From contig JAIORK010000028.1 in NCBI GenBank assembly GCA_021108215.1, forward strand, positions 1-64,000: a stretch of 64,000 nucleotides of DNA, written 5' to 3'. Shown in pieces: positions 1 through 64,000 of the stretch (position 1 is the first letter of the stretch; each line of letters begins with the position of its first letter). A program made the translations under genes and the position numbers. The stretch comes from a bacterium (GTDB taxonomy: Bacteria; Oederibacteriota; JAAXVQ01; JAUVAV01). A model generated the notes under the pieces. That model saw nothing but the letters and a program-made list of their open reading frames with translations, searched no databases and was not told the DNA's origin.

Positions 1-209
1 ACTTCCCACCTCATTCCCTTTGTCCAGACTTGGCCTGGCGCAAAACTCCGGCACCAATAAATTCGCATGTGAATAATTGTGATTTTTCAACCTGATCAAT
101 TGACGACGAAAGATACGGGAAATTGGCATATCCGTTTTCTCCATTTGTTATTTATATGGTTTGACGGATTTTTTCGGAATTTGTGACGATTTTTTCATAT
201 TGATTTTTT

Positions 210-425
210 GGGCGCGCTAAATCGCGCCCCTACGGCGGGGATGATAAATCGTGACGGTATGGTGTTTAATCAACCGGTGTTTCAGGCGCGATGAATCGCG
301 CCCCTACGGGGGGATGGTGGATTCCAATGGTTGGAATTCATTCAACCGTTATTGTGTTACGTTGGTTTTCGGATGCAACAAGAAATGTATGAATGGTATT
401 GTAGGGGCGCGATTTATCGCGCCCT
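210..425. repeat. Three copies of a GC-rich palindromic repeat
   Basis: A near-palindromic unit, roughly GGCGCGATTTATCGCGCC next to CCTAC, occurs at 210-240, 285-317 and 401-425. The first two copies point the same way (CGCGCCCCTACGG) and the third is inverted (GTAGGGGCGCG). Each copy can fold into a short GC-rich hairpin. Units of this kind are widespread REP-like intergenic elements in many bacteria. An 80-codon open frame across them (251-493, plus strand) is made of repeat sequence and is not called as a gene. Bases 1-209 show nothing else recognisable. Confidence 0.75.
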
Positions 426-453
426 CATGCTTTCCATACCCACTCACGCTGTA

Positions 454-1851
454 TTATCGTATTTCACATATTTCCAATTTCGGAATAATATAATTTAAAA
501 CTATATTTCTTGTAGCAACAGCTTGCCCTCTCTTCTGCACACCTTCCTGCACCATCCGAAACATTAATTGTGCCTTTTCTTTGGACCCTCTTTTTAGACG
601 TTCTGACAAGTAATCACCATCACTTATTTCTGACTCTTCCACAAGTCTCTTTAATTGCTCTATTATTCCATTACCTTGTTGTCCCATTATATATTCAGCA
701 CAATAGAGATCACACTCAATCTCAGCCAACCATCCATCATCAGTAACCCTTTCCTCGAGAAAACATTTCGAAAAATAATCAACAACTTCACCGGCATGCT
801 TTACACCTTGCACATATTCACGATAAAAAATATTATTTTTTATTTTAAGTAATATTAATACATTCAATATAATGGGATACATATGATGATTATCATGAGT
901 ATTCCTATCTACAAAAATAAATAATCTATAATAGTGTTCTATTTCTCGTAACGTTAGACCAAAACGATAACTTATTACCTCAAAACACATTATAAATCGC
1001 CCATAATCATCAGAGTGAATCCTTCCTTTTGCCTGCCGCTCTTGAAAATGTGCTGAAAATTTATTTTTCTGGTTAAATGACTTGCAATACTTCCCAGAAT
1101 CATTCGTTGATAGTATAAATTCCATATCAAATAGTCGGCGCAAATAATTATCAACATCAATTTTTCCATAAATTGTTCTAATTGAAATTGACAATTGTAT
1201 TTTATCTATCCCAAGCACAAATACTATTCGAGGAACATCAAATATATGCTTTATTTTTTCTAAAAGCTCAATAGAAAATATTGGTCGACATCAATCCAAT
1301 TCATCCACAATAAATACCAAGGGATGATTTGTTTTTTGAAATACTTTTTCAGATAACTGGTTCAATACTTCTTTTAGTTTTTTTTTGTCCGAATGAGAAT
1401 TCTTATATTTTTCAATTATTTGATTAGAAACAGACCTTAACTTTGGATCATCCAAATCTACATGTTTTTTCATACCTGTTTTAATCATATTAAAAGCCAA
1501 AGATTTCGCAGTATTTTTAATTTTTTTTGTTATGTCACTCTCGTTAACGTTTTTTACCACACCCCACATTTGACCAAGGATTGCAATAAAAGGGTCTTCG
1601 TTAAAATCATCTTCCCAGGCATTATAATAAATTGCTTCATAACCATCTTTTTCTAATTGAGCATGCCACCTTTGTAATAAAAATGTTTTACCAGTTCCCC
1701 ACCCTCCATCAACACATAAAACCATTGAGTTCATCTCACTGGCGACAATATTTGTTAGACCATCTGCTATTATTTTTCTGCTCAAAGTGTCATCTTTCCA
1801 AATATTTTGACTATCAATTATCTCTTCATTTATTTTCAATGGTAAATTCAT
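454..1851 (-). pseudogene. KAP-family P-loop NTPase interrupted by an in-frame TGA
   Basis: Reading from ATG at 1851 (GAGG ribosome site 8 bases upstream), the protein shows KAP NTPase features: Walker A GGWGTGKT at residues 49-56, the conserved YNAWEDDF segment, and a Walker B strand ending VFIVDELD. The next codon is TGA at 1291-1293. The same frame then continues CRPIFSIELLEKIKH and on to residue 465. In the KAP family this segment normally reads DELDRCRP, so the TGA sits exactly where Arg (CGA) is expected; one C-to-T transition would explain it. TGA is an ordinary stop elsewhere in the window, so recoding is unlikely. KAP NTPases are membrane-associated ATPases, several of them plasmid- or phage-defence linked (PifA, QatA). 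The region is much more AT-rich than its neighbours, which suggests transfer. The family call is firm. Whether the gene is dead, read through, or holds a sequencing error is open. Confidence 0.8.
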
Positions 1852-1896
1852 TTCTATCGCCTCATTTGTATTTTAGGACAGAGTGATCTTCCCCTA

Positions 1897-2304
1897 TTAT
1901 ATGCCCATCATTGCATGAGATTCTACAAGCCAATAAACTGAAGCCATTAGAAACATCACCGCCGATAATATATATAAATAAATCATTTTATACTTAAACG
2001 TGAAGAAAATCGAGCTCAATAGAATTGGCCAAAAAATTATAAAAGCCAGACCAAATCCTTCCCTATTGCCCAACTCAGTTATTCCCACTAAATTACCAAA
2101 ACTCTTGGGTAATGATATAATTGCTGTTAAAAACATTATAAACACATTTTCAATTTGATTTATTATATGGCTACTTGCATTTCTATATTCTACATAAAAA
2201 CTAACTGTCGCAATAATTACACCTACAAATATAAGCGCACAAAATGAAACGACTATATGTAAAATACTTTTAAATTTACATTTTCTTAAACTCAATTTAT
2301 TCAC
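1897..2304 (-). CDS. Small three-helix membrane protein upstream of the KAP NTPase
   Basis: A 135-residue protein with a GTG start and an AGGGTGG-like ribosome site. Three or four hydrophobic segments are visible: about residues 13-36, an amphipathic stretch near 52-66, and two helices near 85-105 and 109-126. I recognise no family. It lies 45 bases upstream of the KAP NTPase on the same strand with the same AT-rich composition, so the two probably form one transcription unit. KAP proteins commonly carry or pair with membrane segments; this KAP frame has none, so the small protein could be its membrane anchor (inference). Function unknown. Confidence 0.6.
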   Translation of the reverse strand: MNKLSLRKCKFKSILHIVVSFCALIFVGVIIATVSFYVEYRNASSHIINQIENVFIMFLTAIISLPKSFGNLVGITELGNREGFGLAFIIFWPILLSSIFFTFKYKMIYLYILSAVMFLMASVYWLVESHAMMGI

Positions 2305-2319
2305 CCACCCTGATCAATT

Positions 2320-2580
2320 TCAAATCCTTTCACTTACCGGTTTGCTCAAAAATATTTCTACCGAAATACCATTGTGTACTTGGTACCGGAGTTCGAATAA
2401 CCGAACAAGGACGTTAACCGTATAATCGAACTCCTGAAGTTGCTCCAAAAGAAACGGGACGGAAACGGGACGTATTTGAATTAAGGAATTAAGCCTCCCT
2501 TTCTTCGCCCTGCCTGCCCATGATTGGCAGGCCTCTTCGACGCCGTACATCTCCCGGCTCTCTTTTTTGAGCAATGCCAC
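2320..2580 (-). other. Doubtful 86-codon ORF containing a dispersed repeat
   Basis: An open frame of 86 codons from GTG with no clear ribosome site. I recognise no family. Part of it (2465-2494) is a 30-base sequence that recurs with one mismatch, in opposite orientation, at 31755-31784 in non-coding DNA. This argues that the frame lies in repetitive or transposon-derived DNA rather than a functional gene. It ends 16 bases upstream of the membrane-protein gene on the same strand. Confidence 0.2.
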
Positions 2581-2730
2581 AAGCCAATGAGGCCAGACAA
2601 AGGTCTCTTTTTTTAGACGCGCTGTGGTGCTTTTTTATAATGTAAAAACAAGAAATCGCTTGGCATTGTGGACAAACGGATCAACAGACAAACCCTGGTT
2701 TTAATTATTATATTGTTGTAGGTGACCAGG

Positions 2731-2925
2731 ATGTCGAAAAAACCGCCACAGATCAAACTGCACAAATAATTATGCGCCTATGAAATGGAAAATGACAAGA
2801 AAAAAATCGATTCCAACAAAGACGGAAAAGTATGCAAGGATTTTAGTGATTTCCAGTCTAACCCAATGGAAGTTCCGGTTGACAGAACCGGGAATTTCAA
2901 ACAAAATTGGGAGGCTGAAAAATGA
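2731..2925 (+). pseudogene. 64-codon small ORF split by an in-frame TAA, or 46-codon ORF from 2785
   Basis: From ATG at 2731 (AGGTGA ribosome site) the frame reads MSKKPPQIKLHK, then TAA at 2767-2769, and continues in the same frame to TGA at 2923-2925. An internal ATG at 2785 would give a 46-residue acidic/basic peptide that includes the EF-hand-like segment DSNKDGK. The final TGA overlaps the ATG of the next gene (ATGA), a typical coupled junction, so at least the 3' part looks translated. The continuity across the TAA suggests a once-longer protein of 64 residues with a nonsense mutation. No family recognised. Confidence 0.4.
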
Positions 2926-3227
2926 CAGAAGAAGGAAAGATTACGATGAGCGAATTCAAAACAGTTGTCGAACGGTTTGAAGACAACCAGAAAAAAATCG
3001 TCGAATACATGCAACATGAGTTCGGATCTATACACCAGCAGTTCGGAAAGGTCAACAAAAAACTCGATGTGCATGACAGAAAATTCGACTCTTTGCATGA
3101 GCAAATCGCTCTGCTGCACGAAGGCCAGACCGCCATCCGCGCGGAATTGCGGCATAAACCGTCTATGGAGATGTTTGGAGACCTGGATCGACGGGTAACA
3201 CGGCTTGAGAACAGGGCAAACGTCTGA
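2922..3227 (+). CDS. Small predicted coiled-coil protein
   Basis: A 101-residue hydrophilic protein. The start at 2922 is chosen because GGGAGG lies 7 bases upstream and the ATG overlaps the preceding stop (ATGA). Residues about 10-95 are rich in heptad-like patterns of hydrophobic residues separated by charged ones (KVNKKLDVHDRKFDSLHEQI and a C-terminal LDRRVTRLEN), so a helical coiled coil is likely. No signal peptide or membrane segment. Similar short coiled-coil proteins are common in accessory regions and have no assigned role. It may be co-translated with the short ORF just upstream. Confidence 0.6.
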   Translation: MTEEGKITMSEFKTVVERFEDNQKKIVEYMQHEFGSIHQQFGKVNKKLDVHDRKFDSLHEQIALLHEGQTAIRAELRHKPSMEMFGDLDRRVTRLENRANV

Positions 3228-3374
3228 ACGTCACGACCTTTTTATTTAGTCCACAGATTAAAACTCCCACAAAAACAAATGCGGACAAACTGAAAAACTT
3301 GCACCACGGAGATCACGGAGAAGGGCAAAGGCGGGATAGGGTGAAAGCGTAAAAGCAAAAACCAAAGACTCTAT

Positions 3375-3511
3375 CCACAGATTTCACAGATGACGCAGAT
3401 TACATCCTAAAAAGATAAAAACTTTTAGAGTTAAAACATATCAGCCAAAAAATGATTTATGCCTTCACCCCTAACAAAGATTTTAATCTGCGCAATCGGC
3501 GTAATCTGTGG
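3375..3511. repeat. Long imperfect inverted repeat (CCACAGATT family)
   Basis: The arm at 3375-3402 matches the reverse complement of 3484-3511 at 23 of 28 positions and starts with CCACAGATT, enclosing about 80 bases. The same motif appears again near 3250, and a doubled CACGGAGATCACGGAG lies near 3305. Sequences of this kind are common genome-wide repeats in many uncultured bacteria. The 3228-3560 interval holds no credible gene. Confidence 0.6.
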
Positions 3512-3533
3512 ATTAAACAGTTTTAGGTTTAAA

Positions 3534-3552
3534 GGGGGGGGGTTACACCCCC
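3534..3552 (-). terminator. Possible terminator hairpin downstream of hldD
   Basis: Nine G, TTACA, five C form a short GC-only stem 8 bases beyond the hldD stop. In the minus direction it is followed by CCCCTTTAAACC, a poor U-tract. It may terminate the chemotaxis/hldD transcript, but the homopolymer makes this uncertain. Confidence 0.35.
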
Positions 3553-3560
3553 ATCATGTT

Positions 3561-4532
3561 CTAAAGGTGCGGATCGTCTTTCATCAAATAATTCTGCACG
3601 TAATCCGCGACAGCATTTTCCAGGGACATGAAGCTTCCCGGATATCCGGCCCCGATCAGTTTATCAATCGCCGCCTCGGTGCGGTATTGATAACGATCGC
3701 GCAAATTTTCCGGCATTTCTATAAATTCAATTTTCGGTTCCTGGGCCATGGCTGTAAAAACAGCATAGACCAGATCTTTCCAGGTACGTGCTTTTCCGGT
3801 CCCGACATTAAAAATGCCATTGGTCGTGGGATTATTCAAAAGCCACCACATGACCTCCACCACGTCTTTTACATAAACAAAATCGCGTACCTGTTCACCG
3901 TCGTTGTATTCAGGCTTGTAGGATTTAAACAGACCGACTTTTCCGGTTTCTTTAATTTGACCAAACGCTTTGTGCACAACACTTCGCATATCTTCTTTGT
4001 GATATTCATTCGGCCCAAAAACATTGAAAAATTTCAATCCGGCCATTTGCCGGGCTGCACCGGATTTCAGCGCCCACAAATCCAGCAAATGTTTTGAGTA
4101 GCCATACATATTCATGGGTTTGAGCCCCGGTGTCTTGGCATCTTCATCAGAATATCCCTGATCACCGTTGCCATAGGTCGCACCCGAGCTGGCATAAATA
4201 AAACGAACTTTGTGCACCAGCGACCATTCCGCCAACCGGCGGGTATACTGATAATTATTCCGCATCAAATAATCCGAATCCCGTTCCGTGGTGGCGCTGC
4301 AGGCACCCATATGCACAATTGCACGAATATCGGCAGGAAGACTGTCCGAATTTATTTTTTCAATGAATTCTTGATGATCGAGATATCCATCAAAACGGAG
4401 GTTTACCAAATTTTTCCATTTATCCGTATCATCCAACGCATCCACAACCAGGATATCTTCAATCCCTTGCGCATTTAATTTCCAGATAAACGCACTACCG
4501 ATAAAACCGGCGCCGCCGGTAACAACAATCAT
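3561..4532 (-). CDS. hldD: ADP-L-glycero-D-manno-heptose 6-epimerase
   Basis: A 323-residue short-chain dehydrogenase-type epimerase that converts ADP-D-glycero- to ADP-L-glycero-manno-heptose, the precursor of the lipopolysaccharide inner core. The N-terminal Rossmann motif TGGAGFIGS is at residues 5-13. The catalytic set is visible as Ser115/Ser116 in YASSGATYG and Tyr143-xxx-Lys147 in MYGYSK. Length fits the family (about 310). The ATG at 4532 overlaps the cheB stop by 4 bases (ATGA) and has GGGAG 6 bases upstream, so it is translated from the chemotaxis transcript. An envelope gene at the end of a chemotaxis operon may simply be a passenger. Its presence argues for a heptose-containing outer membrane. 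Confidence 0.95.
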   Translation of the reverse strand: MIVVTGGAGFIGSAFIWKLNAQGIEDILVVDALDDTDKWKNLVNLRFDGYLDHQEFIEKINSDSLPADIRAIVHMGACSATTERDSDYLMRNNYQYTRRLAEWSLVHKVRFIYASSGATYGNGDQGYSDEDAKTPGLKPMNMYGYSKHLLDLWALKSGAARQMAGLKFFNVFGPNEYHKEDMRSVVHKAFGQIKETGKVGLFKSYKPEYNDGEQVRDFVYVKDVVEVMWWLLNNPTTNGIFNVGTGKARTWKDLVYAVFTAMAQEPKIEFIEMPENLRDRYQYRTEAAIDKLIGAGYPGSFMSLENAVADYVQNYLMKDDPHL

Positions 4533-5629
4533 GCCTGACTCCCTGGTTTTATTTTCCTGGATTTGAATTCAAAGACTTTTTTTTGAATCTGCTCGCTTAT
4601 CATTTCAACCGGATAAATACCATCTACCACACCGGCTTCTACAACTGATTTGGGCATCCCGTAAACAACACAGCTTTCTCTCGCCTCGGCCAGGATTTTC
4701 CCTTTATTTTTACTGATCACAGCCGCACCTTGCGTTCCATCGTGGCCCATCCCGGTCAAAACGACACCCAGACAATTGGCACCGTAAACCTTGGCCGCAG
4801 ACTCCATTGTCACATCCGCAGCCGGACGGACACTGTTTCGGGTAGGTCCCTGATGCAGCCGGATAACTTCCTTGCCGGATTCACTCACAACAATCATGTG
4901 ATAATTACTCGGCGCAATATAAACATGCCCCGCCAACACCTCATCGCCGTCCTCCGCCTCCTTGACGGAAAGATTGCTGATACGATTCATTCTTTCCGCC
5001 ATCGATTTGGTAAAACCGAGTGCCATATGTTGCACAATCAATACCGCTGCCGGAAAATCCGCCGGAAGATCCGGTACCACAGCATACAGCGCCCGGGGAC
5101 CTCCGGTCGAACTCGCAATCACCACAACTTGGCGGCCGGCAATCATGGTCTCGGGAATACTAACAATCTGCTTTAATTTTTCATATTCCAAAAATGACAG
5201 TCGGGAAATATCCACCTGCGCAGCTGCCCGGACTTTCGCCACCAAATCCTCAGCAACTTTTGCCAGATCAAGACTGATCGGCCCGGAAGGTTTGCAGATA
5301 AAATCAACCGCCCCGTACTCAAGCGCCTTCATGGTCATCTCGCCGCCCTTTTCCGTATAGGCGGAAAGCATGACCACCGGTGTGGGACATTCGCTCATAA
5401 TATAACCCAGGGTCTGCAGCCCGTCTAAATTGGGCATCTCTATATCCAGGGTTACCACATCAGGATGATAATCAGTAACTTTTTGAACGGCATCCATGCC
5501 ATCCCGGGCCGTGGCCACAACCTCAATATCTTCGGCAGCATTAAGAATATTACTGATGGTTTTCCGCATAAACGCCGAATCATCCACCGACAAGACTCTA
5601 ATAGTCCGAGAAGCATCCATTGGAGGCAT
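4529..5629 (-). CDS. cheB: CheB protein-glutamate methylesterase/glutaminase with receiver domain
   Basis: A 366-residue cytoplasmic enzyme that removes methyl groups from chemoreceptor glutamates and deamidates glutamines. Residues 10-130 form a receiver domain with the phospho-acceptor Asp62 (TLDIEMPN). The C-terminal catalytic domain carries the Ser in ASSTGGPRALY, the His in IVQHMALGF and the Asp in GMGHDGTQGA, matching the family's Ser-His-Asp triad. Length is slightly above the usual 350. The ribosome site before 5629 is weak and an ATG three codons in is an alternative. It follows cheY by 15 bases and overlaps hldD. No receptor gene is present in the window. Confidence 0.95.
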   Translation of the reverse strand: MPPMDASRTIRVLSVDDSAFMRKTISNILNAAEDIEVVATARDGMDAVQKVTDYHPDVVTLDIEMPNLDGLQTLGYIMSECPTPVVMLSAYTEKGGEMTMKALEYGAVDFICKPSGPISLDLAKVAEDLVAKVRAAAQVDISRLSFLEYEKLKQIVSIPETMIAGRQVVVIASSTGGPRALYAVVPDLPADFPAAVLIVQHMALGFTKSMAERMNRISNLSVKEAEDGDEVLAGHVYIAPSNYHMIVVSESGKEVIRLHQGPTRNSVRPAADVTMESAAKVYGANCLGVVLTGMGHDGTQGAAVISKNKGKILAEARESCVVYGMPKSVVEAGVVDGIYPVEMISEQIQKKVFEFKSRKIKPGSQA

Positions 5630-5644
5630 GGTTTAAAAGAAGGG

Positions 5645-6010
5645 TTATTTTGCCAGCGCGCGTTCGACTGCTTCTAAAACGCGAGGCGGTTGAAATGGCT
5701 TAATAACAAAATCTTTGGCCCCGGCGGCAATCGCCTCAATGACCATTGCCTGTTGTCCCATGGCACTACACATAATGATAACAGCCTTGGAATCCACTTG
5801 AATGATTTCCTTAACCGCCTCAATGCCATTGACTTCGGGCATGATAATATCCATTGTGGTCAAGTCCGGTTTTAGGTTTTTATACATCTCTATTGCCTCT
5901 TTGCCGTCTTTGGCTTCTCCCACAATTTCATAGTTCTGTTTTTCTAAAATTCCCTTGATCATAACCCGCATAAAAGCGGCATCATCGGCGATGAGGATCC
6001 TGGCAGGCAT
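5645..6010 (-). CDS. cheY: CheY-like single-domain response regulator
   Basis: A 121-residue stand-alone receiver. Asp9, Asp10 and the phospho-acceptor Asp54 (TMDIIMPE), Ser82 in CSAMGQ and Lys104 in IKPF are all present, so it should be phosphorylatable. The CSAMGQQ segment is typical of CheY proteins from CheC/CheD-containing systems. Translation starts at an ATG that overlaps the cheW stop (TAATG) and has a strong AGGAGGAGA site. A close paralogue is encoded at 7680-8051. With no cheA here, the phosphodonor must come from another locus. Confidence 0.92.
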   Translation of the reverse strand: MPARILIADDAAFMRVMIKGILEKQNYEIVGEAKDGKEAIEMYKNLKPDLTTMDIIMPEVNGIEAVKEIIQVDSKAVIIMCSAMGQQAMVIEAIAAGAKDFVIKPFQPPRVLEAVERALAK

Positions 6011-6552
6011 TAGTTCTCCTCCTGAAGTAGAATACTTGAAGCATCCGGTGTCTCACCGGGCAAACTTTCTGTTGCAACTTGCTCGACCTGATGTGTTTCC
6101 TGTTCCGAAAGTATTTTATCAAAATTCAGCATAATTAAAATCCTGCCAGGTAATTTTCCAATCCCTGAAAGATACTCTCCTGCAATGTCGGCAACCATGG
6201 GCGGCGGCGGTTCAATCGCATCAACCGGGAGACGAACCACCTCGCTTACTTCATCAACAATCATCCCTAAAATTTGCCCTTCCACTTCCACCTCCATAAT
6301 CCGCCGTTTTTTTTGCGGAGAGGCATCCAGCGGCAATTCAAAACGACGCCGCAAATCGAGAACCGGAATAATCCTTCCTCTTAAATTAACCACACCCTCA
6401 ATAAACCGGGGTGCCCGGGGAACACGGGTTATCTCAACCAACCGAAGAATTTCATGTACTTGATGAATCGGCGCGCCAAATTCCTCTTCACCCAGTCTGA
6501 AGACCACTAATTTTATTTCATTTTTCATTTCCCGGTTTTCGTGCATGGTCAT
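6010..6552 (-). CDS. cheW: CheW coupling protein
   Basis: A 180-residue CheW-domain protein. It shows FRLGEEEFGAPIHQVHEILR at the start of the domain, then RAPRFIEGVVNLRGRIIPVLDLRRRF and VDEVSEVVRLP, the hallmark CheW segments. CheW bridges receptors and the CheA kinase in chemosensory arrays. The last 25 residues are an acidic/polar tail outside the domain. Its ATG overlaps the cheD stop by 4 bases and its stop overlaps cheY. A second CheW-type protein with an extra N-terminal domain is encoded at 10892-11533. Confidence 0.93.
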   Translation of the reverse strand: MTMHENREMKNEIKLVVFRLGEEEFGAPIHQVHEILRLVEITRVPRAPRFIEGVVNLRGRIIPVLDLRRRFELPLDASPQKKRRIMEVEVEGQILGMIVDEVSEVVRLPVDAIEPPPPMVADIAGEYLSGIGKLPGRILIMLNFDKILSEQETHQVEQVATESLPGETPDASSILLQEEN

Positions 6553-7049
6553 AACTCATGTTCCCCGGCCAATGCGGTTCGAACACGCATCATGCCGGTT
6601 TCGGAAAAATATTCCACTGAACGACCCGAAGTCCCGCCCGTATCTTCAGAAGCTAAAAAAATACCTGCTTCTTTTAATTTTTCTTTCACCGCGATAATGT
6701 TCCGTTGCCCGATATTCAAACTATCCGTATTGGAATTCTTGTTTCCAAAGACAAACATATTGGCCCCCCCCACCACTTTAGCCTGCAAACGTGCGACCGG
6801 GACACCCAATTGTGGAAAACGCTCCAACATCACCATAACCGCCGTATCCGCAAATTTAGCCGGATTGAGTTCCTGCTTGAAACGCGGCTGTTTGGAATCC
6901 GGCAACATAATATGAGCCATGGCTGCAATCTTGGTTTGGGGATCCCATAAGCCAAGACCCACACACGACCCCAAACCAAAGGTTATCAAACTATCTTTAT
7001 CGCGGGCAATTTTCCAACTCGCCATACCCACTTTAATTCTTTCAGGCAT
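6549..7049 (-). CDS. cheD: CheD chemoreceptor glutamine deamidase
   Basis: A 166-residue CheD protein. The family signature LGSCVGLGL supplies the catalytic Cys and AHIMLPDS the His; KVVGGANMF follows. CheD deamidates receptor glutamines and in Bacillus-type systems binds CheC to stimulate its phosphatase activity. The start at 7049 is preferred over an upstream TTG at 7085 because GGGAG lies 7 bases before the ATG and only a short overlap with cheC results. cheC lies directly upstream, the usual partner order. Confidence 0.92.
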   Translation of the reverse strand: MPERIKVGMASWKIARDKDSLITFGLGSCVGLGLWDPQTKIAAMAHIMLPDSKQPRFKQELNPAKFADTAVMVMLERFPQLGVPVARLQAKVVGGANMFVFGNKNSNTDSLNIGQRNIIAVKEKLKEAGIFLASEDTGGTSGRSVEYFSETGMMRVRTALAGEHEL

Positions 7050-7674
7050 CGACAACTCCCGCAGCTTTTTGTATCGCACCAACAATAATATCCAAAGAAC
7101 CGGCTTCAGGAATCAAGAAGAAGGTTCCGGAAATTTTTGCTTCCGTCTCTATAATTTCAGTTTTAAGCATTAACGCATATTGTGTATTCACAGAAATTTC
7201 GACCAAAATGGTTTCTAAAATAGCGGTCATCGTATCAATTGCCAGCGCCGGAACAGATGGAATCATGCGCATATCCAGAAATTTTGCCAAAGCATTTAAA
7301 TAAGCACCGGATAAAATCGCTCCCAATTCTTTAAGCGCGGATAACTTCATCTCGCTCATGAGCGCGGTCGACCCCAATGTCTGGCCCAGCAGCATATCTG
7401 TCAGCCGGATAAGATTATCATGCGGAAAAGTCACCAAAATTTTCGAGGGCAAATCGCCGAATACTTCGAGATAAATCCCGGCAACAATGTCCTCCGCCCC
7501 ACCGACCTGTTCAGGAACTTTTTCAACCGGAATAATCATCACATCCGGAACAGACATGGTGATGGTACGTCCCACCAATTGAGAAAGTGCAGTCGCAGCA
7601 TTGCCGGCACCGATATTCCCCAGCTCTCTTAGTGCATCGCGATAAAATTCATTAATTTGGTTGGGATCATCCAT
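7042..7674 (-). CDS. cheC: CheC-type CheY-P phosphatase with one altered active site
   Basis: A 210-residue protein with the duplicated CheC/CheX/FliY architecture. Site 1 fits the D/S-x3-E-x2-N-x22-P consensus: Asp13, Glu17, Asn20, Pro43. Site 2 has Ser112, Glu116 and the distal Pro, but the Asn is replaced by Ala119 (codon GCG at 7318-7320). In this family the Glu and Asn position water for hydrolysis of CheY phosphate, so only one site is expected to work fully. The gene lies between cheY and cheD, consistent with CheC-CheD pairing. It overlaps cheD by 8 bases. Confidence 0.93.
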   Translation of the reverse strand: MDDPNQINEFYRDALRELGNIGAGNAATALSQLVGRTITMSVPDVMIIPVEKVPEQVGGAEDIVAGIYLEVFGDLPSKILVTFPHDNLIRLTDMLLGQTLGSTALMSEMKLSALKELGAILSGAYLNALAKFLDMRMIPSVPALAIDTMTAILETILVEISVNTQYALMLKTEIIETEAKISGTFFLIPEAGSLDIIVGAIQKAAGVVDA

Positions 7675-7679
7675 AAGAA

Positions 7680-8051
7680 CTACTCCTCTTCCTGTTCAAC
7701 TTTTTGAATCGCTTCAACAACGCCGGTCGGCTGAAAAGGTTTAATAATAAAATCACGGGCACCTGCCTGCATGGCCTCCACCACCAAGGCCTGCTGACCC
7801 ATCGCGCTGCAAATTACAATTTTTGCTTTGGGATCAATCTCCACAATACGTTTGACTGCTTCAATCCCGCCCATTTCAGGCATAATCAAATCAATCAATG
7901 TAATGTCCGGCCGGAATTCCTGATACGCTTCAATCGCAACTTTACCATTCTCCGCCTCCCCAACAATCGCGTATCCATGGCTGGTAAGTATATTTCGCAA
8001 CATCATGCGCATAAACGACGCGTCGTCTACGATGAGGATTTTACTTGCCAC
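7680..8051 (-). CDS. cheY: CheY-like single-domain response regulator (second copy)
   Basis: A 123-residue receiver, close paralogue of the product of 5645-6010. Asp9/Asp10, phospho-acceptor Asp54 (LIDLIMPE), CSAMGQQ and IKPFQP are conserved; the C-terminus is acidic. The GTG at 8051 is taken as start because AGGAG lies 7 bases upstream and it puts the first beta strand at residue 4, as in the paralogue; an ATG 30 codons further upstream is possible but lacks support. It is the first gene after a 261-bp gap with a plausible promoter, so it may lead the cheY-cheC-cheD-cheW-cheY-cheB-hldD transcript. Confidence 0.92.
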   Translation of the reverse strand: MASKILIVDDASFMRMMLRNILTSHGYAIVGEAENGKVAIEAYQEFRPDITLIDLIMPEMGGIEAVKRIVEIDPKAKIVICSAMGQQALVVEAMQAGARDFIIKPFQPTGVVEAIQKVEQEEE

Positions 8052-8139
8052 TTTGAATCTCCTCTCTTCAATTTCCCCGCTCTGATCCGGCATTCGCCGG
8101 ACAAGAGAACGGGGATTTGGATATGATTTGTAAAAAATC

Positions 8140-8169
8140 ATTATTACAATTCCGCAGTTTGTTTCTCAA
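8140..8169 (-). promoter_or_regulatory. Predicted sigma-70-type promoter for the cheY-cheC-cheD operon
   Basis: On the minus strand TTGAGA (8164-8169) and AATAAT (8140-8145) are separated by 18 bases, about 90 bases upstream of the cheY start. The -35 element lies inside a perfect 10-bp inverted repeat (8155-8177), so the repeat may be an operator. Confidence 0.45.
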
Positions 8170-8245
8170 ACAAACTGTCCCCGGCTTAACATGCTTTACA
8201 CTAATAATGCTATCCCGCTCATGTCATGCAGTTAAAGCCGGGGAA
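8155..8245. repeat. Nested inverted repeats in the PII-cheY gap
   Basis: CAGTTTGTTT-CTC-AAACAAACTG (8155-8177) is a perfect hairpin. Directly after it CCCCGGCTTAAC (8178-8189) pairs with GTTAAAGCCGGGG (8231-8243) with one bulged base. An 11-base direct repeat AACATGCTTTA occurs at 8188 and 8266. The gap also holds the dispersed TTGTCCGGCGAATG motif (8085-8105, inverted). No gene is seen in 8052-8312. Confidence 0.6.
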
Positions 8246-8312
8246 TTCACGGTTAACATATTAAAAACATGCTTTATTTTTCCTGCATTTTCCCCCGCCC
8301 GGCACGGCGTTG

Positions 8313-8651
8313 CTATAACGCCGATTCTCCCCGCTCGCCGGTGCGAATACGAACAGTTTCCTCAACCGGAAGAACAAATAATTTCCCATCTCCCAAGCGT
8401 CCGGTCTTGGCTGTCGAAATAATTATTTTTAAAATCTTTTCCAGCAATGCTTCTTCAATAACTATTTCTAACACAATTCGGGGTTGAAATTCAACCAAGT
8501 AATTCCTACTCACTTTATGTGTCAACTGCGATCCATGAATACCATAACCCTTGGCCTCATAAACCGTCATCCCTTGCACCCCTTCCTGCAAGAGTGCGTC
8601 CTTCAATAATTCGAGCTTCGTGACCGGGATAATACATTTAATCAGTTTCAT
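8313..8651 (-). CDS. PII-family signal transduction protein with a diverged T-loop
   Basis: A 112-residue GlnB/GlnK homologue; PII trimers sense ATP/ADP and 2-oxoglutarate and bind target proteins. The C-terminal signature TGRLGDGKLFVLPVEE and RIRTGERG is intact. Aligned without gaps to E. coli GlnB, Tyr51, the uridylylation site, is retained, but Gln39 (metal/2-oxoglutarate ligand) is His, Lys58 is Arg and the T-loop sequence is otherwise unlike GlnB. An AGGAG lies 6 bases before the ATG, and the gene follows a TPR gene by 21 bases, inside the chemotaxis cluster. No amtB or glnA is nearby, so a role in nitrogen assimilation is not supported by context; signalling with the TPR/Che proteins is an inference. 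Confidence 0.85.
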   Translation of the reverse strand: MKLIKCIIPVTKLELLKDALLQEGVQGMTVYEAKGYGIHGSQLTHKVSRNYLVEFQPRIVLEIVIEEALLEKILKIIISTAKTGRLGDGKLFVLPVEETVRIRTGERGESAL

Positions 8652-8672
8652 GCATCGCTCCTGTCATTGTGT

Positions 8673-10895
8673 TCAGCGTATCAGCCGGCGGTTCTTGGTT
8701 CCCGGCGAATAACGGAACTGATCCAACCAGTCTTGTGTGCTGCGCATCTTCTCGGTGGCCCGCATCGCCGCCTCTGTGTTTGGCGCCAGCTGGATAAAAC
8801 GGTCCCAGGCGGCAATCGCCTCGTCCCACCAGTTGCGCAGGCTGTAAATTTTCCCCAGCCGATCATGGACCTCAATATGTTTTGGATTGAGTTCCAAGGT
8901 CCGGCAGTATTCCACCTCAGCCTCATCCAGCCATTTTTTTTGCAAATAAACCTCTCCCAAATAATAATGTGCATCCGGATAGTCGGGGTTTAATGAAACG
9001 GCGCGCAAGAGAACCTCCAACGCCTCGTCGGAACGGTCGAGTTTTTTATAAATCAATCCCAGATTGGTACAAGCCTCGACATACCGCGGATTGATTTTCA
9101 ATGCTTTTTGGTACTCGTCTATTGACTCTTCAAAACGATCCGTGTTGCGATAGACATTGGCCAAGTCATAATGAGCCGCTGCATTGTTCGGATTGGCGCG
9201 AATATCCGCCTGCAGCTTTTCAATCGCTTCATTAAAAATATCTTTCTTCTTAGCCGCCGCCACCAGATTTTTTTTCGCGGTGTCATATTCCGGATCTATT
9301 TCCAAGGCATGATTAAACTCCTCGATCGCCCGATCATAGACACCTTTTTGGTAATAAATAACACCCAGATTATTAAATGCTTTGGCGTACTGTGAATTAA
9401 TGGCGATCGCCTTGCGGTACGCCTCCAACGCATCGTCAAAATTCCCAATGCTTTTATACGCCATCCCCAGAGAATTGTGGGCGATCGCATTTTCCGCATC
9501 AATCGCCAATGCTTTTTGATACTCAATAATCGCTTCTTCAAAACGGCCCTTGTCCGCCAAAGCCAGTCCAAGATAAATATTCGCCTCACTGTCTTGCGAG
9601 TAAGCCGGCGAAAGCTCGATGGCCCGCCGAAATTCCCGGACCGCACCATCATAATTATTATGTCGATAATAATAAATACCCAGTTGATAATGCGCATCCG
9701 CATAATGAGGATTTTTTTCAATCGACCGTTCAATTTCCGTAATCGCCTCCTCGATTTTACCCTGCTTATAGTAGACGATTCCCAGTTCATAATGACATCG
9801 CACATTTTCCGGGTCATACTCGAATGCTTTTTGAAACTGATCCACCGCCTCCGGAAAATGCCCCTGATTCCGGTATAAAATCCCCGCATTGATATAGGCT
9901 TCCGTATACTGAATATCCAATTCAATGGCATGATGAAATTGTTTAAGTGCCTCGGGCAGCATTTTAAGTTCAAAATAAACTTCACCCAGGCTATTACAAA
10001 GCCCGGCATCCGCCGGGCTCACGGTCAGCGCCTTTTCATATTGCTGGATGGCTTCATTATACAATCCTTTGAGGCGATAAGCCTTGGCCAATTCTTTATA
10101 CGCGGCCGACGGATCCCCTTCTTGCGCTGCGGTTGCAGCCTGTGAGGAATCGCCCCACCCTGAACCGCCCGCTTCACCTGCCTTGTAGTAATCAATCGCC
10201 AAATTGGTGGAGGCTTGCGCATACCCCGGATTAATCTCAACTGCCCGGGAAAATTCCCGTTCCGCTTCCTGGTTCATACCCTTATCCCCGTAGGCGAACC
10301 CCAAATTGTAATGCGCTACTGCAAATTCCGGATTAATTTCAACGCAGGTTTTAAATTCCTGGATCGCCTGATCATACGAACCTTTATTATAATACACCTC
10401 TCCCAACGTATTGTGCAGATCTGCAAAATGCGGTGCTTTGTCGATTGCGCCTTTTAAAAGGTCCAGTGCATCATCAAATCGCCCCAGACTTTTATAGACC
10501 GAACCAAGAGAATTAATGGCAAAAAGATGTGAGGGTGTAATTTCGATTGCTCTTTGATATTCCGAAATGGCCTCTTCATACCGTCCGGTATAGCGGAAAG
10601 CATTTCCCAAATTGTAATGCGCGTCAGCATCATTGGGATACATTTCAATGGCTCGTTGGTATGCCCCGATCGCCCGGTCATAAATACCCGTATTTTTATT
10701 GACTGCCTGAAGATTTTCCATGGCCTGGGTTAAATTATGATCAATCTCCAACGCTCTTTTAAATTCCTTGATGGCTTCTACATACATGCCTTTGGAATAA
10801 TAAAACACACCGAGGTTGTTGTGCGCCGAGGCGTCATTTTGATCAATGCCGTACTCGAATTCCCGGATGCTTTGCATATCCTCGGTTCCGCTCAT
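8673..10895 (-). CDS. Large tetratricopeptide-repeat scaffold protein
   Basis: A 740-residue protein made almost entirely of about 20 TPR units with the 34-residue pattern (for example AHYNLGNAFRYTGRYEEAI and ALEIDPEYDTAKKN). No signal peptide or membrane helix is visible, so it is probably cytoplasmic and acts as a protein-binding superhelix. A low-complexity break lies near residues 240-260 (GEAGGSGWGDSS). The ATG overlaps the upstream CheW-fusion stop (ATGA) with GGGGAG upstream, so the two are translationally coupled. Together with the TPR protein at 11530-12708 it flanks the CheW fusion, which suggests a scaffold for a chemosensory complex (inference). The partner is unknown. Confidence 0.9.
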   Translation of the reverse strand: MSGTEDMQSIREFEYGIDQNDASAHNNLGVFYYSKGMYVEAIKEFKRALEIDHNLTQAMENLQAVNKNTGIYDRAIGAYQRAIEMYPNDADAHYNLGNAFRYTGRYEEAISEYQRAIEITPSHLFAINSLGSVYKSLGRFDDALDLLKGAIDKAPHFADLHNTLGEVYYNKGSYDQAIQEFKTCVEINPEFAVAHYNLGFAYGDKGMNQEAEREFSRAVEINPGYAQASTNLAIDYYKAGEAGGSGWGDSSQAATAAQEGDPSAAYKELAKAYRLKGLYNEAIQQYEKALTVSPADAGLCNSLGEVYFELKMLPEALKQFHHAIELDIQYTEAYINAGILYRNQGHFPEAVDQFQKAFEYDPENVRCHYELGIVYYKQGKIEEAITEIERSIEKNPHYADAHYQLGIYYYRHNNYDGAVREFRRAIELSPAYSQDSEANIYLGLALADKGRFEEAIIEYQKALAIDAENAIAHNSLGMAYKSIGNFDDALEAYRKAIAINSQYAKAFNNLGVIYYQKGVYDRAIEEFNHALEIDPEYDTAKKNLVAAAKKKDIFNEAIEKLQADIRANPNNAAAHYDLANVYRNTDRFEESIDEYQKALKINPRYVEACTNLGLIYKKLDRSDEALEVLLRAVSLNPDYPDAHYYLGEVYLQKKWLDEAEVEYCRTLELNPKHIEVHDRLGKIYSLRNWWDEAIAAWDRFIQLAPNTEAAMRATEKMRSTQDWLDQFRYSPGTKNRRLIR

Positions 10896-11533
10896 TGAAG
10901 CTCCCCTGCATCCGGCAAAACATCATGGGCCTGCACGTTTTCTAAAATATTTTCCAGATGCAATACTGTTATGAGACGATCATTGTACTTGCCGACACCG
11001 TAAATATATCTGGCATCCAACCCGCGCAATACCGCCGGCGAACTCTCAATCCGGTCCATGGGCAGCTGCACCACCGCCTCGACTTCGTCAACCAACAAAC
11101 CAAAAATTTGTGACGCACACTCCACCACAATAATCCGTGACTCGTCGCTAAGTGTCTGTGATGCCTGTTGGAGTTTGGCTGCCAGATTCATGATCGGTAC
11201 GACAATACCGCGATACTTAATCAGCCCTTCAATAAAGGGCGGCATTTTGGGCAATTGATTAATTTCCTGATGACGAATTATTTCACGGACAAAGAGCGCC
11301 TCAAAAGCAAAGTCCTCTCTGGCCAACCGGAAGGTAACCACCAAAAGCCCTTGGAGCGCATTTAAAACATCATGTTCATTCACATAACCGAGACGAACCA
11401 GCGTTTTTCCCAACGGCTCGGCCGAACGCTGCTGTTCACCCAGCGCTTTTTGCAGTTGATCCCGTTGTAAGCGCCCGCTTTGCACCAACAATTCGCCCAA
11501 AGATTTTTCCTGCTGCTTTTGGATAAAACTCAT
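10892..11533 (-). CDS. MshEN (GspE-N-like)-CheW fusion protein
   Basis: A 213-residue two-domain protein. Residues about 8-65 match the MshEN/GspE N-terminal pattern (LGELLVQSGRLQRDQL, LGKTLVRLGYVNEHDV), a fold that in secretion and pilus ATPases can bind cyclic di-GMP. Residues about 68-205 form a CheW domain (FRLAREDFAFEALFVREII, PPFIEGLIKYRGIVVPIMNL, VDEVEAVVQLP). It is thus a coupling protein with a possible nucleotide-sensing head. The long c-di-GMP-binding consensus is not clearly complete, so ligand binding is unproven. Its ATG overlaps the upstream TPR stop and its stop overlaps the downstream TPR gene, so the three are tightly coupled. Confidence 0.85.
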   Translation of the reverse strand: MSFIQKQQEKSLGELLVQSGRLQRDQLQKALGEQQRSAEPLGKTLVRLGYVNEHDVLNALQGLLVVTFRLAREDFAFEALFVREIIRHQEINQLPKMPPFIEGLIKYRGIVVPIMNLAAKLQQASQTLSDESRIIVVECASQIFGLLVDEVEAVVQLPMDRIESSPAVLRGLDARYIYGVGKYNDRLITVLHLENILENVQAHDVLPDAGELQ

Positions 11534-12708
11534 GTCCCCGTACCCTTCATAAATTTTATGTTATTCCGCAAAATCTCATTCTGCGGATCAAGCTCCAAGG
11601 ACTTTTCCCAGACCTTAAGTGCCTTTTCCTTCTCCAGCTTTTTATAAAAAATATTGCCGAGTTTGAGATACGCTTCAGCATTATGCGGTTCCAATTCCAG
11701 GACATCTTTGAATGCCGCCTGGGCACGATCAAAATCCGAAGTCCGGTAAAGAAAATTGGCCATCCCGACATGAATACTCGTATCCTTGGGTGACAACTTA
11801 CGGGCCTGCTCATACTCCTTGAGGGCCTCACCTTGATTATCCTGTTGATCATAGATAAAGGCCAGCATTTTATGCAAATTGGCATCATCCGGATTAATCT
11901 CCAAAACCTGCTTGTAGGCTGCCACCGCTTCTTCCCGTTTTCCCAGTTTGGCATAAATCTGCCCCAGCAGCGTAAACGCCTCAATATTTTTCGGATTCAC
12001 CTTGAGCGCGCGCTGGACAAACATAATCGCCTCTTCGGATTGTCCCAGCCGAACAAGAATCGTTCCAAGATTTTGCAGACTGATGACATCATCCGGATTA
12101 ATTTCCAATGCTTTCCGGCAGGCTGCTTCCGCTTCCGCAAATTGTCCCATTTTGGATTTCAACCCGGCGATAATATTGTGAACACCGGCGTGTTTGGGAT
12201 TAATTTTCAGCGCCGATTCATATTCCTCCACACCCTCGGCATATTTACCCTGGCTCTCATAAATATAGCCGAGCTTAAAATGAACTTCGGAAAGATTAGG
12301 ATTGATTTTCAAGGCCGACACATACTCGCTGCTCGCCTCGGTCAAAATACCCTGTTTATAATATACGTCTCCCAGATTATTATGAATCCCCGAATCATCG
12401 GCATTAATCTCCAGGGCTTGCCGATATTCACGAATCGCCTCATCCAGCTTGCCCGTATTGGAATAGATCAACCCCAGTTTGCAATGCGCATTGATGTGTT
12501 TGGAATTTGCTTTCAGGACGCGGTTGTATTCCTCCACCGCCTCATCATACTTCCCGATATTGGAATACAGCACCCCGAGCTGAAAATGAACTTCCGGGGC
12601 TTCAGGATTAAGTTCCAGTGCTTTGCTGAATTCGCGTATGGCATCTTGATAACGCCGTGTCAAAGAAAAAGCCACGCCTAAATTAATATGGTCTTGAATT
12701 TTATCCAA
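11530..12708 (-). CDS. Tetratricopeptide-repeat protein
   Basis: A 392-residue TPR protein with about 11 repeats (EVHFQLGVLYSNIGKYDEAV, AYLKLGNIFYKKLEKEKAL). No export signal. The start is TTG at 12708, supported by AGGAGG 10 bases upstream and a TPR helix beginning at once. It sits between cheR and the MshEN-CheW gene and overlaps the latter by 4 bases. CheR proteins in some non-flagellar chemosensory systems carry or use TPR domains for interaction; here the TPR unit is a separate gene beside cheR. Confidence 0.9.
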   Translation of the reverse strand: MDKIQDHINLGVAFSLTRRYQDAIREFSKALELNPEAPEVHFQLGVLYSNIGKYDEAVEEYNRVLKANSKHINAHCKLGLIYSNTGKLDEAIREYRQALEINADDSGIHNNLGDVYYKQGILTEASSEYVSALKINPNLSEVHFKLGYIYESQGKYAEGVEEYESALKINPKHAGVHNIIAGLKSKMGQFAEAEAACRKALEINPDDVISLQNLGTILVRLGQSEEAIMFVQRALKVNPKNIEAFTLLGQIYAKLGKREEAVAAYKQVLEINPDDANLHKMLAFIYDQQDNQGEALKEYEQARKLSPKDTSIHVGMANFLYRTSDFDRAQAAFKDVLELEPHNAEAYLKLGNIFYKKLEKEKALKVWEKSLELDPQNEILRNNIKFMKGTGT

Positions 12709-12728
12709 TGAAAAATTGCCTCCTACGC

Positions 12729-13541
12729 TTATTCCGTATCCGGCCCGGCTTCCTTTTTCTGATAAATCCGCTCCCGAATATCCCGGATATGATACAGCCG
12801 GCGCATATCTCCCAAAAGTGTTTCCGTTTTTCCCAATACTAAAAAACCATTGGGACGAAGCAATTCGTGAAAACTCTTGAAAAGTTTTTCCTGCAGCCCG
12901 GCGACAAAATAAATCAAAACATTACGGCATACAATCAAATCAAATCGTCCAACCGGCATCGAGCCCGTTAGATCATGCTGCCTAAACTGTACATGTTCCG
13001 CAATCGATCGATTGATCTTCCATGTCATTTCTGTTTTTTCAAAATACTTCTTCCGTAAAAAAACCGGAACATTTTTGATTGTCTCATCACGATACTCTCC
13101 CTGCCGGGCCCGTGCCAAAACCGTGGGATCAATATCTGTGGCCAAAATCTCCCAAATGCCGGAGGCGGGCAAACCTTCTTTCAATCTAATGGCCAATGAA
13201 TAGGGTTCTTCCCCATTGGCGCAACCGGCACTCCATATGCGGATATTTCTTTGCTTTCCAATCTCCGGGATGATGATCCGCTTGATCTGATCATAAACCA
13301 CAGTGTCACGAAAAAAATTAGATACATTAATTGTCAACCGGTCCAAAAGCCGGCCATATTCTTCTGAATCATTCTCCAGCAGCTGCCGGTATTTCACATA
13401 ACTATCAAGTTTCGTCGCCCGCATACGGACAGCTAATCGCCTTTTTAAATAATTAACCTTATACTGCTGACAATCAAGACCCACCTGTTTTAAAATCAGC
13501 TGGCAGAGTTCTTGAAATTGGTTTTCAGTCTGAAACGTCAT
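12729..13541 (-). CDS. cheR: CheR chemoreceptor glutamate methyltransferase
   Basis: A 270-residue S-adenosylmethionine-dependent methyltransferase that methylates receptor glutamates. The N-terminal helical domain contains NYLKRRLAVRMRA; the catalytic domain contains NVSNFFRD, the SAM-binding WSAGCANGEEPYS, ATDID and the conserved CRNVLIYF. The length fits CheR without C-terminal extras. It overlaps the upstream exported-protein gene by 4 bases and is followed after 20 bases by a TPR gene. With cheB it completes an adaptation pair, though no receptor is encoded in this window. Confidence 0.95.
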   Translation of the reverse strand: MTFQTENQFQELCQLILKQVGLDCQQYKVNYLKRRLAVRMRATKLDSYVKYRQLLENDSEEYGRLLDRLTINVSNFFRDTVVYDQIKRIIIPEIGKQRNIRIWSAGCANGEEPYSLAIRLKEGLPASGIWEILATDIDPTVLARARQGEYRDETIKNVPVFLRKKYFEKTEMTWKINRSIAEHVQFRQHDLTGSMPVGRFDLIVCRNVLIYFVAGLQEKLFKSFHELLRPNGFLVLGKTETLLGDMRRLYHIRDIRERIYQKKEAGPDTE

Positions 13542-14041
13542 TTTTTTGTCCCAAGATAAACTATATCTCCTTGATGAATAATATCACGAGCAGCAATCAC
13601 ACGTCCAATGCTTATTTTATCATGGTTTTCTATGATCTTCACCCAACCCACTTCTTCATACCACTCTAGAATACATTGCCCCGCTTTGGGAAGACGCTTT
13701 TTCATATATTTATATATAATATATTTTGCATTTTTTTGCATGTTTTTTGTAGGAAAATTTGTTAAAAATATTGTATCTCCTGTCGTGATTATCAAACGAT
13801 CCTCCTTACTATCTAATAACGCTGTACAACACTTCTTCATTAGTTCTGCTGAAATGTAATACCGGCTTGGTCGAGACGGATTGCCAATCTCAGATGGTTG
13901 GGAATCTTTTTTGAATTCATCAGCAGTTTCACCCGCAACCGGTGTCACCAGCGCCAAGGCTGCTTGCACCGGCAGCAACATAATCGCTAAAAAAACCCAT
14001 AGTAACCTGTATTTGCTTTTTTTTATTACTTGCCGCATCAT
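13538..14041 (-). CDS. Exported protein of unknown function leading the chemotaxis cluster
   Basis: A 167-residue protein with an N-terminal signal peptide: basic MRQVIKKSKYR, a hydrophobic LLWVFLAIMLLPVQAALA core, then TPVAGE. The start is taken at one of two adjacent ATGs (14044/14041) behind AAGGGGTGA; an ATG at 14083 is also in frame but lacks a ribosome site. The mature part has no family I can name. The C-terminal IAARDIIHQGDIVYLG and the earlier GDTIFL resemble the GD-rich turns of LysM-linked periplasmic proteins, but this is weak. It overlaps cheR by 4 bases, so it is probably co-expressed with the cluster and may be its periplasmic component. Confidence 0.75.
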   Translation of the reverse strand: MMRQVIKKSKYRLLWVFLAIMLLPVQAALALVTPVAGETADEFKKDSQPSEIGNPSRPSRYYISAELMKKCCTALLDSKEDRLIITTGDTIFLTNFPTKNMQKNAKYIIYKYMKKRLPKAGQCILEWYEEVGWVKIIENHDKISIGRVIAARDIIHQGDIVYLGTKK

Positions 14042-14183
14042 GTCACCCCTTATCCTCATTATAAACCATGCAAACCGCCACACGGCCTATTCATAGGAAC
14101 GGAAAAAAAAACAGGTTATAAACCAAAATGATACATTTTTACCATGATTAAATGCATAGCAGGATCAGTCGTTAAACTCTATT

Positions 14184-14529
14184 TAGTCGATCCTGAAGAC
14201 TATTGAAAAAACAGTAAAAAGGGCATGTTATAATTTGCACAATTACGTAAAAAAGCAAGGATTTCCTGCAAAGTGCGACCGTTCTAAGGGCAAAGCAGAC
14301 CTGTGCGTATTGTTGAACGAATACGCTGCCGGGGTATGGCCTGACAGGCTTATTCAGCATCCGGCGGCTCATTGCAGGCTGTTATTTTTATGTCCCCGTA
14401 ATATTATATGGCCCCTTTGCAGCAAAACAGAGAAACAATGCGCACAGATCCGGCCTGTGTGATGATATAAAACCACGGAATGACCTGGTCAAAAAATCAT
14501 TTTCCGGTTAACTTTTTCAGGATCGACTA
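14184..14529. mobile_element. Non-coding element with terminal inverted repeats (copy A)
   Basis: The ends TAGTCGATCCTGAA (14184-14197) and the complement of TTCAGGATCGACTA (14516-14529) form a perfect 14-bp terminal inverted repeat around 346 bases with no credible gene. An element with nearly the same termini lies at 48994-49290. The two also share the internal words GACCTGTGCGTATT and TACGCTGCC. This fits a non-autonomous, MITE-like family. No clear target duplication is seen. The rest of the 14042-14586 interval shows only a possible TATAAT (14058-14063, minus strand) just before the exported-protein gene. Confidence 0.6.
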
Positions 14530-14586
14530 TTTATGCGTGAATAAATGAAGAAAACAAAAGATGGGACACTGTAAAAAATCAGCAAA

Positions 14587-15456
14587 TTATTTTTCAGGTA
14601 AAATTGCCGATACAATCCGGGGTATTTTCTGCCAATCAGGCAGGATTTGAATGCACTTGAATCCGTGGGCCAGAAACATATCGCCAACCGCAGCGCTCTG
14701 ACCAATTCCTATTTCACAAACACACAACCCACCTTGACAAAGCAATTGCCGGGCTGTGCCAACCACTTTCTCAATCATCCTAAGTCCGTCCACGCCGCCA
14801 TGCAGTGCCATCCTGGGCTCATGGCGCACTTCTGCCTGAAGTTGCTTCATGTGTCCGGTCATGATATAGGGTGGATTCGCTGTTACCAAAGAAATTTTAC
14901 TGTACTGTTTTTTGGGAATCGCTGTGGTCATATCCCCTAGAAAAAAATAAATATTTTTTTGTTGCATCTTTTTTTTATTGATTCGTGCCCAGGCAAGCGC
15001 ACGCTTAGATTTATCCACAGCCAAAATCGTTGCCTGCGGATATTCAAGCCCCAACGCCAACGCTATATTCCCCGAACCGGTGCACAAGTCCGTTAGGATA
15101 CTATTTTGCCGCTTAGGGATAAATCGCTGTTTAACAACTTCGAGTAAAAGTTCGGTTTCCGGCCTGGGAATTAAAACACCCTTTCCTACGGAAAGCGTCA
15201 TTCCCCAAAAATCTTCAGACCCCAAAATATATTGGAGCGGCACATGACGGCATCGCGCTTGCAGAACCTTTTTAAGTCTTATGACTTGCTTACCGGCGAG
15301 TCTTTTTTCCGGTAACGTCAACAACGCCGCTTTGGAAATCCCGATTGATTGGCATACCAAATCCCGGCTGGTACGCTGCGGTGCCTCAATCCCTGCTTTT
15401 AGCAAGACTTGTTCAATCCGCTGTTGCCAATCACCAATAGTTGTTTTTCCTGTCAT
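14587..15456 (-). CDS. prmC: Release factor glutamine N5-methyltransferase
   Basis: A 289-residue PrmC/HemK enzyme that methylates the Gln of the GGQ motif in peptide release factors. It has the N-terminal helical substrate domain, LIPRPETELL, the SAM loop DLCTGSGNIALALG, AVDKSKRAL and the catalytic NPPYI. prfA, which encodes a substrate, lies upstream on the same strand, but a plus-strand DUF1284 gene occupies the gap, so the usual tight prfA-prmC coupling is lost. Length is close to the usual 280. The region downstream is the element at 14184-14529. Confidence 0.93.
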   Translation of the reverse strand: MTGKTTIGDWQQRIEQVLLKAGIEAPQRTSRDLVCQSIGISKAALLTLPEKRLAGKQVIRLKKVLQARCRHVPLQYILGSEDFWGMTLSVGKGVLIPRPETELLLEVVKQRFIPKRQNSILTDLCTGSGNIALALGLEYPQATILAVDKSKRALAWARINKKKMQQKNIYFFLGDMTTAIPKKQYSKISLVTANPPYIMTGHMKQLQAEVRHEPRMALHGGVDGLRMIEKVVGTARQLLCQGGLCVCEIGIGQSAAVGDMFLAHGFKCIQILPDWQKIPRIVSAILPEK

Positions 15457-15614
15457 GTCCCAAACCTTATTTCAGTTGACTTTAAATGATTCATAATTTA
15501 ACATAGCTTCAGTAACATTTTAAAATTAATACTTTTATACGCTTCTCGTTTTTATCACTATCCAAATTCACTACCAAACCAAATAAAGCGGGAAAAATAC
15601 ACTTGGATGGTTTT

Positions 15615-16043
15615 ATGACTTTAATTTTACGCCCACATCACATTCTGTGCAGCCTGGGATTCAATGGATACGGCTATTCCCCTGAATTCATTGCTGAAAT
15701 CGCGCGTATTACAAAAATCATCAAATCCGGACGTGTAAAAACAGTTATTATCCGGCCCGGCTTTGACAATGTTTGCCAAAGCTGTCCACACCATGAGTAT
15801 GAATGCTCCCCTGAAACACTTGGTCCGCGAGGGCGTCATGCCGCAGAGCTCGACCGGCGTACTCTGCGGGCTTTAAAACTTAAACCGGGACATCCCTATC
15901 CGCTGCCGGAAATCAATGAACGCATCGCCAATTTATCAGAAAAAAACTTCCAGGAAATCTGTTTAGGCTGTGAATGGCAAATATTAGGCATCTGTCGCGA
16001 AAGCTTCCTGGCACTAAAATCACGGTTAAAAAACCCATCCTAA
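15615..16043 (+). CDS. DUF1284 cysteine-rich protein
   Basis: A 142-residue protein of the DUF1284 family. It opens with TLILRPHHILCSLGF and has Cys pairs in CQSCPHHEYEC and ICLGCEWQILGIC, which suggest an iron-sulfur cluster or metal centre. The function of the family is not established. The start at 15615 fits the family N-terminus and has GGATGG just upstream; an ATG four codons earlier is possible. It is the only plus-strand gene in a long minus-strand block, lies between prmC and prfA, and converges on prfA with 30 bases between stops. Confidence 0.85.
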   Translation: MTLILRPHHILCSLGFNGYGYSPEFIAEIARITKIIKSGRVKTVIIRPGFDNVCQSCPHHEYECSPETLGPRGRHAAELDRRTLRALKLKPGHPYPLPEINERIANLSEKNFQEICLGCEWQILGICRESFLALKSRLKNPS

Positions 16044-16073
16044 AAACATACCCGTGCGACACAATCCAGCGTC

Positions 16074-17132
16074 TTATTCTCCAGCGAGTTTAGATGCCTG
16101 ATCGGCAGCTTGGAGCTTTTGTATCATTTCCTGAATATCACCATTGATGAACATTTCAAGATTATACAATGAAACCCCGATCCGATGATCCGTAACCCGG
16201 TTTTGCGGAAAATTATATGTCCGGATTTTCTCACTCCGATCACCGCTGCCAACCTGCGATTTACGATCCGCCGCCAGTTCTTTAGATTGCTCCTCTTCCC
16301 TGACTTGTTGTAATCGTGCTGTCAGCACTTTCATGGCCTTGGCTTTGTTCTTGGTCTGGGACCGTTCATCCTGACATTGGACAACAATCCCGGTTGGCAG
16401 ATGGGTTATGCGTATGGCGGAATAAGTGGTATTAACACTTTGTCCCCCGGGACCGGATGAACAAAAAATATCAGTCCGCAGATCACCTGGATTAATGGAC
16501 ACATCCACTTCATCCACTTCGGGCAAGACCGCCACTGTCACTGCAGAGGTATGAATCCTCCCGGAAGCTTCCGTGCTGGGCACACGCTGCACACGATGCA
16601 CACCGGCCTCAAATTTCATATGCCGATAGACTTCTTTTCCATCTATCTGAAAAACAATTTCCTTATAACCGCCCAGTTCCGTCTGATTACTATCCAAAAC
16701 ACCAATCTTCCAATGTCTGGCCTCGGCAAACCGGCTGTACATACGAAACAGATCCCCGCAAAACAGGGCGGCTTCATCGCCACCGGTCCCCGCACGAATT
16801 TCCATAAACACATTTTTTCCATCATGGGGATCTCTGGGTATTAAATGCTGTTTAAGATCGCTCTCCAGTTGGGTTAATTTCCCCTTCAACAGCTGCGCTT
16901 CTTCTTCAGCCAATGCGGCCATCTCACCACCCGCCGCCTGCATCTCTTCAGTATCCTTAAGTTCCTGCTCCAGTTTACGGTATTGCCTGATCGCCTCAAC
17001 CACTTCGGTGAGTTCAGAATGCTTGCGCACCACCTCACGGTACCGGTCCTGATTCTGCACCAAACCGGGGTCCGAAAGCTTTTCTTCCAGATCAACATAC
17101 TTTCTTTCAATTTTTTCCAGTTTGTCCCTCAT
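16074..17132 (-). CDS. prfA: Peptide chain release factor 1
   Basis: A 352-residue class-I release factor; RF1 reads UAA and UAG and triggers peptide release on the ribosome. The GGQ loop is present as SSGPGGQSVNTTYS, followed by QCQDERSQTKNKAKA, and RIHTSAVTVAVLPE marks the preceding domain. The N-terminal coiled region (DKLEKIERKYVDLEEKL) is normal. The ATG has GAGG 6 bases upstream. The leader contains several hairpins and the gene is separated from rpmE by two terminators, so it may have its own promoter. Confidence 0.95.
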   Translation of the reverse strand: MRDKLEKIERKYVDLEEKLSDPGLVQNQDRYREVVRKHSELTEVVEAIRQYRKLEQELKDTEEMQAAGGEMAALAEEEAQLLKGKLTQLESDLKQHLIPRDPHDGKNVFMEIRAGTGGDEAALFCGDLFRMYSRFAEARHWKIGVLDSNQTELGGYKEIVFQIDGKEVYRHMKFEAGVHRVQRVPSTEASGRIHTSAVTVAVLPEVDEVDVSINPGDLRTDIFCSSGPGGQSVNTTYSAIRITHLPTGIVVQCQDERSQTKNKAKAMKVLTARLQQVREEEQSKELAADRKSQVGSGDRSEKIRTYNFPQNRVTDHRIGVSLYNLEMFINGDIQEMIQKLQAADQASKLAGE

Positions 17133-17176
17133 GAGTATCCTCTTTAAAATCCATTGGCTGCGTCAACATCCCAAAG

Positions 17177-17346
17177 ATCGCGATGTGATCTTTCCGCTCC
17201 TATCCATCCCTGACGTCCCGGGAATCTGCGTAAACACAATGGTGCCCCACGGACTTGCCCGTGGTACCCCATTTGATCCTGCACCGCGCGTCAGTTTGGC
17301 CGCTATAAAATGTATTCAGCGCAGAACAACTCCTAGGATGTTCTGC
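17177..17346 (-). other. Hairpin-rich leader of prfA
   Basis: Three perfect short stems lie in the prfA leader: AAAGATC/GATCTTT (17177-17197), CCACGG/CCGTGG (17248-17265) and GCAGAACA/TGTTCTGC (17321-17346). They are followed upstream by the terminator at 17357-17420. They may be dispersed repeats or leader structure; I cannot tell which. No gene is evident in 17133-17356. Confidence 0.4.
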
Positions 17347-17356
17347 AAAACGGGAT

Positions 17357-17420
17357 AAAAAAAACCACAGAGTCCAATTTTCCGGCAGGTTCTTCCATCG
17401 GAAAACAAATCACTCTGTGG
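17357..17420 (-). terminator. Strong intrinsic terminator
   Basis: On the minus strand CCACAGAGT ... ACTCTGTGG (17412-17420 with 17365-17373) encloses an inner TTTTCCG/CGGAAAA stem and is followed directly by eight T (17357-17364). This is a textbook terminator for transcripts coming from rpmE or from the small ORF at 17439-17510. Confidence 0.8.
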
Positions 17421-17438
17421 CTCACCTAATCGTTTAAA

Positions 17439-17510
17439 TCAATGCAACCACCCAACATCCCTCGTCGAAACCGACATTCCTGCTATATCAAGAGTATTGG
17501 GCTGTGTCAT
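17439..17510 (-). CDS. Possible 23-codon ORF between two terminators
   Basis: ATG at 17510 is preceded by GCGAGGAATACCGGTG, an acceptable ribosome site, and the frame reads MTQPNTLDIAGMSV..., ending in DVGWLH at TGA 17439-17441. It lies between the rpmE terminator and the strong terminator at 17357-17420, so it would be transcribed by read-through from rpmE or from its own promoter. No family recognised. The alternative is that the segment specifies a small RNA or is not expressed. Confidence 0.3.
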   Translation of the reverse strand: MTQPNTLDIAGMSVSTRDVGWLH

Positions 17511-17546
17511 CACCGGTATTCCTCGCAAAAAATAACTTCCTGACAG

Positions 17547-17588
17547 CACAAAACTCACCGGCCGATCCAAAAGGCTGCAGTGAGTTTT
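17547..17588 (-). terminator. Hairpin terminator after rpmE
   Basis: AAAACTCAC (plus 17550-17558) pairs with GTGAGTTTT (17580-17588), extended inside by GGCC/GGCT, 15 bases after the rpmE stop. In the minus direction the stem ends in TTTT then GTGCTG, so the U-tract is short and read-through is plausible. Confidence 0.6.
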
Positions 17589-17602
17589 GGTTGAACAAAA
17601 AA

Positions 17603-17815
17603 CTATTTGGATTCTTTCTTCTCATACCGACGGCGGAATTTCTCGACCCGGCCTGCGGTATCAACTAATTTTTGGGTTCCGGTAAAAAACGGATGACAAT
17701 GTGAGCATATTTCCACACGCACTTTAGGCGGCGTGGTGGAGCGCGTTTCAATCACATTCCCGCATGCACAGGTAAATGTGGTATCCTCATATTTTGGATG
17801 AATTTTTTGTTTCAC
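17603..17815 (-). CDS. rpmE: 50S ribosomal protein L31, zinc-binding type
   Basis: A 70-residue L31 of the C+ type: the Cys pairs in TCACGN and CSHCHPF can hold a zinc ion, and the [17 protein letters not shown] segment is typical. It starts at GTG 17815 with CGGAGG upstream. It lies 123 bases after rho, an arrangement found in many bacteria. In zinc-responsive species a cysteine-free L31 copy replaces this one under starvation; none is seen here. Confidence 0.95.
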
Positions 17816-17938
17816 TGCTTTTTCCTCCGATACTCAAAAAAACAAAATAGCATTATTTAAAAGAGCGGTATCCTACCATACCGAACTTAACTTGGCAAGT
17901 TTTTTTACTTTAAAATACAGGGGTATCCCACCAACGGA

Positions 17939-19186
17939 CTAAGTGTTCATCGCATCCAGAAAAGCCTTGTTATTCTTGGTTTTCCCCATTTTATCCAATA
18001 AAAGTTCCATGGCTTCAACCATGGAAATAGGATTGAGAACCTTCCTGAGAAGCCAGATTCTGGCCAAATCATCAGGTGGAATAAGCAACTCTTCTTTTCG
18101 TGTCCCGGAGCGCTGAATATCAATTGCCGGAAAAACACGCTTTTCAACCAACTTGCGATCCAAACACAGTTCCATATTACCTGTTCCCTTAAACTCTTCA
18201 AAAATGACCTCGTCCATACGGCTGCCGGTGTCCACCAAAGCAGTCGCAATAATCGTTAAGCTCCCGCCTTCTTCCAATGCACGTGCCGCACCAAAAAACC
18301 GTTTAGGCCGCTGCAGCGCATTGGAGTCAACACCACCGGATAAAATTTTGCCGGATGAGGGAATAATCGTATTGTATGCCCGGCCCAGACGTGTAATCGA
18401 GTCGAGCAAAATAACGACATCACGTTTGTGCTCAACCAGGCGTTTGGCTTTCTCAATCACCATCTCGGCCACCTGGACATGACGATCTGCCGGTTCATCA
18501 AACGTGGATGAAATAACTTCGCCGTTGACCGAACGCTGCATATCCGTAACTTCTTCCGGGCGTTCATCAATTAGCAGTACAATCAACCAAATATCCGGAT
18601 TATTGGCGGTAATGGCATTGGCAATTTTTTGAAGTAAAATAGTCTTTCCGGTACGCGGCGGTGCCACAATCAGGCCGCGCTGGCCTTTTCCGATCGGGAT
18701 TAATAGTTCCATAATCCGTGTACTGATATCGCCTTTATCATATTCGAGTTTAATTCGCTCTTTCGGGTGAATCGGGGTCAGGTTATCGAACAGAATTTTA
18801 TCCGCCTGTTTTTCCGGCAGTTCAAAATTTATTTTCTCCACTTTGAGCAAGGCAAAATACCGTTCTCCCTCTTTGGGCGGCCGCACCTGTCCCGTAATGG
18901 TATCACCCGTACGTAAATCGAAGCGCCGAATTTGCGAGGGAGAAACATAGATATCATCCGGGCCCGGGAGGTAGTTATAATCCGGCGAGCGCATAAATCC
19001 AAACCCGTCAGGCAAAACTTCCAAAACCCCCTCAGCAGTAATTTCTCCGTTTTTCATGGCTTGGGCTTCAACAATTTTAAAAATCAGCTCCTGCGTTTTC
19101 AGCCCGGAAACGTTTGTCAATTTCAGTTTTTTCGCCATGTTGTTGAGCTCAGAAATGCTCTTGTGTTTCAACTCCGTGATGTTCAT
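17939..19186 (-). CDS. rho: Transcription termination factor Rho
   Basis: A 415-residue hexameric RNA helicase. The N-terminal helical segment ([19 protein letters not shown]) and the RNA-binding cold-shock-like region ([16 protein letters not shown]) precede the ATPase core with Walker A APPRTGKT, Walker [17 protein letters not shown] and the Q/R-loop GGVDSNAL. The start at 19186 is set by homology with family starts and a GGGAG 11 bases upstream; the frame extends 20 codons further without support. Length matches E. coli Rho (419). The 283-bp gap upstream holds no gene. Confidence 0.96.
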
Positions 19187-19469
19187 AAATAATATTTCTC
19201 CCTGATTATGGTTTGATCCGGCAGGACACTGTGTATAAAACCCCATTTGTTTTTATTAAACGGCTTTTGTATCTGGTCGGTTTATTCATGTTTACTATCG
19301 GTCAAGCCCCAAAAAAATTAACCTATTTAATTGCTTTTTGTCAGTAAACCAATAATTTCGTGCCTAATGATTGGAATCCAAAACTCGCGGGATAACGCAA
19401 CGACAGCAATCAAGCAAGGTCGCTCCGTTTTGGTAGGCTAGTTGAGTATAGCCAAGCTTTCAATCCCTG

Positions 19470-20921
19470 TCAATCTTTTTTTGGGTTCCCCGCCTCATAG
19501 ATGCTGACCCTATCCCGACCTGCATGCTTTGCCTGGTAAAGCGCCTCATCCGCCGAAACAATCAACGACTCCTGTGAAAACGCATCTGTCGGATACGTAC
19601 TGACACCTGCTGAAATAGTCAGAGTCAACTTCAACCCACCAATATCAATGAGGGTTGCCTTTAAAAACCGGTTAATCGATTTGGCCACCTCCGCAGCACG
19701 GACTTTGATTGTATTGGGCAGCAGGACCGCAAACTCCTCCCCGCCGTATCTGGCCACCAAAGCTGTGGGCCCGGACATTTCTTGAATCCGGGCGGCAGCT
19801 TCCACCAGCACCGCATCCCCCACCTGATGTCCGTTTTTATCATTCACCTTTTTAAAATGATCGATATCCAGCATAATCAGGGACAGGGGTTGGTGATAAC
19901 GCTCGGCCCGGTGAATCTCCTCACGCAGCCGCTCCTGAAAATACCGATGCACATAGAGTCCTGTCTGGCTGTCTGTAAAAGAAAGCGTCTGCACCTTCCG
20001 GTAAAGCAGAGCTTTTCGCAAGGCAAACACAATTTGCTTTCCCAACACCTCCGCTTGTTTAAAATCCTGAGGTGAAAAGGCAATCGGCTGGGATGACCCC
20101 AGCAACATCACACCAATCACAATCTCATGCACAACCAAAGGCATAATAATCAATGCACGAAACGGCGTTTCCTGACGCAAACCATAAAACCGGGGATCAG
20201 CCGTCAAATCCTTGAGACGTAAAGGACTGTAATTATCCCCCAACCAACTGCGCAAATTCACTGCCTTAAGCTTGGCAGGGAATCCCGCATCGGAAATTTC
20301 GTGTTCCTGGGTCAATACTTTTTGGAAATCACTGGTATCCTCCTCAGGAATATAAAAAGCCAGACGCACATCCTCTTCCGATTGTGCTTGAAAATGGTGG
20401 GGCAATATTTGCGAAACTTCCACCCTTGCCTCATCCAACATGGTCTCCAACTTAAGAATCCCGGAAAGTTTTTTAGCCACTTCATATAATTTTATCAAAC
20501 CTTTGAGTCGTTTCTCATAACCTTCGATTTGACGCCGGATCATAAAAGCTTTACGCTCGATTTTCAACAATTCTTTTTCCTTAGGTTCCCGAATATCGAG
20601 GTATTCCTTTTGTAATAATTCCCTATCCTTGTACTGCAATGCCAAAAAGCCAAAAAGCCCCCCAAAGGTCACGACTTGAACGATCGCGATACTCTGGGGA
20701 AGCCAGGCATTCAGATAGCACCCCACCACCGTGAGTGCCGCCAGCAGGGTAAAGATAAAAGCACCGATGACATCTTCCAACATGCTTGCCAACAAGATCA
20801 GCGGCAATAAAAGCAACAAGAAAAAACCGGTTACCTCCGACTGTTGTCCCAGCAATATCAAACAAACAATCAAAATATATGCTGCTATTAGGATGCCGTA
20901 ATGTTTTTTCTTCCGGTTCAT
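19470..20921 (-). CDS. Membrane GAF-GGDEF diguanylate cyclase without I-site
   Basis: A 483-residue protein: several N-terminal transmembrane helices (about residues 9-95), a coiled segment, a GAF-like domain (about 140-300), then a GGDEF domain with the active-site motif ARYGGEEF. Diguanylate cyclases make cyclic di-GMP from two GTP. The RxxD product-inhibition site expected 5 residues before GGEEF reads GPTA, so feedback inhibition is probably absent. It overlaps a second GAF-GGDEF gene upstream by 4 bases, and GGAGG lies 6 bases before its ATG. The two are paralogues from an old tandem duplication. Confidence 0.92.
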   Translation of the reverse strand: MNRKKKHYGILIAAYILIVCLILLGQQSEVTGFFLLLLLPLILLASMLEDVIGAFIFTLLAALTVVGCYLNAWLPQSIAIVQVVTFGGLFGFLALQYKDRELLQKEYLDIREPKEKELLKIERKAFMIRRQIEGYEKRLKGLIKLYEVAKKLSGILKLETMLDEARVEVSQILPHHFQAQSEEDVRLAFYIPEEDTSDFQKVLTQEHEISDAGFPAKLKAVNLRSWLGDNYSPLRLKDLTADPRFYGLRQETPFRALIIMPLVVHEIVIGVMLLGSSQPIAFSPQDFKQAEVLGKQIVFALRKALLYRKVQTLSFTDSQTGLYVHRYFQERLREEIHRAERYHQPLSLIMLDIDHFKKVNDKNGHQVGDAVLVEAAARIQEMSGPTALVARYGGEEFAVLLPNTIKVRAAEVAKSINRFLKATLIDIGGLKLTLTISAGVSTYPTDAFSQESLIVSADEALYQAKHAGRDRVSIYEAGNPKKD

Positions 20922-22342
20922 GAATCGCCTCCAGCCAGCACGATCCGGTTTCTTCCATTCCGTTTTGCGGTATAAAGTGCCTCATCTGTAATCCGTATAA
21001 GCTCATTCATATCCGTGCCGTGACGCGGGCACTCACCGATGCCCCCACTGACGGTAATACTCATCTCGGTTCCGCCTGCAATAAATGTTTGCTTTGCCAC
21101 GCGATCCCGCAGACGTTCCGCCATCACCAGAGCCCCTTCAATTTGTGTGTTGGGCAGGATAATGGCAAACTCTTCACCACCGAAGCGACAGAGTAAATCC
21201 GCCACCCGGGCCTCCTCGCGCAAAAGTTCCCCAAGTTGCGAAAGGATCTGGTCTCCGGCCAAGTGCCCCAGCCGGTCATTGATCCGTTTAAAATGATCCA
21301 GATCCAAAATAAACAGTGAAAAAGGTGTCGCATGTTCGCGGTTGCGACTCAATTCCTCCTCAAACCGCTGGTTGAAAAAACGGCGGAGATAAAGACCGGT
21401 CAAACCATCTGTAATCGCCAGTTCCTGAGCATACTGATAAAGCCGGGCATTTTCCGCAGCCACCGCCGCTAAATCCGCAATGATGGTAAACAACCTTAAG
21501 TCGTCCTTTGTAAAAATATTTTCCCAGGGACTTTCGGCCCTTAATATACCGATCAATTTCCCTTCCGCCATCATGGGTGCGATCATAAGGCTGCGTACCA
21601 TGGTCTCGTGCCCTAGGGGTTGAAAACGAAAATCATCATTGGTATCACAAACCAACAAGGTGGAACAATGCTGGGTCGTCCAGCTGCCGTACTGGTCACC
21701 CGCGACCTGGTCGGCATCAGGCTGTTCCGGAATCCCCTGTACCAAGGACTCCTTTTTATCAGGAAAATCAAACACCAGCTGATAACGCCCGCGTTCCGCA
21801 CCGATAATTTCCCGCACTTCAATTAAAACTTTCTCCGCCAATTTTTCCAATTTAAGTTGTGATCCAAAAACCCGCGAAACCCGGTTTAATAATGAACATT
21901 TTTGAAATTTCTTTTGGTTGGATACATTAACGATCAAATCGGTCTTATATTGTTCGCGTATCAAAGTGAGGCGTTCCGCAATCACATCAAGGTGTCTTTG
22001 GTCCTCGATTTCCCGTTTGATATTGCGATGCTGAAAGATCAATGAAAAAATCCAAATAATCAGGATCACGGGAATATGAAAAAGCATCTCCAATCGATAA
22101 AGCGCATCCACTTCGCGGACTCCGGCAAACCAGAAAAAAATAATCGAAAAAATCATCAGACTGTTGCCCACCGCCAAATTAAAGCCCAGCATGCCGATAA
22201 TCGGCGGCAGCAACGCCAGACTGAGCCAGCCCACATCCCTCACCAAATAGGTCAAACCAATAATCGCCGGATAAAACCCAACTAAGGCTGCCAGAAAAAC
22301 CCAGCGGCGCACGGGATGTTGTCTTAGTACCCAGAACATCAT
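20918..22342 (-). CDS. Membrane GAF-GGDEF diguanylate cyclase with I-site
   Basis: A 474-residue paralogue of the next gene: N-terminal membrane helices (to about residue 105), a coiled linker, a GAF-like domain (about 160-305) and a GGDEF domain with CRFGGEEF. Here the RxxD inhibitory site is present (RVAD, 5 residues before GGEEF). The start at 22342 gives an ATGA overlap with coaE and has AGGGTGG just upstream; the longer frame from 22384 would overlap coaE by 46 bases. Likely membrane-bound and producing cyclic di-GMP under feedback control. Confidence 0.92.
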   Translation of the reverse strand: MMFWVLRQHPVRRWVFLAALVGFYPAIIGLTYLVRDVGWLSLALLPPIIGMLGFNLAVGNSLMIFSIIFFWFAGVREVDALYRLEMLFHIPVILIIWIFSLIFQHRNIKREIEDQRHLDVIAERLTLIREQYKTDLIVNVSNQKKFQKCSLLNRVSRVFGSQLKLEKLAEKVLIEVREIIGAERGRYQLVFDFPDKKESLVQGIPEQPDADQVAGDQYGSWTTQHCSTLLVCDTNDDFRFQPLGHETMVRSLMIAPMMAEGKLIGILRAESPWENIFTKDDLRLFTIIADLAAVAAENARLYQYAQELAITDGLTGLYLRRFFNQRFEEELSRNREHATPFSLFILDLDHFKRINDRLGHLAGDQILSQLGELLREEARVADLLCRFGGEEFAIILPNTQIEGALVMAERLRDRVAKQTFIAGGTEMSITVSGGIGECPRHGTDMNELIRITDEALYTAKRNGRNRIVLAGGDS

Positions 22343-23064
22343 CGTCCACCCTTGCCGGTAATTTTTGAGAGTATGCGCGGCCAAACTTCCTCCGCACCTT
22401 TTTTCACATCCATATCCGACCCAAGGTTGGGAAGAATAAAATCAGAATTTTTTTCATATTCCTCATCTTTACTCTGGATGCGTACCCGGATGGAAGCCTC
22501 TTCCATCGAAAGCCGCTTGCTGTCCGCCAGACGCTGAACCCGCAAGCCGCCGGGTGCCCGGACCCATAGCACGGCATCTCCCATCCCCCGAAAGGATTTT
22601 GCAGGGTAAACCGCCATATCGAGAATAATAGGCCGGCGACTGAGTTTGTGATGAAGCCGGATCTTGGCATCCAGCAATTTCCTAAGTCTTGAATGAGTTA
22701 TTTTATTGAGGATTTCAAGGCTGGCGGGATCGGAAAAGACCCTCGCGCCCAGCTTGTCCCGCCGAATAACACCCGCAGCATTGATTGCCCAGGGACGTTC
22801 CGGCAGCCGGTTTCCCTGAACATCCACAAAATCCTCCGGCAAAAAAGAAACCGGTGAGCCTTTTTTTTTCATATATTTGACGCCACAAAATTCCCGAATA
22901 ATTTCACGCCAGGCTTCCCCGCCTGGTTTTAGCAGCCGATGGGCAAGGCGATCAACATCCACGACCCGTGCTCCCTGTTTTTTAAACACGGCTGCCACTG
23001 TACTTTTTCCAGACCCGGTCCCGCCGGTAATCACAATCACAGGAGCACGATTTTTTTTAAGCAC
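22339..23064 (-). CDS. coaE: Dephospho-CoA kinase
   Basis: A 241-residue kinase for the last step of coenzyme A synthesis. The P-loop is GGTGSGKST, followed by VVDVDRLAHRLL; later ILDMAVYPAKSF and the RIQSKDEEY lid-type segment appear. It is about 35 residues longer than E. coli CoaE, mainly through an insertion around residues 70-105 between the first helices. The GTG at 23064 is preferred (GAGG 8 bases upstream) over an ATG 13 codons earlier. polA lies upstream and the two GGDEF genes downstream on the same strand. Confidence 0.88.
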   Translation of the reverse strand: MLKKNRAPVIVITGGTGSGKSTVAAVFKKQGARVVDVDRLAHRLLKPGGEAWREIIREFCGVKYMKKKGSPVSFLPEDFVDVQGNRLPERPWAINAAGVIRRDKLGARVFSDPASLEILNKITHSRLRKLLDAKIRLHHKLSRRPIILDMAVYPAKSFRGMGDAVLWVRAPGGLRVQRLADSKRLSMEEASIRVRIQSKDEEYEKNSDFILPNLGSDMDVKKGAEEVWPRILSKITGKGGR

Positions 23065-23231
23065 CCTATCTACCTCACAAAATAACGAATAGAAAAATTC
23101 CAACCCAGCCTATTGCGTTGCTGATGAAAAACCACACCACCGACATTTGGCAAAAAAACCTAAAAATAAAAACCGAAATTTCTAATTATTATACCATCTT
23201 ATCCAAATTAAAAAATACGGCAGCGAACCGA

Positions 23232-23386
23232 TTCGCCCTAAGTGCTGGTTTTTAAAAAAACTTGTCCGGCGAATGCAGGACGCACCACAAATTTCAGTGG
23301 AACACCAGGGGACTTTATCGTCAAATCCGGCTCTAGCGTATGGATACAGTATCAATTTTCCTCTAAAAATCAGCACTTAAGACGAA
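23232..23386. mobile_element. Short non-coding element with 25-bp inverted repeats (element C)
   Basis: The left arm at 23232-23256 (TTCGCCCTAAGTGCTGG...) and the complement of 23362-23386 match at about 21 of 25 positions, framing 155 bases with no gene. The interior carries the dispersed word TTGTCCGGCGAATG, also found at 8085-8105 and 49089-49109. MITE-like in form. The rest of the 23065-23472 gap shows nothing further. Confidence 0.55.
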
Positions 23387-23472
23387 CAAAAACAGTGCGT
23401 TTTATAATTTGGACAGCAGTGTTATTATACGGAATTCCCCACAAAACAAAACCCGGAAAATCATTTTTTATG

Positions 23473-26043
23473 CTACGTGTGAGCTTCCATCCAATTTCGT
23501 CCCCAGGCCGCTTCCACTGTCAGCTCAACTCGAAGCGCCACAACGCCGCTCATTTTCTCAACAACCGTTTGCTTAAGTGTTTCCATCTCGGCTTCGGGTC
23601 CTTCAAACAGCAATTCATCATGTACTTGCAAAATCATACGCGACTGCCATGTTTCTGCGAAAAGTGACTGATCAATATCGATCATGGCTTTTTTAATAAT
23701 ATCGGCTGCTGATCCTTGAACGGGAGTATTAATTGCCATTCGCTCAGCAGCTTCCCGAATATTCCGGTTGGCAGCTAAAATGTCCGGCGTCATCCTGCGC
23801 CGCCCCATCAGGGTTTCCACGTAGCCATTTTCTCTGGCTGCTTCCAACAAGTGGTCCAGATAAATCCGTACCCCGGGATAACGCGCATAGAACCCATCAA
23901 TAAAATCTTTGGCACGCATCGGGGGGATGCGTAATTGGCGTGAAAGCCCATAGGGGCTGACCCCATAAGCAATCCCGAAATTGCATGTCTTGGCCTGACG
24001 TCGCATATCGGTCGTCACATCCTCCAACGGCACCTTAAAAATATCCGCGGCTGTGGCTGAATGAATATCCAATTTATCCACAAAATCTTTTAGCATCTGT
24101 TTATCTTGCGAAAGGTGTGCCAGTAAGCGGAGTTCAATTTGCGAGTAATCAGCTGAAAGAATACGTTTTTCAGAATTTCCGGCAATAAACATCTTTCGCA
24201 AAACCCGTCCCCGTTCAGTCCGAATGGGGATATTCTGCAAATTAGGTTCCGATGAAGAAAGCCGGCCGGTGGCAGCCCCAACCTGATGAAACGAGGTATG
24301 AATCCTTTTGTCTCTTTGATCAATCAAGCCGGGCAAAACATCCAAATAAGTTGATTTCAACTTTTGCAATTGACGAAATTCCAAAAGTTTGGCCGGCAGC
24401 GGGTGCTGGTCCGTCAAATTTTCTAAAACATCTACACCCGTTGATCTCCCGGTTTTGGTCTTTTTTCCAGGCAAAAGCCCGAGACGTTCAAATAATATTT
24501 CCGCCAATTGCTGCGGTGAGCGGAGATTGAACTCTACGCCGGCAATTTCCCAAACCACCTTTTCGAGCACACCAATCTCCTGCCCCATCGCTTGCGACAT
24601 TTCCTCAAGTGCTTTAACATCAATGGCCACGCCCATTGCCTCCATTTTTGCGAGCACCGGAAGCAGCGGTAATTCCAATGTCCTGTAGAGCTCTCCGCCA
24701 TCCACAGCCGCGAGGCGGTTATCCATCGAGGGCGCGATCATCACAATTGCACACGCGGCTGCCTCCGGGCGGTCTTCCGGCCATGCCCCGCCTAAAACCC
24801 GGGTAATAAATTGTTCCAGTTTATTGGATGGCAGATCAATTAAATGAGCGGCAAGATGAAGGTCAACATAAGGTCCGGCCATTTCCAGACCGGCTTTAAA
24901 AAGCGCGGTCACCAAAGGTTTCATATCATAACTGATTTTTTTAATTGCTTTGTCGGTTAGCAGGGAAACCCAATCACCGCCGTGGCGGAGCAATTCCGGG
25001 AGCGTCTCTATCGGGGCCGCAATCCAAAATGGCAATACAGCATCGGCTGCCAGTGCAATTCCCTGCGGAAAAATCTCAATAACCACTTGCTTTTTTTTCT
25101 GAGCCCGAGTAATAACATCCGCAATCGTCGTGGCTGCTTCGATACCCTTCGTCCATTCGGCTGCCGGCGCGCCGGCGCTCATGCCCCGGCTCATCAACAG
25201 CCGTTTAAAGCCGAACCCGGCCAATGCATGAAATCCGGATTCCGGAAGTTTTTTCCCGACCACACACTCTTTTAATTGGAATGCAATCGGCACATCTTCA
25301 ATAATTTTTACCAAAGCATAGGATTGCTCTGCCAGCGCCTGATTGTCCACCAACTTCTCCCTGAGCTTACTCTTGCTGATTTTATCCACTGACCGGTAGA
25401 TTTCCTCAAGCGATCCATAGGTGTTGACCAACTGAATTGCGGTTTTTTCTCCAACACCGGGGACTCCCGGGATATTGTCTGAGGCATCACCCATCAATGC
25501 CAGCATATCCCGGACATATCCGGGTTCCACGCCAAAAACCCGTTTCACTCCGGCCTCATCTAAAATTTCATATTCGCCCTTGCCGCCGCGAACCGTACGT
25601 GCAATGTGAACTTTAGGCGTCACCAACTGAAATAAATCCTTGTCGCTACTTAATATCAAGGTCTCAAATTTTTCTTTTTCCGCCATTCGGCTCAAAGTGC
25701 CGATAAGATCATCTGCTTCCAACCCGGCTTTTTCACAAACCTGTACTTGAAACGCCGCAACCAATTCTTTAATCAATGGAATCTGCGCGACCAGATCATC
25801 CGGCGGCGCTTCGCGCTGTGCCTTATAATCCGGATACATTTGATGCCGATGCGTTGGCTCCGGCCGATCAAACGCCACCACCATATGCGTCGGCGAAAAT
25901 TTATCAAACGCATTTAAAAGCATGTGAGCGAAACCATAGACCGCATTGACCATCCGCCCTTGCGGATCGGTCAAGGGCTTGATGGCATAAAATGCCCGGT
26001 AAATATGCGCAGTTCCGTCAACAATAACCAGCTTCTTCGACAC
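23473..26043 (-). CDS. polA: DNA polymerase I, proofreading residues lost
   Basis: An 856-residue PolA. The 5' nuclease domain (LVIVDGTAHIYRAF, AGLEADDLIGTL, GDASDNIPGVPGVGEKTA) is followed by a 3'-5' exonuclease-like domain and the polymerase domain with ADYSQIELRLLAH, CNFGIAYGVSPYGL and QVHDELLFEGP. In the middle domain the acidic DxE motif is missing (VVIEIFPQG), as in Taq-type enzymes, so proofreading is probably absent. The GTG at 26043 has GGAG 7 bases upstream and gives the usual N-terminus; the frame extends 25 codons further without reason. rlmD lies 46 bases upstream. Confidence 0.95.
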   Translation of the reverse strand: MSKKLVIVDGTAHIYRAFYAIKPLTDPQGRMVNAVYGFAHMLLNAFDKFSPTHMVVAFDRPEPTHRHQMYPDYKAQREAPPDDLVAQIPLIKELVAAFQVQVCEKAGLEADDLIGTLSRMAEKEKFETLILSSDKDLFQLVTPKVHIARTVRGGKGEYEILDEAGVKRVFGVEPGYVRDMLALMGDASDNIPGVPGVGEKTAIQLVNTYGSLEEIYRSVDKISKSKLREKLVDNQALAEQSYALVKIIEDVPIAFQLKECVVGKKLPESGFHALAGFGFKRLLMSRGMSAGAPAAEWTKGIEAATTIADVITRAQKKKQVVIEIFPQGIALAADAVLPFWIAAPIETLPELLRHGGDWVSLLTDKAIKKISYDMKPLVTALFKAGLEMAGPYVDLHLAAHLIDLPSNKLEQFITRVLGGAWPEDRPEAAACAIVMIAPSMDNRLAAVDGGELYRTLELPLLPVLAKMEAMGVAIDVKALEEMSQAMGQEIGVLEKVVWEIAGVEFNLRSPQQLAEILFERLGLLPGKKTKTGRSTGVDVLENLTDQHPLPAKLLEFRQLQKLKSTYLDVLPGLIDQRDKRIHTSFHQVGAATGRLSSSEPNLQNIPIRTERGRVLRKMFIAGNSEKRILSADYSQIELRLLAHLSQDKQMLKDFVDKLDIHSATAADIFKVPLEDVTTDMRRQAKTCNFGIAYGVSPYGLSRQLRIPPMRAKDFIDGFYARYPGVRIYLDHLLEAARENGYVETLMGRRRMTPDILAANRNIREAAERMAINTPVQGSAADIIKKAMIDIDQSLFAETWQSRMILQVHDELLFEGPEAEMETLKQTVVEKMSGVVALRVELTVEAAWGRNWMEAHT

Positions 26044-26089
26044 AGTGTTTCTCCTTTTCCACAACCTATCCCATCCGGCGTGGCAAATT

Positions 26090-27472
26090 CTATTTTTTTC
26101 GGATAAAACCGACCACACTTTCTATGTGATAGGTGTGCGGAAATAAATCGATGGGTTGAACCTGCCGGATACGATAACCACCGGAGGTCAGGCGGGCAGC
26201 GTCTCTTGCCAAAGTGATTGGATTACAGGATACATAAACAATTTTCTCAGGCTTTACTTCCAAAATTTTTTCCAGCAAAGCATCGGCACAGCCCTTACGC
26301 GGCGGATCAAGTACAACTAAATCCGGATGCAATCCTTTTTCCGCCAGCAGCTTCATACCGCAACCCGCATCCTCAGCCAAAAACTCCACATTGGAAAAAT
26401 GATTCAAATGTTTATTGGCCTGAGCATCCTCAATGGCACCCGGTACGGATTCAATCCCAAAAACCCGCCGCGCATGCCGCGCACACTCCAGGCTCAAAAA
26501 CCCTACACCGCAGTAAAGATCTACGACTGTATCATTTGCATTAATTGCAGCGGCCCTTAAAACCGCCTCTGCCATATGCGGCATCTGAAAAGGATTGATC
26601 TGAAAAAACGACCCGGCTGAAATGCGATACCGAATACCGCTAATTTCTTCATAGTAAAAATTCCGACCTGTCAAAACCCGAAAATCTTCCCCTAAGATAA
26701 CATTGGTCGACCGTTCATTGATATTTTGCACCACCCCGACAATTTCAGGGATTGTCTTTTGCAAATCCTGTGCAAATGCATCTAACCGGGGAATATCTTT
26801 GCAGCGGGTTACCAGGATAACCATCACTTCACGCGTATGCAGACCCACCCGGATAATCAGATGGCGTATCTGACCTGCTTGTTGTTTTTCATCATAGCCG
26901 CTAAATCCATACACTGTCATACGCTCCCGCACCAGACGAAACAGATGATTGCCTACCGCCGGCTGGACCGGGCATGTATCAACATCAATGACCTCATGGG
27001 TCTGACGCTGAAAAAAACCGGCCCGGATGCCTTCCGCAGTTTGCTGAATCGGAACCTGAATTTTATGCCGATAGCCCAAATGAGGAGAAGATTTTACAAC
27101 CGGTTGAACACGGACCTGCTTCAGATGTGCGATATGTTGAAAAGCGTTTTCTACAAAAGATAACTTTGCTTGTAACTGCGCCGGGTAATCCAACTGCTGC
27201 CAGGAACACCCGCCGCATTCTTCCGCCTGTTGACAAATTGGCGCAACCCGCTCTTTGGATTGATGACAAATCTCGAGCAATTCCCCGCGGCCAAATCGTT
27301 TTTTTACCTGTTGCACCCGAATCCGGACTCTATCTCCAGGAAAGGCATTGGCGACAAAAATAATCAACCCCTTATAGCGGGCAATACCTTCGCCGCCATA
27401 CGCCAGCGCGTAGATATCCAGTTCCAGTTCTTCGCCCACGGCAATCATGGAAATTGGCGCTTCAACTGTCAA
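26090..27472 (-). CDS. rlmD: 23S rRNA (uracil-5-)-methyltransferase, RlmD/RumA type
   Basis: A 460-residue enzyme with an N-terminal TRAM domain (LELDIYALAYGGEGIAR), an iron-sulfur Cys set (CQQAEECGGCSW), and a SAM-dependent core with DLYCGVGFLSL, VLDPPRKGC and the catalytic Cys in VYVSCNPITLARD. The family also includes enzymes that modify a second 23S site, so the exact uridine is not certain. It begins at TTG 27472 behind AAGGAGG; an internal ATG at 27448 is a weaker option. It lies between gatB and polA on one strand. Confidence 0.9.
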   Translation of the reverse strand: MTVEAPISMIAVGEELELDIYALAYGGEGIARYKGLIIFVANAFPGDRVRIRVQQVKKRFGRGELLEICHQSKERVAPICQQAEECGGCSWQQLDYPAQLQAKLSFVENAFQHIAHLKQVRVQPVVKSSPHLGYRHKIQVPIQQTAEGIRAGFFQRQTHEVIDVDTCPVQPAVGNHLFRLVRERMTVYGFSGYDEKQQAGQIRHLIIRVGLHTREVMVILVTRCKDIPRLDAFAQDLQKTIPEIVGVVQNINERSTNVILGEDFRVLTGRNFYYEEISGIRYRISAGSFFQINPFQMPHMAEAVLRAAAINANDTVVDLYCGVGFLSLECARHARRVFGIESVPGAIEDAQANKHLNHFSNVEFLAEDAGCGMKLLAEKGLHPDLVVLDPPRKGCADALLEKILEVKPEKIVYVSCNPITLARDAARLTSGGYRIRQVQPIDLFPHTYHIESVVGFIRKK

Positions 27473-27513
27473 GGGTATGCGCCTCCTTTTTATATCCTGA
27501 CCCAGCCGACCCT

Positions 27514-28977
27514 TTAGCCCAGACGTTCCTTCAATATCTGATTGACCATTTTAGGATTGGCCTGACCTTTTGAAGCCTGCATGACCTTTCCCACAAAAAA
27601 ACCAATTGTCTGGGTTTTTCCGCCACGATATTCTTCCACTGCCGACGGATTGGCCTGCATAACGTCTTCTACCAGTTTGACCACCGCGCCTTGATCGGAA
27701 ATCTGGACCAGGCCTCTTTTTTGTACAATGATCTCCGGGTCCTGGCTGCCGGTATACATTTCACTAAAAACCTGTTTAGCGATTTTTCCGGATATTTTTC
27801 CGGTTTCAATAAGTCCGGTTAAAGCAGCCAGCTGTTTTGCTGAGATAGGGGATGTCTCAATTGATTGATTGTCCTGATTTAATTTACCCAACAATTCAAC
27901 CGTGATCCAGTTACAAACACTCTTGCCCGGAACACCAGCTGCGGCAGCCATTTGCGCGGCAAGATCAAAATAATTTGCCAATGCCGGGGTCATTGTCACA
28001 ACACCGGCATCATATTCGGAAAGATCATAGTTTTTAATAAAACGCGCGCGTACGGCTTTGGGTAATTCAGGAATTTTCGCCCGGGCTTCCTCCAGCATCT
28101 GTTCGGAAATCTCGACCAGGGGCAGGTCCGGTTCCGGGAAATAGCGGTAATCATGTGCCTCTTCTTTCATGCGCATCGTATAACTTATATGCTTATCCGC
28201 ATTCCACAACCGCGTCTCCTGTTGGATAACCCCGCCTTGGCTCACAATTTTCATCTGTCGTGCGGCCTCATAGTCAATCGCTTCACGTACATTTTTAAAG
28301 GAGTTCATATTCTTCAGTTCCGTCTTGACACCCAGGGCCGTCTGGCCGTGCGGCCGAATGGAAATATTTGCATCACAGCGCAAAGAACCTTCTTCCATAT
28401 TACAATCGGAAATACGCACATACATCAAAATTTCTTTCAACCCTGTCAGGTAGGCATAGGCCTCTTGGGCTGACCGCATATCCGGTTCGCTGACAATTTC
28501 AATCAACGGGACACCGGTCCGGTTGTAATCCACCAGTGAATTGGCAGCCGCACTGATCTGTCCACCCGCGCCCAGATGAACCAACTTGCCGGCATCTTCT
28601 TCCATATGGGCCCGGGTAATACCAATGGTTTTCTTCCGGCCCTCAACCATTATTTCAAGATGCCCCCCGGAGGCAATCGGCATGTCAAATTGAGAAATTT
28701 GATAAGCTTTGGGTAGATCAGGATAAAAATAATTTTTCCGGTCAAATTTTGTATGACATTGAATTTGACTGTCAAGTGCCAAGCCTGCCCGGATGGCCAG
28801 TGCCAAGACCTCGCGGTTTAATACCGGCAAGGTCCCGGGCAAACCAAGACAGACCGGACAGACATGCGTATTCGGAGGTGCACCAAAGGAGGTGGAACAA
28901 CTGCAAAAAATCTTTGAAGCGGTTGCCAATTCGGCATGAACCTCAAGTCCGATAACAATTTCGTAATCATGAACCAT
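27514..28977 (-). CDS. gatB: Asp-tRNA(Asn)/Glu-tRNA(Gln) amidotransferase subunit B
   Basis: A 487-residue GatB, which phosphorylates mischarged aminoacyl-tRNA and receives ammonia from GatA. It opens with YEIVIGLEVHAELAT, has the zinc Cys set (CSCS and CPVCLG), HMEEDAGKL, VDYNRTGVPLIEIVSEPD and the YRYFPEPDLPL segment, and a C-terminal YqeY-like tail. gatC and gatA lie upstream but a zinc-ribbon gene intervenes between gatA and gatB. The ATG has GAGGAATTGAAATA before it. Confidence 0.96.
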   Translation of the reverse strand: MVHDYEIVIGLEVHAELATASKIFCSCSTSFGAPPNTHVCPVCLGLPGTLPVLNREVLALAIRAGLALDSQIQCHTKFDRKNYFYPDLPKAYQISQFDMPIASGGHLEIMVEGRKKTIGITRAHMEEDAGKLVHLGAGGQISAAANSLVDYNRTGVPLIEIVSEPDMRSAQEAYAYLTGLKEILMYVRISDCNMEEGSLRCDANISIRPHGQTALGVKTELKNMNSFKNVREAIDYEAARQMKIVSQGGVIQQETRLWNADKHISYTMRMKEEAHDYRYFPEPDLPLVEISEQMLEEARAKIPELPKAVRARFIKNYDLSEYDAGVVTMTPALANYFDLAAQMAAAAGVPGKSVCNWITVELLGKLNQDNQSIETSPISAKQLAALTGLIETGKISGKIAKQVFSEMYTGSQDPEIIVQKRGLVQISDQGAVVKLVEDVMQANPSAVEEYRGGKTQTIGFFVGKVMQASKGQANPKMVNQILKERLG

Positions 28978-29037
28978 TATTTCAATTCCTCAATTCCCTT
29001 CACATCAACCGCAACACGACTGTTTTAGGACGCCGGA

Positions 29038-29319
29038 TTACCCGGCATCCTTCTCACAAGCCTGGATTTTTTCATCCCATTTATCGCCATCAAGACGATG
29101 CAAAGGCCTTTCAACAAAGGTCTTGATATCATACCCTTCAGCATCAATATCCTCACTGTTGCACTTCGGACAAGAAAGCTTAATATCCAGATCACCTGTT
29201 TCCGGCTGATTGTACCGTTCCATCATGCCTGAATCATCAAACTCCCAAATTTCCACTGGTTCGTAATAAGTGACCAATGATTGAAAATTTTTCCGGTTAC
29301 CGCATTTTTTACAAATCAT
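29038..29319 (-). CDS. Small zinc-ribbon protein between gatA and gatB
   Basis: A 93-residue protein with two Cys pairs, CKKCGN near the start and CPKCNS near residue 51, typical of a zinc ribbon with an acidic insert between. A third Cys lies near the C-terminus. GGAGGA precedes the ATG. No family name can be given. Its place inside the gat block and strong ribosome site suggest it is expressed, and a role in RNA or protein binding is possible but unproven. Confidence 0.7.
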   Translation of the reverse strand: MICKKCGNRKNFQSLVTYYEPVEIWEFDDSGMMERYNQPETGDLDIKLSCPKCNSEDIDAEGYDIKTFVERPLHRLDGDKWDEKIQACEKDAG

Positions 29320-29463
29320 AATTGTTTATTCCTCCATTTTTGTACTTAATTTGTCACTTCAACTTTTCCGGTTTAAAAACCGGGGACATTTTCGCCATAA
29401 GCAAAAATGTGATCTGCCAACAACGACTCTTTTCCTGCAAAGCGGAATCAAATTACCCGCGTT

Positions 29464-30939
29464 TCAGCGCAGTGTAATTCCAGATAAATCCGGCCGCCGG
29501 GTATGCCAATCCGTCTGCGACTGAAATGCCTGCGCTGTCCGCAAAAGTGCTGATTCTCCGAAAACCTTACCCACCAATTGCATCCCAATGGGCAGACCTT
29601 CCGTATTCATACCGCAAGGTATTGAAATTGCCGGTAACCCCGCCAAATTAATAGAGATAGTATATATGTCTGAGAGGTACATTGACAAGGGATCTTCTGA
29701 TTTTTCTCCGGTTTTAAACGCCACAGTAGGCGAGGTCGGGGTCATGATCATATCACATGTTTTAAAAACTTCCTGAAAATCATTTTGAATAAGCGTACGA
29801 ACTTGGAGCGCTTTTTTATAATAGGCATCATAATACCCTGCCGAAAGTGCGTAGGTCCCCAGCATAATCCGACGCTTAACTTCCTCGCCAAATCCGGCAG
29901 CGCGCGTCTCTTTGTACATGGCAAGTAAATTATCTGTTTGAGCACGCATCCCATACTGCACTCCGTCATACCGGGCAAGATTGGATGACGCCTCAGCTGT
30001 GGCAACCAAATAATAGGTTGCCAGACAATACTCGGTATGCGGCAATGAAACCTCGACAAATGCAGCACCTGCCTGAGTTATTGTTTTTTTAGCTGCTTCA
30101 ATCGCCTGGGCCACTTCAGGCTGTAACCCTTCCGCAAAATATTCCCGGGGCAGTCCGATGGTCATGCCTGCAATATCCTGAGAAAGATCCGCCAAATAAT
30201 CCGGAACCGCAGCCGCTGCGCTGGTTGAATCCTTTGGATCATGCCCTGCAATCACGGAAAGCAACAATGCCACATCATCAACGGTCTTCCCAAAAGGACC
30301 AATCTGGTCCAGAGAACTGGCATACGCCACCAGACCATACCGGGAAACCCGTCCATAGGTCGGTTTGAATCCAATCACGCCGCAAAACGAGGCCGGCTGC
30401 CGAATCGAGCCGCCTGTATCCGACCCCAGCGCCAAAGGTGCCATATCTGCCGCCACCACCGCAGCCGAGCCGCCGGAGGAACCGCCGGTGACGCAGTGTG
30501 TATTCCAGGGATTGCGTGTAGAAAAAAATCCGGAATTTTCACAGGACGATCCCATCGCAAACTCATCCATATTCACTTTTCCGAGTACCACCGCATCTGC
30601 AGCCAGCAATCTTTCCACTACGGTTGCATTATACGGCGGCTGCCATTTTTCCAGAATACGCGAAGCACAGGTGGTGGGCATGCCCTGAGTGCAAAGATTA
30701 TCCTTCAGAGCAATCGGCACTCCGGCCAAAGGACCGACCGGCTGATTAGCGGCAATCTTTTGATCCACCGCTGTCGCCGCTTTACGAGCACCCTTCGCAT
30801 CAAGATGTAAAAACGCCTTGAGTCCGGGATCAAACAGTCCGATACGCTGCAACGCAGCCTCACAAACCTCAATCGCAGTACATTCCTTGGCAACAATTTT
30901 TTTTTGGATGGATGTGGCGGATAGTTGTGAAAAATTCAT
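29464..30939 (-). CDS. gatA: Asp-tRNA(Asn)/Glu-tRNA(Gln) amidotransferase subunit A
   Basis: A 491-residue amidase-signature enzyme that releases ammonia from glutamine for transamidation by GatB. The Ser-cisSer-Lys triad is visible: Lys in GVPIALKDNL, cis-Ser in GGSSGGSA and the nucleophile Ser in GSDTGGSIRQPASFCG. GFKPTYGRVSRYGLVAYASSLDQIGP is typical of GatA rather than other amidases. It follows gatC by 94 bases with GAGG before the ATG. Confidence 0.96.
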   Translation of the reverse strand: MNFSQLSATSIQKKIVAKECTAIEVCEAALQRIGLFDPGLKAFLHLDAKGARKAATAVDQKIAANQPVGPLAGVPIALKDNLCTQGMPTTCASRILEKWQPPYNATVVERLLAADAVVLGKVNMDEFAMGSSCENSGFFSTRNPWNTHCVTGGSSGGSAAVVAADMAPLALGSDTGGSIRQPASFCGVIGFKPTYGRVSRYGLVAYASSLDQIGPFGKTVDDVALLLSVIAGHDPKDSTSAAAAVPDYLADLSQDIAGMTIGLPREYFAEGLQPEVAQAIEAAKKTITQAGAAFVEVSLPHTEYCLATYYLVATAEASSNLARYDGVQYGMRAQTDNLLAMYKETRAAGFGEEVKRRIMLGTYALSAGYYDAYYKKALQVRTLIQNDFQEVFKTCDMIMTPTSPTVAFKTGEKSEDPLSMYLSDIYTISINLAGLPAISIPCGMNTEGLPIGMQLVGKVFGESALLRTAQAFQSQTDWHTRRPDLSGITLR

Positions 30940-31033
30940 TAATTTTTTTCCTCATGACTGTCCAAATTACGTCAATTATACTTAATACGGTTTCCCAGAT
31001 ACCCGGATATCCTTCAGCACACCAGTATCTTTA

Positions 31034-31324
31034 TTATTCTATAATACGCGGCACCCGAAAAGCATTGTCATACGCATCCGGTGCTTGGTCCAAAGCCTCT
31101 GCGTTTTCCAACCCCGGTTTCATTTCATCCGGGCGCCAGACATTTTTGATCGGCAATGCATGCACGGTTTGCGGCACACCCTGGGTATCCAATTCATTGA
31201 GCTTATAAAAATGTTCGAGGATTTTTGCCAATTGATCTGCAAAGTGTCCGGCCTCGATTTTATCGACCTTTAAATTAGCCAATTGGGCGATTTTTTCAAC
31301 TGTTTCTCTGGTAATTTCAGACAT
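31034..31324 (-). CDS. gatC: Asp-tRNA(Asn)/Glu-tRNA(Gln) amidotransferase subunit C
   Basis: A 96-residue GatC that stabilises the GatAB complex. The sequence has ETVEKIAQLANLKV near the N-terminus, ILEHFYKLNELDTQGVPQT in the middle and the C-terminal FRVPRIIE. The ATG at 31324 is chosen over upstream starts because AGG lies 6 bases before it and family proteins start there. A good promoter lies 30 bases upstream, so gatC should be the first gene of the gat transcript. Confidence 0.93.
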   Translation of the reverse strand: MSEITRETVEKIAQLANLKVDKIEAGHFADQLAKILEHFYKLNELDTQGVPQTVHALPIKNVWRPDEMKPGLENAEALDQAPDAYDNAFRVPRIIE

Positions 31325-31354
31325 AAAAAACCTCATTGTTTTAAAAAGCGTTTC

Positions 31355-31383
31355 AATATAGCATGAGCGCCATGCCAACGCAA
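31355..31383 (-). promoter_or_regulatory. Predicted sigma-70 promoter of gatC
   Basis: On the minus strand TTGCGT (31378-31383) and TATATT (31355-31360) are exactly 17 bases apart. Transcription would begin about 25 bases before the gatC ATG. Confidence 0.6.
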
Positions 31384-31440
31384 GCACTTGTAAAAGGAAA
31401 CCCGCAGGAAATCATACCTTAGGACGACTCATTGTTTCCC

Positions 31441-31660
31441 CTATACTATCTTGACTTTCAACACAATTTTCTTCACCTGTTCCAAACCCTTTGCCTCCGC
31501 AGCTTTTTCCGGTATCATCATGGGCATGTATGCATCCTGCGGGAAAAAAACCACAAACATTTTTGACTCAACTGAACTCCGGGCTTAATTTCATTTTTTT
31601 AAGGGCTTTGAGATAGTTTTCAGCTTTTTGCCAAGCCGCAGTATGCGTGAATATTTTGTA
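31441..31660 (-). pseudogene. Remnant of a YhcH/YjgK/YiaL-family gene
   Basis: A frame ending at TAG 31441-31443 reads KMFVVFFPQDAYMP and then VKKIVLKVKIV at its C-terminus. These match the end of the YhcH/YjgK/YiaL (DUF386) family, where a FFPxDxHxP segment and VKKxVxKV tail are characteristic. Upstream this frame is stopped at 31585. A second frame (31568-31660) reads THTAAWQKAENYLKALK, which weakly resembles the family's N-terminal helix. The middle of the protein is missing, so this looks like a gene reduced by deletion and frameshift. The C-terminal match is fairly clear; the N-terminal one is tentative. Confidence 0.55.
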
Positions 31661-31670
31661 CTATTTCATC

Positions 31671-31730
31671 TACACATCCTTACACATCCTTACACATCCT
31701 TACACATCCTTACACATCCTTACACATCCA
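31671..31730 (+). repeat. Tandem 10-bp repeat, about six copies
   Basis: TACACATCCT is repeated five times exactly and a sixth time with a final A. It is too short and regular for CRISPR and lies in non-coding DNA between the pseudogene remnant and the dus gene. Replication slippage is the likely origin. Confidence 0.85.
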
Positions 31731-31754
31731 CAAACTGAAGAGTATGGTTGAAAT

Positions 31755-31784
31755 GCTTAATTCCCTAATTCAAATACGTCCCGT
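31755..31784 (+). repeat. 30-base dispersed repeat, partner at 2465-2494
   Basis: The 30 bases match the reverse complement of 2465-2494 with one mismatch. They are followed by degenerate CGTCCCGTACCA units to about 31826. The second locus lies about 29 kb away, also in accessory DNA. No gene is seen in 31785-31923. Confidence 0.6.
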
Positions 31785-31923
31785 ACCACGTCCCCGTCCC
31801 GTACCACGTCCCGTACCACGTACCATTATGCGGCAAGCTCACTAACCAACTCGGCAACGACCGGGATATGGCCGGTCAGTAACCATGATAATTTTTTATG
31901 TAAATTCAGGTGCCAGGCACGAT

Positions 31924-32913
31924 TCACCCAAAATCTCCGGACATCATCTCCAGATGTTCTTTGATCACAGGCCGGGTGGCGAAAAACCCATTGATTACAG
32001 TCAGGTATTTTTCATAATGTCGTGTCTTTTTCAATTGTCGAAAAAACGCCGGTCCGTCTTCAAAAACGTGATGCAGATAAAACCAGATAGCCAAAAGCTT
32101 ATCCACGATATGCGAAGGTCCGGATAATTTTTCCTTATAGTCCGCCGCCATGTCTGTATGAAACCGCATAAGGGTGTCCAGTTTATCGCATCCCGGCGCA
32201 AGCACCCCTTTGATCTGCGCAGGCAAAAACGGATTGGCCAAAGCACCCCGCCCGAGCATCCAGTGAGAAACCTGCGAAAAACGTTTTTGCAATGCCTGAA
32301 ATGCTGCCAGATTAAAAATATCACCATTGTAAACCACAGAATGTTTGCTGAGCCGCAGGCATTCTTCAAACGATTCCAAATCCACCTGACCGGCATAGGT
32401 TTGGCGTCCCAATCTGGGATGAATGATGAGCCTTTGAATCGGATAGCGATTTAATAATGGTACGATCGCGAACAATTCGTCGGCATGCTCCAATCCCAAA
32501 CGAACTTTAAGAGATAATTGGCAGTGCAATCGGGGCATGATGGCATCTAAAATGGATTCAATTTGTTCGGGATAGGGCAGCAAACCGGACCCGCGCTTTT
32601 TCTTGGTTACCAGACTCATGGGGCAGCCTAAATTCCAGTTGAATTCCTGATACCCGGCAGCTTGCAGCGCGTGATCAAATTGCAAAAATTCTTCCGCCTG
32701 ATTGGATAAAAGCTGTGGAATCATCCGGATTTTTTCATTTCTCTTTTGCAGCAGCGCTTTCTTCCTTTTTCTAGGCCCTCCTTGTATCTGAACTTTGATA
32801 AACGGCGCAACATAGCAATCAATGCCGGCAAACAAGTCATGGTACGTTGTTTGATAGCTTTCGATGGTTACGCCTTGTATGGGTGCCAGATAGAGTTGGG
32901 GTCCTTTTATCAT
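31924..32913 (-). CDS. tRNA-dihydrouridine synthase family protein
   Basis: A 329-residue FMN-dependent TIM-barrel enzyme of the Dus family, which reduces uridine to dihydrouridine in tRNA. It opens with LYLAPIQGVT, contains the catalytic Cys in FNWNLGCPMS, KKKRGSGLLPYP, SLKVRLG and the HPRLGRQTY and YNGDIFN segments. I cannot assign DusA, B or C. The start is uncertain: 32913 gives the family-like N-terminus, while in-frame ATGs at 32955 and 32976 would add up to 21 residues. It is divergent from the nitronate monooxygenase gene. Confidence 0.88.
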   Translation of the reverse strand: MIKGPQLYLAPIQGVTIESYQTTYHDLFAGIDCYVAPFIKVQIQGGPRKRKKALLQKRNEKIRMIPQLLSNQAEEFLQFDHALQAAGYQEFNWNLGCPMSLVTKKKRGSGLLPYPEQIESILDAIMPRLHCQLSLKVRLGLEHADELFAIVPLLNRYPIQRLIIHPRLGRQTYAGQVDLESFEECLRLSKHSVVYNGDIFNLAAFQALQKRFSQVSHWMLGRGALANPFLPAQIKGVLAPGCDKLDTLMRFHTDMAADYKEKLSGPSHIVDKLLAIWFYLHHVFEDGPAFFRQLKKTRHYEKYLTVINGFFATRPVIKEHLEMMSGDFG

Positions 32914-33099
32914 ATTCCAATACTTCCCTGCCGGATGGCAATCAGCATTAAGCATACCTTGTTTTTTTCCATGCATCCACTATTTTCCAGCGGAAAAAAC
33001 GATCCTATGTTCAGGCTGAACCGCTCCCTTACACGATTGCAATCATTATATAGATATGTTGTTTTTATCCTCACTATTTTACTAAAAAGGAGCAATCCC

Positions 33100-33819
33100 A
33101 TGGATTTATTCAAACAATTAACCCAAAAGGGACAAATTTTTTTAGGCGTACATACCCCGATCATCAGCAGCGGCATGACTTGGATCGGCAATTATGAATT
33201 GGTAAAAGCTGTCAGCAAACACGGCGCCTTTCCGGTATTGGCCGGCGGACATATCGGACATGTTTCATTGACCATTTTACTCCAACAAGTCCTGTTTAAT
33301 TTTCGTGATTTCCCTATTTTTGTGGCCGGCGGCATTGCCACCGGCAAAATGATCGCACATCTGCTGCTCATGGGCGCATACGGCTGCCAACTGGGAACGC
33401 GCTTTGTCATGACAGAAGAGTACACTGCACATGCCAAGTTTAAAGATGCTTTCATCAAAGCCAGAGCACGCGAAACCATTGCCACCCCCCAATGTGATTC
33501 CCGGCTGCCGGTGGTTGCAGTCCGGGCGGTCAACAACTGCGGCATGCGGAATTTTGGACAACTCCGGTTGAATTTGCTAAAAAAAATGGAAACCGGTTCG
33601 CTTTCCCGGGAAGAAGCTCAATTCGAGGTAGAGAATTACTGGATGGGTGCGCTGCGTCGTGCGGTTGTGGATGGAGATGTTGATTCCGGTTCGCTCATGG
33701 CAGGGCAGAGTGTTGGTTTGATGCACGACGTCAAACCCATGTGTGCCATGCTGGACGAATTGGTCGATGATGCCCGCGATGAATTGGAGCGTGTCTGCGG
33801 CACGTTGGGCGGAAAATAA
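33100..33819 (+). CDS. Nitronate monooxygenase-like protein with internal deletion
   Basis: A 239-residue frame with AAGGAG 7 bases before the ATG. The N-terminus (GVHTPIISSGMTWIGNYELVKAV) and everything from GHIGHVS to the C-terminus (VAGGIATGK, GCQLGTRFVMTEE, NYWMGALRRAV) match the nitronate monooxygenase/2-nitropropane dioxygenase family, FMN-binding TIM barrels of about 310-360 residues. The segment that normally lies between the first strand (FPVLAGG) and the EAGGHIG motif, some 100-120 residues, is absent, and the two flanks join in frame at 33241-33250 at a shared AGG. The barrel should not fold normally, so the product is probably inactive although the frame is open. It converges with the next gene with 6 bases between stops. 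Confidence 0.8.
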   Translation: MDLFKQLTQKGQIFLGVHTPIISSGMTWIGNYELVKAVSKHGAFPVLAGGHIGHVSLTILLQQVLFNFRDFPIFVAGGIATGKMIAHLLLMGAYGCQLGTRFVMTEEYTAHAKFKDAFIKARARETIATPQCDSRLPVVAVRAVNNCGMRNFGQLRLNLLKKMETGSLSREEAQFEVENYWMGALRRAVVDGDVDSGSLMAGQSVGLMHDVKPMCAMLDELVDDARDELERVCGTLGGK

Positions 33820-33825
33820 CACCGG

Positions 33826-34392
33826 TTAGTTCCAAGAAACCATCCAGCGCCACCGGGCGGGATCTTTGCCGTCAAGTAAAACCCGGATATTTTGTTTATG
33901 TGAAAGTTCCAACACGCCTTGAATATACCCCGTGGTGACATCACGGTAAACCGGCGACAAGCCGGGATAATCTTCCACAATAAAGTCTCCGGCATTGCGC
34001 CGGGGATCTTTCTCAACCCGCGCACGTCCCCGGGAATGGTTGACACTCCAAAGTTGTGATGCTTTTTCCATAATCATGGGTATCGTCGCAAAACGCAGCA
34101 GCACTTTGTAAATACCGGTCATGTCGCTGATCGCGACCTCGCGCGCAATTTGCAAAACACCCTTGGGATGATGCGGATGCAAAACCACCGCTGCATTAGC
34201 ATAAATTTTCGAAGCAATCGCAAGATCAATCCAGGCAATCGGCAAAGCCGTTTGAAAAATAGTTTGCTCGGTTGGACTCAATGTTTCTAAAAACGCTTTT
34301 TCTAATTCAGCCCCCTGGGCTTTAATCCGCTTTAAAATAAATGAAATACCCGACCCTTTCACCTTCCCGGCAACATCTTCATCTCGCTTCAT
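33826..34392 (-). CDS. Small sensor-like protein, DUF2378/V4R-like (paralogue 1)
   Basis: A 188-residue soluble protein, paralogous to the product of 34418-34978. Both share a pattern WxD...IxxxxxxxxLxxxxxxxxxxIAREVAxxDMTGIYKVL followed by a C-terminal alpha/beta region ending with hydrophobic strands. This overall pattern resembles the Myxococcus-type TIGR02265/DUF2378 family and related V4R-like domains, some of which bind small molecules; I am not certain of the assignment. No export signal. It follows its paralogue by 25 bases, so the two are probably co-transcribed. Confidence 0.6.
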   Translation of the reverse strand: MKRDEDVAGKVKGSGISFILKRIKAQGAELEKAFLETLSPTEQTIFQTALPIAWIDLAIASKIYANAAVVLHPHHPKGVLQIAREVAISDMTGIYKVLLRFATIPMIMEKASQLWSVNHSRGRARVEKDPRRNAGDFIVEDYPGLSPVYRDVTTGYIQGVLELSHKQNIRVLLDGKDPARWRWMVSWN

Positions 34393-34417
34393 TTATGTCG
34401 CATACCGTAAAAGGCCC

Positions 34418-34978
34418 TCACTCCCAGGTAAATTCAAAAATACAGTGATCGTCCCCGCGCGCAATGCACTGAGGATGTTTGGCAATAACATTTTTAGCAC
34501 CGCTAATCACCAGCATTTCCGCAATAAAAGCATTCTGGGCAATTTCGTGATATAAGGGAATATCCAGAAACTCAGTAAGCGTTAATCGGGCAGCTTTGTC
34601 ATCCGGAAATTCAACCGCCACTTCACCCGTATCAAAGTATTGATGCCAAACCTTGGCGGTATTCTTAAAAATTCCACGCGGCGTCAGCAAGGAAAAAAAA
34701 ACCCGGTAGATACCGCTAATATCTTTACGGGCATTGTGCCGGGTGGCTTCTTTGATGATCCGGTAGTCTCCTTGACCAAGGACTTTGTCCGCGACCAACA
34801 TCATGCGAATATACGCACCATAATCAAGCCAGGTATAGGAAAGAATGGGACTATTAAAGATAAGCGCCCGATCTGCGGGTAAAAGCGCTGCTTTAATTTT
34901 TTCCATACCGGCGGCCCCGCCGATTTTTTCCAAATACTCCATATTGCCGATCCATCCGGTACCCTTCATTTTTCCCAT
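34418..34978 (-). CDS. Small sensor-like protein, DUF2378/V4R-like (paralogue 2)
   Basis: A 186-residue protein with the same layout as its neighbour (WLDYGAYIRMMLVADKVLG, NARKDISGIYRVFF). The C-terminus CIARGDDHCIFEFTW recalls the Cys-containing tail of V4R domains and is the best hint of family; the neighbour lacks these Cys residues. Possible roles are ligand sensing or protein binding. Start ATG at 34978 with AAAGGAGTGGC just upstream. Nothing else is recognised. Confidence 0.6.
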   Translation of the reverse strand: MGKMKGTGWIGNMEYLEKIGGAAGMEKIKAALLPADRALIFNSPILSYTWLDYGAYIRMMLVADKVLGQGDYRIIKEATRHNARKDISGIYRVFFSLLTPRGIFKNTAKVWHQYFDTGEVAVEFPDDKAARLTLTEFLDIPLYHEIAQNAFIAEMLVISGAKNVIAKHPQCIARGDDHCIFEFTWE

Positions 34979-35177
34979 TGCGCCACTCCTTTAACTGACT
35001 GCCAAAAAACTTAAATGAATCGTCCACCGGCAGTCTGCCACTCCGGAAATTTTCAGCGCTTCCAGAGTATTCCGATTTACAGGTCCGAACAAGACACTTG
35101 CTCTCTTTTTAACAATAATGATTGTGATTCACAAAAATTTTCAAAAAAACGGAACAGCTTTTGCTGCCGTCACCCGC

Positions 35178-35999
35178 TCAAGCCGGTTCGAGACGATGCG
35201 ATTTTTTCTTATGCATCAGCTTGGGTGCATGTTCCGGATCGTTTAAGCTGGCGGCTTGTTTAAAATGGTAAAGCGCGCGCCCATACAATCCTTTTGCCAA
35301 ATGCTTTAAGCCTCGCGCCAGGTAAACCGGGGCGCTGGTGTGATCAATATAAAGTGTCCGCACCAAATCATTCATGGCTTTCCCACGGTTATCGGCAGCC
35401 AGGTAGCAGGCTGCCCGTTTATGATAGGCATCCGCCCAGAGCGCGTCACGTTCCAACGCACTGCTAAAATCCTGTACTGCCGCAGTATAATTTTTTTTCT
35501 TCATATAAACGGTCGCACGCAAATAATAAGCAGCTGCATTTTCTGTACTGAGTGTCATGGCTTGCTCAATCCAGCTCATTGCCTTGGCAAGCCGGTTGTT
35601 TTGAAAATAACCGGTTGCCATACCCACGCAAGCATCGTGATTATCCGGATTCAATACCAGACTTCTCTCAATGGCCTTGAGTGCTTCGGCAACATCCCGG
35701 TTTTCCAAAAATGCCAGACCGCGCACATACCACCCATTGGCATCTTCCGGTGCCTGCTCTAAAAAACGACCCAGATCTCCAATCGCTTCTACGTGCTGTC
35801 CGGACATCAACCGGGTAATTCCCCGGTCCCGATAGACCGGATAGTGGTCCGGCCTAACCGTTGCCACATAATCAAAGCACGCTTGCGCCGCAACAAAACG
35901 CCCTTTCAATAAAAATATATTTCCCTTACGCATTGCTGCCTGCCAAGCTGACGGAACACGGGACGACAAAAAAAGCATGTCCCAAATTTTTCTTAGCAT
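35178..35999 (-). CDS. Tetratricopeptide-repeat protein
   Basis: A 273-residue protein with about six TPR units (WQAAMRKGNIFLLKGRFVAA, YYLRATVYMKKKNYTAAV, AYHKRAACYLAADNRGKAM). No clear signal peptide. The ATG at 35999 is preferred because AGGAG lies 7 bases upstream; an earlier in-frame ATG at 36014 overlaps that site. A TTGACA promoter lies directly upstream. It is unrelated in repeat sequence to the TPR proteins of the chemotaxis cluster. Function unknown. Confidence 0.85.
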   Translation of the reverse strand: MLRKIWDMLFLSSRVPSAWQAAMRKGNIFLLKGRFVAAQACFDYVATVRPDHYPVYRDRGITRLMSGQHVEAIGDLGRFLEQAPEDANGWYVRGLAFLENRDVAEALKAIERSLVLNPDNHDACVGMATGYFQNNRLAKAMSWIEQAMTLSTENAAAYYLRATVYMKKKNYTAAVQDFSSALERDALWADAYHKRAACYLAADNRGKAMNDLVRTLYIDHTSAPVYLARGLKHLAKGLYGRALYHFKQAASLNDPEHAPKLMHKKKSHRLEPA

Positions 36000-36032
36000 T
36001 GCCGGTCTCCTCATCCATTTGCTGTTTCCTGA

Positions 36033-36061
36033 AGCTTAATCCCGGGAACCCCAAATGTCAA
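36033..36061 (-). promoter_or_regulatory. Predicted sigma-70 promoter of the TPR gene
   Basis: TTGACA (36056-36061) and TAAGCT (36033-36038) on the minus strand are separated by exactly 17 bases. The predicted start, near 36026, lies about 27 bases before the ATG at 35999. Confidence 0.6.
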
Positions 36062-36274
36062 ATAGAACTTCCACCACCTAAAAAATCTTTTTCCTGCTTA
36101 ATGCCAACCCGGGTAGACCGCAGGTTTAAAGGCCGCAACCGGTTGGTGCGCAACCAGAACCACCAACATTTACTTGGCGGATCGTTCTTCAACCCGGCAT
36201 TCACCGGCCCTATTAACGCCGCATACCATAATACGGACGCATCTCACTTTTGAAAGCTTAATTGAACAATCGGT

Positions 36275-36697
36275 TTAACGGGATGTCTTTTTCCACATCA
36301 CGGTTTCATTAAATTCTTTGGGCCGCGAAACATACTCAACCTTATCCATACAGATCTGCATAATATAGCGGCCCATACCGCCCCGGGAAAATTTTTTCAT
36401 AACTCGTTTGATGGTTGCTTCAGAAACAGGTGTGGGTTTGTAATTTTTCCCATAATCGCGAACGGCTATGATAATCTTTTTGGGTTCCTTCCAGACACGA
36501 ATCTGAATAATGCCGTCCTTTTTTCGCGAATAGGCATGCTGAATAACATTGGAAACCGCCTCATCAACCGCCAACTCAACATGATCAATAACCTCAGTAG
36601 AAAGACGGTAGGACTCGGCAAATCGTCTGATTTTTCTCCGGACCAACGATAATTTTTCAGCTGCGCTCGGTAATTTAAAAACAAGCTCTTTTGGCAT
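36275..36697 (-). CDS. RsbW/SpoIIAB-like anti-sigma factor kinase
   Basis: A 140-residue GHKL-type ATPase domain protein. The N-box is ELAVDEAVSNVIQHAY, the second box VRDYGK and the lid glycines RGGMGRYI. Such proteins phosphorylate STAS-domain antagonists and bind sigma factors or other targets in partner-switching circuits. The ATG at 36697 is preferred (AGGAG 9 bases upstream); a TTG at 36796 overlapping the upstream STAS stop is less likely. A STAS gene lies 95 bases upstream, its likely partner. Confidence 0.88.
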   Translation of the reverse strand: MPKELVFKLPSAAEKLSLVRRKIRRFAESYRLSTEVIDHVELAVDEAVSNVIQHAYSRKKDGIIQIRVWKEPKKIIIAVRDYGKNYKPTPVSEATIKRVMKKFSRGGMGRYIMQICMDKVEYVSRPKEFNETVMWKKTSR

Positions 36698-36792
36698 TAT
36701 TGCGCTCTCCTGATGACAGAGTTGGCAGCAAGTTCCCCGTATCCAAACCGAAGACAGAGCAAGATTGTCATCATGCTTTTCTTCAATACATA

Positions 36793-37179
36793 TCAAATTT
36801 CATGCTCTTTGGAACGGGGCATTTTTGTGTCCAGCGATTCCAACGCCCCCTCCAGATGCGAGTATAACTGGATAATCCGATTGAGACCAGTAATTTCTAT
36901 GCTGCTTTTTACACGTCCGGAAGCACCGACCACGATTACACGGCCATTTCCGGCATCCAGTGTCTTTTGAATCGTCAATAAAACACCCAACCCTTTGGTA
37001 TTGATATAGACCAAATTGCTTAAATCAAACACCAACCGTTCTTTGCCGGTATGAATAACTCCCCGTGCGATTTCTTCCAATTCCATGGCGCGCGACATAT
37101 CAATCGCGCCATGCACTTCAATCAGATAGGCATCCACCCCCTCCAGAGGCTTCTGTTTAACAAAAAATTCCACTGTCAT
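36793..37179 (-). CDS. STAS-domain anti-anti-sigma factor
   Basis: A 128-residue STAS protein. The hallmark segment DLSNLVYINTKGLGVLL contains Thr in place of the usual phosphorylatable Ser, with Asn before it. Such proteins are controlled by phosphorylation by RsbW-type kinases and dephosphorylation by PP2C phosphatases; both partners are encoded in this operon. AAGGA lies 6 bases before the ATG. It follows the helicase gene by 11 bases. Confidence 0.88.
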   Translation of the reverse strand: MTVEFFVKQKPLEGVDAYLIEVHGAIDMSRAMELEEIARGVIHTGKERLVFDLSNLVYINTKGLGVLLTIQKTLDAGNGRVIVVGASGRVKSSIEITGLNRIIQLYSHLEGALESLDTKMPRSKEHEI

Positions 37180-37190
37180 GAGATATCCTT

Positions 37191-39416
37191 TTATAGCGGT
37201 TCAAGTGCCGCAAAACGGACCAGCATCTGCTTGCGGCCATATTGTATAAAAGCAATTTCCACCTTCATATCATCCCCGTCCCCTTTTTTTCCAACAATGG
37301 TTCCCGGTCCATATTTGGCGTGCCGGACACGTTTCCCGACCGTCAAAACATCCGGGATATCTTCGGCTACACACCCATCCTCAAGAAAAGGTTCTCTGCT
37401 TTGAGTATCGACAGAAACCTGATAGTGTTTATCCCGCCACAAACCGCGCCCATCCGCCTGGTGCTCGGCCTTCTGATGTGCCAACGGTTTTGTACCCACA
37501 AAAAGGTGACACGGAATTTCATGTAAAAACCGCGATTCGGAGTTGTAAATCCGATTTCCAAAGGAACTGCGGGTTGCCGTCCCTGTCATCACCAATTTTT
37601 CCCGGGCACGGGTAATTCCCACATAGCACAGACGCCGTTCCTCTGCCAACCCGTTATCATCCTGCAATGCGTTGGAATGTGGAAACAGCCCTTCTTCCAT
37701 ACCCACCATGAATACCAAAGGAAACTCCAGTCCTTTGGCAGAATGCAATGTCATCAGGGTTACCTGCTCGCTATCTTCATTCGTCTCATCCCAGCTGGAA
37801 ACCAGAGCAATCTGATCTAAAAATCCCTGAAGCGAACTGTCCCCGGTACGCGAGTATTCATCCGCCGCTTCGATTAATTCATTCAAATTTTCAACCCGCG
37901 AGATACCCTCGTCATTCGGCGCATTTTGCCACATCGCCAAATACCCGGTCTCGGTAACGACCCTGGCCATAAACCGCGTCAAGTCAACCTGACTGACTTC
38001 CGCTTGCAAACCTGCCATCATTTTAGAAAATTCCGCAACGGCTTTGCGTGCGCGGTCGGTAAAATCACCATTCCCTTGCGCAATCAGGGCCATGGCTTCC
38101 AAAAGGGTGCTTTTACTTTCAAAAGCCAGCGCGCGCACTTTCTCCAGGGTTTGATCTCCCAGGCCGCGGGCAGGTGTGTTCACAATCCTTTCCAAAGAAA
38201 GTTCATCTGCCGGATTCACCAATATTTTAAGGTAAGCGAGCATGTCCTTAATCTCCATGCGGTCATAAAACTTCATCCCCCCCACAATCCTATAGGGCAG
38301 GCGTTCCCGACGAAGCGCATCTTCAAGCGGACGCGACTGGGCATTGGTGCGGTACAAAACAACACAATCCGTGAGCTTGCGCCCGGCACGGTTATACACC
38401 GCCTGCAAAATTTCCCGAACGACAAACGACGCTTCCTCAGCCTCATTTTCTCCACGAAAATATTGCAATGGCAACCCTTGCGGATTGTCGGTCCAAAGCG
38501 TCTTGTCTTTTCGTCCCTTGTTGTTCCGTACCACAGCCCCGGCAGCCGCCAGGATTGTCTGGGTGGAACGGTAATTCTGTTCCAGTTTAATCACCTTCGC
38601 TTTGGGATAGTCACGCTCAAACTCAAGGATGTTGCGCAGATCCGCGCCGCGAAATTGATAAATGCTCTGATCATCATCCCCAACAACCGTCAGGTTGGCT
38701 TGCTCTCCGGCCAGCTGACGAATCCAAAAGTACTGGCAATGATTAATGTCTTGGTATTCATCCACCAGGATATACTTGAATTGATCTGCATATTTTTCAT
38801 GCACGGCGGGATTTTCCTGAAAAATCTTTACCACCCGCATAATCAGATCGCCAAAATCACATGCATGATTTTTTTCCAGTTTTTTCTGATAGAGGCGGTA
38901 TACTTTGGCTGTCTGGCGCGAACCGAAATCAACTGCCAGTTTTTCAAATTCATCCGCATCAACCAATTCATGTTTGGCACTCTCAATCCGGTAGGCCAAT
39001 TGATCAACCTTCATTATTTTTTCATCAATACCCAATTCGCGCTGACATTCTTTTAACAGACGTTTGCTCTCTTCCCCGTCATAAATCGTGAAGGCATGTG
39101 TCATTTCTTTTTTAAGAATCCGCAAGCACAGTGCATGAAACGTTCCGATCCAAATTTGCTTGGCAATCTCAGTACCTACAATTTTCTTAATCCGGCCACG
39201 CATTTCGCCTGCGGCTTTATTGGTAAAAGTCACCGCCAGTAAAGCACTCGGGGCGATTTTATGCTGACAAATCAAATGAGCGATACGATAGGTGATAACC
39301 CTGGTCTTGCCCGATCCTGCACCGGCCAATACCAACAGGGGTCCTTCGTCATGTTCGACTGCTTCGCGCTGAGGACTATTCAGCTCCGCCGACGGTAAAA
39401 CACCGGATTTTGTCAT
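37191..39416 (-). CDS. UvrD/PcrA-type DNA helicase
   Basis: A 741-residue superfamily-1A 3'-5' helicase. Motifs in order: LNSPQREAVEH, AGAGSGKTRVITYR (Walker A), VTFTNKAAGEMR, DEYQDINHCQ (Walker B), VVGDDDQSIYQFRGA, LEQNYRST, TLMTLHSAKGLEFPLVF and YVGITRARE. The C-terminal YGPGTIV-to-ALEPL domain is typical of PcrA. It acts in repair and removal of proteins from DNA. The ATG overlaps the HU gene (ATGA). Its place inside a regulatory operon is unusual and may be fortuitous. Confidence 0.93.
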   Translation of the reverse strand: MTKSGVLPSAELNSPQREAVEHDEGPLLVLAGAGSGKTRVITYRIAHLICQHKIAPSALLAVTFTNKAAGEMRGRIKKIVGTEIAKQIWIGTFHALCLRILKKEMTHAFTIYDGEESKRLLKECQRELGIDEKIMKVDQLAYRIESAKHELVDADEFEKLAVDFGSRQTAKVYRLYQKKLEKNHACDFGDLIMRVVKIFQENPAVHEKYADQFKYILVDEYQDINHCQYFWIRQLAGEQANLTVVGDDDQSIYQFRGADLRNILEFERDYPKAKVIKLEQNYRSTQTILAAAGAVVRNNKGRKDKTLWTDNPQGLPLQYFRGENEAEEASFVVREILQAVYNRAGRKLTDCVVLYRTNAQSRPLEDALRRERLPYRIVGGMKFYDRMEIKDMLAYLKILVNPADELSLERIVNTPARGLGDQTLEKVRALAFESKSTLLEAMALIAQGNGDFTDRARKAVAEFSKMMAGLQAEVSQVDLTRFMARVVTETGYLAMWQNAPNDEGISRVENLNELIEAADEYSRTGDSSLQGFLDQIALVSSWDETNEDSEQVTLMTLHSAKGLEFPLVFMVGMEEGLFPHSNALQDDNGLAEERRLCYVGITRAREKLVMTGTATRSSFGNRIYNSESRFLHEIPCHLFVGTKPLAHQKAEHQADGRGLWRDKHYQVSVDTQSREPFLEDGCVAEDIPDVLTVGKRVRHAKYGPGTIVGKKGDGDDMKVEIAFIQYGRKQMLVRFAALEPL

Positions 39417-39700
39417 ACGTCCGACGCGTTGACCGCGATTTCTTTTAATTCGCGTCCGGGCCGAAAAAAAACACGTTTCAATGCCGGAACAGGAACCGGC
39501 TGTCCGGTTTTTACCACACGCCCTAAACTTGGTTTCCGCTGCTTGATGCCAAACGTTCCCAATCCGCGTAGTTCAATCCGGCTTCCCTGACTCAATTCAT
39601 CCGCCAGTGTATTGACAATATGATCAACAATTACATTGGCTTCCCGTTGGGTAAACCCAAACCGTCGGGAAAGCCGCCTTGCCAACTCTACTTTATTCAC
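39413..39700 (-). CDS. HU/IHF-family DNA-bending protein
   Basis: A 95-residue histone-like protein (MNKVELARRLSRRFGFT, IELRGLGTFGIKQRK, FRPGRELKE). The arm region has the usual Pro near QPVPVPALKRVFF. Members bind and bend DNA as dimers. GTG start behind AGGAGG, 5 bases after the phosphatase stop; overlaps the helicase by 4 bases. HU and IHF subtypes cannot be separated here. Confidence 0.92.
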   Translation of the reverse strand: MNKVELARRLSRRFGFTQREANVIVDHIVNTLADELSQGSRIELRGLGTFGIKQRKPSLGRVVKTGQPVPVPALKRVFFRPGRELKEIAVNASDV

Positions 39701-39705
39701 GCTTG

Positions 39706-41250
39706 TTATTCCTCCTCGGCTTTTACCACAATCATTGTGACATCATCGTTTTGCGGCGCCCCGGCACGAAACCGATCTACCGCAGCATCCAATTTCTTTA
39801 CAATCGATTCGGCTGTTTCAACAGCCAGGCCGCTTAAAATTCCCAGCATGCGTTCCATACCGAATAATACATCCTCGGCATTGCCGGCTTCATCAACCCC
39901 GTCGGTAAACAACAAAACAAAATCACCGGGATTCAATTTGATTTTTTTCTCTTGCATGATTTGTTCAAACACATCAGGTTCGGCAATGCCAATCGCAATC
40001 CCGGCCGGCATTTCAACATTAAATGTTTTACTCTCCGCCCGATAGACAATTGCTCCGGGATGACCTCCCCGCGCCAATGCCAGTGTCTTTTTTTCCGGAT
40101 CAAACACAGCATAAGAAATAGTGATGAACATATCCTGACGCATATCGCAGTATAACTGCCGATTGGTTCGCGCAAGAATTTTACCCGGCGAAAAGCTCTC
40201 CTGGGCCACACTGCGCAATGTCGCGCGCAGCTGGGCCATCACCAACCCGCCGGGCACCCCTTTGCCGGACACATCGGCAATGGCAAGACCCCAGTTATTT
40301 TTTCCCAGCTCAATAAAATCGAAATAATCCCCACTAACTTCCTCCGCCGACCGATAAAGCGTCCCGATGGAAAATCCGGGAATCACAGGATTGGATTTGG
40401 GAACCAGCAACTTTTGAATATCTTTGGCCAACGCCATTTCATGCTGAAGCCGTTCTTTATCGATCAGCTCTTTTTGTGCCTGCTTCAAATCAGCAGCCAT
40501 ATGATTAAACGCCAGTGCAAGTTGACCCAATTCATCCCGGCTGTGCGTGGTCAACTTCAAATCCAGGTCCCCCGAGCCGATCTGTTTGACCGCATTGGCC
40601 AATGCCTCTACCGGGCGCATGATCCAGCCCACAAAAACAACCGCAAAAAAAACACCCATACCCAGACCGGCAATTGTAATCAACAAAATGGTCCGCAATG
40701 TCCGGGTGACCGTCTTTTGAATCGGGGTTAAGAAGTAGACAACATGCGCCTGCCCCAGTACCTTACGCATCGAGGCATCCTTGCCTTCCAAAACAATCGG
40801 CATTTCAAAATCCAGACAGATACATCCGGCTTGCGCATACTGATAAATCCGACCCTGCCGCATGGGTTGAACCCGGGCGGTTTTGGGAATCCGGTAGAGC
40901 CGGGACTCCTGTCTAAAATCACTGTGTGCCAGAATCATTCCCTTGTCATCCGCCAACACGGCATGGCTGATTCCGGTTTCCTGCTTAATCACTTTGTCCA
41001 CCAGTTCGGCCAGCAACAACTGATCGGCGGTGGCCAGGGCTTCCGCTGCATTTCCGGCCAAGCCGCGCGTCAACGCCATCCCCTTGACACGCATCTGTTT
41101 GAGCAGGGCCTCGCGGACTTGAAACCGCACGACACCCGTCACGGCCCCCATCACCAACGAAATCAACAGGATCACCGCCAAAGAAAATTTTATTTTCAGG
41201 CCAACCCCGCGCTTTTTCTCGAACTCCTGCGCAACTATTTCCGCCATCAT
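39706..41250 (-). CDS. Membrane HAMP-PP2C (SpoIIE-type) serine phosphatase
   Basis: A 514-residue protein: a transmembrane helix near residues 20-42, an extracytoplasmic sensor region to about 185, a second helix (about 187-212), a HAMP domain (IMRPVEALANAVKQIGSGDLDL), a coiled linker and a C-terminal PP2C-type domain with EEVSGDYFDF, GLAIADVSGKGVPGGLVMAQ, RGGHPGAIVY and LLFTDGVDEA. The metal-binding Asp and Gly residues are conserved. It likely dephosphorylates the STAS proteins of the operon in response to an external signal. It overlaps the first STAS gene by 4 bases. Confidence 0.92.
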   Translation of the reverse strand: MMAEIVAQEFEKKRGVGLKIKFSLAVILLISLVMGAVTGVVRFQVREALLKQMRVKGMALTRGLAGNAAEALATADQLLLAELVDKVIKQETGISHAVLADDKGMILAHSDFRQESRLYRIPKTARVQPMRQGRIYQYAQAGCICLDFEMPIVLEGKDASMRKVLGQAHVVYFLTPIQKTVTRTLRTILLITIAGLGMGVFFAVVFVGWIMRPVEALANAVKQIGSGDLDLKLTTHSRDELGQLALAFNHMAADLKQAQKELIDKERLQHEMALAKDIQKLLVPKSNPVIPGFSIGTLYRSAEEVSGDYFDFIELGKNNWGLAIADVSGKGVPGGLVMAQLRATLRSVAQESFSPGKILARTNRQLYCDMRQDMFITISYAVFDPEKKTLALARGGHPGAIVYRAESKTFNVEMPAGIAIGIAEPDVFEQIMQEKKIKLNPGDFVLLFTDGVDEAGNAEDVLFGMERMLGILSGLAVETAESIVKKLDAAVDRFRAGAPQNDDVTMIVVKAEEE

Positions 41251-41600
41251 GTCCCTTTAAATTTTTTCATCGCTTCGGAAGCTGTTTCCAGAACATCAAA
41301 AACATCAGTAAAACCAAATACCTTTAAAATATCAAAAACCCGGGTGGAGCAGCCGCCCACCTTGATGTCCCCTTTGCGTGTGCGCACTTCGCGGATCCGT
41401 CCAATAATAGCACCCAGACCGGCTGAAGAAATATAATCCAAGTTGGTCATGTCCAGTACGATCTTTGTGTGACCTTCCTGGATTAATTGATCCAAAATTT
41501 TTTCCAGCCCGCCAACCTCGGTCATATCCAAAAAACCATTGAACGTTACCAGACGGACAGTACCCTTTGTTGTTTGCGTAATCGTCACTTTGTTTTTCAT
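41247..41600 (-). CDS. STAS-domain anti-anti-sigma factor (first gene of the operon)
   Basis: A 117-residue STAS protein with the canonical DMTNLDYISSAGLGAIIG loop, whose first or second Ser is the predicted phosphorylation site. The ATG at 41600 has GAGG 5 bases upstream; a start 5 codons earlier is possible. It is followed by the phosphatase, HU, helicase, second STAS and kinase genes. A repeat element with inverted ends lies 24 bases upstream. Confidence 0.9.
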   Translation of the reverse strand: MKNKVTITQTTKGTVRLVTFNGFLDMTEVGGLEKILDQLIQEGHTKIVLDMTNLDYISSAGLGAIIGRIREVRTRKGDIKVGGCSTRVFDILKVFGFTDVFDVLETASEAMKKFKGT

Positions 41601-41624
41601 AGTATCCTCACTCAAAATAACTAT

Positions 41625-41820
41625 TGTAGTGTCTCATGCTGTTGGTACTTTATAAAAATCATTGCGAGGAGCGATTTTTGCGACGAAGCAATCTGGGTTG
41701 AACTCAAAGTGCTTGAAAAACCAAGATTGCGACCAACGAAAGTCCCATACGATCCCCCATCCGGGCGGGGCTTCGCTTCGCTCGCAATGACAAACGCTCC
41801 ATCATTTCCGAGACACTACA
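41625..41820. mobile_element. MITE-like element with 11-bp inverted repeats and likely target duplication
   Basis: TGTAGTGTCTC (41625-41635) and its exact complement GAGACACTACA (41810-41820) bound 196 bases. CTAT lies directly outside both ends (41621-41624 and 41821-41824), a likely 4-bp target-site duplication. The interior contains an ATTGCGAGGAGCGA...TCGCTCGCAATGA palindrome, a unit known as a common intergenic repeat in many bacteria. The element sits between ribF and the STAS operon. Confidence 0.75.
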
Positions 41821-41842
41821 CTATATACTCTCCGGCTTGCGT

Positions 41843-42790
41843 TTACTGCATTATTGTATTGCCAACCCGGTGTTTTGTCCACAGCTTCTGTGCGCGCGCC
41901 CAATCCTTTTCAACTTGTTTAAGCAATGCCCCGGCACATACAAAAATCTGTTCCCCGCGCAGCCGGGCTAAAAATTCAACCGCCATATACCGTCCGTATA
42001 ATTTTCCCCGCCACCCGGGAATATGGACTTCAATGGTTTGCGGACCCCACTTATGAAATGTCGGTCGTTTCCCGATATGACATAAACCCGGCCGGGTAAT
42101 TCCGCCAAGACGGACCACAACCGCATAGGTTCCGGGTTGCGGAACAATTTCGTGCAATGTCTTGATATTGGCAGTTGGCAGCCCAATCTTACTGCCGCGG
42201 CCATCGCCATGAACCACCTTGCCGTGTAATGTATACGGCCAGCCAAGCAGCATCCGGGCTTTTTCCATCTCACCTGCCGCGACCATCCGGCGTAGTGCAC
42301 TTGAACTTACCACCCCTTGCCTGCGTCGTATTGGATTGACCTCCGTCACACCAAATCCCAGGGCTTTTCCCATTTTTTTCAGAAGTGCTGCATTACCGTG
42401 ACCATGCCTGCCAAAAATAAAATCCTTGCCAATCACAACATGCCGTACTTTTAACCACTTTACCAGAATACGTCGGATAAAATCTTCTGCTAAAATAGCC
42501 GCAAATGTCCGGGAAAAACGCACCAAAAAAACTTCATCGATTCCCAGCGTACGCATACGGGCAAGACATTGCTCCTGATTGGCCAGTCGCGGCGGACGTT
42601 TATCCGGTGCCAAGGTTTTGTGGGGATGTTCATAAAATGTCATCACCGCAGCCGGCACACCCAACTGTCGCGCTTTTTGTATAAGCGTCTTGAAAATGAC
42701 GGCATGGCCGATGTGCACACCATCAAAAACCCCCAGGGTCAACACCCGCCCCTTTCCGGGTTGGGACTTCAACCGCGTATGGCGCCTCAT
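41843..42790 (-). CDS. ribF: Bifunctional riboflavin kinase/FAD synthetase
   Basis: A 315-residue protein. The N-terminal FAD-synthetase half shows LGVFDGVHIGH, VMTFYEHP, VIGKDFIFG and the VSSSALRRMV segment; the C-terminal riboflavin-kinase half shows HGDGRGSKIGLPTAN and CHIGKRPTF. It makes FMN and FAD. The start overlaps the truB stop by 4 bases (ATGA), the last gene of the nusA operon. Many bacteria have rpsO after this block; here the transcript ends at a repeat element. Confidence 0.95.
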   Translation of the reverse strand: MRRHTRLKSQPGKGRVLTLGVFDGVHIGHAVIFKTLIQKARQLGVPAAVMTFYEHPHKTLAPDKRPPRLANQEQCLARMRTLGIDEVFLVRFSRTFAAILAEDFIRRILVKWLKVRHVVIGKDFIFGRHGHGNAALLKKMGKALGFGVTEVNPIRRRQGVVSSSALRRMVAAGEMEKARMLLGWPYTLHGKVVHGDGRGSKIGLPTANIKTLHEIVPQPGTYAVVVRLGGITRPGLCHIGKRPTFHKWGPQTIEVHIPGWRGKLYGRYMAVEFLARLRGEQIFVCAGALLKQVEKDWARAQKLWTKHRVGNTIMQ

Positions 42791-43689
42791 TTGTTTTCCT
42801 CATTGGCGGGATGTAAAACTTTGATCATTTTCAGTTGTCCCATTTTTTTTTGTGCCAGTGCCAAAATCCGGCCGGACACGTCCTGAAGACGAACAATTTC
42901 CTGGTCACCCGGTTCCAGGTTATCCGGGAGCGCGATGGCCGACCCGTGCTGGACCGCCTGCTGTACCTGCCCGGCAACCGTCCAGGGTGTCAGATGCCCC
43001 AGCACCTTTTCCGGTGCGATCAACCGGTCGCGCCATGTTGTCTGTTGAACCGCTGCTTCCAGCTGTTCCAAAGACATGGCCTGCTCGATTGAAAAACCGT
43101 TGCACAAAATCCGGGTTAAAGCATGCAAATGCGCACCACAACCCAGGCGTTGACCGATATCAAATGCCAGTGAACGGATATACGTTCCCCGCGAGCAACC
43201 GACTTCAATGCTGATATCCGGCGCATGATAATCGAGCAAATGAATCCAATGAATAACAATCGAACGCGGTTCCCGCACCACGACTTCGCCGCGCCGTGCA
43301 AGCTCATAAAGTCTTTTCCCCTTGTGATGCAGTGCTGAAACCATGGGTGGAATTTGCTGTTGGTCGCCTTGAAATGCTTCCAAAACGCTTACAATCGCTG
43401 CTGGATGTAAATTCGGTATGGGAAAGGTTTTTTCCACCTCGCCCCGGGCATCATAGGTCGATGTGATCTCACCAAGACGTACGGTTGCACGATAGGCTTT
43501 ATCAGACAAAAGATAGGGAAAGAGCCGGGTCGCCCGATGAAATGCCAGAACCAAAACACCTTCTGCCGCCGGATCAAGCGTCCCGGAGTGACCGACACGT
43601 TGCGCGCGGGTCAGCCGTTTTACGCAGTTAACAATCGTCGCCGAACTGGGCCCGGCCGGTTTAATGACCGGAAGAAACCCATCCGGCAT
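42787..43689 (-). CDS. truB: tRNA pseudouridine(55) synthase
   Basis: A 300-residue TruB. It contains FLPVIKPAGPSSATIV, the catalytic Asp in GHSGTLDPAAEGVL, the RVRL-like strand (RATVRLGEITSTYDARGE), SALHHKGKRLYELARRG and CSRGTYIRSLAFDIG. A C-terminal PUA-like tail follows. The ATG at 43689 lies 4 bases past the nrnA stop and fits the family N-terminus; the open frame extends 14 codons into nrnA. Confidence 0.95.
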   Translation of the reverse strand: MPDGFLPVIKPAGPSSATIVNCVKRLTRAQRVGHSGTLDPAAEGVLVLAFHRATRLFPYLLSDKAYRATVRLGEITSTYDARGEVEKTFPIPNLHPAAIVSVLEAFQGDQQQIPPMVSALHHKGKRLYELARRGEVVVREPRSIVIHWIHLLDYHAPDISIEVGCSRGTYIRSLAFDIGQRLGCGAHLHALTRILCNGFSIEQAMSLEQLEAAVQQTTWRDRLIAPEKVLGHLTPWTVAGQVQQAVQHGSAIALPDNLEPGDQEIVRLQDVSGRILALAQKKMGQLKMIKVLHPANEENK

Positions 43690-43693
43690 GCGA

Positions 43694-44701
43694 TTACCGT
43701 TGTCCGTTGACACGGGCCTCGACTTCAGCAATCACCTTATGCTCTGCACTTTCCAATGGACCGGGCATAAGCGCCCCGGCTGCGCGCTGATGACCGCCGC
43801 CGCCAAACGTAAGCGCAATCGTGGAAACATCCACAGCACCCCGCGAACGAAAAGACAGCTTCACCTTGCCTTCCTTGGTTTCCATAAAAAAAACCGCCAC
43901 CTCAACGCCATCCACTGCCCGAACATAGTTCACAAAATTCTCAGTCTGGTTGGCATTCGTCCCGGTTTCTTTGAGCATATCCTGGGTAATGGAAAACCAG
44001 CCTACATTTTTTTTAGCGTTGTACTTTACACCGCAAAGGCCGCGGGCCAGCAATGAAAGACTGGGAGCGGGAACACGCTCATAGAGTTGCTCATTCATGT
44101 AGCCGGGTTGAACTCCCAGCGCGATTAATTCCCCGATAATCCGATGGGTTTGCTGCGTGACACCTGCATACTTAAAATGACCGGTATCGGTCGCGATGGC
44201 GGTATAGAGTCCAATGGCCATACGCTGATTACGACTGCAATTCAATGCACAAATCAGGTCCCAGACTTGTTCCCCGGCCGCAGCTGCCGTCGGGTCAATC
44301 AGATTGACAGTCCCATAACGCGAATTGAAAACATGGTGATCAATATTGATAATATGATCCGCACCACTTGGCACCGCAATCACACCACCCGACCGTTTTT
44401 CATCCGGACACTCTAAAAAAATCGCCACTTCATGATGTTGGGTATGTTGCGATGTCACCTGGAATTGTTCCCGTTCCGGGAGGTAATGATACAATTCCGG
44501 TGTCGGATGGACATTGACGACAGTCACTTTTTTCCCCATGCCGGTCAATGCCATTAAAAGTGCTGATTCAGAACCCAGGCCGTCGCCATCCGGATTAAGA
44601 TGGGTGGTTAAAACAAAATCCTGACAAGCACCAATAATCTCAACCGCTTTTTCAAATTCCTGCTCATAGGCCGAATCACGTTCCAGCTTCTGTTCCACCA
44701 T
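43694..44701 (-). CDS. nrnA: DHH-family oligoribonuclease/pAp phosphatase
   Basis: A 335-residue NrnA-type phosphoesterase. The DHH motifs are visible: LTTHLNPDGDGLGSE, NIDHHVFN, ATDTGHFKYAG and the DHHA1 GGGGHQRAAG. NrnA degrades short RNAs and 3'-phosphoadenosine 5'-phosphate. It overlaps rbfA by 26 bases. AGGAGG lies 11 bases before the ATG. Location between rbfA and truB is common in Gram-positive and related bacteria. Confidence 0.92.
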   Translation of the reverse strand: MVEQKLERDSAYEQEFEKAVEIIGACQDFVLTTHLNPDGDGLGSESALLMALTGMGKKVTVVNVHPTPELYHYLPEREQFQVTSQHTQHHEVAIFLECPDEKRSGGVIAVPSGADHIINIDHHVFNSRYGTVNLIDPTAAAAGEQVWDLICALNCSRNQRMAIGLYTAIATDTGHFKYAGVTQQTHRIIGELIALGVQPGYMNEQLYERVPAPSLSLLARGLCGVKYNAKKNVGWFSITQDMLKETGTNANQTENFVNYVRAVDGVEVAVFFMETKEGKVKLSFRSRGAVDVSTIALTFGGGGHQRAAGALMPGPLESAEHKVIAEVEARVNGQR

Positions 44702-45056
44702 CGGGTGTCTTTCCTCCTTGGTTCAACTCGGTGATAATTCGTAAAACATTTTCCGTCTGTTCAGCCTGCTCATCCCTAAAAAAACTCAAGTTGGGAACAA
44801 CCCGCCATTTCAGCCGGTTTCCCAGTTCGCGTTTGATAAAACCGCTGGCATGCCGCAATGCCTCAAATGTTGATTCTTGTTTTTCACCACTGTCCAAGGT
44901 TCGGATAAATATTTTTGTGTCCCGCATATCCGGAGAAACGTCCACCCGGGTGATGGTCACCCACTCTAATCGCGGATCGGAAAGTTTGCGTCGGATAATA
45001 TCGGAAATTTCGCGAATAACTTGGGATGCTAATCGGTCTGTTCGTTTTGCTTTCAT
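44676..45056 (-). CDS. rbfA: Ribosome-binding factor A
   Basis: A 126-residue RbfA, needed for 30S maturation and 16S 5'-end processing. It has KRTDRLASQVIREISDII, SDPRLEWVTITRVDVSPDM and a KH-like core ending IKRELGNRLKWRVVPNLSFF. The ATG at 45056 is chosen by homology and a GGTGGG site 9 bases upstream; the open frame extends 20 codons further. It lies 122 bases after infB. Confidence 0.93.
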   Translation of the reverse strand: MKAKRTDRLASQVIREISDIIRRKLSDPRLEWVTITRVDVSPDMRDTKIFIRTLDSGEKQESTFEALRHASGFIKRELGNRLKWRVVPNLSFFRDEQAEQTENVLRIITELNQGGKTPDGGTEAGT

Positions 45057-45178
45057 AATTGTTTTCCCACCATCTTGTTCCCTTGCTTTGTGATACCGCC
45101 GATCTCCAGTCATCACATTTTAAAACGGCATAGCGCAATACTTTCTTTTAAAAACCCTTCCCATGGACTTCCGGATTT

Positions 45179-47344
45179 TTACAGTTTCTGTGCCACTTCC
45201 TCCAGCCTAAACGCTTCAATAATATCTCCGGTTTCGTACGTCTTGTAGCCGCTCACAGTAATACCGCATTCCTGACCGGTAGTCACTTCTTTAACATCGT
45301 CTTTAAACCGGCGCAAGGAGTCAATTTTGCCTTCGTGCACGATCTGGCCGCCCCGGACAACTTTCCCAACCGAGTTGCGGATAATTTTTCCGTTCAGCAC
45401 CTGTGAACCGGCAATGAACAATCCGGAAGAAAGTTTAATCGGCGTTTTCACTTCAGCCTTGCCGATCTCGATCTCATGAAAATGGGGTTCCAAAAGCCCT
45501 TCCATGGCCGACTTGACATCTTCGACCATCTCATAAATAACCGAATAAATAAGAACATCCACTGCTTCGCGTTTGGCAATCTGTTCAACGCCGCTTTCAG
45601 GTTTAATATGAAAACCCAGTACGATGGCGTTGCTGGCAGCTGCCAGCATCACATCGCTCTCGGAAAGGTTTCCCACAGCACAATGAATACAGGTCAATTT
45701 AACCTTTTCGGTTGAAAGCCCTTCCATGGAATTTTTCAAAACCTCTGCCGATCCCTGAACATCCGCTTTAATAATAATCTTTAGTTCTTTGATTGAGCCA
45801 TCGGCAATCCGTTCATTTAAATTATCCAACGTGACTTTCTGGGCGCGGCTGATATCCTGCTCACGTTTGATCATCTGACGCTTCATGGCAATCTGGCGCG
45901 CCGTCTTGTCACTCGCGATCACCTGAAAAACATCCCCGGCCTCAGGGACGCCGCCCAACCCAAGAATCTCTGCCGGCATGCTGGGGCCGGCACCCTTTAT
46001 CTGCTTGCCCCGTTCATTCATAAGCGCACGAACCTTGCCATATTGGACGCCGGTTACAATCGAATCACCGACATTCAATGTGCCGCGCTGAACCAACACG
46101 GTCGAAACCACACCGCGGCCACGATCAAGTTTTGCCTCAATCACCGTCCCCTTGGCAAGGGTCGTGCGATTGGCCTTTAATTCGAGCATCTCCGCTTCCA
46201 GCAAAAGCATATCAAGTAATTTTTCCAACCCCATTTTTTTCTTGGCTGAAATTTCTATACAGATGGTTTTGCCGCCCCATTCTTCCGGTAATAAATCGTA
46301 TTTGGTCAGTTCCTGCTTAATCCGATCCGGATCGACTCCCGGTTTGTCCATCTTGTTTATCGCGACAATAATCGGGACCTCGGCCGCCTTGGCATGATCA
46401 ATTGCCTCAATCGTCTGCGGTTGAATACCATCATCTGCCGCAACCACCAAGACCACCACGTCGGTTATCTGTGCACCGCGCGCACGCATGGTGGTAAACG
46501 CTTCGTGACCCGGTGTGTCCAAAAATGTCACATAACCTTTGGGCAGTTTTACCTGATAAGCACCGATATGCTGTGTGATGCCCCCGGCCTCACCATCCAT
46601 AACATTGGTTTCCCGAATTGCATCCAGCAGTGATGTTTTCCCATGATTGACATGCCCCATAATGGTAACCACCGGCGGACGGGATTGAAGGTCCTCAGGA
46701 CGATCAACGTCTTCCTGCTCGGAAAGCAACTCTTCTCCATAAAGTTCCTCGTATTCCGGAGAATGACCGAATTCAGACAGCAAAATTTCGATTGTATCTT
46801 CATCCAAGCGCTGGTTGATGGTTGCAAAAACCCCCAGCCCCATAAGCTTTTTAATGATTTCGGCCGGTCGTGACTGCAACCGGTTGGCAACATCCGATAC
46901 TGTCGCACCACTGGGTACCTTAATCGGTGTTAATTCTTTCTCTATTTTCTCAGGTTCCGGCTCAGGTTCCGGCTCGGGTTCCGGCTCAGGTTCCGGCTCG
47001 GGTTCCGGCTCAGGTTCCGGCTCAGGTTCCGGCTCAGGTTCCGGCTCAGGTTCCGGTTCCGGTTCTTCCGCCACCACAACCTGCTCACCGGGTCCGGACT
47101 GACTGTTATCCGTTTTGAATTCAAGCGCGTCTTTTTTTTCCTCTATCTTCATTCCCGGTACAATGGCATCATCGACAATCTCATCTTCACCCCAATGCCG
47201 TTTGATATACGCAACCGTCTCATCCTCCAAAACGCTCATATGACTTTTAACCTCAATGCGCATCGCCGTTAATTCACCCAATAATTCCTTGGAGGTTAAT
47301 TTCAGTTCCTTGGCCAATTCAAATACGCGTACTTTTTGACTCAT
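45179..47344 (-). CDS. infB: Translation initiation factor IF-2 with a Pro-Glu tract
   Basis: A 721-residue IF-2. Residues 1-45 form an N-terminal IF2_N domain (VRVFELAKELKLTSKELL); a second one (VPSGATVSDVANRL) precedes the GTPase domain with GHVNHGKTSLLDAI, DTPGHEAF and NKMDKP. Between them, about residues 93-133, lies an uninterrupted run of about 20 Pro-Glu pairs encoded by a 12-bp tandem repeat (46957-47065). The tract is probably an extended, acidic linker. The ATG overlaps the nusA stop (ATGA). Confidence 0.96.
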   Translation of the reverse strand: MSQKVRVFELAKELKLTSKELLGELTAMRIEVKSHMSVLEDETVAYIKRHWGEDEIVDDAIVPGMKIEEKKDALEFKTDNSQSGPGEQVVVAEEPEPEPEPEPEPEPEPEPEPEPEPEPEPEPEPEPEPEPEKIEKELTPIKVPSGATVSDVANRLQSRPAEIIKKLMGLGVFATINQRLDEDTIEILLSEFGHSPEYEELYGEELLSEQEDVDRPEDLQSRPPVVTIMGHVNHGKTSLLDAIRETNVMDGEAGGITQHIGAYQVKLPKGYVTFLDTPGHEAFTTMRARGAQITDVVVLVVAADDGIQPQTIEAIDHAKAAEVPIIVAINKMDKPGVDPDRIKQELTKYDLLPEEWGGKTICIEISAKKKMGLEKLLDMLLLEAEMLELKANRTTLAKGTVIEAKLDRGRGVVSTVLVQRGTLNVGDSIVTGVQYGKVRALMNERGKQIKGAGPSMPAEILGLGGVPEAGDVFQVIASDKTARQIAMKRQMIKREQDISRAQKVTLDNLNERIADGSIKELKIIIKADVQGSAEVLKNSMEGLSTEKVKLTCIHCAVGNLSESDVMLAAASNAIVLGFHIKPESGVEQIAKREAVDVLIYSVIYEMVEDVKSAMEGLLEPHFHEIEIGKAEVKTPIKLSSGLFIAGSQVLNGKIIRNSVGKVVRGGQIVHEGKIDSLRRFKDDVKEVTTGQECGITVSGYKTYETGDIIEAFRLEEVAQKL

Positions 47345-48804
47345 TCTTCATCACCTTCTTCCGCCTCGGCAGAACCAGCCTCTGCATTTTTATCCTCATC
47401 AGCAGTCTTCGCGGCACTGTCCAACCCTGCAAATAAATCGCCTACCGCAATCTCTTTTTTGGGTTCCGATTGAGATTGGACGGTACTCTCACCTTCAATT
47501 CGCGAAAAAAGATCAGCTGCAGTTTGTTCTTCTTTGACCTCGCTGACTTTGGGTAAATAGTTGGAAAGACTTTCCATAATTTTCTCAGCAGTTTTCAAAC
47601 CAATCCCCGGAATTTCCGTCAATTGTTGGGCCGTAACCTCCCGGAACTGCACCACCGTTTCATAACCGGCCTCTTTAAGGCGTTTGGCCATTGCCCCGGT
47701 AATCCCCGGAACTTTTTCCAATGCCGGTGCCGTGGCCAAAAATGCCTCTTCAGCCTTTTTCCGCATTGCTTCCTGATTTTTCGAAGAACTCATCACATCA
47801 ATTTTCCAGCCCGCCAATTTAGATGCCAGACGAACATTCTGACCGCTTTTCCCGATTGCCAAGGCCAATTGATCATCATTTACAATAACCGTGGCACAAC
47901 TTTTCTCCGGACAAAGCTCCACTGCTGCAATTTTTGCCGGCTGCAACGCGGAATTAAGCAATGTCTCTATATTTTCGGAATAAAGGATTACGTCAATTTT
48001 TTCACCATGAATTTCGCGGACAATAGACTGGATGCGCGATCCTTTAACACCCACACAAGCTCCGACAGGATCAACATTTTTATCCTTGGAACAAACTGCA
48101 ACTTTGGACCTGGCGCCAGGCTCCCGTGAAATCGCCTTGATCTCAACCACGCCATCCGCAACTTCAGGAACTTCCATCTCAAAAAGTTTACGGATCATGG
48201 TTGGATGCGAGCGGGAAACCACCACCTGGGGTGAGCGGCTGGTTCTACGGACATCCACAATAAAACTTTTTATCCGGTCCCCATTTTTATAAATTTCACG
48301 CGGTACCTGCTCGCGTGCGGGCAGCACAGCTTCCGTATCTCCCAGATCAATAATAATATTTTTATGTTCCTGCCGCAGTACCGAACCATTAATCAGTTCA
48401 CCTTGGCGTTTTTTAAAATCTTCATAAATGGCATTACGTTCCGCTTCCCGGACCCGCTGCAACATAACCTGTTTGGCGGTCTGGGCGGCAATACGTCCAA
48501 AATCCGAAGGATGCATCGTAATCTCGATAACATCGCCCTCAACCGCGTCTGATTTCACTTTATGGGCGTCTTCCAAGGAAATTTCGTTCCACGCTTCCTG
48601 AACCTCTAAAACCACCTGCTTTTTAAGGTGCGCCATCAGATCGCCGGTCGTGTTATCAAACACGACCCGGATATCCTGCGCTGTTCCATGATTTTTCCGG
48701 GAAACCGATATCAATGCCGATTCGATTGCTTCGATCAGCACTGAACGGTCAATTTTTCTGGCCCGTTCGATCTGCCGGATAACGTCTATTAATTGTACAT
48801 TCAT
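47341..48804 (-). CDS. nusA: Transcription elongation/termination factor NusA
   Basis: A 487-residue NusA: N-terminal polymerase-binding domain, S1 domain (GELINGSVLRQEHKNIIIDLG), two KH domains (VGACVGVKGSRIQSIVREI, LAIGKSGQNVRLASKLAGW), and a C-terminal helix-hairpin-helix repeat (VPGITGAMAKRL, IPGIGLKTAEKI), ending in an acidic tail. The ATG at 48804 has GAGGG 8 bases upstream; the open frame extends 56 codons through the hairpin leader and is not coding there. rimP, which usually precedes nusA, is absent from this locus. Confidence 0.95.
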   Translation of the reverse strand: MNVQLIDVIRQIERARKIDRSVLIEAIESALISVSRKNHGTAQDIRVVFDNTTGDLMAHLKKQVVLEVQEAWNEISLEDAHKVKSDAVEGDVIEITMHPSDFGRIAAQTAKQVMLQRVREAERNAIYEDFKKRQGELINGSVLRQEHKNIIIDLGDTEAVLPAREQVPREIYKNGDRIKSFIVDVRRTSRSPQVVVSRSHPTMIRKLFEMEVPEVADGVVEIKAISREPGARSKVAVCSKDKNVDPVGACVGVKGSRIQSIVREIHGEKIDVILYSENIETLLNSALQPAKIAAVELCPEKSCATVIVNDDQLALAIGKSGQNVRLASKLAGWKIDVMSSSKNQEAMRKKAEEAFLATAPALEKVPGITGAMAKRLKEAGYETVVQFREVTAQQLTEIPGIGLKTAEKIMESLSNYLPKVSEVKEEQTAADLFSRIEGESTVQSQSEPKKEIAVGDLFAGLDSAAKTADEDKNAEAGSAEAEEGDEE

Positions 48805-48890
48805 GCTACAGTCCCTCACTATTTTCAAACTGGTCCCACTGCCGGTAAGCTGTCTAACCGCCCTGCAATGAAAAAAACACAGTATAAAAT

Positions 48891-48923
48891 AAAAAGAGTG
48901 GGCATAAAACCCCCACTCTTTTT
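48891..48923 (-). terminator. Perfect terminator-like hairpin in the nusA leader
   Basis: AAAAAGAGTGGG (48891-48902) pairs perfectly with CCCACTCTTTTT (48912-48923). On the minus strand the stem ends in TTTTT then ATTTT. It begins about 20 bases after the predicted start of nusA transcription and ends 87 bases before the nusA ATG, the position expected of an attenuator. On the plus strand nothing is available to terminate. Confidence 0.7.
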
Positions 48924-48948
48924 GGCAAAGTGGTTTTCTAAAGCTCAT

Positions 48949-48977
48949 AGAATAGGACTGTTTGAATATCAAGTCAA
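48949..48977 (-). promoter_or_regulatory. Predicted sigma-70 promoter of the nusA-infB operon
   Basis: TTGACT (48972-48977) and TATTCT (48949-48954) on the minus strand, exactly 17 bases apart. The predicted transcript starts near 48942, just before the hairpin at 48891-48923. Confidence 0.65.
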
Positions 48978-48993
48978 GCGAAAAATAGTATTC

Positions 48994-49290
48994 TAGTCGA
49001 TCCTGAAAAAATCAAATTGGAAATCCTTTCCCGATGAATCCTGGTCAAACCATTGAGCAAGTACGCTGCCAGGCATTGTCCGGCACAACTTGTCCGGCGA
49101 ATGTCGGATGCTGGGATTCGGATGCCGGGATTTTCCACGTCCGGTTTCATTATCAGCATCGATGCCATACACATCCCCGTCTTAAATACTGTCCTTTGGC
49201 GGCATACGTGCGCAATAGCTTGACCAGGCAATAGCGTGATTTTTGTATCTTCATACACTTGGGACCTGTGCGTATTTTTCAAAATCGACT
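48994..49290. mobile_element. Non-coding element with terminal inverted repeats (copy B)
   Basis: The left end TAGTCGATCCTGAAAAA (48994-49010) matches the complement of the right end (AGTCGATTTTGAAAAA, 49275-49290) with two mismatches. Length is 297 bases. Termini and internal words (GACCTGTGCGTATT, TACGCTGCC) are shared with the element at 14184-14529. It separates the divergent nusA and murB units. The rest of 48805-49361 holds the promoter and hairpin only. Confidence 0.6.
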
Positions 49291-49361
49291 CTCTATAATT
49301 TCTTTTTTAAAATTCGGTGTTTTATGAGAGGATTATATTGATTTTTATAGGAGATACTCAC

Positions 49362-50279
49362 ATGATGAACTCTTCAGACACATTCCCGGCAAAATTGCTT
49401 CGCACATCACATGCTGACGTTCATAAGGACCATCCTATGTCCCGGGAATGTTCCTTCCAACTGGGCGGCAAAGCACAGTATTTTTGTAAACCCCGTGATC
49501 CCCGGGCGCTTCAGGCAACACTGCAACTCTGCCTGGAGGCGCGTGTCCTTCACTTGCTCATCGGCGGCGGTGCCAATCTGCTTTTCCGCGACGAGGGATT
49601 TCCCGGCGTAGTTATCAGCACTGCAAATCTGACGAACATTGAACCCTTGGACCCAACCCGCATCCGGCTGGGCGCCGGGCTGAGTAATGCCGCATTCACG
49701 GATTATACCTTAAAAAACAATCTTACCGGATTTGAATGGGCCACGGACTTACCCGGCTCTCTCGGCGGCGGTATTTATATGAATGCCAAATGTTATGACG
49801 CCTGTTTTTCCAACATCGTCTCAGAAGTCAAATCACTCGCCCCTGATGGAACCTGGCATGTTTTTTCCAAATCGCAATGCGGATTTGATTACAAACAATC
49901 AATTTTTCAAAAAAACCGGCACATCATTGTCGAAACCGTCCTGGATATGGCACCAGGTGAGACCCAAACCATTTCCCGCGAAATCGACCGGATACGTCAG
50001 GACCGAAAAACCAAAGGTCAGTTCGCATATCCCTCAGCCGGATGCGTGTTCAAAAATGACTATGCCGCCGGCATTCCCTCCGGTCAACTCATCGAGTTGT
50101 GCGGTCTCAAAGGCCACCGTATCGGCAATGTCAAAGTCTACGAAGAGCATGCCAATTTTATTGTGAATCTGGGCAATGGCAAGACACAGGATGTTGTCGC
50201 GCTCATGCAGTTGATTGAACAAAAAGTCTGGGAAAAACACCATGTTCGCCTTGAGCCGGAAATACGGATTGTTCCCTAA
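49362..50279 (+). CDS. murB: UDP-N-acetylenolpyruvoylglucosamine reductase
   Basis: A 305-residue FAD enzyme that makes UDP-N-acetylmuramate for peptidoglycan. Seen: LIGGGANLLF in the FAD domain, ATDLPGSLGGGIYMNAKCY, YKQSIFQ and the catalytic FAYPSAGCVFKN, where Cys replaces the proton-donating Ser of the E. coli enzyme, a known variant. The length and lack of the extra Tyr loop fit the type II enzymes. The start at 49362 has AGGAG 8 bases upstream; a start at 49317 has no support. No other mur gene is nearby. Confidence 0.93.
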   Translation: MMNSSDTFPAKLLRTSHADVHKDHPMSRECSFQLGGKAQYFCKPRDPRALQATLQLCLEARVLHLLIGGGANLLFRDEGFPGVVISTANLTNIEPLDPTRIRLGAGLSNAAFTDYTLKNNLTGFEWATDLPGSLGGGIYMNAKCYDACFSNIVSEVKSLAPDGTWHVFSKSQCGFDYKQSIFQKNRHIIVETVLDMAPGETQTISREIDRIRQDRKTKGQFAYPSAGCVFKNDYAAGIPSGQLIELCGLKGHRIGNVKVYEEHANFIVNLGNGKTQDVVALMQLIEQKVWEKHHVRLEPEIRIVP

Positions 50280-50375
50280 AAACAATTGTTTTCTAAAACC
50301 AACGTTTTCCAAGGAGTGACCCTTTGATCTTAAAAACCACACCCCCTAATTTTAACATAATATTTGAAATCATCG

Positions 50376-51536
50376 ATGATGCCGCCTCAGCATACCGGGC
50401 CATCATTCCCAAAAACTTTCGGTACGACCTCTGCAAAAAATGAAAAAAAAATTACTGTCATTTTTCATATCCCGCTATTTTTAATTGTATGCACCCCTTT
50501 CTTTTCCACCTATAGTCACGCTTCAGCCCAGGAGGCAACTTTTTTGAACAATCCGAAACTTAAAACCATCAAAAACGGTTATCAAGGCAATCCGATTTCC
50601 CGAAAACGTTTCCACGGACCCTATACTTCGAATGTAGGTAAATCGTTTCTGCCAATTTTGAAGTGGAAGTTATCCAAAAATCCCAGAGGCCAAGCAAAAA
50701 AAACAGACACTTTCCGTCTCCAGGTCCTTAAACCGGGACCACTCCCTGCCAGTGACCAAAACTATCTTCTCTGGTTGGGACATGCCTCGTTTTTACTCCA
50801 ATTGGGCGGCAAAACAATTTTAATCGATCCATGCTTGTCCACCTCACCATTTTATAAGCGCTATGTTGATGCTCCTATGGAAGCCGGCCAAATCCAGGCT
50901 GACTATCTCCTGGTATCCCATGTCCACTACGATCATTTGGATAAAGCGACCCTGCAAGCACTGCCTGGAAAAAACACCCTGGCCTTGCTGCCCTTACGCG
51001 TTGGACGACTGGTAAAAAAAATGAATCCCCGTATCCATATCCAGGAAGCCGGTTGGTACCAACAGTTTGAGACCGACGGAGATGTGGAAATTTATTTCCT
51101 TCCAGCCAGGCATTGGAACCGGCGCGGCCCAAATGATCTGAACCGGTTTTTATGGGGCAGCTATATCATCCGCTATCAGGATATCACCCTCTACTTTGCA
51201 GGTGACACGGGTTATGATACCCACTTCAAAGAAATCCGTGCGCTCTTCCCTAAAATCGATTATGCCCTCTTGCCGATCGCAGCCTATGATCCCGCTTTCG
51301 TGATGCAAGACAATCATATGAATCCTGCCGAAGCAGTGCAGGCATTTCTGGATCTCGAGGCAAAAATCTGCATTCCCATGCATTACGGAACCTTTGACTT
51401 AACGGATGAACCTCCGGGCGAACCGCTCCAATGGTTTCTCAAAGAAATCAAATCTCACAATTTAAACCAACAGGTTCGTGTGATGGATATAGGGAAAGTC
51501 ATGCGCTTGCCGATGGTTGAGTGTGTGAAAGAATAA
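50376..51536 (+). CDS. Exported metallo-beta-lactamase-fold hydrolase (NAPE-PLD/UlaG-like)
   Basis: A protein of about 386 residues. It has a hydrophobic signal-like segment (VIFHIPLFLIVCTPFFSTYSHASA) and a metallo-beta-lactamase fold with WLGHASFLLQLGGKTILIDP, the metal motif SHVHYDHLD, a second set YFAGDTGY and a final His in PMHYGTFD. The pattern, with RHWNRRGPNDLNRFLWGSY, resembles the NAPE-PLD/RomA group rather than true beta-lactamases; substrate unknown. The start is uncertain: 50376 has no ribosome site, and an ATG at 50440 would give a perfect signal peptide but is out of frame by one base at a nine-A run. The stop lies 3 bases from the convergent polC stop. Confidence 0.85.
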   Translation: MMPPQHTGPSFPKTFGTTSAKNEKKITVIFHIPLFLIVCTPFFSTYSHASAQEATFLNNPKLKTIKNGYQGNPISRKRFHGPYTSNVGKSFLPILKWKLSKNPRGQAKKTDTFRLQVLKPGPLPASDQNYLLWLGHASFLLQLGGKTILIDPCLSTSPFYKRYVDAPMEAGQIQADYLLVSHVHYDHLDKATLQALPGKNTLALLPLRVGRLVKKMNPRIHIQEAGWYQQFETDGDVEIYFLPARHWNRRGPNDLNRFLWGSYIIRYQDITLYFAGDTGYDTHFKEIRALFPKIDYALLPIAAYDPAFVMQDNHMNPAEAVQAFLDLEAKICIPMHYGTFDLTDEPPGEPLQWFLKEIKSHNLNQQVRVMDIGKVMRLPMVECVKE

Positions 51537-51539
51537 TTT

Positions 51540-54500
51540 TTAGAATAGTGTGGTCTGGTCGGTCTTGGGCAGTACTTCCAGGCAGCCGTGTTGGGTCATG
51601 ATCTCAACTACATTTTTGTTGGCACCGGTCCGTTTGCCCAATTCTTCAATAGAACGAAAGGGACGAAGTTCCCGTTCCTCGGCAATACGCAGTGCACAGG
51701 TCAGACCCAGTCCTGCCAAAGAAATCAAGGGTGGTAACAGCGTCTGCTGCGGGCGCAATTGAAAACGCTGCGGATCCGACTCGGAAAGCGAGATCGGTTG
51801 AAAAGTAATCCCCCGGGCATACGCTTCCCGTACCACTTCGAGCACCGTCAGATTATTTTTCTCCTTGGCCGTCATGCTCTCCAGGGCTTTTAATTCTTTA
51901 ATGGTCTCAGCCACCTTCTTGGCGCCACCGTGTACTACCAGCTCAGCATCAAAAAAATCGGCATTCAAAGAAAAATAATTGGTATAAAATGCGGCCGGAA
52001 AGTGCACTTTAAAATAAGCGATGCGAAAAGCCATAATGCAATACGCTACCGCATGGGCTTTGGGAAACATATATTTTATTTTCTTACAAGAGTCAACATA
52101 CCATTTGGGAACGCTGTTCGCCTGCATGCTTATTTCCTGATCAGCTGCGACCCCTTTGCCTTTGCGAACAGATTCCATAATCTGAAAAGCAAGTGCCGGC
52201 TCCACGCCCTTGCTGATTAAATAATTCATAATATCATCCCGCGCTGAAATAACCGTGGAAAGTGTGGCTGTTTTCTCCTTAATCAAGTCCGCGGCATTGT
52301 TGAGCCAGACATCCGTCCCATGGGAAAGTCCTGAGATACGCACCAGTTCGGAAAAAACCGTAGGTTTGGTGGCTTCCAGCATCTGACGAACAAATTCGGT
52401 CCCGAATTCGGGAATCCCCAAACTCCCTATCGGGGTTCCAATCTGATCCGCTGTCACGTTCAAGGATTCCAAACTCGAAAAAATTTTCAGGGTGTCCAAA
52501 TCATCCAGGGGTATGGAACGCACATCCACACCGGTCAAATCACCCAACCGGCGCAAAGAGGTCGGATCGTCATGCCCGAGAATATCGAGTTTAAGCAATG
52601 CGTCATGAATGGCATGGTAATCCAAATGGGTTGTGGTAATCTCTGATTTACGGTCATCCGCCGGGCGCTGCACAGGTGTAAAATCATAAATCTCCATATC
52701 CGCCGGAACAATCATAATGCCACCCGGATGCTGGCCCGTGGTCTTTTTCACCCCGGCACACCCGCGTGTCAGCCGGTTGACCTCAGCTTCACGAATCACT
52801 AATTGGTGCTCTTCCAGATATTTTTTAACAAATCCATATGCAATCCTGTCCGCCACCGTAGAAATCGTCCCGGCACGAAAAATATGGTCCTTATCAAAAA
52901 TTTCTTCCAGCGACTTATGCGCAATCGACTGGTACTCTCCGGAAAAATTCAAATCAATATCCGGCAGTTTGTTCCCTTTAAAACCCATGAAGACCTCAAA
53001 AGGAATATCGAAACCGTCTTTTTCCATCACCGTTCCGCACTCGGGACATTCCTTTTCCTCCAGGTCAGCGCCAATCCGGTTTTTTTCTCCCTGCTCAAAA
53101 TGGCGGCACTTGGAACAAAGGTAATGACCGGGCAACGGATTCACTTCTGTAATCCCCAGCATCGTGGCAGTCAGCGATGACCCTACCGAACCGCGCGAGC
53201 CCACCAAATAGCCGTCTTTGATGGAACGCAGAACCAACTTCCTCGCAATGAGGAACAACGAAGCAAAATGATTGTCATTGATTGCCTTGATCTCCCGCGC
53301 CAGCCGTTTGGCAACCATTTCCGGCAGCGGGTCGCCGTAACGTTCCCGGGCCTGTTCAAAAGCAATCGTCTTGAGCTCCTTCTCGGCATCGGGTAATTTA
53401 GGCGGATAAAAATTCTGTTTGAGCGGCTTGATATCCTGGACCTGTTCGGCAATCAATACTGGATTCCCCACCACGGTTTCAAATGCCTCTGCCGAACCAA
53501 GATACGCAAACTCCTCCAGCATCTCATCGGTTGATTTAAAAAAGAGTGGTGCTTGCAAGGTTGCATCGTCATATCCCATCCCAGACTGGAGGATGGAACG
53601 AAAAACTTCATCGCCGGGTTCGAGAAAGTGTATATCCCCGGTTGCCACCACCGGGATATTTAATTTTTTCCCGAGCTGATAAATTTTTCGGTTCAATTCA
53701 AGCAATGCCGCTTCATCCGCCACCTTGTTGTTGCGGATCAAAAAAGCATTGTTTCCCCGGGGCATGATTTCTAAATAATCATATTTTTTGGCAGTGGCTT
53801 CCAGCTCCTCTGCCGGAACATTTTCCAGCAGTTTACGAAATACTTCACCTTGTTCGCAGGCTGATCCCAAGAGCAATCCATCGCGACTATTAAACAAAAC
53901 CGAACGCGGGATACGCGGATGGCGGTAAAAATATTTTAAATGAGCCTCGGAAATCATACGATAAAGGTTGCGCACACCTTGGGGTTCGGAAATAAGAATA
54001 CTAATATGATACGGCCGCGGCGGCTTGCGCTTGCCCACCTGCTCAAGCCAGGCATCCTCGATCAGATACCCTTCCATGCCGTAGATTATCTTGATACCAT
54101 ATTTAGCGCCGGCAGACATGGCTTCAGGAAACGCCTGCACCACCCCGTGATCTGTGATCGCAATCGCCTTGTGTCCAAAATCCGCCGCCCGCTTGATCAT
54201 CTGAGAAACACCCACCATAGCATCCATGGCGCTCATTTGCGTGTGGGCGTGCAATTCCACCCGTTTGACCTCAGCCTCGTCTACACGCTGCGGCTTTTTG
54301 CCAATCGCAATATCCTTCACAAACAAACACAAATCCTGGGAATATTTATCATTCTGTACAGAACCGCGCAGCCGCACATAGGCACCCGCCTTGATCTCCG
54401 GCGCCAACTGCTTGCCGGCATCCACAAACAACCGGGTATTCATGCTGCCGGTTTTATCATACACATCCATCAAAATCAATTGACGCCCGGTACGCAGTGT

Positions 54501-55286
54501 TTTGCATTCAAAGGTAATAAGCTCACCTTCAAATACCGCGTGAGGTTCTTCTTCCTTGATCCCGGCAATTGGAATGGGCTGGGCGGCAATCTTGCGGCCA
54601 TACACCACGCGCCATGTCGCGCGTTTGGCAGGATCACCCTTGGCGCCGGCATCACTTTGCATTTCATCTCCGGCTTCAGCCTGGACACGCTCCAATTCCT
54701 CGCGAATACGCTTCTCGTACAGGGCTTCACGCAGCTTAACTTCTTCGCCGAACTCGCCGATCTCAAAACGCACAGCCACCTCACACTGCAATCGTTCTGT
54801 CAGCAGCCGGCCGAGAATTTTGTCCCCTGTCTGACGCTTGAGTGCAATCAGGGTCATCTCATTGGGCACGGCAATCCTGACCTTGTTCTCGCTCCCGTTG
54901 GAAAAACGCACCAATGATAGGTACGCGCCCGCCATGTTGACCTGACGCGAAAAAACACTGATCAAATCATTCCAGTGTTCATTAAAATAGTCTTGGGGAT
55001 TGATGATTTTCGGAGTGTAGTGTACATCCAGAATCATTTGGGGAGATTCCGCCGGGGACATACACTTCACCAATTCACAGCGCAGTTGATCCACCGCATC
55101 TTTATTCAACCGCTGAGCGGCATTAAATTCAATTGTAATCATTGCCGGTTTGGGACTCACCAAAATGGCGCGGGGTGTCATACTCAACAAAGATGTTTTT
55201 GTGGAATCGTCCAGGTCCAGCTGATTGATGATTTCCTTCAGTTTGGCTGAAAGCCCTTGAGGTTCTACGCGGATTTCCTGATTCAT
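51540..55286 (-). CDS. polC: PolC-type DNA polymerase III alpha subunit lacking the exonuclease domain
   Basis: A 1248-residue PolC: an N-terminal domain and OB fold, PHP domain (VELHAHTQMSAMD, AIAITDHGVVQAF), palm with VGSRGSVGSSLTATMLGIT, zinc Cys set (CSKC, CPECG), the catalytic PDIDLNFSGEYQ and GQHPGGIM. In Firmicute PolC a DEDD 3'-5' exonuclease of about 175 residues is inserted in the PHP domain after YGMEGYL; here YGMEGYLIEDAW passes almost directly into the rest of the PHP domain (PYHISILI). Length is about 190 residues below the Bacillus enzyme. ATG 55286 has GGAG 6 bases upstream and a strong promoter further up. Confidence 0.94.
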   Translation of the reverse strand: MNQEIRVEPQGLSAKLKEIINQLDLDDSTKTSLLSMTPRAILVSPKPAMITIEFNAAQRLNKDAVDQLRCELVKCMSPAESPQMILDVHYTPKIINPQDYFNEHWNDLISVFSRQVNMAGAYLSLVRFSNGSENKVRIAVPNEMTLIALKRQTGDKILGRLLTERLQCEVAVRFEIGEFGEEVKLREALYEKRIREELERVQAEAGDEMQSDAGAKGDPAKRATWRVVYGRKIAAQPIPIAGIKEEEPHAVFEGELITFECKTLRTGRQLILMDVYDKTGSMNTRLFVDAGKQLAPEIKAGAYVRLRGSVQNDKYSQDLCLFVKDIAIGKKPQRVDEAEVKRVELHAHTQMSAMDAMVGVSQMIKRAADFGHKAIAITDHGVVQAFPEAMSAGAKYGIKIIYGMEGYLIEDAWLEQVGKRKPPRPYHISILISEPQGVRNLYRMISEAHLKYFYRHPRIPRSVLFNSRDGLLLGSACEQGEVFRKLLENVPAEELEATAKKYDYLEIMPRGNNAFLIRNNKVADEAALLELNRKIYQLGKKLNIPVVATGDIHFLEPGDEVFRSILQSGMGYDDATLQAPLFFKSTDEMLEEFAYLGSAEAFETVVGNPVLIAEQVQDIKPLKQNFYPPKLPDAEKELKTIAFEQARERYGDPLPEMVAKRLAREIKAINDNHFASLFLIARKLVLRSIKDGYLVGSRGSVGSSLTATMLGITEVNPLPGHYLCSKCRHFEQGEKNRIGADLEEKECPECGTVMEKDGFDIPFEVFMGFKGNKLPDIDLNFSGEYQSIAHKSLEEIFDKDHIFRAGTISTVADRIAYGFVKKYLEEHQLVIREAEVNRLTRGCAGVKKTTGQHPGGIMIVPADMEIYDFTPVQRPADDRKSEITTTHLDYHAIHDALLKLDILGHDDPTSLRRLGDLTGVDVRSIPLDDLDTLKIFSSLESLNVTADQIGTPIGSLGIPEFGTEFVRQMLEATKPTVFSELVRISGLSHGTDVWLNNAADLIKEKTATLSTVISARDDIMNYLISKGVEPALAFQIMESVRKGKGVAADQEISMQANSVPKWYVDSCKKIKYMFPKAHAVAYCIMAFRIAYFKVHFPAAFYTNYFSLNADFFDAELVVHGGAKKVAETIKELKALESMTAKEKNNLTVLEVVREAYARGITFQPISLSESDPQRFQLRPQQTLLPPLISLAGLGLTCALRIAEERELRPFRSIEELGKRTGANKNVVEIMTQHGCLEVLPKTDQTTLF

Positions 55287-55321
55287 GCATTGCTCCAACA
55301 AACAAAGTACCAAGCGGCGAA

Positions 55322-55350
55322 ATTATAGGCCCGTTTTTTAAAAGCGTCAA
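55322..55350 (-). promoter_or_regulatory. Predicted strong sigma-70 promoter of polC
   Basis: TTGACG (55345-55350) and TATAAT (55322-55327) on the minus strand, exactly 17 bases apart. Transcription should start near 55315, about 30 bases before the ATG at 55286. Confidence 0.75.
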
Positions 55351-55484
55351 GCTGTATTTCCCCGGGGAAAACTCATGATTTAAGCAGCCCAACCCGATAC
55401 TATCTATGCTATATTTAATATGTAAGGAAACTTGATTGATCCGGCGGGTTCAATCGGTTTTACCCTTTTCCCGGAGGACTTACC

Positions 55485-56996
55485 ATGCCGAATACACATA
55501 ACTACCGTGTCTTTATTCCCCTGATGATTAGCCTGCTCCTTGCCGGCCTGACCGCTGTTGAAGCGGCCGGTACCGGCGTCGGCACAACCAATACCCAAGA
55601 TGCCTTTAGTTCAGCCTCACGGCGCTATGTCCATATCGCTGCCAATCAATACTGGATCACATTTCATAACGGTGTTTCACCGGTGCTGGCCGTAAGCAGC
55701 GACGGTTCCTCCTGGACGGAAGTAAACACAGGCAATAGTGACAACCACCTCTTCACCACGCCCGACCCGGTACCGAGTGATTGGGGTGCGCTTTTTTCCG
55801 GGCGGACACTCTACTTGGCCGGTGCAACCTCCTCGATGGCCTATTTTGAAAAATATCAGATCAACGCTGCCGGCGTTGTTGCCAAGGATGAAACCCGCAC
55901 CGAATCGGTCGGCACCCATGGAAGCAATAACGAGACCAACCTCTCCCTGACTGCCGGCGGCTTGGTACGGGTCTTTTGGCGTTACGATCCGCGGATTTAC
56001 CTCTTTGCAGGCAATGCCGGCGAGACGATCTGGTCTGATCAATACAAATCAGGCTATATCACACAGGTTAACTCTTTTTTTCCCTTTGCGCTGCCCCTGG
56101 GAACAGCTGATGACCCCAATGAAAATTTAGTGATGATCGCTTTGGATGATGTCAGCGAACACCAAATCCGCAGCATGCCCTATACTGACGCAACCAATAC
56201 CTGGGGCAGCGCTGAACTGGTTGCCGATGATCTAAACCTGGTTGGAAGCCAACCGTATTGCCGGCAAGTTTCAGCAGTCAAAACCGACGATGGCCGGAGT
56301 CACTTGGTCTACATTACAAATAACGGATTAATTGTACATAAAATCCGCAGCAGCAGTGTCGGGGGAACATGGACCACCCCATCTTCAAACATCACGGGAA
56401 TCGACACCCATACCCGCCTCTCGCTCTCCACCGACGGCCTTGCTTTATGGCTTTTCTATGATAAAAATATGCAGCAGCTTTTTATGCGGCACTGGATCGC
56501 AAATACCTGGGGTGATGAAACGGTTGTGAAAAGCAGTACCACTTCTTTGCAAGGTGCCATCACCAGTTCTGAGCATGTGGTCAACGACCAGATCGGTCTT
56601 GCCTGGACCGAAGGCCTCGCTGTACCGTATGTTGTTGAATTTGCCAAGGTGAACATAGGCACTGCCACCCCGACACCAACACCGGCCGCAACCCTCACAC
56701 CGCTGCCAACTGAGACGACCCTGCCGGCATCCGGCCTGAGCATTACCAATAAAATCGTCCGTGCCTCACGCGGTGAGATGCCGGAATTCACTGTGCATCT
56801 TGAAAAAGCGGGACATGTACGCATCCGAATCTATAATTTAAACGGCAAACAGCTCGCTGCTTTGGCCAACCGCGACTACCCGGCCGGCACGCACCGTCTG
56901 ACCTGGAATATCACGGGGGTGGGTTCAGGCACCTATTGGATTTTATTTGAAACCCCTGCAACGAAAACAAAGGAAAAAATTGTGATTACGCGGTAA
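55485..56996 (+). CDS. Secreted protein with Thr-Pro linker and FlgD-like C-terminal domain
   Basis: A 503-residue protein with a signal peptide (LMISLLLAGLTAVEAA). Residues about 40-380 contain repeated short strands with Trp/Asn/Gly-rich turns (SSDGSSWTEV, SVGGTWTTPSS), suggesting a beta-propeller or sialidase-like fold, but catalytic motifs are not evident. A Thr-Pro-rich linker (TATPTPTPAATLTPL) follows, then a FlgD-Ig/T9SS-like C-terminal domain (VRIRIYNLNGKQLA, YPAGTHRLTWN, SGTYWILFET). Such domains serve for sorting or surface attachment in several phyla. GGAGG lies 7 bases before the ATG. It opens a plus-strand envelope block. Confidence 0.82.
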   Translation: MPNTHNYRVFIPLMISLLLAGLTAVEAAGTGVGTTNTQDAFSSASRRYVHIAANQYWITFHNGVSPVLAVSSDGSSWTEVNTGNSDNHLFTTPDPVPSDWGALFSGRTLYLAGATSSMAYFEKYQINAAGVVAKDETRTESVGTHGSNNETNLSLTAGGLVRVFWRYDPRIYLFAGNAGETIWSDQYKSGYITQVNSFFPFALPLGTADDPNENLVMIALDDVSEHQIRSMPYTDATNTWGSAELVADDLNLVGSQPYCRQVSAVKTDDGRSHLVYITNNGLIVHKIRSSSVGGTWTTPSSNITGIDTHTRLSLSTDGLALWLFYDKNMQQLFMRHWIANTWGDETVVKSSTTSLQGAITSSEHVVNDQIGLAWTEGLAVPYVVEFAKVNIGTATPTPTPAATLTPLPTETTLPASGLSITNKIVRASRGEMPEFTVHLEKAGHVRIRIYNLNGKQLAALANRDYPAGTHRLTWNITGVGSGTYWILFETPATKTKEKIVITR

Positions 56997-57014
56997 TCCT
57001 TTTCTGCTCTGCCT

Positions 57015-59030
57015 ATGCTCTTTTCACAGTTACTAAATAATTCAATGCGGATATTCTCCAGCACAAGCCGGAGTCCTTTCCTTTTACTGTTGCTTCTCTT
57101 GCTGCTCCCGCTTCCAGGTTTTTCCCTGACCGGGCAGCTCCTGGATGTATCACCCGATGCCCGGACCAATGCACTCGGTTCCGCTGCAAGCGCCGATGCC
57201 AATGGATCTGCCGCTGTTTTTCACAATCCTGCCGGACTCATGACACTCACCACCCTGGAGCTGGCTGCTTCTTTCCGCAACGAATTAGAGGATGTCAATT
57301 CCGGAAGCATGATCGTGGCCATGCCTTTTATGCAAGCCGGTGTTCTCGGCCTGAGTATTTTCAGCCTCAATGCAGGCATACTGGACCTGCCGGATACTGA
57401 GAATGATCCTATCGCAGAACTTGATTTTATCGTTTCAACCACCTACGCAACCACGCTGGACCCTTCCCTGGGAATACCCTTCCCGCTCCACCTGGGTGTC
57501 ACGGCAAAATATTTCCACTCCACACTGGTCGGCGACTACACCGGCCAGGCGGTTGTGGGTGATATTGGCATGATGACGGCTTTGTTCGCGTCCCGGTTGG
57601 GTCTGGGTGTCACCCTAAAAAATTTCGGATCGCGTATCACCTATGATCTTGAATCCGAGGCGCTTCCCACCAGCATTGTCTGTGGTGCCGCCTGGCATGG
57701 CAGCCTGACACCTGATTTTTCCTATCTGGCGCTGGCAGACTATGCCCAACCACTGGAAGAAAAACCATTGATCCTGACCGGTATCGAGGTGCAATACCGC
57801 GATTTCATCAACCTCCGCGCAGGTTACCGTTTTTTACATGACACTGCCAACCTCTCGGCAGGTTTCGGTATCCAGCTGCGCCCTTACACATTTGACTATA
57901 CTTTTTTAAGCGGCACGCTGGCTGCCAAACACCTTATCACGGTCCGGTATACATGGATCCCCGTTAAAGTCATCCCGTCTACCCACGCCCAACAGGGTAT
58001 TGATTATTTTAAACAAGGAAAACTGACCGAGGCCAGGCAAGCTTGGAAAACCGCCTTGCAAAAAAATCCGGATGACCCTTTTGCAAAAAAATATGTCCGG
58101 GAATTCGAAACTTTACAGACAGACTGGATCAACCAACAGGCCGACCGGGCGGAACAGGCCTTTGCCAACGAGCATTTTTTAGAATCCTGGGAACTTTGGC
58201 AAGTGCTTGCCAAAAAAGATCCCAATCACTTCCGTGTCCGAACCGGTATCCAAAAACAAAAAAACGCGGCAGACCGCCAGGTAAGCACAGCACGCACCTG
58301 GTTCAACCGCCAAGCCTGGAACAATACACTTTCCGCTGTTTCCCATGCATTAAAAATCATCCCGCGCCATCCACCGGCACTGGCAATGCAGGAGCAGGTA
58401 AACACTGTCATGCAGCGGAACCGCCGGAACAAAAACCGTTTCTTCAATCAAATTGCCGCTAAAATAAAAAAACTCAGCCTGCAAGGCAAACCCCGGGATG
58501 CACTGGCGATCGCCAAGCGGACACTGACAACTTCACCCAAAAATTCTGTTTTGCTCAAAGCCAAAGCGCGCATCCCGGAATGGTCACATCAGCACGCATT
58601 GAAACTCAAATCGCAGCGTCACTATCAGGCTGCCATGCTTCTATGGAAAACACTTCTAAAAATCTCGCCGAATTTCATACCGGCAAAACATCAGTTGAAA
58701 AAAACCGCTGATTTTTTCCAAACACATATTCTGGCAGGACAACAAAAAGCCGAGCAGGCATTCTCCCGAAAAAACTATGTGATTGCCATCACTGCCTGGG
58801 AAAAAGTCTATGCGCTTGATCCGGAATCAGATGTCAAAAAAAACCTGCTGATAACTTATGAGGCACAAGGAATTTTGTATTATCGGGACGACAACCTGGA
58901 TGCAGCACTCCAGCTCTGGAAAAAAGCCCTTCACCTGAACCCGGCCAATTCCATTCTGATAAAAAACATCAAGCGGGCTCAAAATAAAAAACAGTTTATC
59001 AAAAAGCTCGGTTGGGAGACTTCGCCATGA
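57015..59030 (+). CDS. PorV/PorQ-type outer-membrane protein fused to TPR repeats
   Basis: A 671-residue protein with a strongly hydrophobic signal segment (Leu-rich, residues about 22-32). Residues about 40-330 match the PorV/PorQ (UPF0164-type) beta-barrel family: ARTNALGSAASADANGSAAVFHNPAGLM at the barrel start and LRAGYRFLHDTANLSAGFGIQ near the end. The C-terminal half carries TPR-like repeats (AQQGIDYFKQGKLTEARQAW, LYYRDDNLDAALQLWKKAL). PorV-type proteins cooperate with type IX-like secretion; the TPR half could be a periplasmic interaction platform. It overlaps the next gene by 4 bases. Confidence 0.85.
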   Translation: MLFSQLLNNSMRIFSSTSRSPFLLLLLLLLLPLPGFSLTGQLLDVSPDARTNALGSAASADANGSAAVFHNPAGLMTLTTLELAASFRNELEDVNSGSMIVAMPFMQAGVLGLSIFSLNAGILDLPDTENDPIAELDFIVSTTYATTLDPSLGIPFPLHLGVTAKYFHSTLVGDYTGQAVVGDIGMMTALFASRLGLGVTLKNFGSRITYDLESEALPTSIVCGAAWHGSLTPDFSYLALADYAQPLEEKPLILTGIEVQYRDFINLRAGYRFLHDTANLSAGFGIQLRPYTFDYTFLSGTLAAKHLITVRYTWIPVKVIPSTHAQQGIDYFKQGKLTEARQAWKTALQKNPDDPFAKKYVREFETLQTDWINQQADRAEQAFANEHFLESWELWQVLAKKDPNHFRVRTGIQKQKNAADRQVSTARTWFNRQAWNNTLSAVSHALKIIPRHPPALAMQEQVNTVMQRNRRNKNRFFNQIAAKIKKLSLQGKPRDALAIAKRTLTTSPKNSVLLKAKARIPEWSHQHALKLKSQRHYQAAMLLWKTLLKISPNFIPAKHQLKKTADFFQTHILAGQQKAEQAFSRKNYVIAITAWEKVYALDPESDVKKNLLITYEAQGILYYRDDNLDAALQLWKKALHLNPANSILIKNIKRAQNKKQFIKKLGWETSP

Positions 59031-60937
59031 AACAAAAATTAGGCATCCTGCTTTCCTATGCCACGATCCTCTTCATCACACTGCCGCCGGCAAGTGCCGG
59101 TCAACAGCACTATACTGCCGCCGAGGGTCTGCCCCATCCCATGATCAGCGCACTGGCTGTTCAGGAAGGACGGGTCTGGGCCGGAAGCAACCAGGGGCTG
59201 GCGGTCAAAACGCTGCAAGCAAAATCCTTTACCTCCTTTTCCGGACAAACGCTGGGAAAAGTGATTGCAATTATACCGCAGCACAACAAGGCCCTCATTG
59301 CCTGCAATCAGGGTATTTTTCGCGCAGACGCAGCCAAGCGCTCGCTGGCACCGCTGACATTACCTCCCCATGTAACCCCGGACCAGATCACCTGCTTAAA
59401 ACAGTCTCCCGGCAAAACCCTCTGGTTGGGAACACGACAGGGACTTTTCACCTCTTCAGAAACCCGAATCCAGTGGCAGCCGTTGGCGCTGCCAGAAACC
59501 GCCGGCATGGTACACCACATTGCTTTTTCCGGTTCCCTGGTTTTTGTCAGCACAGAAAATACCTCACTGTATGTCTATGCTACGGTACTCAAACAATGGA
59601 TCACGGCAATACCGCTGGAAACCGGAGCCTTTATCACCGCACTATCGGTTTACGGTACCACACTTTATTTAGGCACCCATGGCAAAGGACTGTATCAGTA
59701 CGACTGGCAGCAGCGCCAATTGACCAAAATTTTCCCGCAAAAGGACCGCAATGAATTCATCCATGCTGCCATCACCAATGGTGAAAATGCCTGGTTCGGG
59801 ACATTTAATCGTCTGCTCAAAGTCAATCAGGCCATGGGTACATTCCAAGAGCGATCGCTACCGTTCCCCAGTCCCAGCAGCATCAATTGTTTTGCCCTTT
59901 CCACAACTGATCTCTATATCGGCACCGAATTCGGCATCCTGGTACAACCTCTGAAAAAACCCCGGCTTGCGCTGCAAGTTGACCGCAGTATCTGTTTTGA
60001 CCCGAAACGCACCCTCAAACTCTCCGGAACCGCTTCCGAATCATCCCGCAAAACGCTGGTTCTGGATTTTTCCAACCGGACACTTGCCACAGTCTGGTTC
60101 AAAGAATCACTTTCACTTTCATCACCAGCCAACCGGGCGGACTTTACCGGCCAATGGAACATCACCGGATTGCCGGATAAAAACAATTTTTATCTTCTGC
60201 GCGTACGCGCCACCGACCCGCAGGGCAAAAAAAACAGCACCGTCCTGCCCATACTCATCGCAACCGAGAAACCCGCCATCACACTCAACCGCACGAACAC
60301 GAAACATCCCGAAGGCTTGCGTTCCTTCAGCGGTAAATTCAACACCTGGTTTGTAGACACTCTCCAGGTAACACCCGGCGACATGCCGGCAGAAATCGAG
60401 ATACAAAAAAACGCCTTCCGTTCCACCGTGACACTCAATCCCGGCAGCAACACTGTCCGCGCAGTCCTGAGCGATTGGTTCGGGCGCAGCGCCAAAGACC
60501 AAATTACAATTCAAGTCGCCCAAAAATCTTCCGAGAATGCTGTAATCGTAAAAGCCGGCAAACAAAAAGGCGAGGAAATCATTGTCCTTAGCGAGGCGCT
60601 GATCTTTGATTCAGGACAGGCGGAAATCACACCCTCCGGCCTGGAAGCACTGACGAAAGTGGCGGATTATATGCTGCGCGACGATGCCATCACCGCCCGA
60701 ATCATCGGACATACTGACAACCGGCCAATCGCAAATCGTAAATTCGCGAACAACCGGGCACTCTCCGAGGCCCGCGCCCACACGGTATTTAACTATCTAT
60801 CAAAAAAGAAAGCCCTTTCACCCGACCGCTTCACCATCATCGGCAAAGGCGCCGCAGACCCCATCGCAGATAACCAGACCCAGTCCGGGCGCAAGAAAAA
60901 CAGACGAGTGGAAATTGTGCTGAAGAAAGTGGAGTGA
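59027..60937 (+). CDS. Exported beta-propeller protein with C-terminal OmpA domain
   Basis: A 636-residue protein with a signal peptide (KLGILLSYATILFITLPPASA). Residues about 25-320 hold seven or so short repeats like GRVWAGSNQGLAV, KTLWLGTRQGLFT and TTLYLGTHGKGLYQY, the two-component-regulator-type propeller pattern. A beta-rich middle follows. The last 130 residues are an OmpA-like domain (IFDSGQAEITPSGLEAL, GHTDNRPI, NRALSEARA, GKGAADPIADN) that binds peptidoglycan. The start at 59027 has GGGAG 8 bases upstream and gives an ATGA overlap. Together with the previous gene it suggests a cell-envelope complex. Confidence 0.88.
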   Translation: MKQKLGILLSYATILFITLPPASAGQQHYTAAEGLPHPMISALAVQEGRVWAGSNQGLAVKTLQAKSFTSFSGQTLGKVIAIIPQHNKALIACNQGIFRADAAKRSLAPLTLPPHVTPDQITCLKQSPGKTLWLGTRQGLFTSSETRIQWQPLALPETAGMVHHIAFSGSLVFVSTENTSLYVYATVLKQWITAIPLETGAFITALSVYGTTLYLGTHGKGLYQYDWQQRQLTKIFPQKDRNEFIHAAITNGENAWFGTFNRLLKVNQAMGTFQERSLPFPSPSSINCFALSTTDLYIGTEFGILVQPLKKPRLALQVDRSICFDPKRTLKLSGTASESSRKTLVLDFSNRTLATVWFKESLSLSSPANRADFTGQWNITGLPDKNNFYLLRVRATDPQGKKNSTVLPILIATEKPAITLNRTNTKHPEGLRSFSGKFNTWFVDTLQVTPGDMPAEIEIQKNAFRSTVTLNPGSNTVRAVLSDWFGRSAKDQITIQVAQKSSENAVIVKAGKQKGEEIIVLSEALIFDSGQAEITPSGLEALTKVADYMLRDDAITARIIGHTDNRPIANRKFANNRALSEARAHTVFNYLSKKKALSPDRFTIIGKGAADPIADNQTQSGRKKNRRVEIVLKKVE

Positions 60938-60955
60938 AATAAATTGATTGACTTT

Positions 60956-63900
60956 TTAACGAACTAAGGCCACCTTCTTTTTCTGCTCAAGGATAATCTT
61001 CCCATGCATATCGGTTACTTTGATTATGCAAAAATAAATGCCTGGCGCAACATCCTGTGCTGCCCAGACTGTTGATACCGTCCGGCCGCCCCCACCATCC
61101 GAACTTTCTTCAATACGGGCAACACGCTCCCCGAGTAGATTAAATATCTGTATAGTTGCCTTTACTTCGCCGACAACTGTATAAGCGAAATACATTTTAC
61201 CTCTGGCAGGATTGGGATATGCCATCACTTGACCTTCCTGTATAAATGGAGTCGAGGTCGGCGTTGCGGTAATAGTGCAAGTAGGTGTCGATGTGATTAC
61301 TTCAGGTGTTACCGTGACTGTGCTATTCAATGTCGGCGTCGGCGTTGCTGTTGAAGTCGGTGTTGCAACCGGAGTGTTCACACTTATTTCCGCAGAATAA
61401 GCATACGTTGGACGGTCACCGCCCGATGCTTCACGCACACGAAGGTAAATCGTTTCTCCCACATCATAGTGCTGATTGGACGTTTCCAATACACCATTGA
61501 TTGTCTGCCCAACTGTCAGATTTAATGTTCCTGACCCAGGATCATTTGTCGCCATATTTGTAACCGCATCCATAACAAAAGTTGTGTTGGCAGTTGCTAC
61601 TATTTGGTGCGATGTATCATCACGCACTTCCACTCTCACCGAAAATGTATTGGGCGCCGCATCCACCGTTATTGGACCAGGCTGTTCAACCCCATTGACC
61701 CATACTTTGAAATAGGTCTGACCATAGGAAACAATCTGAACATCTGAACGGGATTCCTGATTATGATTTAATGTACCATTGGTGGTATCCCAGGGATAGA
61801 TGGTCAATTGGCCCAGGGTATACAAGGTTGCTTCCACCCATGCGGAAGCATAATTAAAAGCGTCCAGCACCAATACGCTTACAATGGGCGAGGAAACATT
61901 CGGAATCCCCTGCGGATCACTTTCAGAATTTGTCCGCACTTCAAAATTATCCACAATACTCTCTACCTGATTACCAAAACGATCAACCGGATAAACAGTC
62001 ACGCCAAAAGCGGCACCGGAAATTTCCGGATCTGCCAGCAGAGAATTTTCCACATCACCGGACGGCTCGGTCAAGGTTACACCACTGTACCAACCGCCTG
62101 ATGTAACACCGCCGATACCGCTGGCCATAAGGGAATTGCCGCTGCCTTCCACCAATATCTGTCCGGGTGCCACCGTGACCAAGCCGTACACTGACGCCGG
62201 ATTAACATAAATACCCGGTGTGGTACCGGTCGAAATACCGGCCGGATTGGAATAAACCCAATGCGCAGTAAAACCCGCACCACCTGCAGGCGCATCTCTT
62301 CCCAGCCACTCGATGGAATCACCATTTTGCTGATAATCCCAGTTTTTCACATAGACAGCACTGCCATCATGCACCTTGATAATATCAATAACATTCGTAG
62401 TTCCCAACGCATCCAATGTTGAACCATTGGCACGGGTCAGCGATTGGGTAGTCTCAATGACATCATAAGCAGTAATGGAGAACGGCGTATCTCCTATGTC
62501 CGGATCAGCCGCCTGATGGAAAGCAAATGCCTGTGAACCGCTAAACTCAGCATAACCGCTAATTAAGTTAATTTGAACCGGCGTGGGGATGGATGCAAAT
62601 CGATCAGTCGTTTTCACATAAACCCAGTCCACTGGTCCTTCAGCCACATTGCCGTATGCATCGCAGGCATAGACCCTAAACGAGCTAATCGAAGAACCTG
62701 AGTTTTGTGTTCCCGGTGATCCTGAATACCCGACAAATCCGGCACCCGGACTCGGTGTGCTATAAACACCGCCGCCATTGATATCCATGGAAGGAACGAT
62801 GGGTATCAATCGCGTGAAACTATTGGCATTAACATTGGATGCAGATGAAGTTCCGCCATGGGTCCCCTCGACATCACTGAATGTCGCCGCAACACTGTTG
62901 CCGATATATTCCTTGTACAATGTCAAATCGGGATAACCAACGCCACCGTACGTCCCGCCAGGTAACTGAATAACAGTTGGATATAATGTATTGGTCCCTG
63001 AGCCCGAACTTAAATTGACATTATTCGACGCTGGAAAGGCCGTCGCTGTATTGCGGTTGTCCATGGTGTTGCCATACCCATCTTGGGCAGTCACGGTTGC
63101 CGAAAAAGCCACACCGGCTGTTTTTGGCGAGGTATCAATATCCACCTGGAACTGTCTAATTTGATCATTGTGCCGTACATTGATCGGGGGATTACCGCCG
63201 CCACCCAATGTAAAGGATGCCACACTGCCATTATCCAGATTGGCCACCGTCAATGTCTGATAGCCATTAATGCCAACAGTATAAAGCACAAAATCAGTTG
63301 TCCGGTATCCACCATAAGGATATCCCGGATCCTGGGGTGAATTAACCCCAAATGCACCCACATTGACGGTCTGCGGTAAATTTTGACCAGCTCCTAACAT
63401 CGTCCCCATTGTTGCCGGATACGGATCTGATGAAGAAATCTGAATTTGATCTGTTCCACCCGAGGCAGTATGCGTCACCACATTATAATATTCATCGCAA
63501 ACATAAATTTTCAGGTCATAAGAAACACCCGCCTCATGAATTTCGGGATTTCCCTCATAACCCGGGAAACCTCCCGGCGGATAGACATTGGGTGCAATAC
63601 CCGGTTTGGGTGTCATCCCGGTTGCCAAAGCCAACATACGATTGGCTGCATTGTGATACACTGTGGGATTTACACTAACAACGGAGGGAACACTTCCTAG
63701 CTGACATTGAATATTAACATTCGTATACGCGCGAAAAACAGTTGCTTGTCCATACCAGATGCCATTCGTGAAAATAATCTGCTGAGGACTAATCACCCGG
63801 TAGGGTTCTGCATAATCCGCCGATGTAACCAAATTTGTCTGTCCATTGAATGTTGACGCAATGGTTGATCCTGCATCAGCATAAGCTGTGATCGAGAGGT

Positions 63901-64000
63901 CAAACGGCACACCGGCAGTCAGGCTGTCCGGGAGGACCGCACCACCAAAACCGGTTAGCATAAAACGGTTCAGACTTGTTGTATCGAAATAATAGGGCGT
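60956..64000 (-). CDS. Large secreted Ig-repeat protein with FlgD-like C-terminus (5' end cut by window)
   Basis: At least 1014 residues; the frame is still open at the window edge (64000), so the N-terminus is missing. It is built from about seven degenerate repeats of 130-150 residues with strands such as VTVYPVDRFGNQV, FRVYACDAYGNVAEG and ATVTAQDGYGNTMDN, an Ig-like pattern seen in adhesins. A Thr-Pro linker (TPVATPTSTATPTPT) and a FlgD-like/T9SS-type C-terminal domain (YPNPARGKMYFAY, IQIFNLLGERVA, VAPGIYFCIIK) end the protein. It converges on the OmpA gene with 18 bases between stops. Likely a surface-exposed structural or adhesive protein. Confidence 0.85.
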   Translation of the reverse strand, partial: TPYYFDTTSLNRFMLTGFGGAVLPDSLTAGVPFDLSITAYADAGSTIASTFNGQTNLVTSADYAEPYRVISPQQIIFTNGIWYGQATVFRAYTNVNIQCQLGSVPSVVSVNPTVYHNAANRMLALATGMTPKPGIAPNVYPPGGFPGYEGNPEIHEAGVSYDLKIYVCDEYYNVVTHTASGGTDQIQISSSDPYPATMGTMLGAGQNLPQTVNVGAFGVNSPQDPGYPYGGYRTTDFVLYTVGINGYQTLTVANLDNGSVASFTLGGGGNPPINVRHNDQIRQFQVDIDTSPKTAGVAFSATVTAQDGYGNTMDNRNTATAFPASNNVNLSSGSGTNTLYPTVIQLPGGTYGGVGYPDLTLYKEYIGNSVAATFSDVEGTHGGTSSASNVNANSFTRLIPIVPSMDINGGGVYSTPSPGAGFVGYSGSPGTQNSGSSISSFRVYACDAYGNVAEGPVDWVYVKTTDRFASIPTPVQINLISGYAEFSGSQAFAFHQAADPDIGDTPFSITAYDVIETTQSLTRANGSTLDALGTTNVIDIIKVHDGSAVYVKNWDYQQNGDSIEWLGRDAPAGGAGFTAHWVYSNPAGISTGTTPGIYVNPASVYGLVTVAPGQILVEGSGNSLMASGIGGVTSGGWYSGVTLTEPSGDVENSLLADPEISGAAFGVTVYPVDRFGNQVESIVDNFEVRTNSESDPQGIPNVSSPIVSVLVLDAFNYASAWVEATLYTLGQLTIYPWDTTNGTLNHNQESRSDVQIVSYGQTYFKVWVNGVEQPGPITVDAAPNTFSVRVEVRDDTSHQIVATANTTFVMDAVTNMATNDPGSGTLNLTVGQTINGVLETSNQHYDVGETIYLRVREASGGDRPTYAYSAEISVNTPVATPTSTATPTPTLNSTVTVTPEVITSTPTCTITATPTSTPFIQEGQVMAYPNPARGKMYFAYTVVGEVKATIQIFNLLGERVARIEESSDGGGGRTVSTVWAAQDVAPGIYFCIIKVTDMHGKIILEQKKKVALVR

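Follow-up and report, generated by a model that had tools for sequence, protein, structure and literature searches.

How replication errors are removed in a bacterium whose PolC lacks the inserted DEDD exonuclease is the question raised by the window analyzed here, a 64,000-nucleotide stretch (contig C28) of a genome of 3.56 Mb (67 contigs, 97% complete). The window encodes a PolC-type DNA polymerase III alpha subunit from whose PHP domain the hallmark DEDD insert is absent. The first-pass annotation had offered two options for this protein, dependence on a separate proofreader or proofreading by the PHP domain, and the second is the better fit, with all nine metal ligands present and exonuclease activity predicted from them. 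The observations are plain: the exonuclease (Exo) is absent, the PHP ligands and the fold are intact, and the order to which the genome belongs has no protein of the RNase_T or DnaQ family. The reading preferred here is that the protein is the true PolC replicase of a lineage without the DEDD insert, and that the Zn-dependent PHP site of such an exo-less PolC probably proofreads. Errors would then be removed by PolC's own PHP domain, acting as a trinuclear-zinc 3'-5' exonuclease like that of M. tuberculosis DnaE1, and the companion DnaE1 might contribute a second editing site, its own PHP domain. On this proposal, the PolC site would be catalytically active and edit primers at the replication fork, and PolC would carry out bulk replication in this bacterium. 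PHP exonuclease activity was demonstrated for M. tuberculosis DnaE1 (PMC5636811), and is predicted for the PolC of the window.

A PolC Without the Inserted Exonuclease

The polC open reading frame (51540-55313, minus strand) encodes 1257 aa if a TTG start is used; the ATG at residue 10 yields 1248 aa. Its features are as follows:

51540..55286, minus strand: polC, exo-less PolC-type DNA polymerase III alpha, 1248 aa when started at the ATG (NCBIfam, structure match)
54669..54977, minus strand: N-terminal NII-like domain, residues 113-215 (PF11490, E 5e-4, a weak match under the Pfam cut-off)
54309..54530, minus strand: OB-fold domain at residues 262-335, preceding PHP in the usual PolC order (PF01336)
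53628..54257, minus strand: PHP domain with the full set of nine metal ligands (Pfam; ligands invariant in the phylum alignment)
54015..54062, minus strand: 16-residue loop IEDAWLEQVGKRKPPR at the site of the ~200-residue DEDD exonuclease in other PolCs (sequence, alignment)
52152..53378, minus strand: polymerase core, Pol3-alpha and finger (Pfam, phylum alignment)
51564..51812, minus strand: C-terminal HhH domain, residues 1168-1250 (PF14579)
51543..51557, minus strand: QTTLF at the C-terminus, a candidate beta-clamp binding motif (sequence compared with the consensus)

The window protein is a bona fide PolC: it scores well above the cut-offs of two NCBIfam models (TIGR01405, polC_Gram_pos, 1298.4 bits against 1043.45; NF001688, 1441.7 against 873) and resembles Geobacillus PolC in sequence. 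Pfam places the PHP, Pol3-alpha, finger, HhH and OB domains above cut-off and NII below, with OB before PHP, followed by Pol3 and HhH. The polymerase motifs are intact, as had been claimed from the sequence: D785 and D787 (in PDIDLNF) and D910 are conserved in the phylum alignment and are, judging by the motif, presumably the catalytic aspartates. The C-terminal QTTLF may be compared with the clamp-binding consensus QL[S/D]LF (PMC3919608). Apart from the missing insert, every PolC characteristic tested was found, and the absence of Exo does not bar membership, because exo-less variants are known (PMC3919608). For annotators, this means that the Exo insert should not be taken as defining PolC.

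The loop IEDAWLEQVGKRKPPR sits between YGMEGYL (residues 411-417) and PYHISIL (434-440), an interval that corresponds to about 196-217 residues in aligned exo-bearing PolCs. The first-pass annotation had called the protein a PolC lacking the inserted 3'-5' exonuclease, and Pfam, alignment and sequence agree; its spacing of "about 15" residues was right as to the short gap, the exact count being 16. A DEDD exonuclease elsewhere in the 1248 residues, which would have contradicted that description, was looked for, and Pfam finds no exonuclease domain anywhere in the protein, even at E≤1. An assembly accident does not explain the short gap, since it is common to all readable PolCs of the phylum and to many from Bacillota.

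The PHP Metal Site and the Structure Model

Inspection of the PHP metal ligands, together with a domain search and a structure model, had been proposed as a check. The nine ligands were defined from M. tuberculosis DnaE1 (PMC5636811) and mapped onto PolC, where all nine are present (H355, H357, D364, H389, E414, H436, C486, D560, and H562; ligand string HHDHEHCDH). The AlphaFold model of residues 232-1257 has a mean pLDDT of 92.8 and the fold of the Geobacillus PolC core: the best PDB matches are 3f2b and 3f2c (TM 0.92; 3f2b over 1028 columns), with 49% identity to that core in the model match. The crystals behind both entries reportedly came from an Exo-deleted, active construct. The Geobacillus structure lacks both NTD and Exo (PMC3919608). 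The window PolC shares with the PolCs of Bacillus, Geobacillus, and Staphylococcus the TIGR01405 family, the fold, and the polC-nusA neighborhood, but lacks their DEDD exonuclease of ~200 residues. With M. tuberculosis DnaE1 it shares the nine-ligand, trinuclear-Zn type of PHP site at an equivalent domain position (PMC5636811), but it differs in having the PolC rather than the DnaE domain order and only ~19% identity in the model match.

Among 171 readable PolCs, a sample picked by similarity to the window PolC and therefore biased toward exo-less forms, the PHP site is intact in 93 exo-less proteins and degenerate in none, while 68 exo-bearing proteins have an intact and 10 a degenerate site. 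The nine ligands are retained in 28/28 readable PolCs of the window's phylum and in 65/65 readable exo-less PolCs of Bacillota, and degenerate sites are limited to exo-bearing PolCs (10/78). Nine of these 10 are Bacillaceae proteins with an Asp-to-Asn exchange at the position equivalent to D560, so that the sampled Bacillaceae PolCs have lost one ligand where the window PolC has nine; in M. tuberculosis DnaE1, D226N abolishes exonuclease activity (PMC5636811). Because of the biased sampling and the dominance of Bacillaceae, these counts fit the hypothesis but do not amount to testing it statistically, and the contrast between exo-less and exo-bearing PolCs is phylogenetically thin, as nine of the 10 degenerate cases come from one clade. 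Nor is ligand retention by itself proof of proofreading, since 68 of the 78 exo-bearing PolCs are intact as well.

Search for a Separate Proofreader

A stand-alone dnaQ-like gene, the search for which had likewise been suggested, was found neither in the genome itself nor in the other seven genomes of its order: none has a member of the dnaQ family TIGR00573, and RNase_T (PF00929) lacks any match in the genome at a threshold as loose as E≤10, the eight genomes of the order being likewise devoid of matches. The single match to the TIGR00573 profile (E 0.22 over 33 residues) is regarded as chance. The absence of RNase_T/DnaQ exonucleases from the eight genomes therefore makes a canonical separate proofreader for the window PolC unlikely, as far as profile searches can tell, and the first-pass option of a separate proofreader finds no support for this type. 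Lack of RNase_T is not unique to the order, since nine of 30 Bacillota genomes with an exo-less PolC are also without it, the other 21 having some RNase_T protein.

Two further candidates were rejected. Profile A3, built from the aligned DEDD proteins of the phylum, matched in all eight genomes, but the matches covered BRCT positions alone and the frame matched in the window's own genome is the DNA ligase LigA; the PF01612 match in the same genome is RNase D-like. The DEDD-superfamily proteins found in this genome are the RNase D-like protein and a 168-aa RNase_H_2 protein. Sister families that lack PolC (f4 and f5; L034-L042) carry a stand-alone DEDD exonuclease, and for the one that was scored (L035) the best NCBIfam match is to the PolC model, within its Exo segment (E 6e-57).

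The Companion DnaE1 and Families with a Broken DnaE Site

PolC is accompanied by a DnaE1 in this genome: the 1173-aa protein on contig C36 is full-length and above the NF005298 and NF004226 cut-offs. Its PHP motif, HHDHEHCDH, is intact, as are the DnaE PHP ligands in all eight genomes of the order. In three other families of the phylum, f8, f9, and f10, the DnaE site is broken (HHSTEHGHF in f8, HHEKEHCDH in f9, and, for example, HHEKEPGDR among seven f10 sequences), and the PolCs retain all nine ligands:

L144, L145, L150, L233-L235, L237-L239 (f8-f10): DnaE with broken PHP, exo-less intact-PHP PolC alongside, DnaQ not recognizable

RNase_T proteins occur once per genome in f9 and f10 and are absent from f8. 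One from each of f9 and f10 was scored and came out as an oligoribonuclease, and the remaining copies in f10 look similar; the idea that the RNase_T gene near dnaE in f10 encodes a DnaQ next to a degenerate DnaE was rejected on this score. Because the DnaE PHP site is broken and RNase_T is an oligoribonuclease or absent, the PolC PHP site is the sole replicative proofreader of f8-f10 recognizable by sequence, the RNase_T family having been surveyed. In the PolC plus DnaE1 sets described earlier the partner DnaE is not broken in this way (PMC3919608). An exo-less phylum whose sister families differ in DnaE PHP integrity offers a natural contrast for studying proofreading by the PolC PHP site, and this is the most useful outcome of the analysis. 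A bolder scenario, held only tentatively and at somewhat less than even chances, is that the PolC of one phylum dropped DEDD proofreading, and that in f8-f10 its PHP site is the only editor left, serving both PolC and a DnaE with a decayed site. If true, PolC-based PHP proofreading would be the only replicative editing activity of a cell. No report of biochemistry on an exo-less PolC was found in the literature, and the division of replication and proofreading in bacteria with PolC and DnaE1 had seen no experimental test as of PMC3919608.

Alternative Explanations

The main replicase and editor could instead be DnaE1, whose own PHP site is intact, with PolC as an accessory polymerase that needs no proofreading. 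A main role for DnaE1 was suggested as a possibility for Clostridia by Timinskas et al. (PMC3919608); the DnaE1 of the window's genome is full-length and has the intact PHP motif, and three families of the phylum (f3-f5) have DnaE only. The state of f8-f10, with the DnaE site destroyed and the PolC site conserved, is the opposite of what this explanation predicts, and PolC retains its clamp-like C-terminal motif and every polymerase motif, so that we consider it unlikely. Proofreading in trans by a non-canonical DEDD exonuclease is judged improbable, too. The candidate is the stand-alone 168-aa RNase_H_2 protein, encoded on another contig (C49, L262:1462-1968, minus strand), which matches PF13482 (E 2.8e-32), has acidic motifs of the D-E and N-D type, and weakly resembles the exonuclease MrfB in sequence (E 2.4e-6). 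Its gene is not adjacent to polC or dnaE, adjoining those of an AAA-type ATPase and a phosphatase-like protein, and MrfB is a DNA-repair exonuclease and is not known as a subunit of the replisome, which counts against this role.

The PHP domain might also be kept for stability or for another hydrolysis such as that of pyrophosphate, with fidelity left to mismatch repair and the selection of nucleotides. Both a structural role (PMC3666897) and a pyrophosphatase role (PMC4822814) have been put forward for the PHP domain of E. coli. Yet E. coli PHP domains fold despite lost ligands, and the strict retention of all nine here, among them the Asp that corresponds to M. tuberculosis D226, points to catalysis; this explanation appears very improbable. 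Proofreading by the PolC PHP site is the reading retained.

Distribution and Evolution

PolC occurs in 36 of 45 genomes of the window's phylum, and DnaE-type matches in most. All 28 of the PolCs readable through PHP are exo-less, and two more are partial. PolC was described as confined to Firmicutes, Fusobacteria, Tenericutes, and Thermotogae (PMC3919608), and no report of PolC in Candidatus Goldiibacteriota, probably the phylum in question, was found in the literature searched. The rarity of exo-less PolCs implied at first was overstated: they made up 6% of PolCs in 2013, in Clostridia, Negativicutes, and one Thermotogae copy (Timinskas et al., 2013, PMC3919608), and they are common in the phylum of Moorella, with at least about 112 by frame length among the matches listed (399 genomes, 283 with PolC; a hand count, part of it checked by sequence). 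The kind is already known; what is new is its phylum-wide occurrence outside Firmicutes. The window PolC resembles the exo-less PolCs of Clostridia and Negativicutes (PMC3919608) in its OB-PHP-Pol3-HhH order, intact PHP, and DnaE1 partner, but here this type characterizes an entire phylum outside Firmicutes, and the window's organism is not a Firmicute. Clostridia mostly have three intact proofreaders (2026 survey, PMC12926913).

In the phylogeny, which had also been proposed, the PolCs of the phylum form one clade (SH support 99-100). A tree that unites all exo-less PolCs in a single clade is rejected (AU p 2.9e-5), and Exo presence or absence switches at least eight times. When the tree, which comprises no Thermotogae or Fusobacteria sequences and has a weak root, is rooted with DnaE, whose branch is very long, the exo-bearing sequences fall at the base and the phylum's clade stands beside exo-less Syntrophomonadaceae (support 83). 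Since the insertion site is constant, repeated loss of Exo is the simpler reading on this weakly rooted tree.

Genomic Neighborhood

Downstream of polC lies a gene cluster:

41843..48972, minus strand: nusA-infB-rbfA-nrnA(DHH)-truB-ribF, on the same strand as polC

Between polC and this cluster, murB and an MBL-fold hydrolase gene lie on the opposite strand. The proximity of polC to nusA-infB recurs in f10, in a second genome of the window's family, and in Bacillota. The DHH protein of the cluster is NrnA-like and may replace oligoribonuclease. IF-2 (45179-47344, minus strand) contains an extended stretch of (PE)n dipeptides around residues 88-153. The region upstream of polC (55485-60937) encodes Por_Secre_tail-like, TPR, and OmpA/two-component-propeller proteins on the plus strand, opposite to polC.
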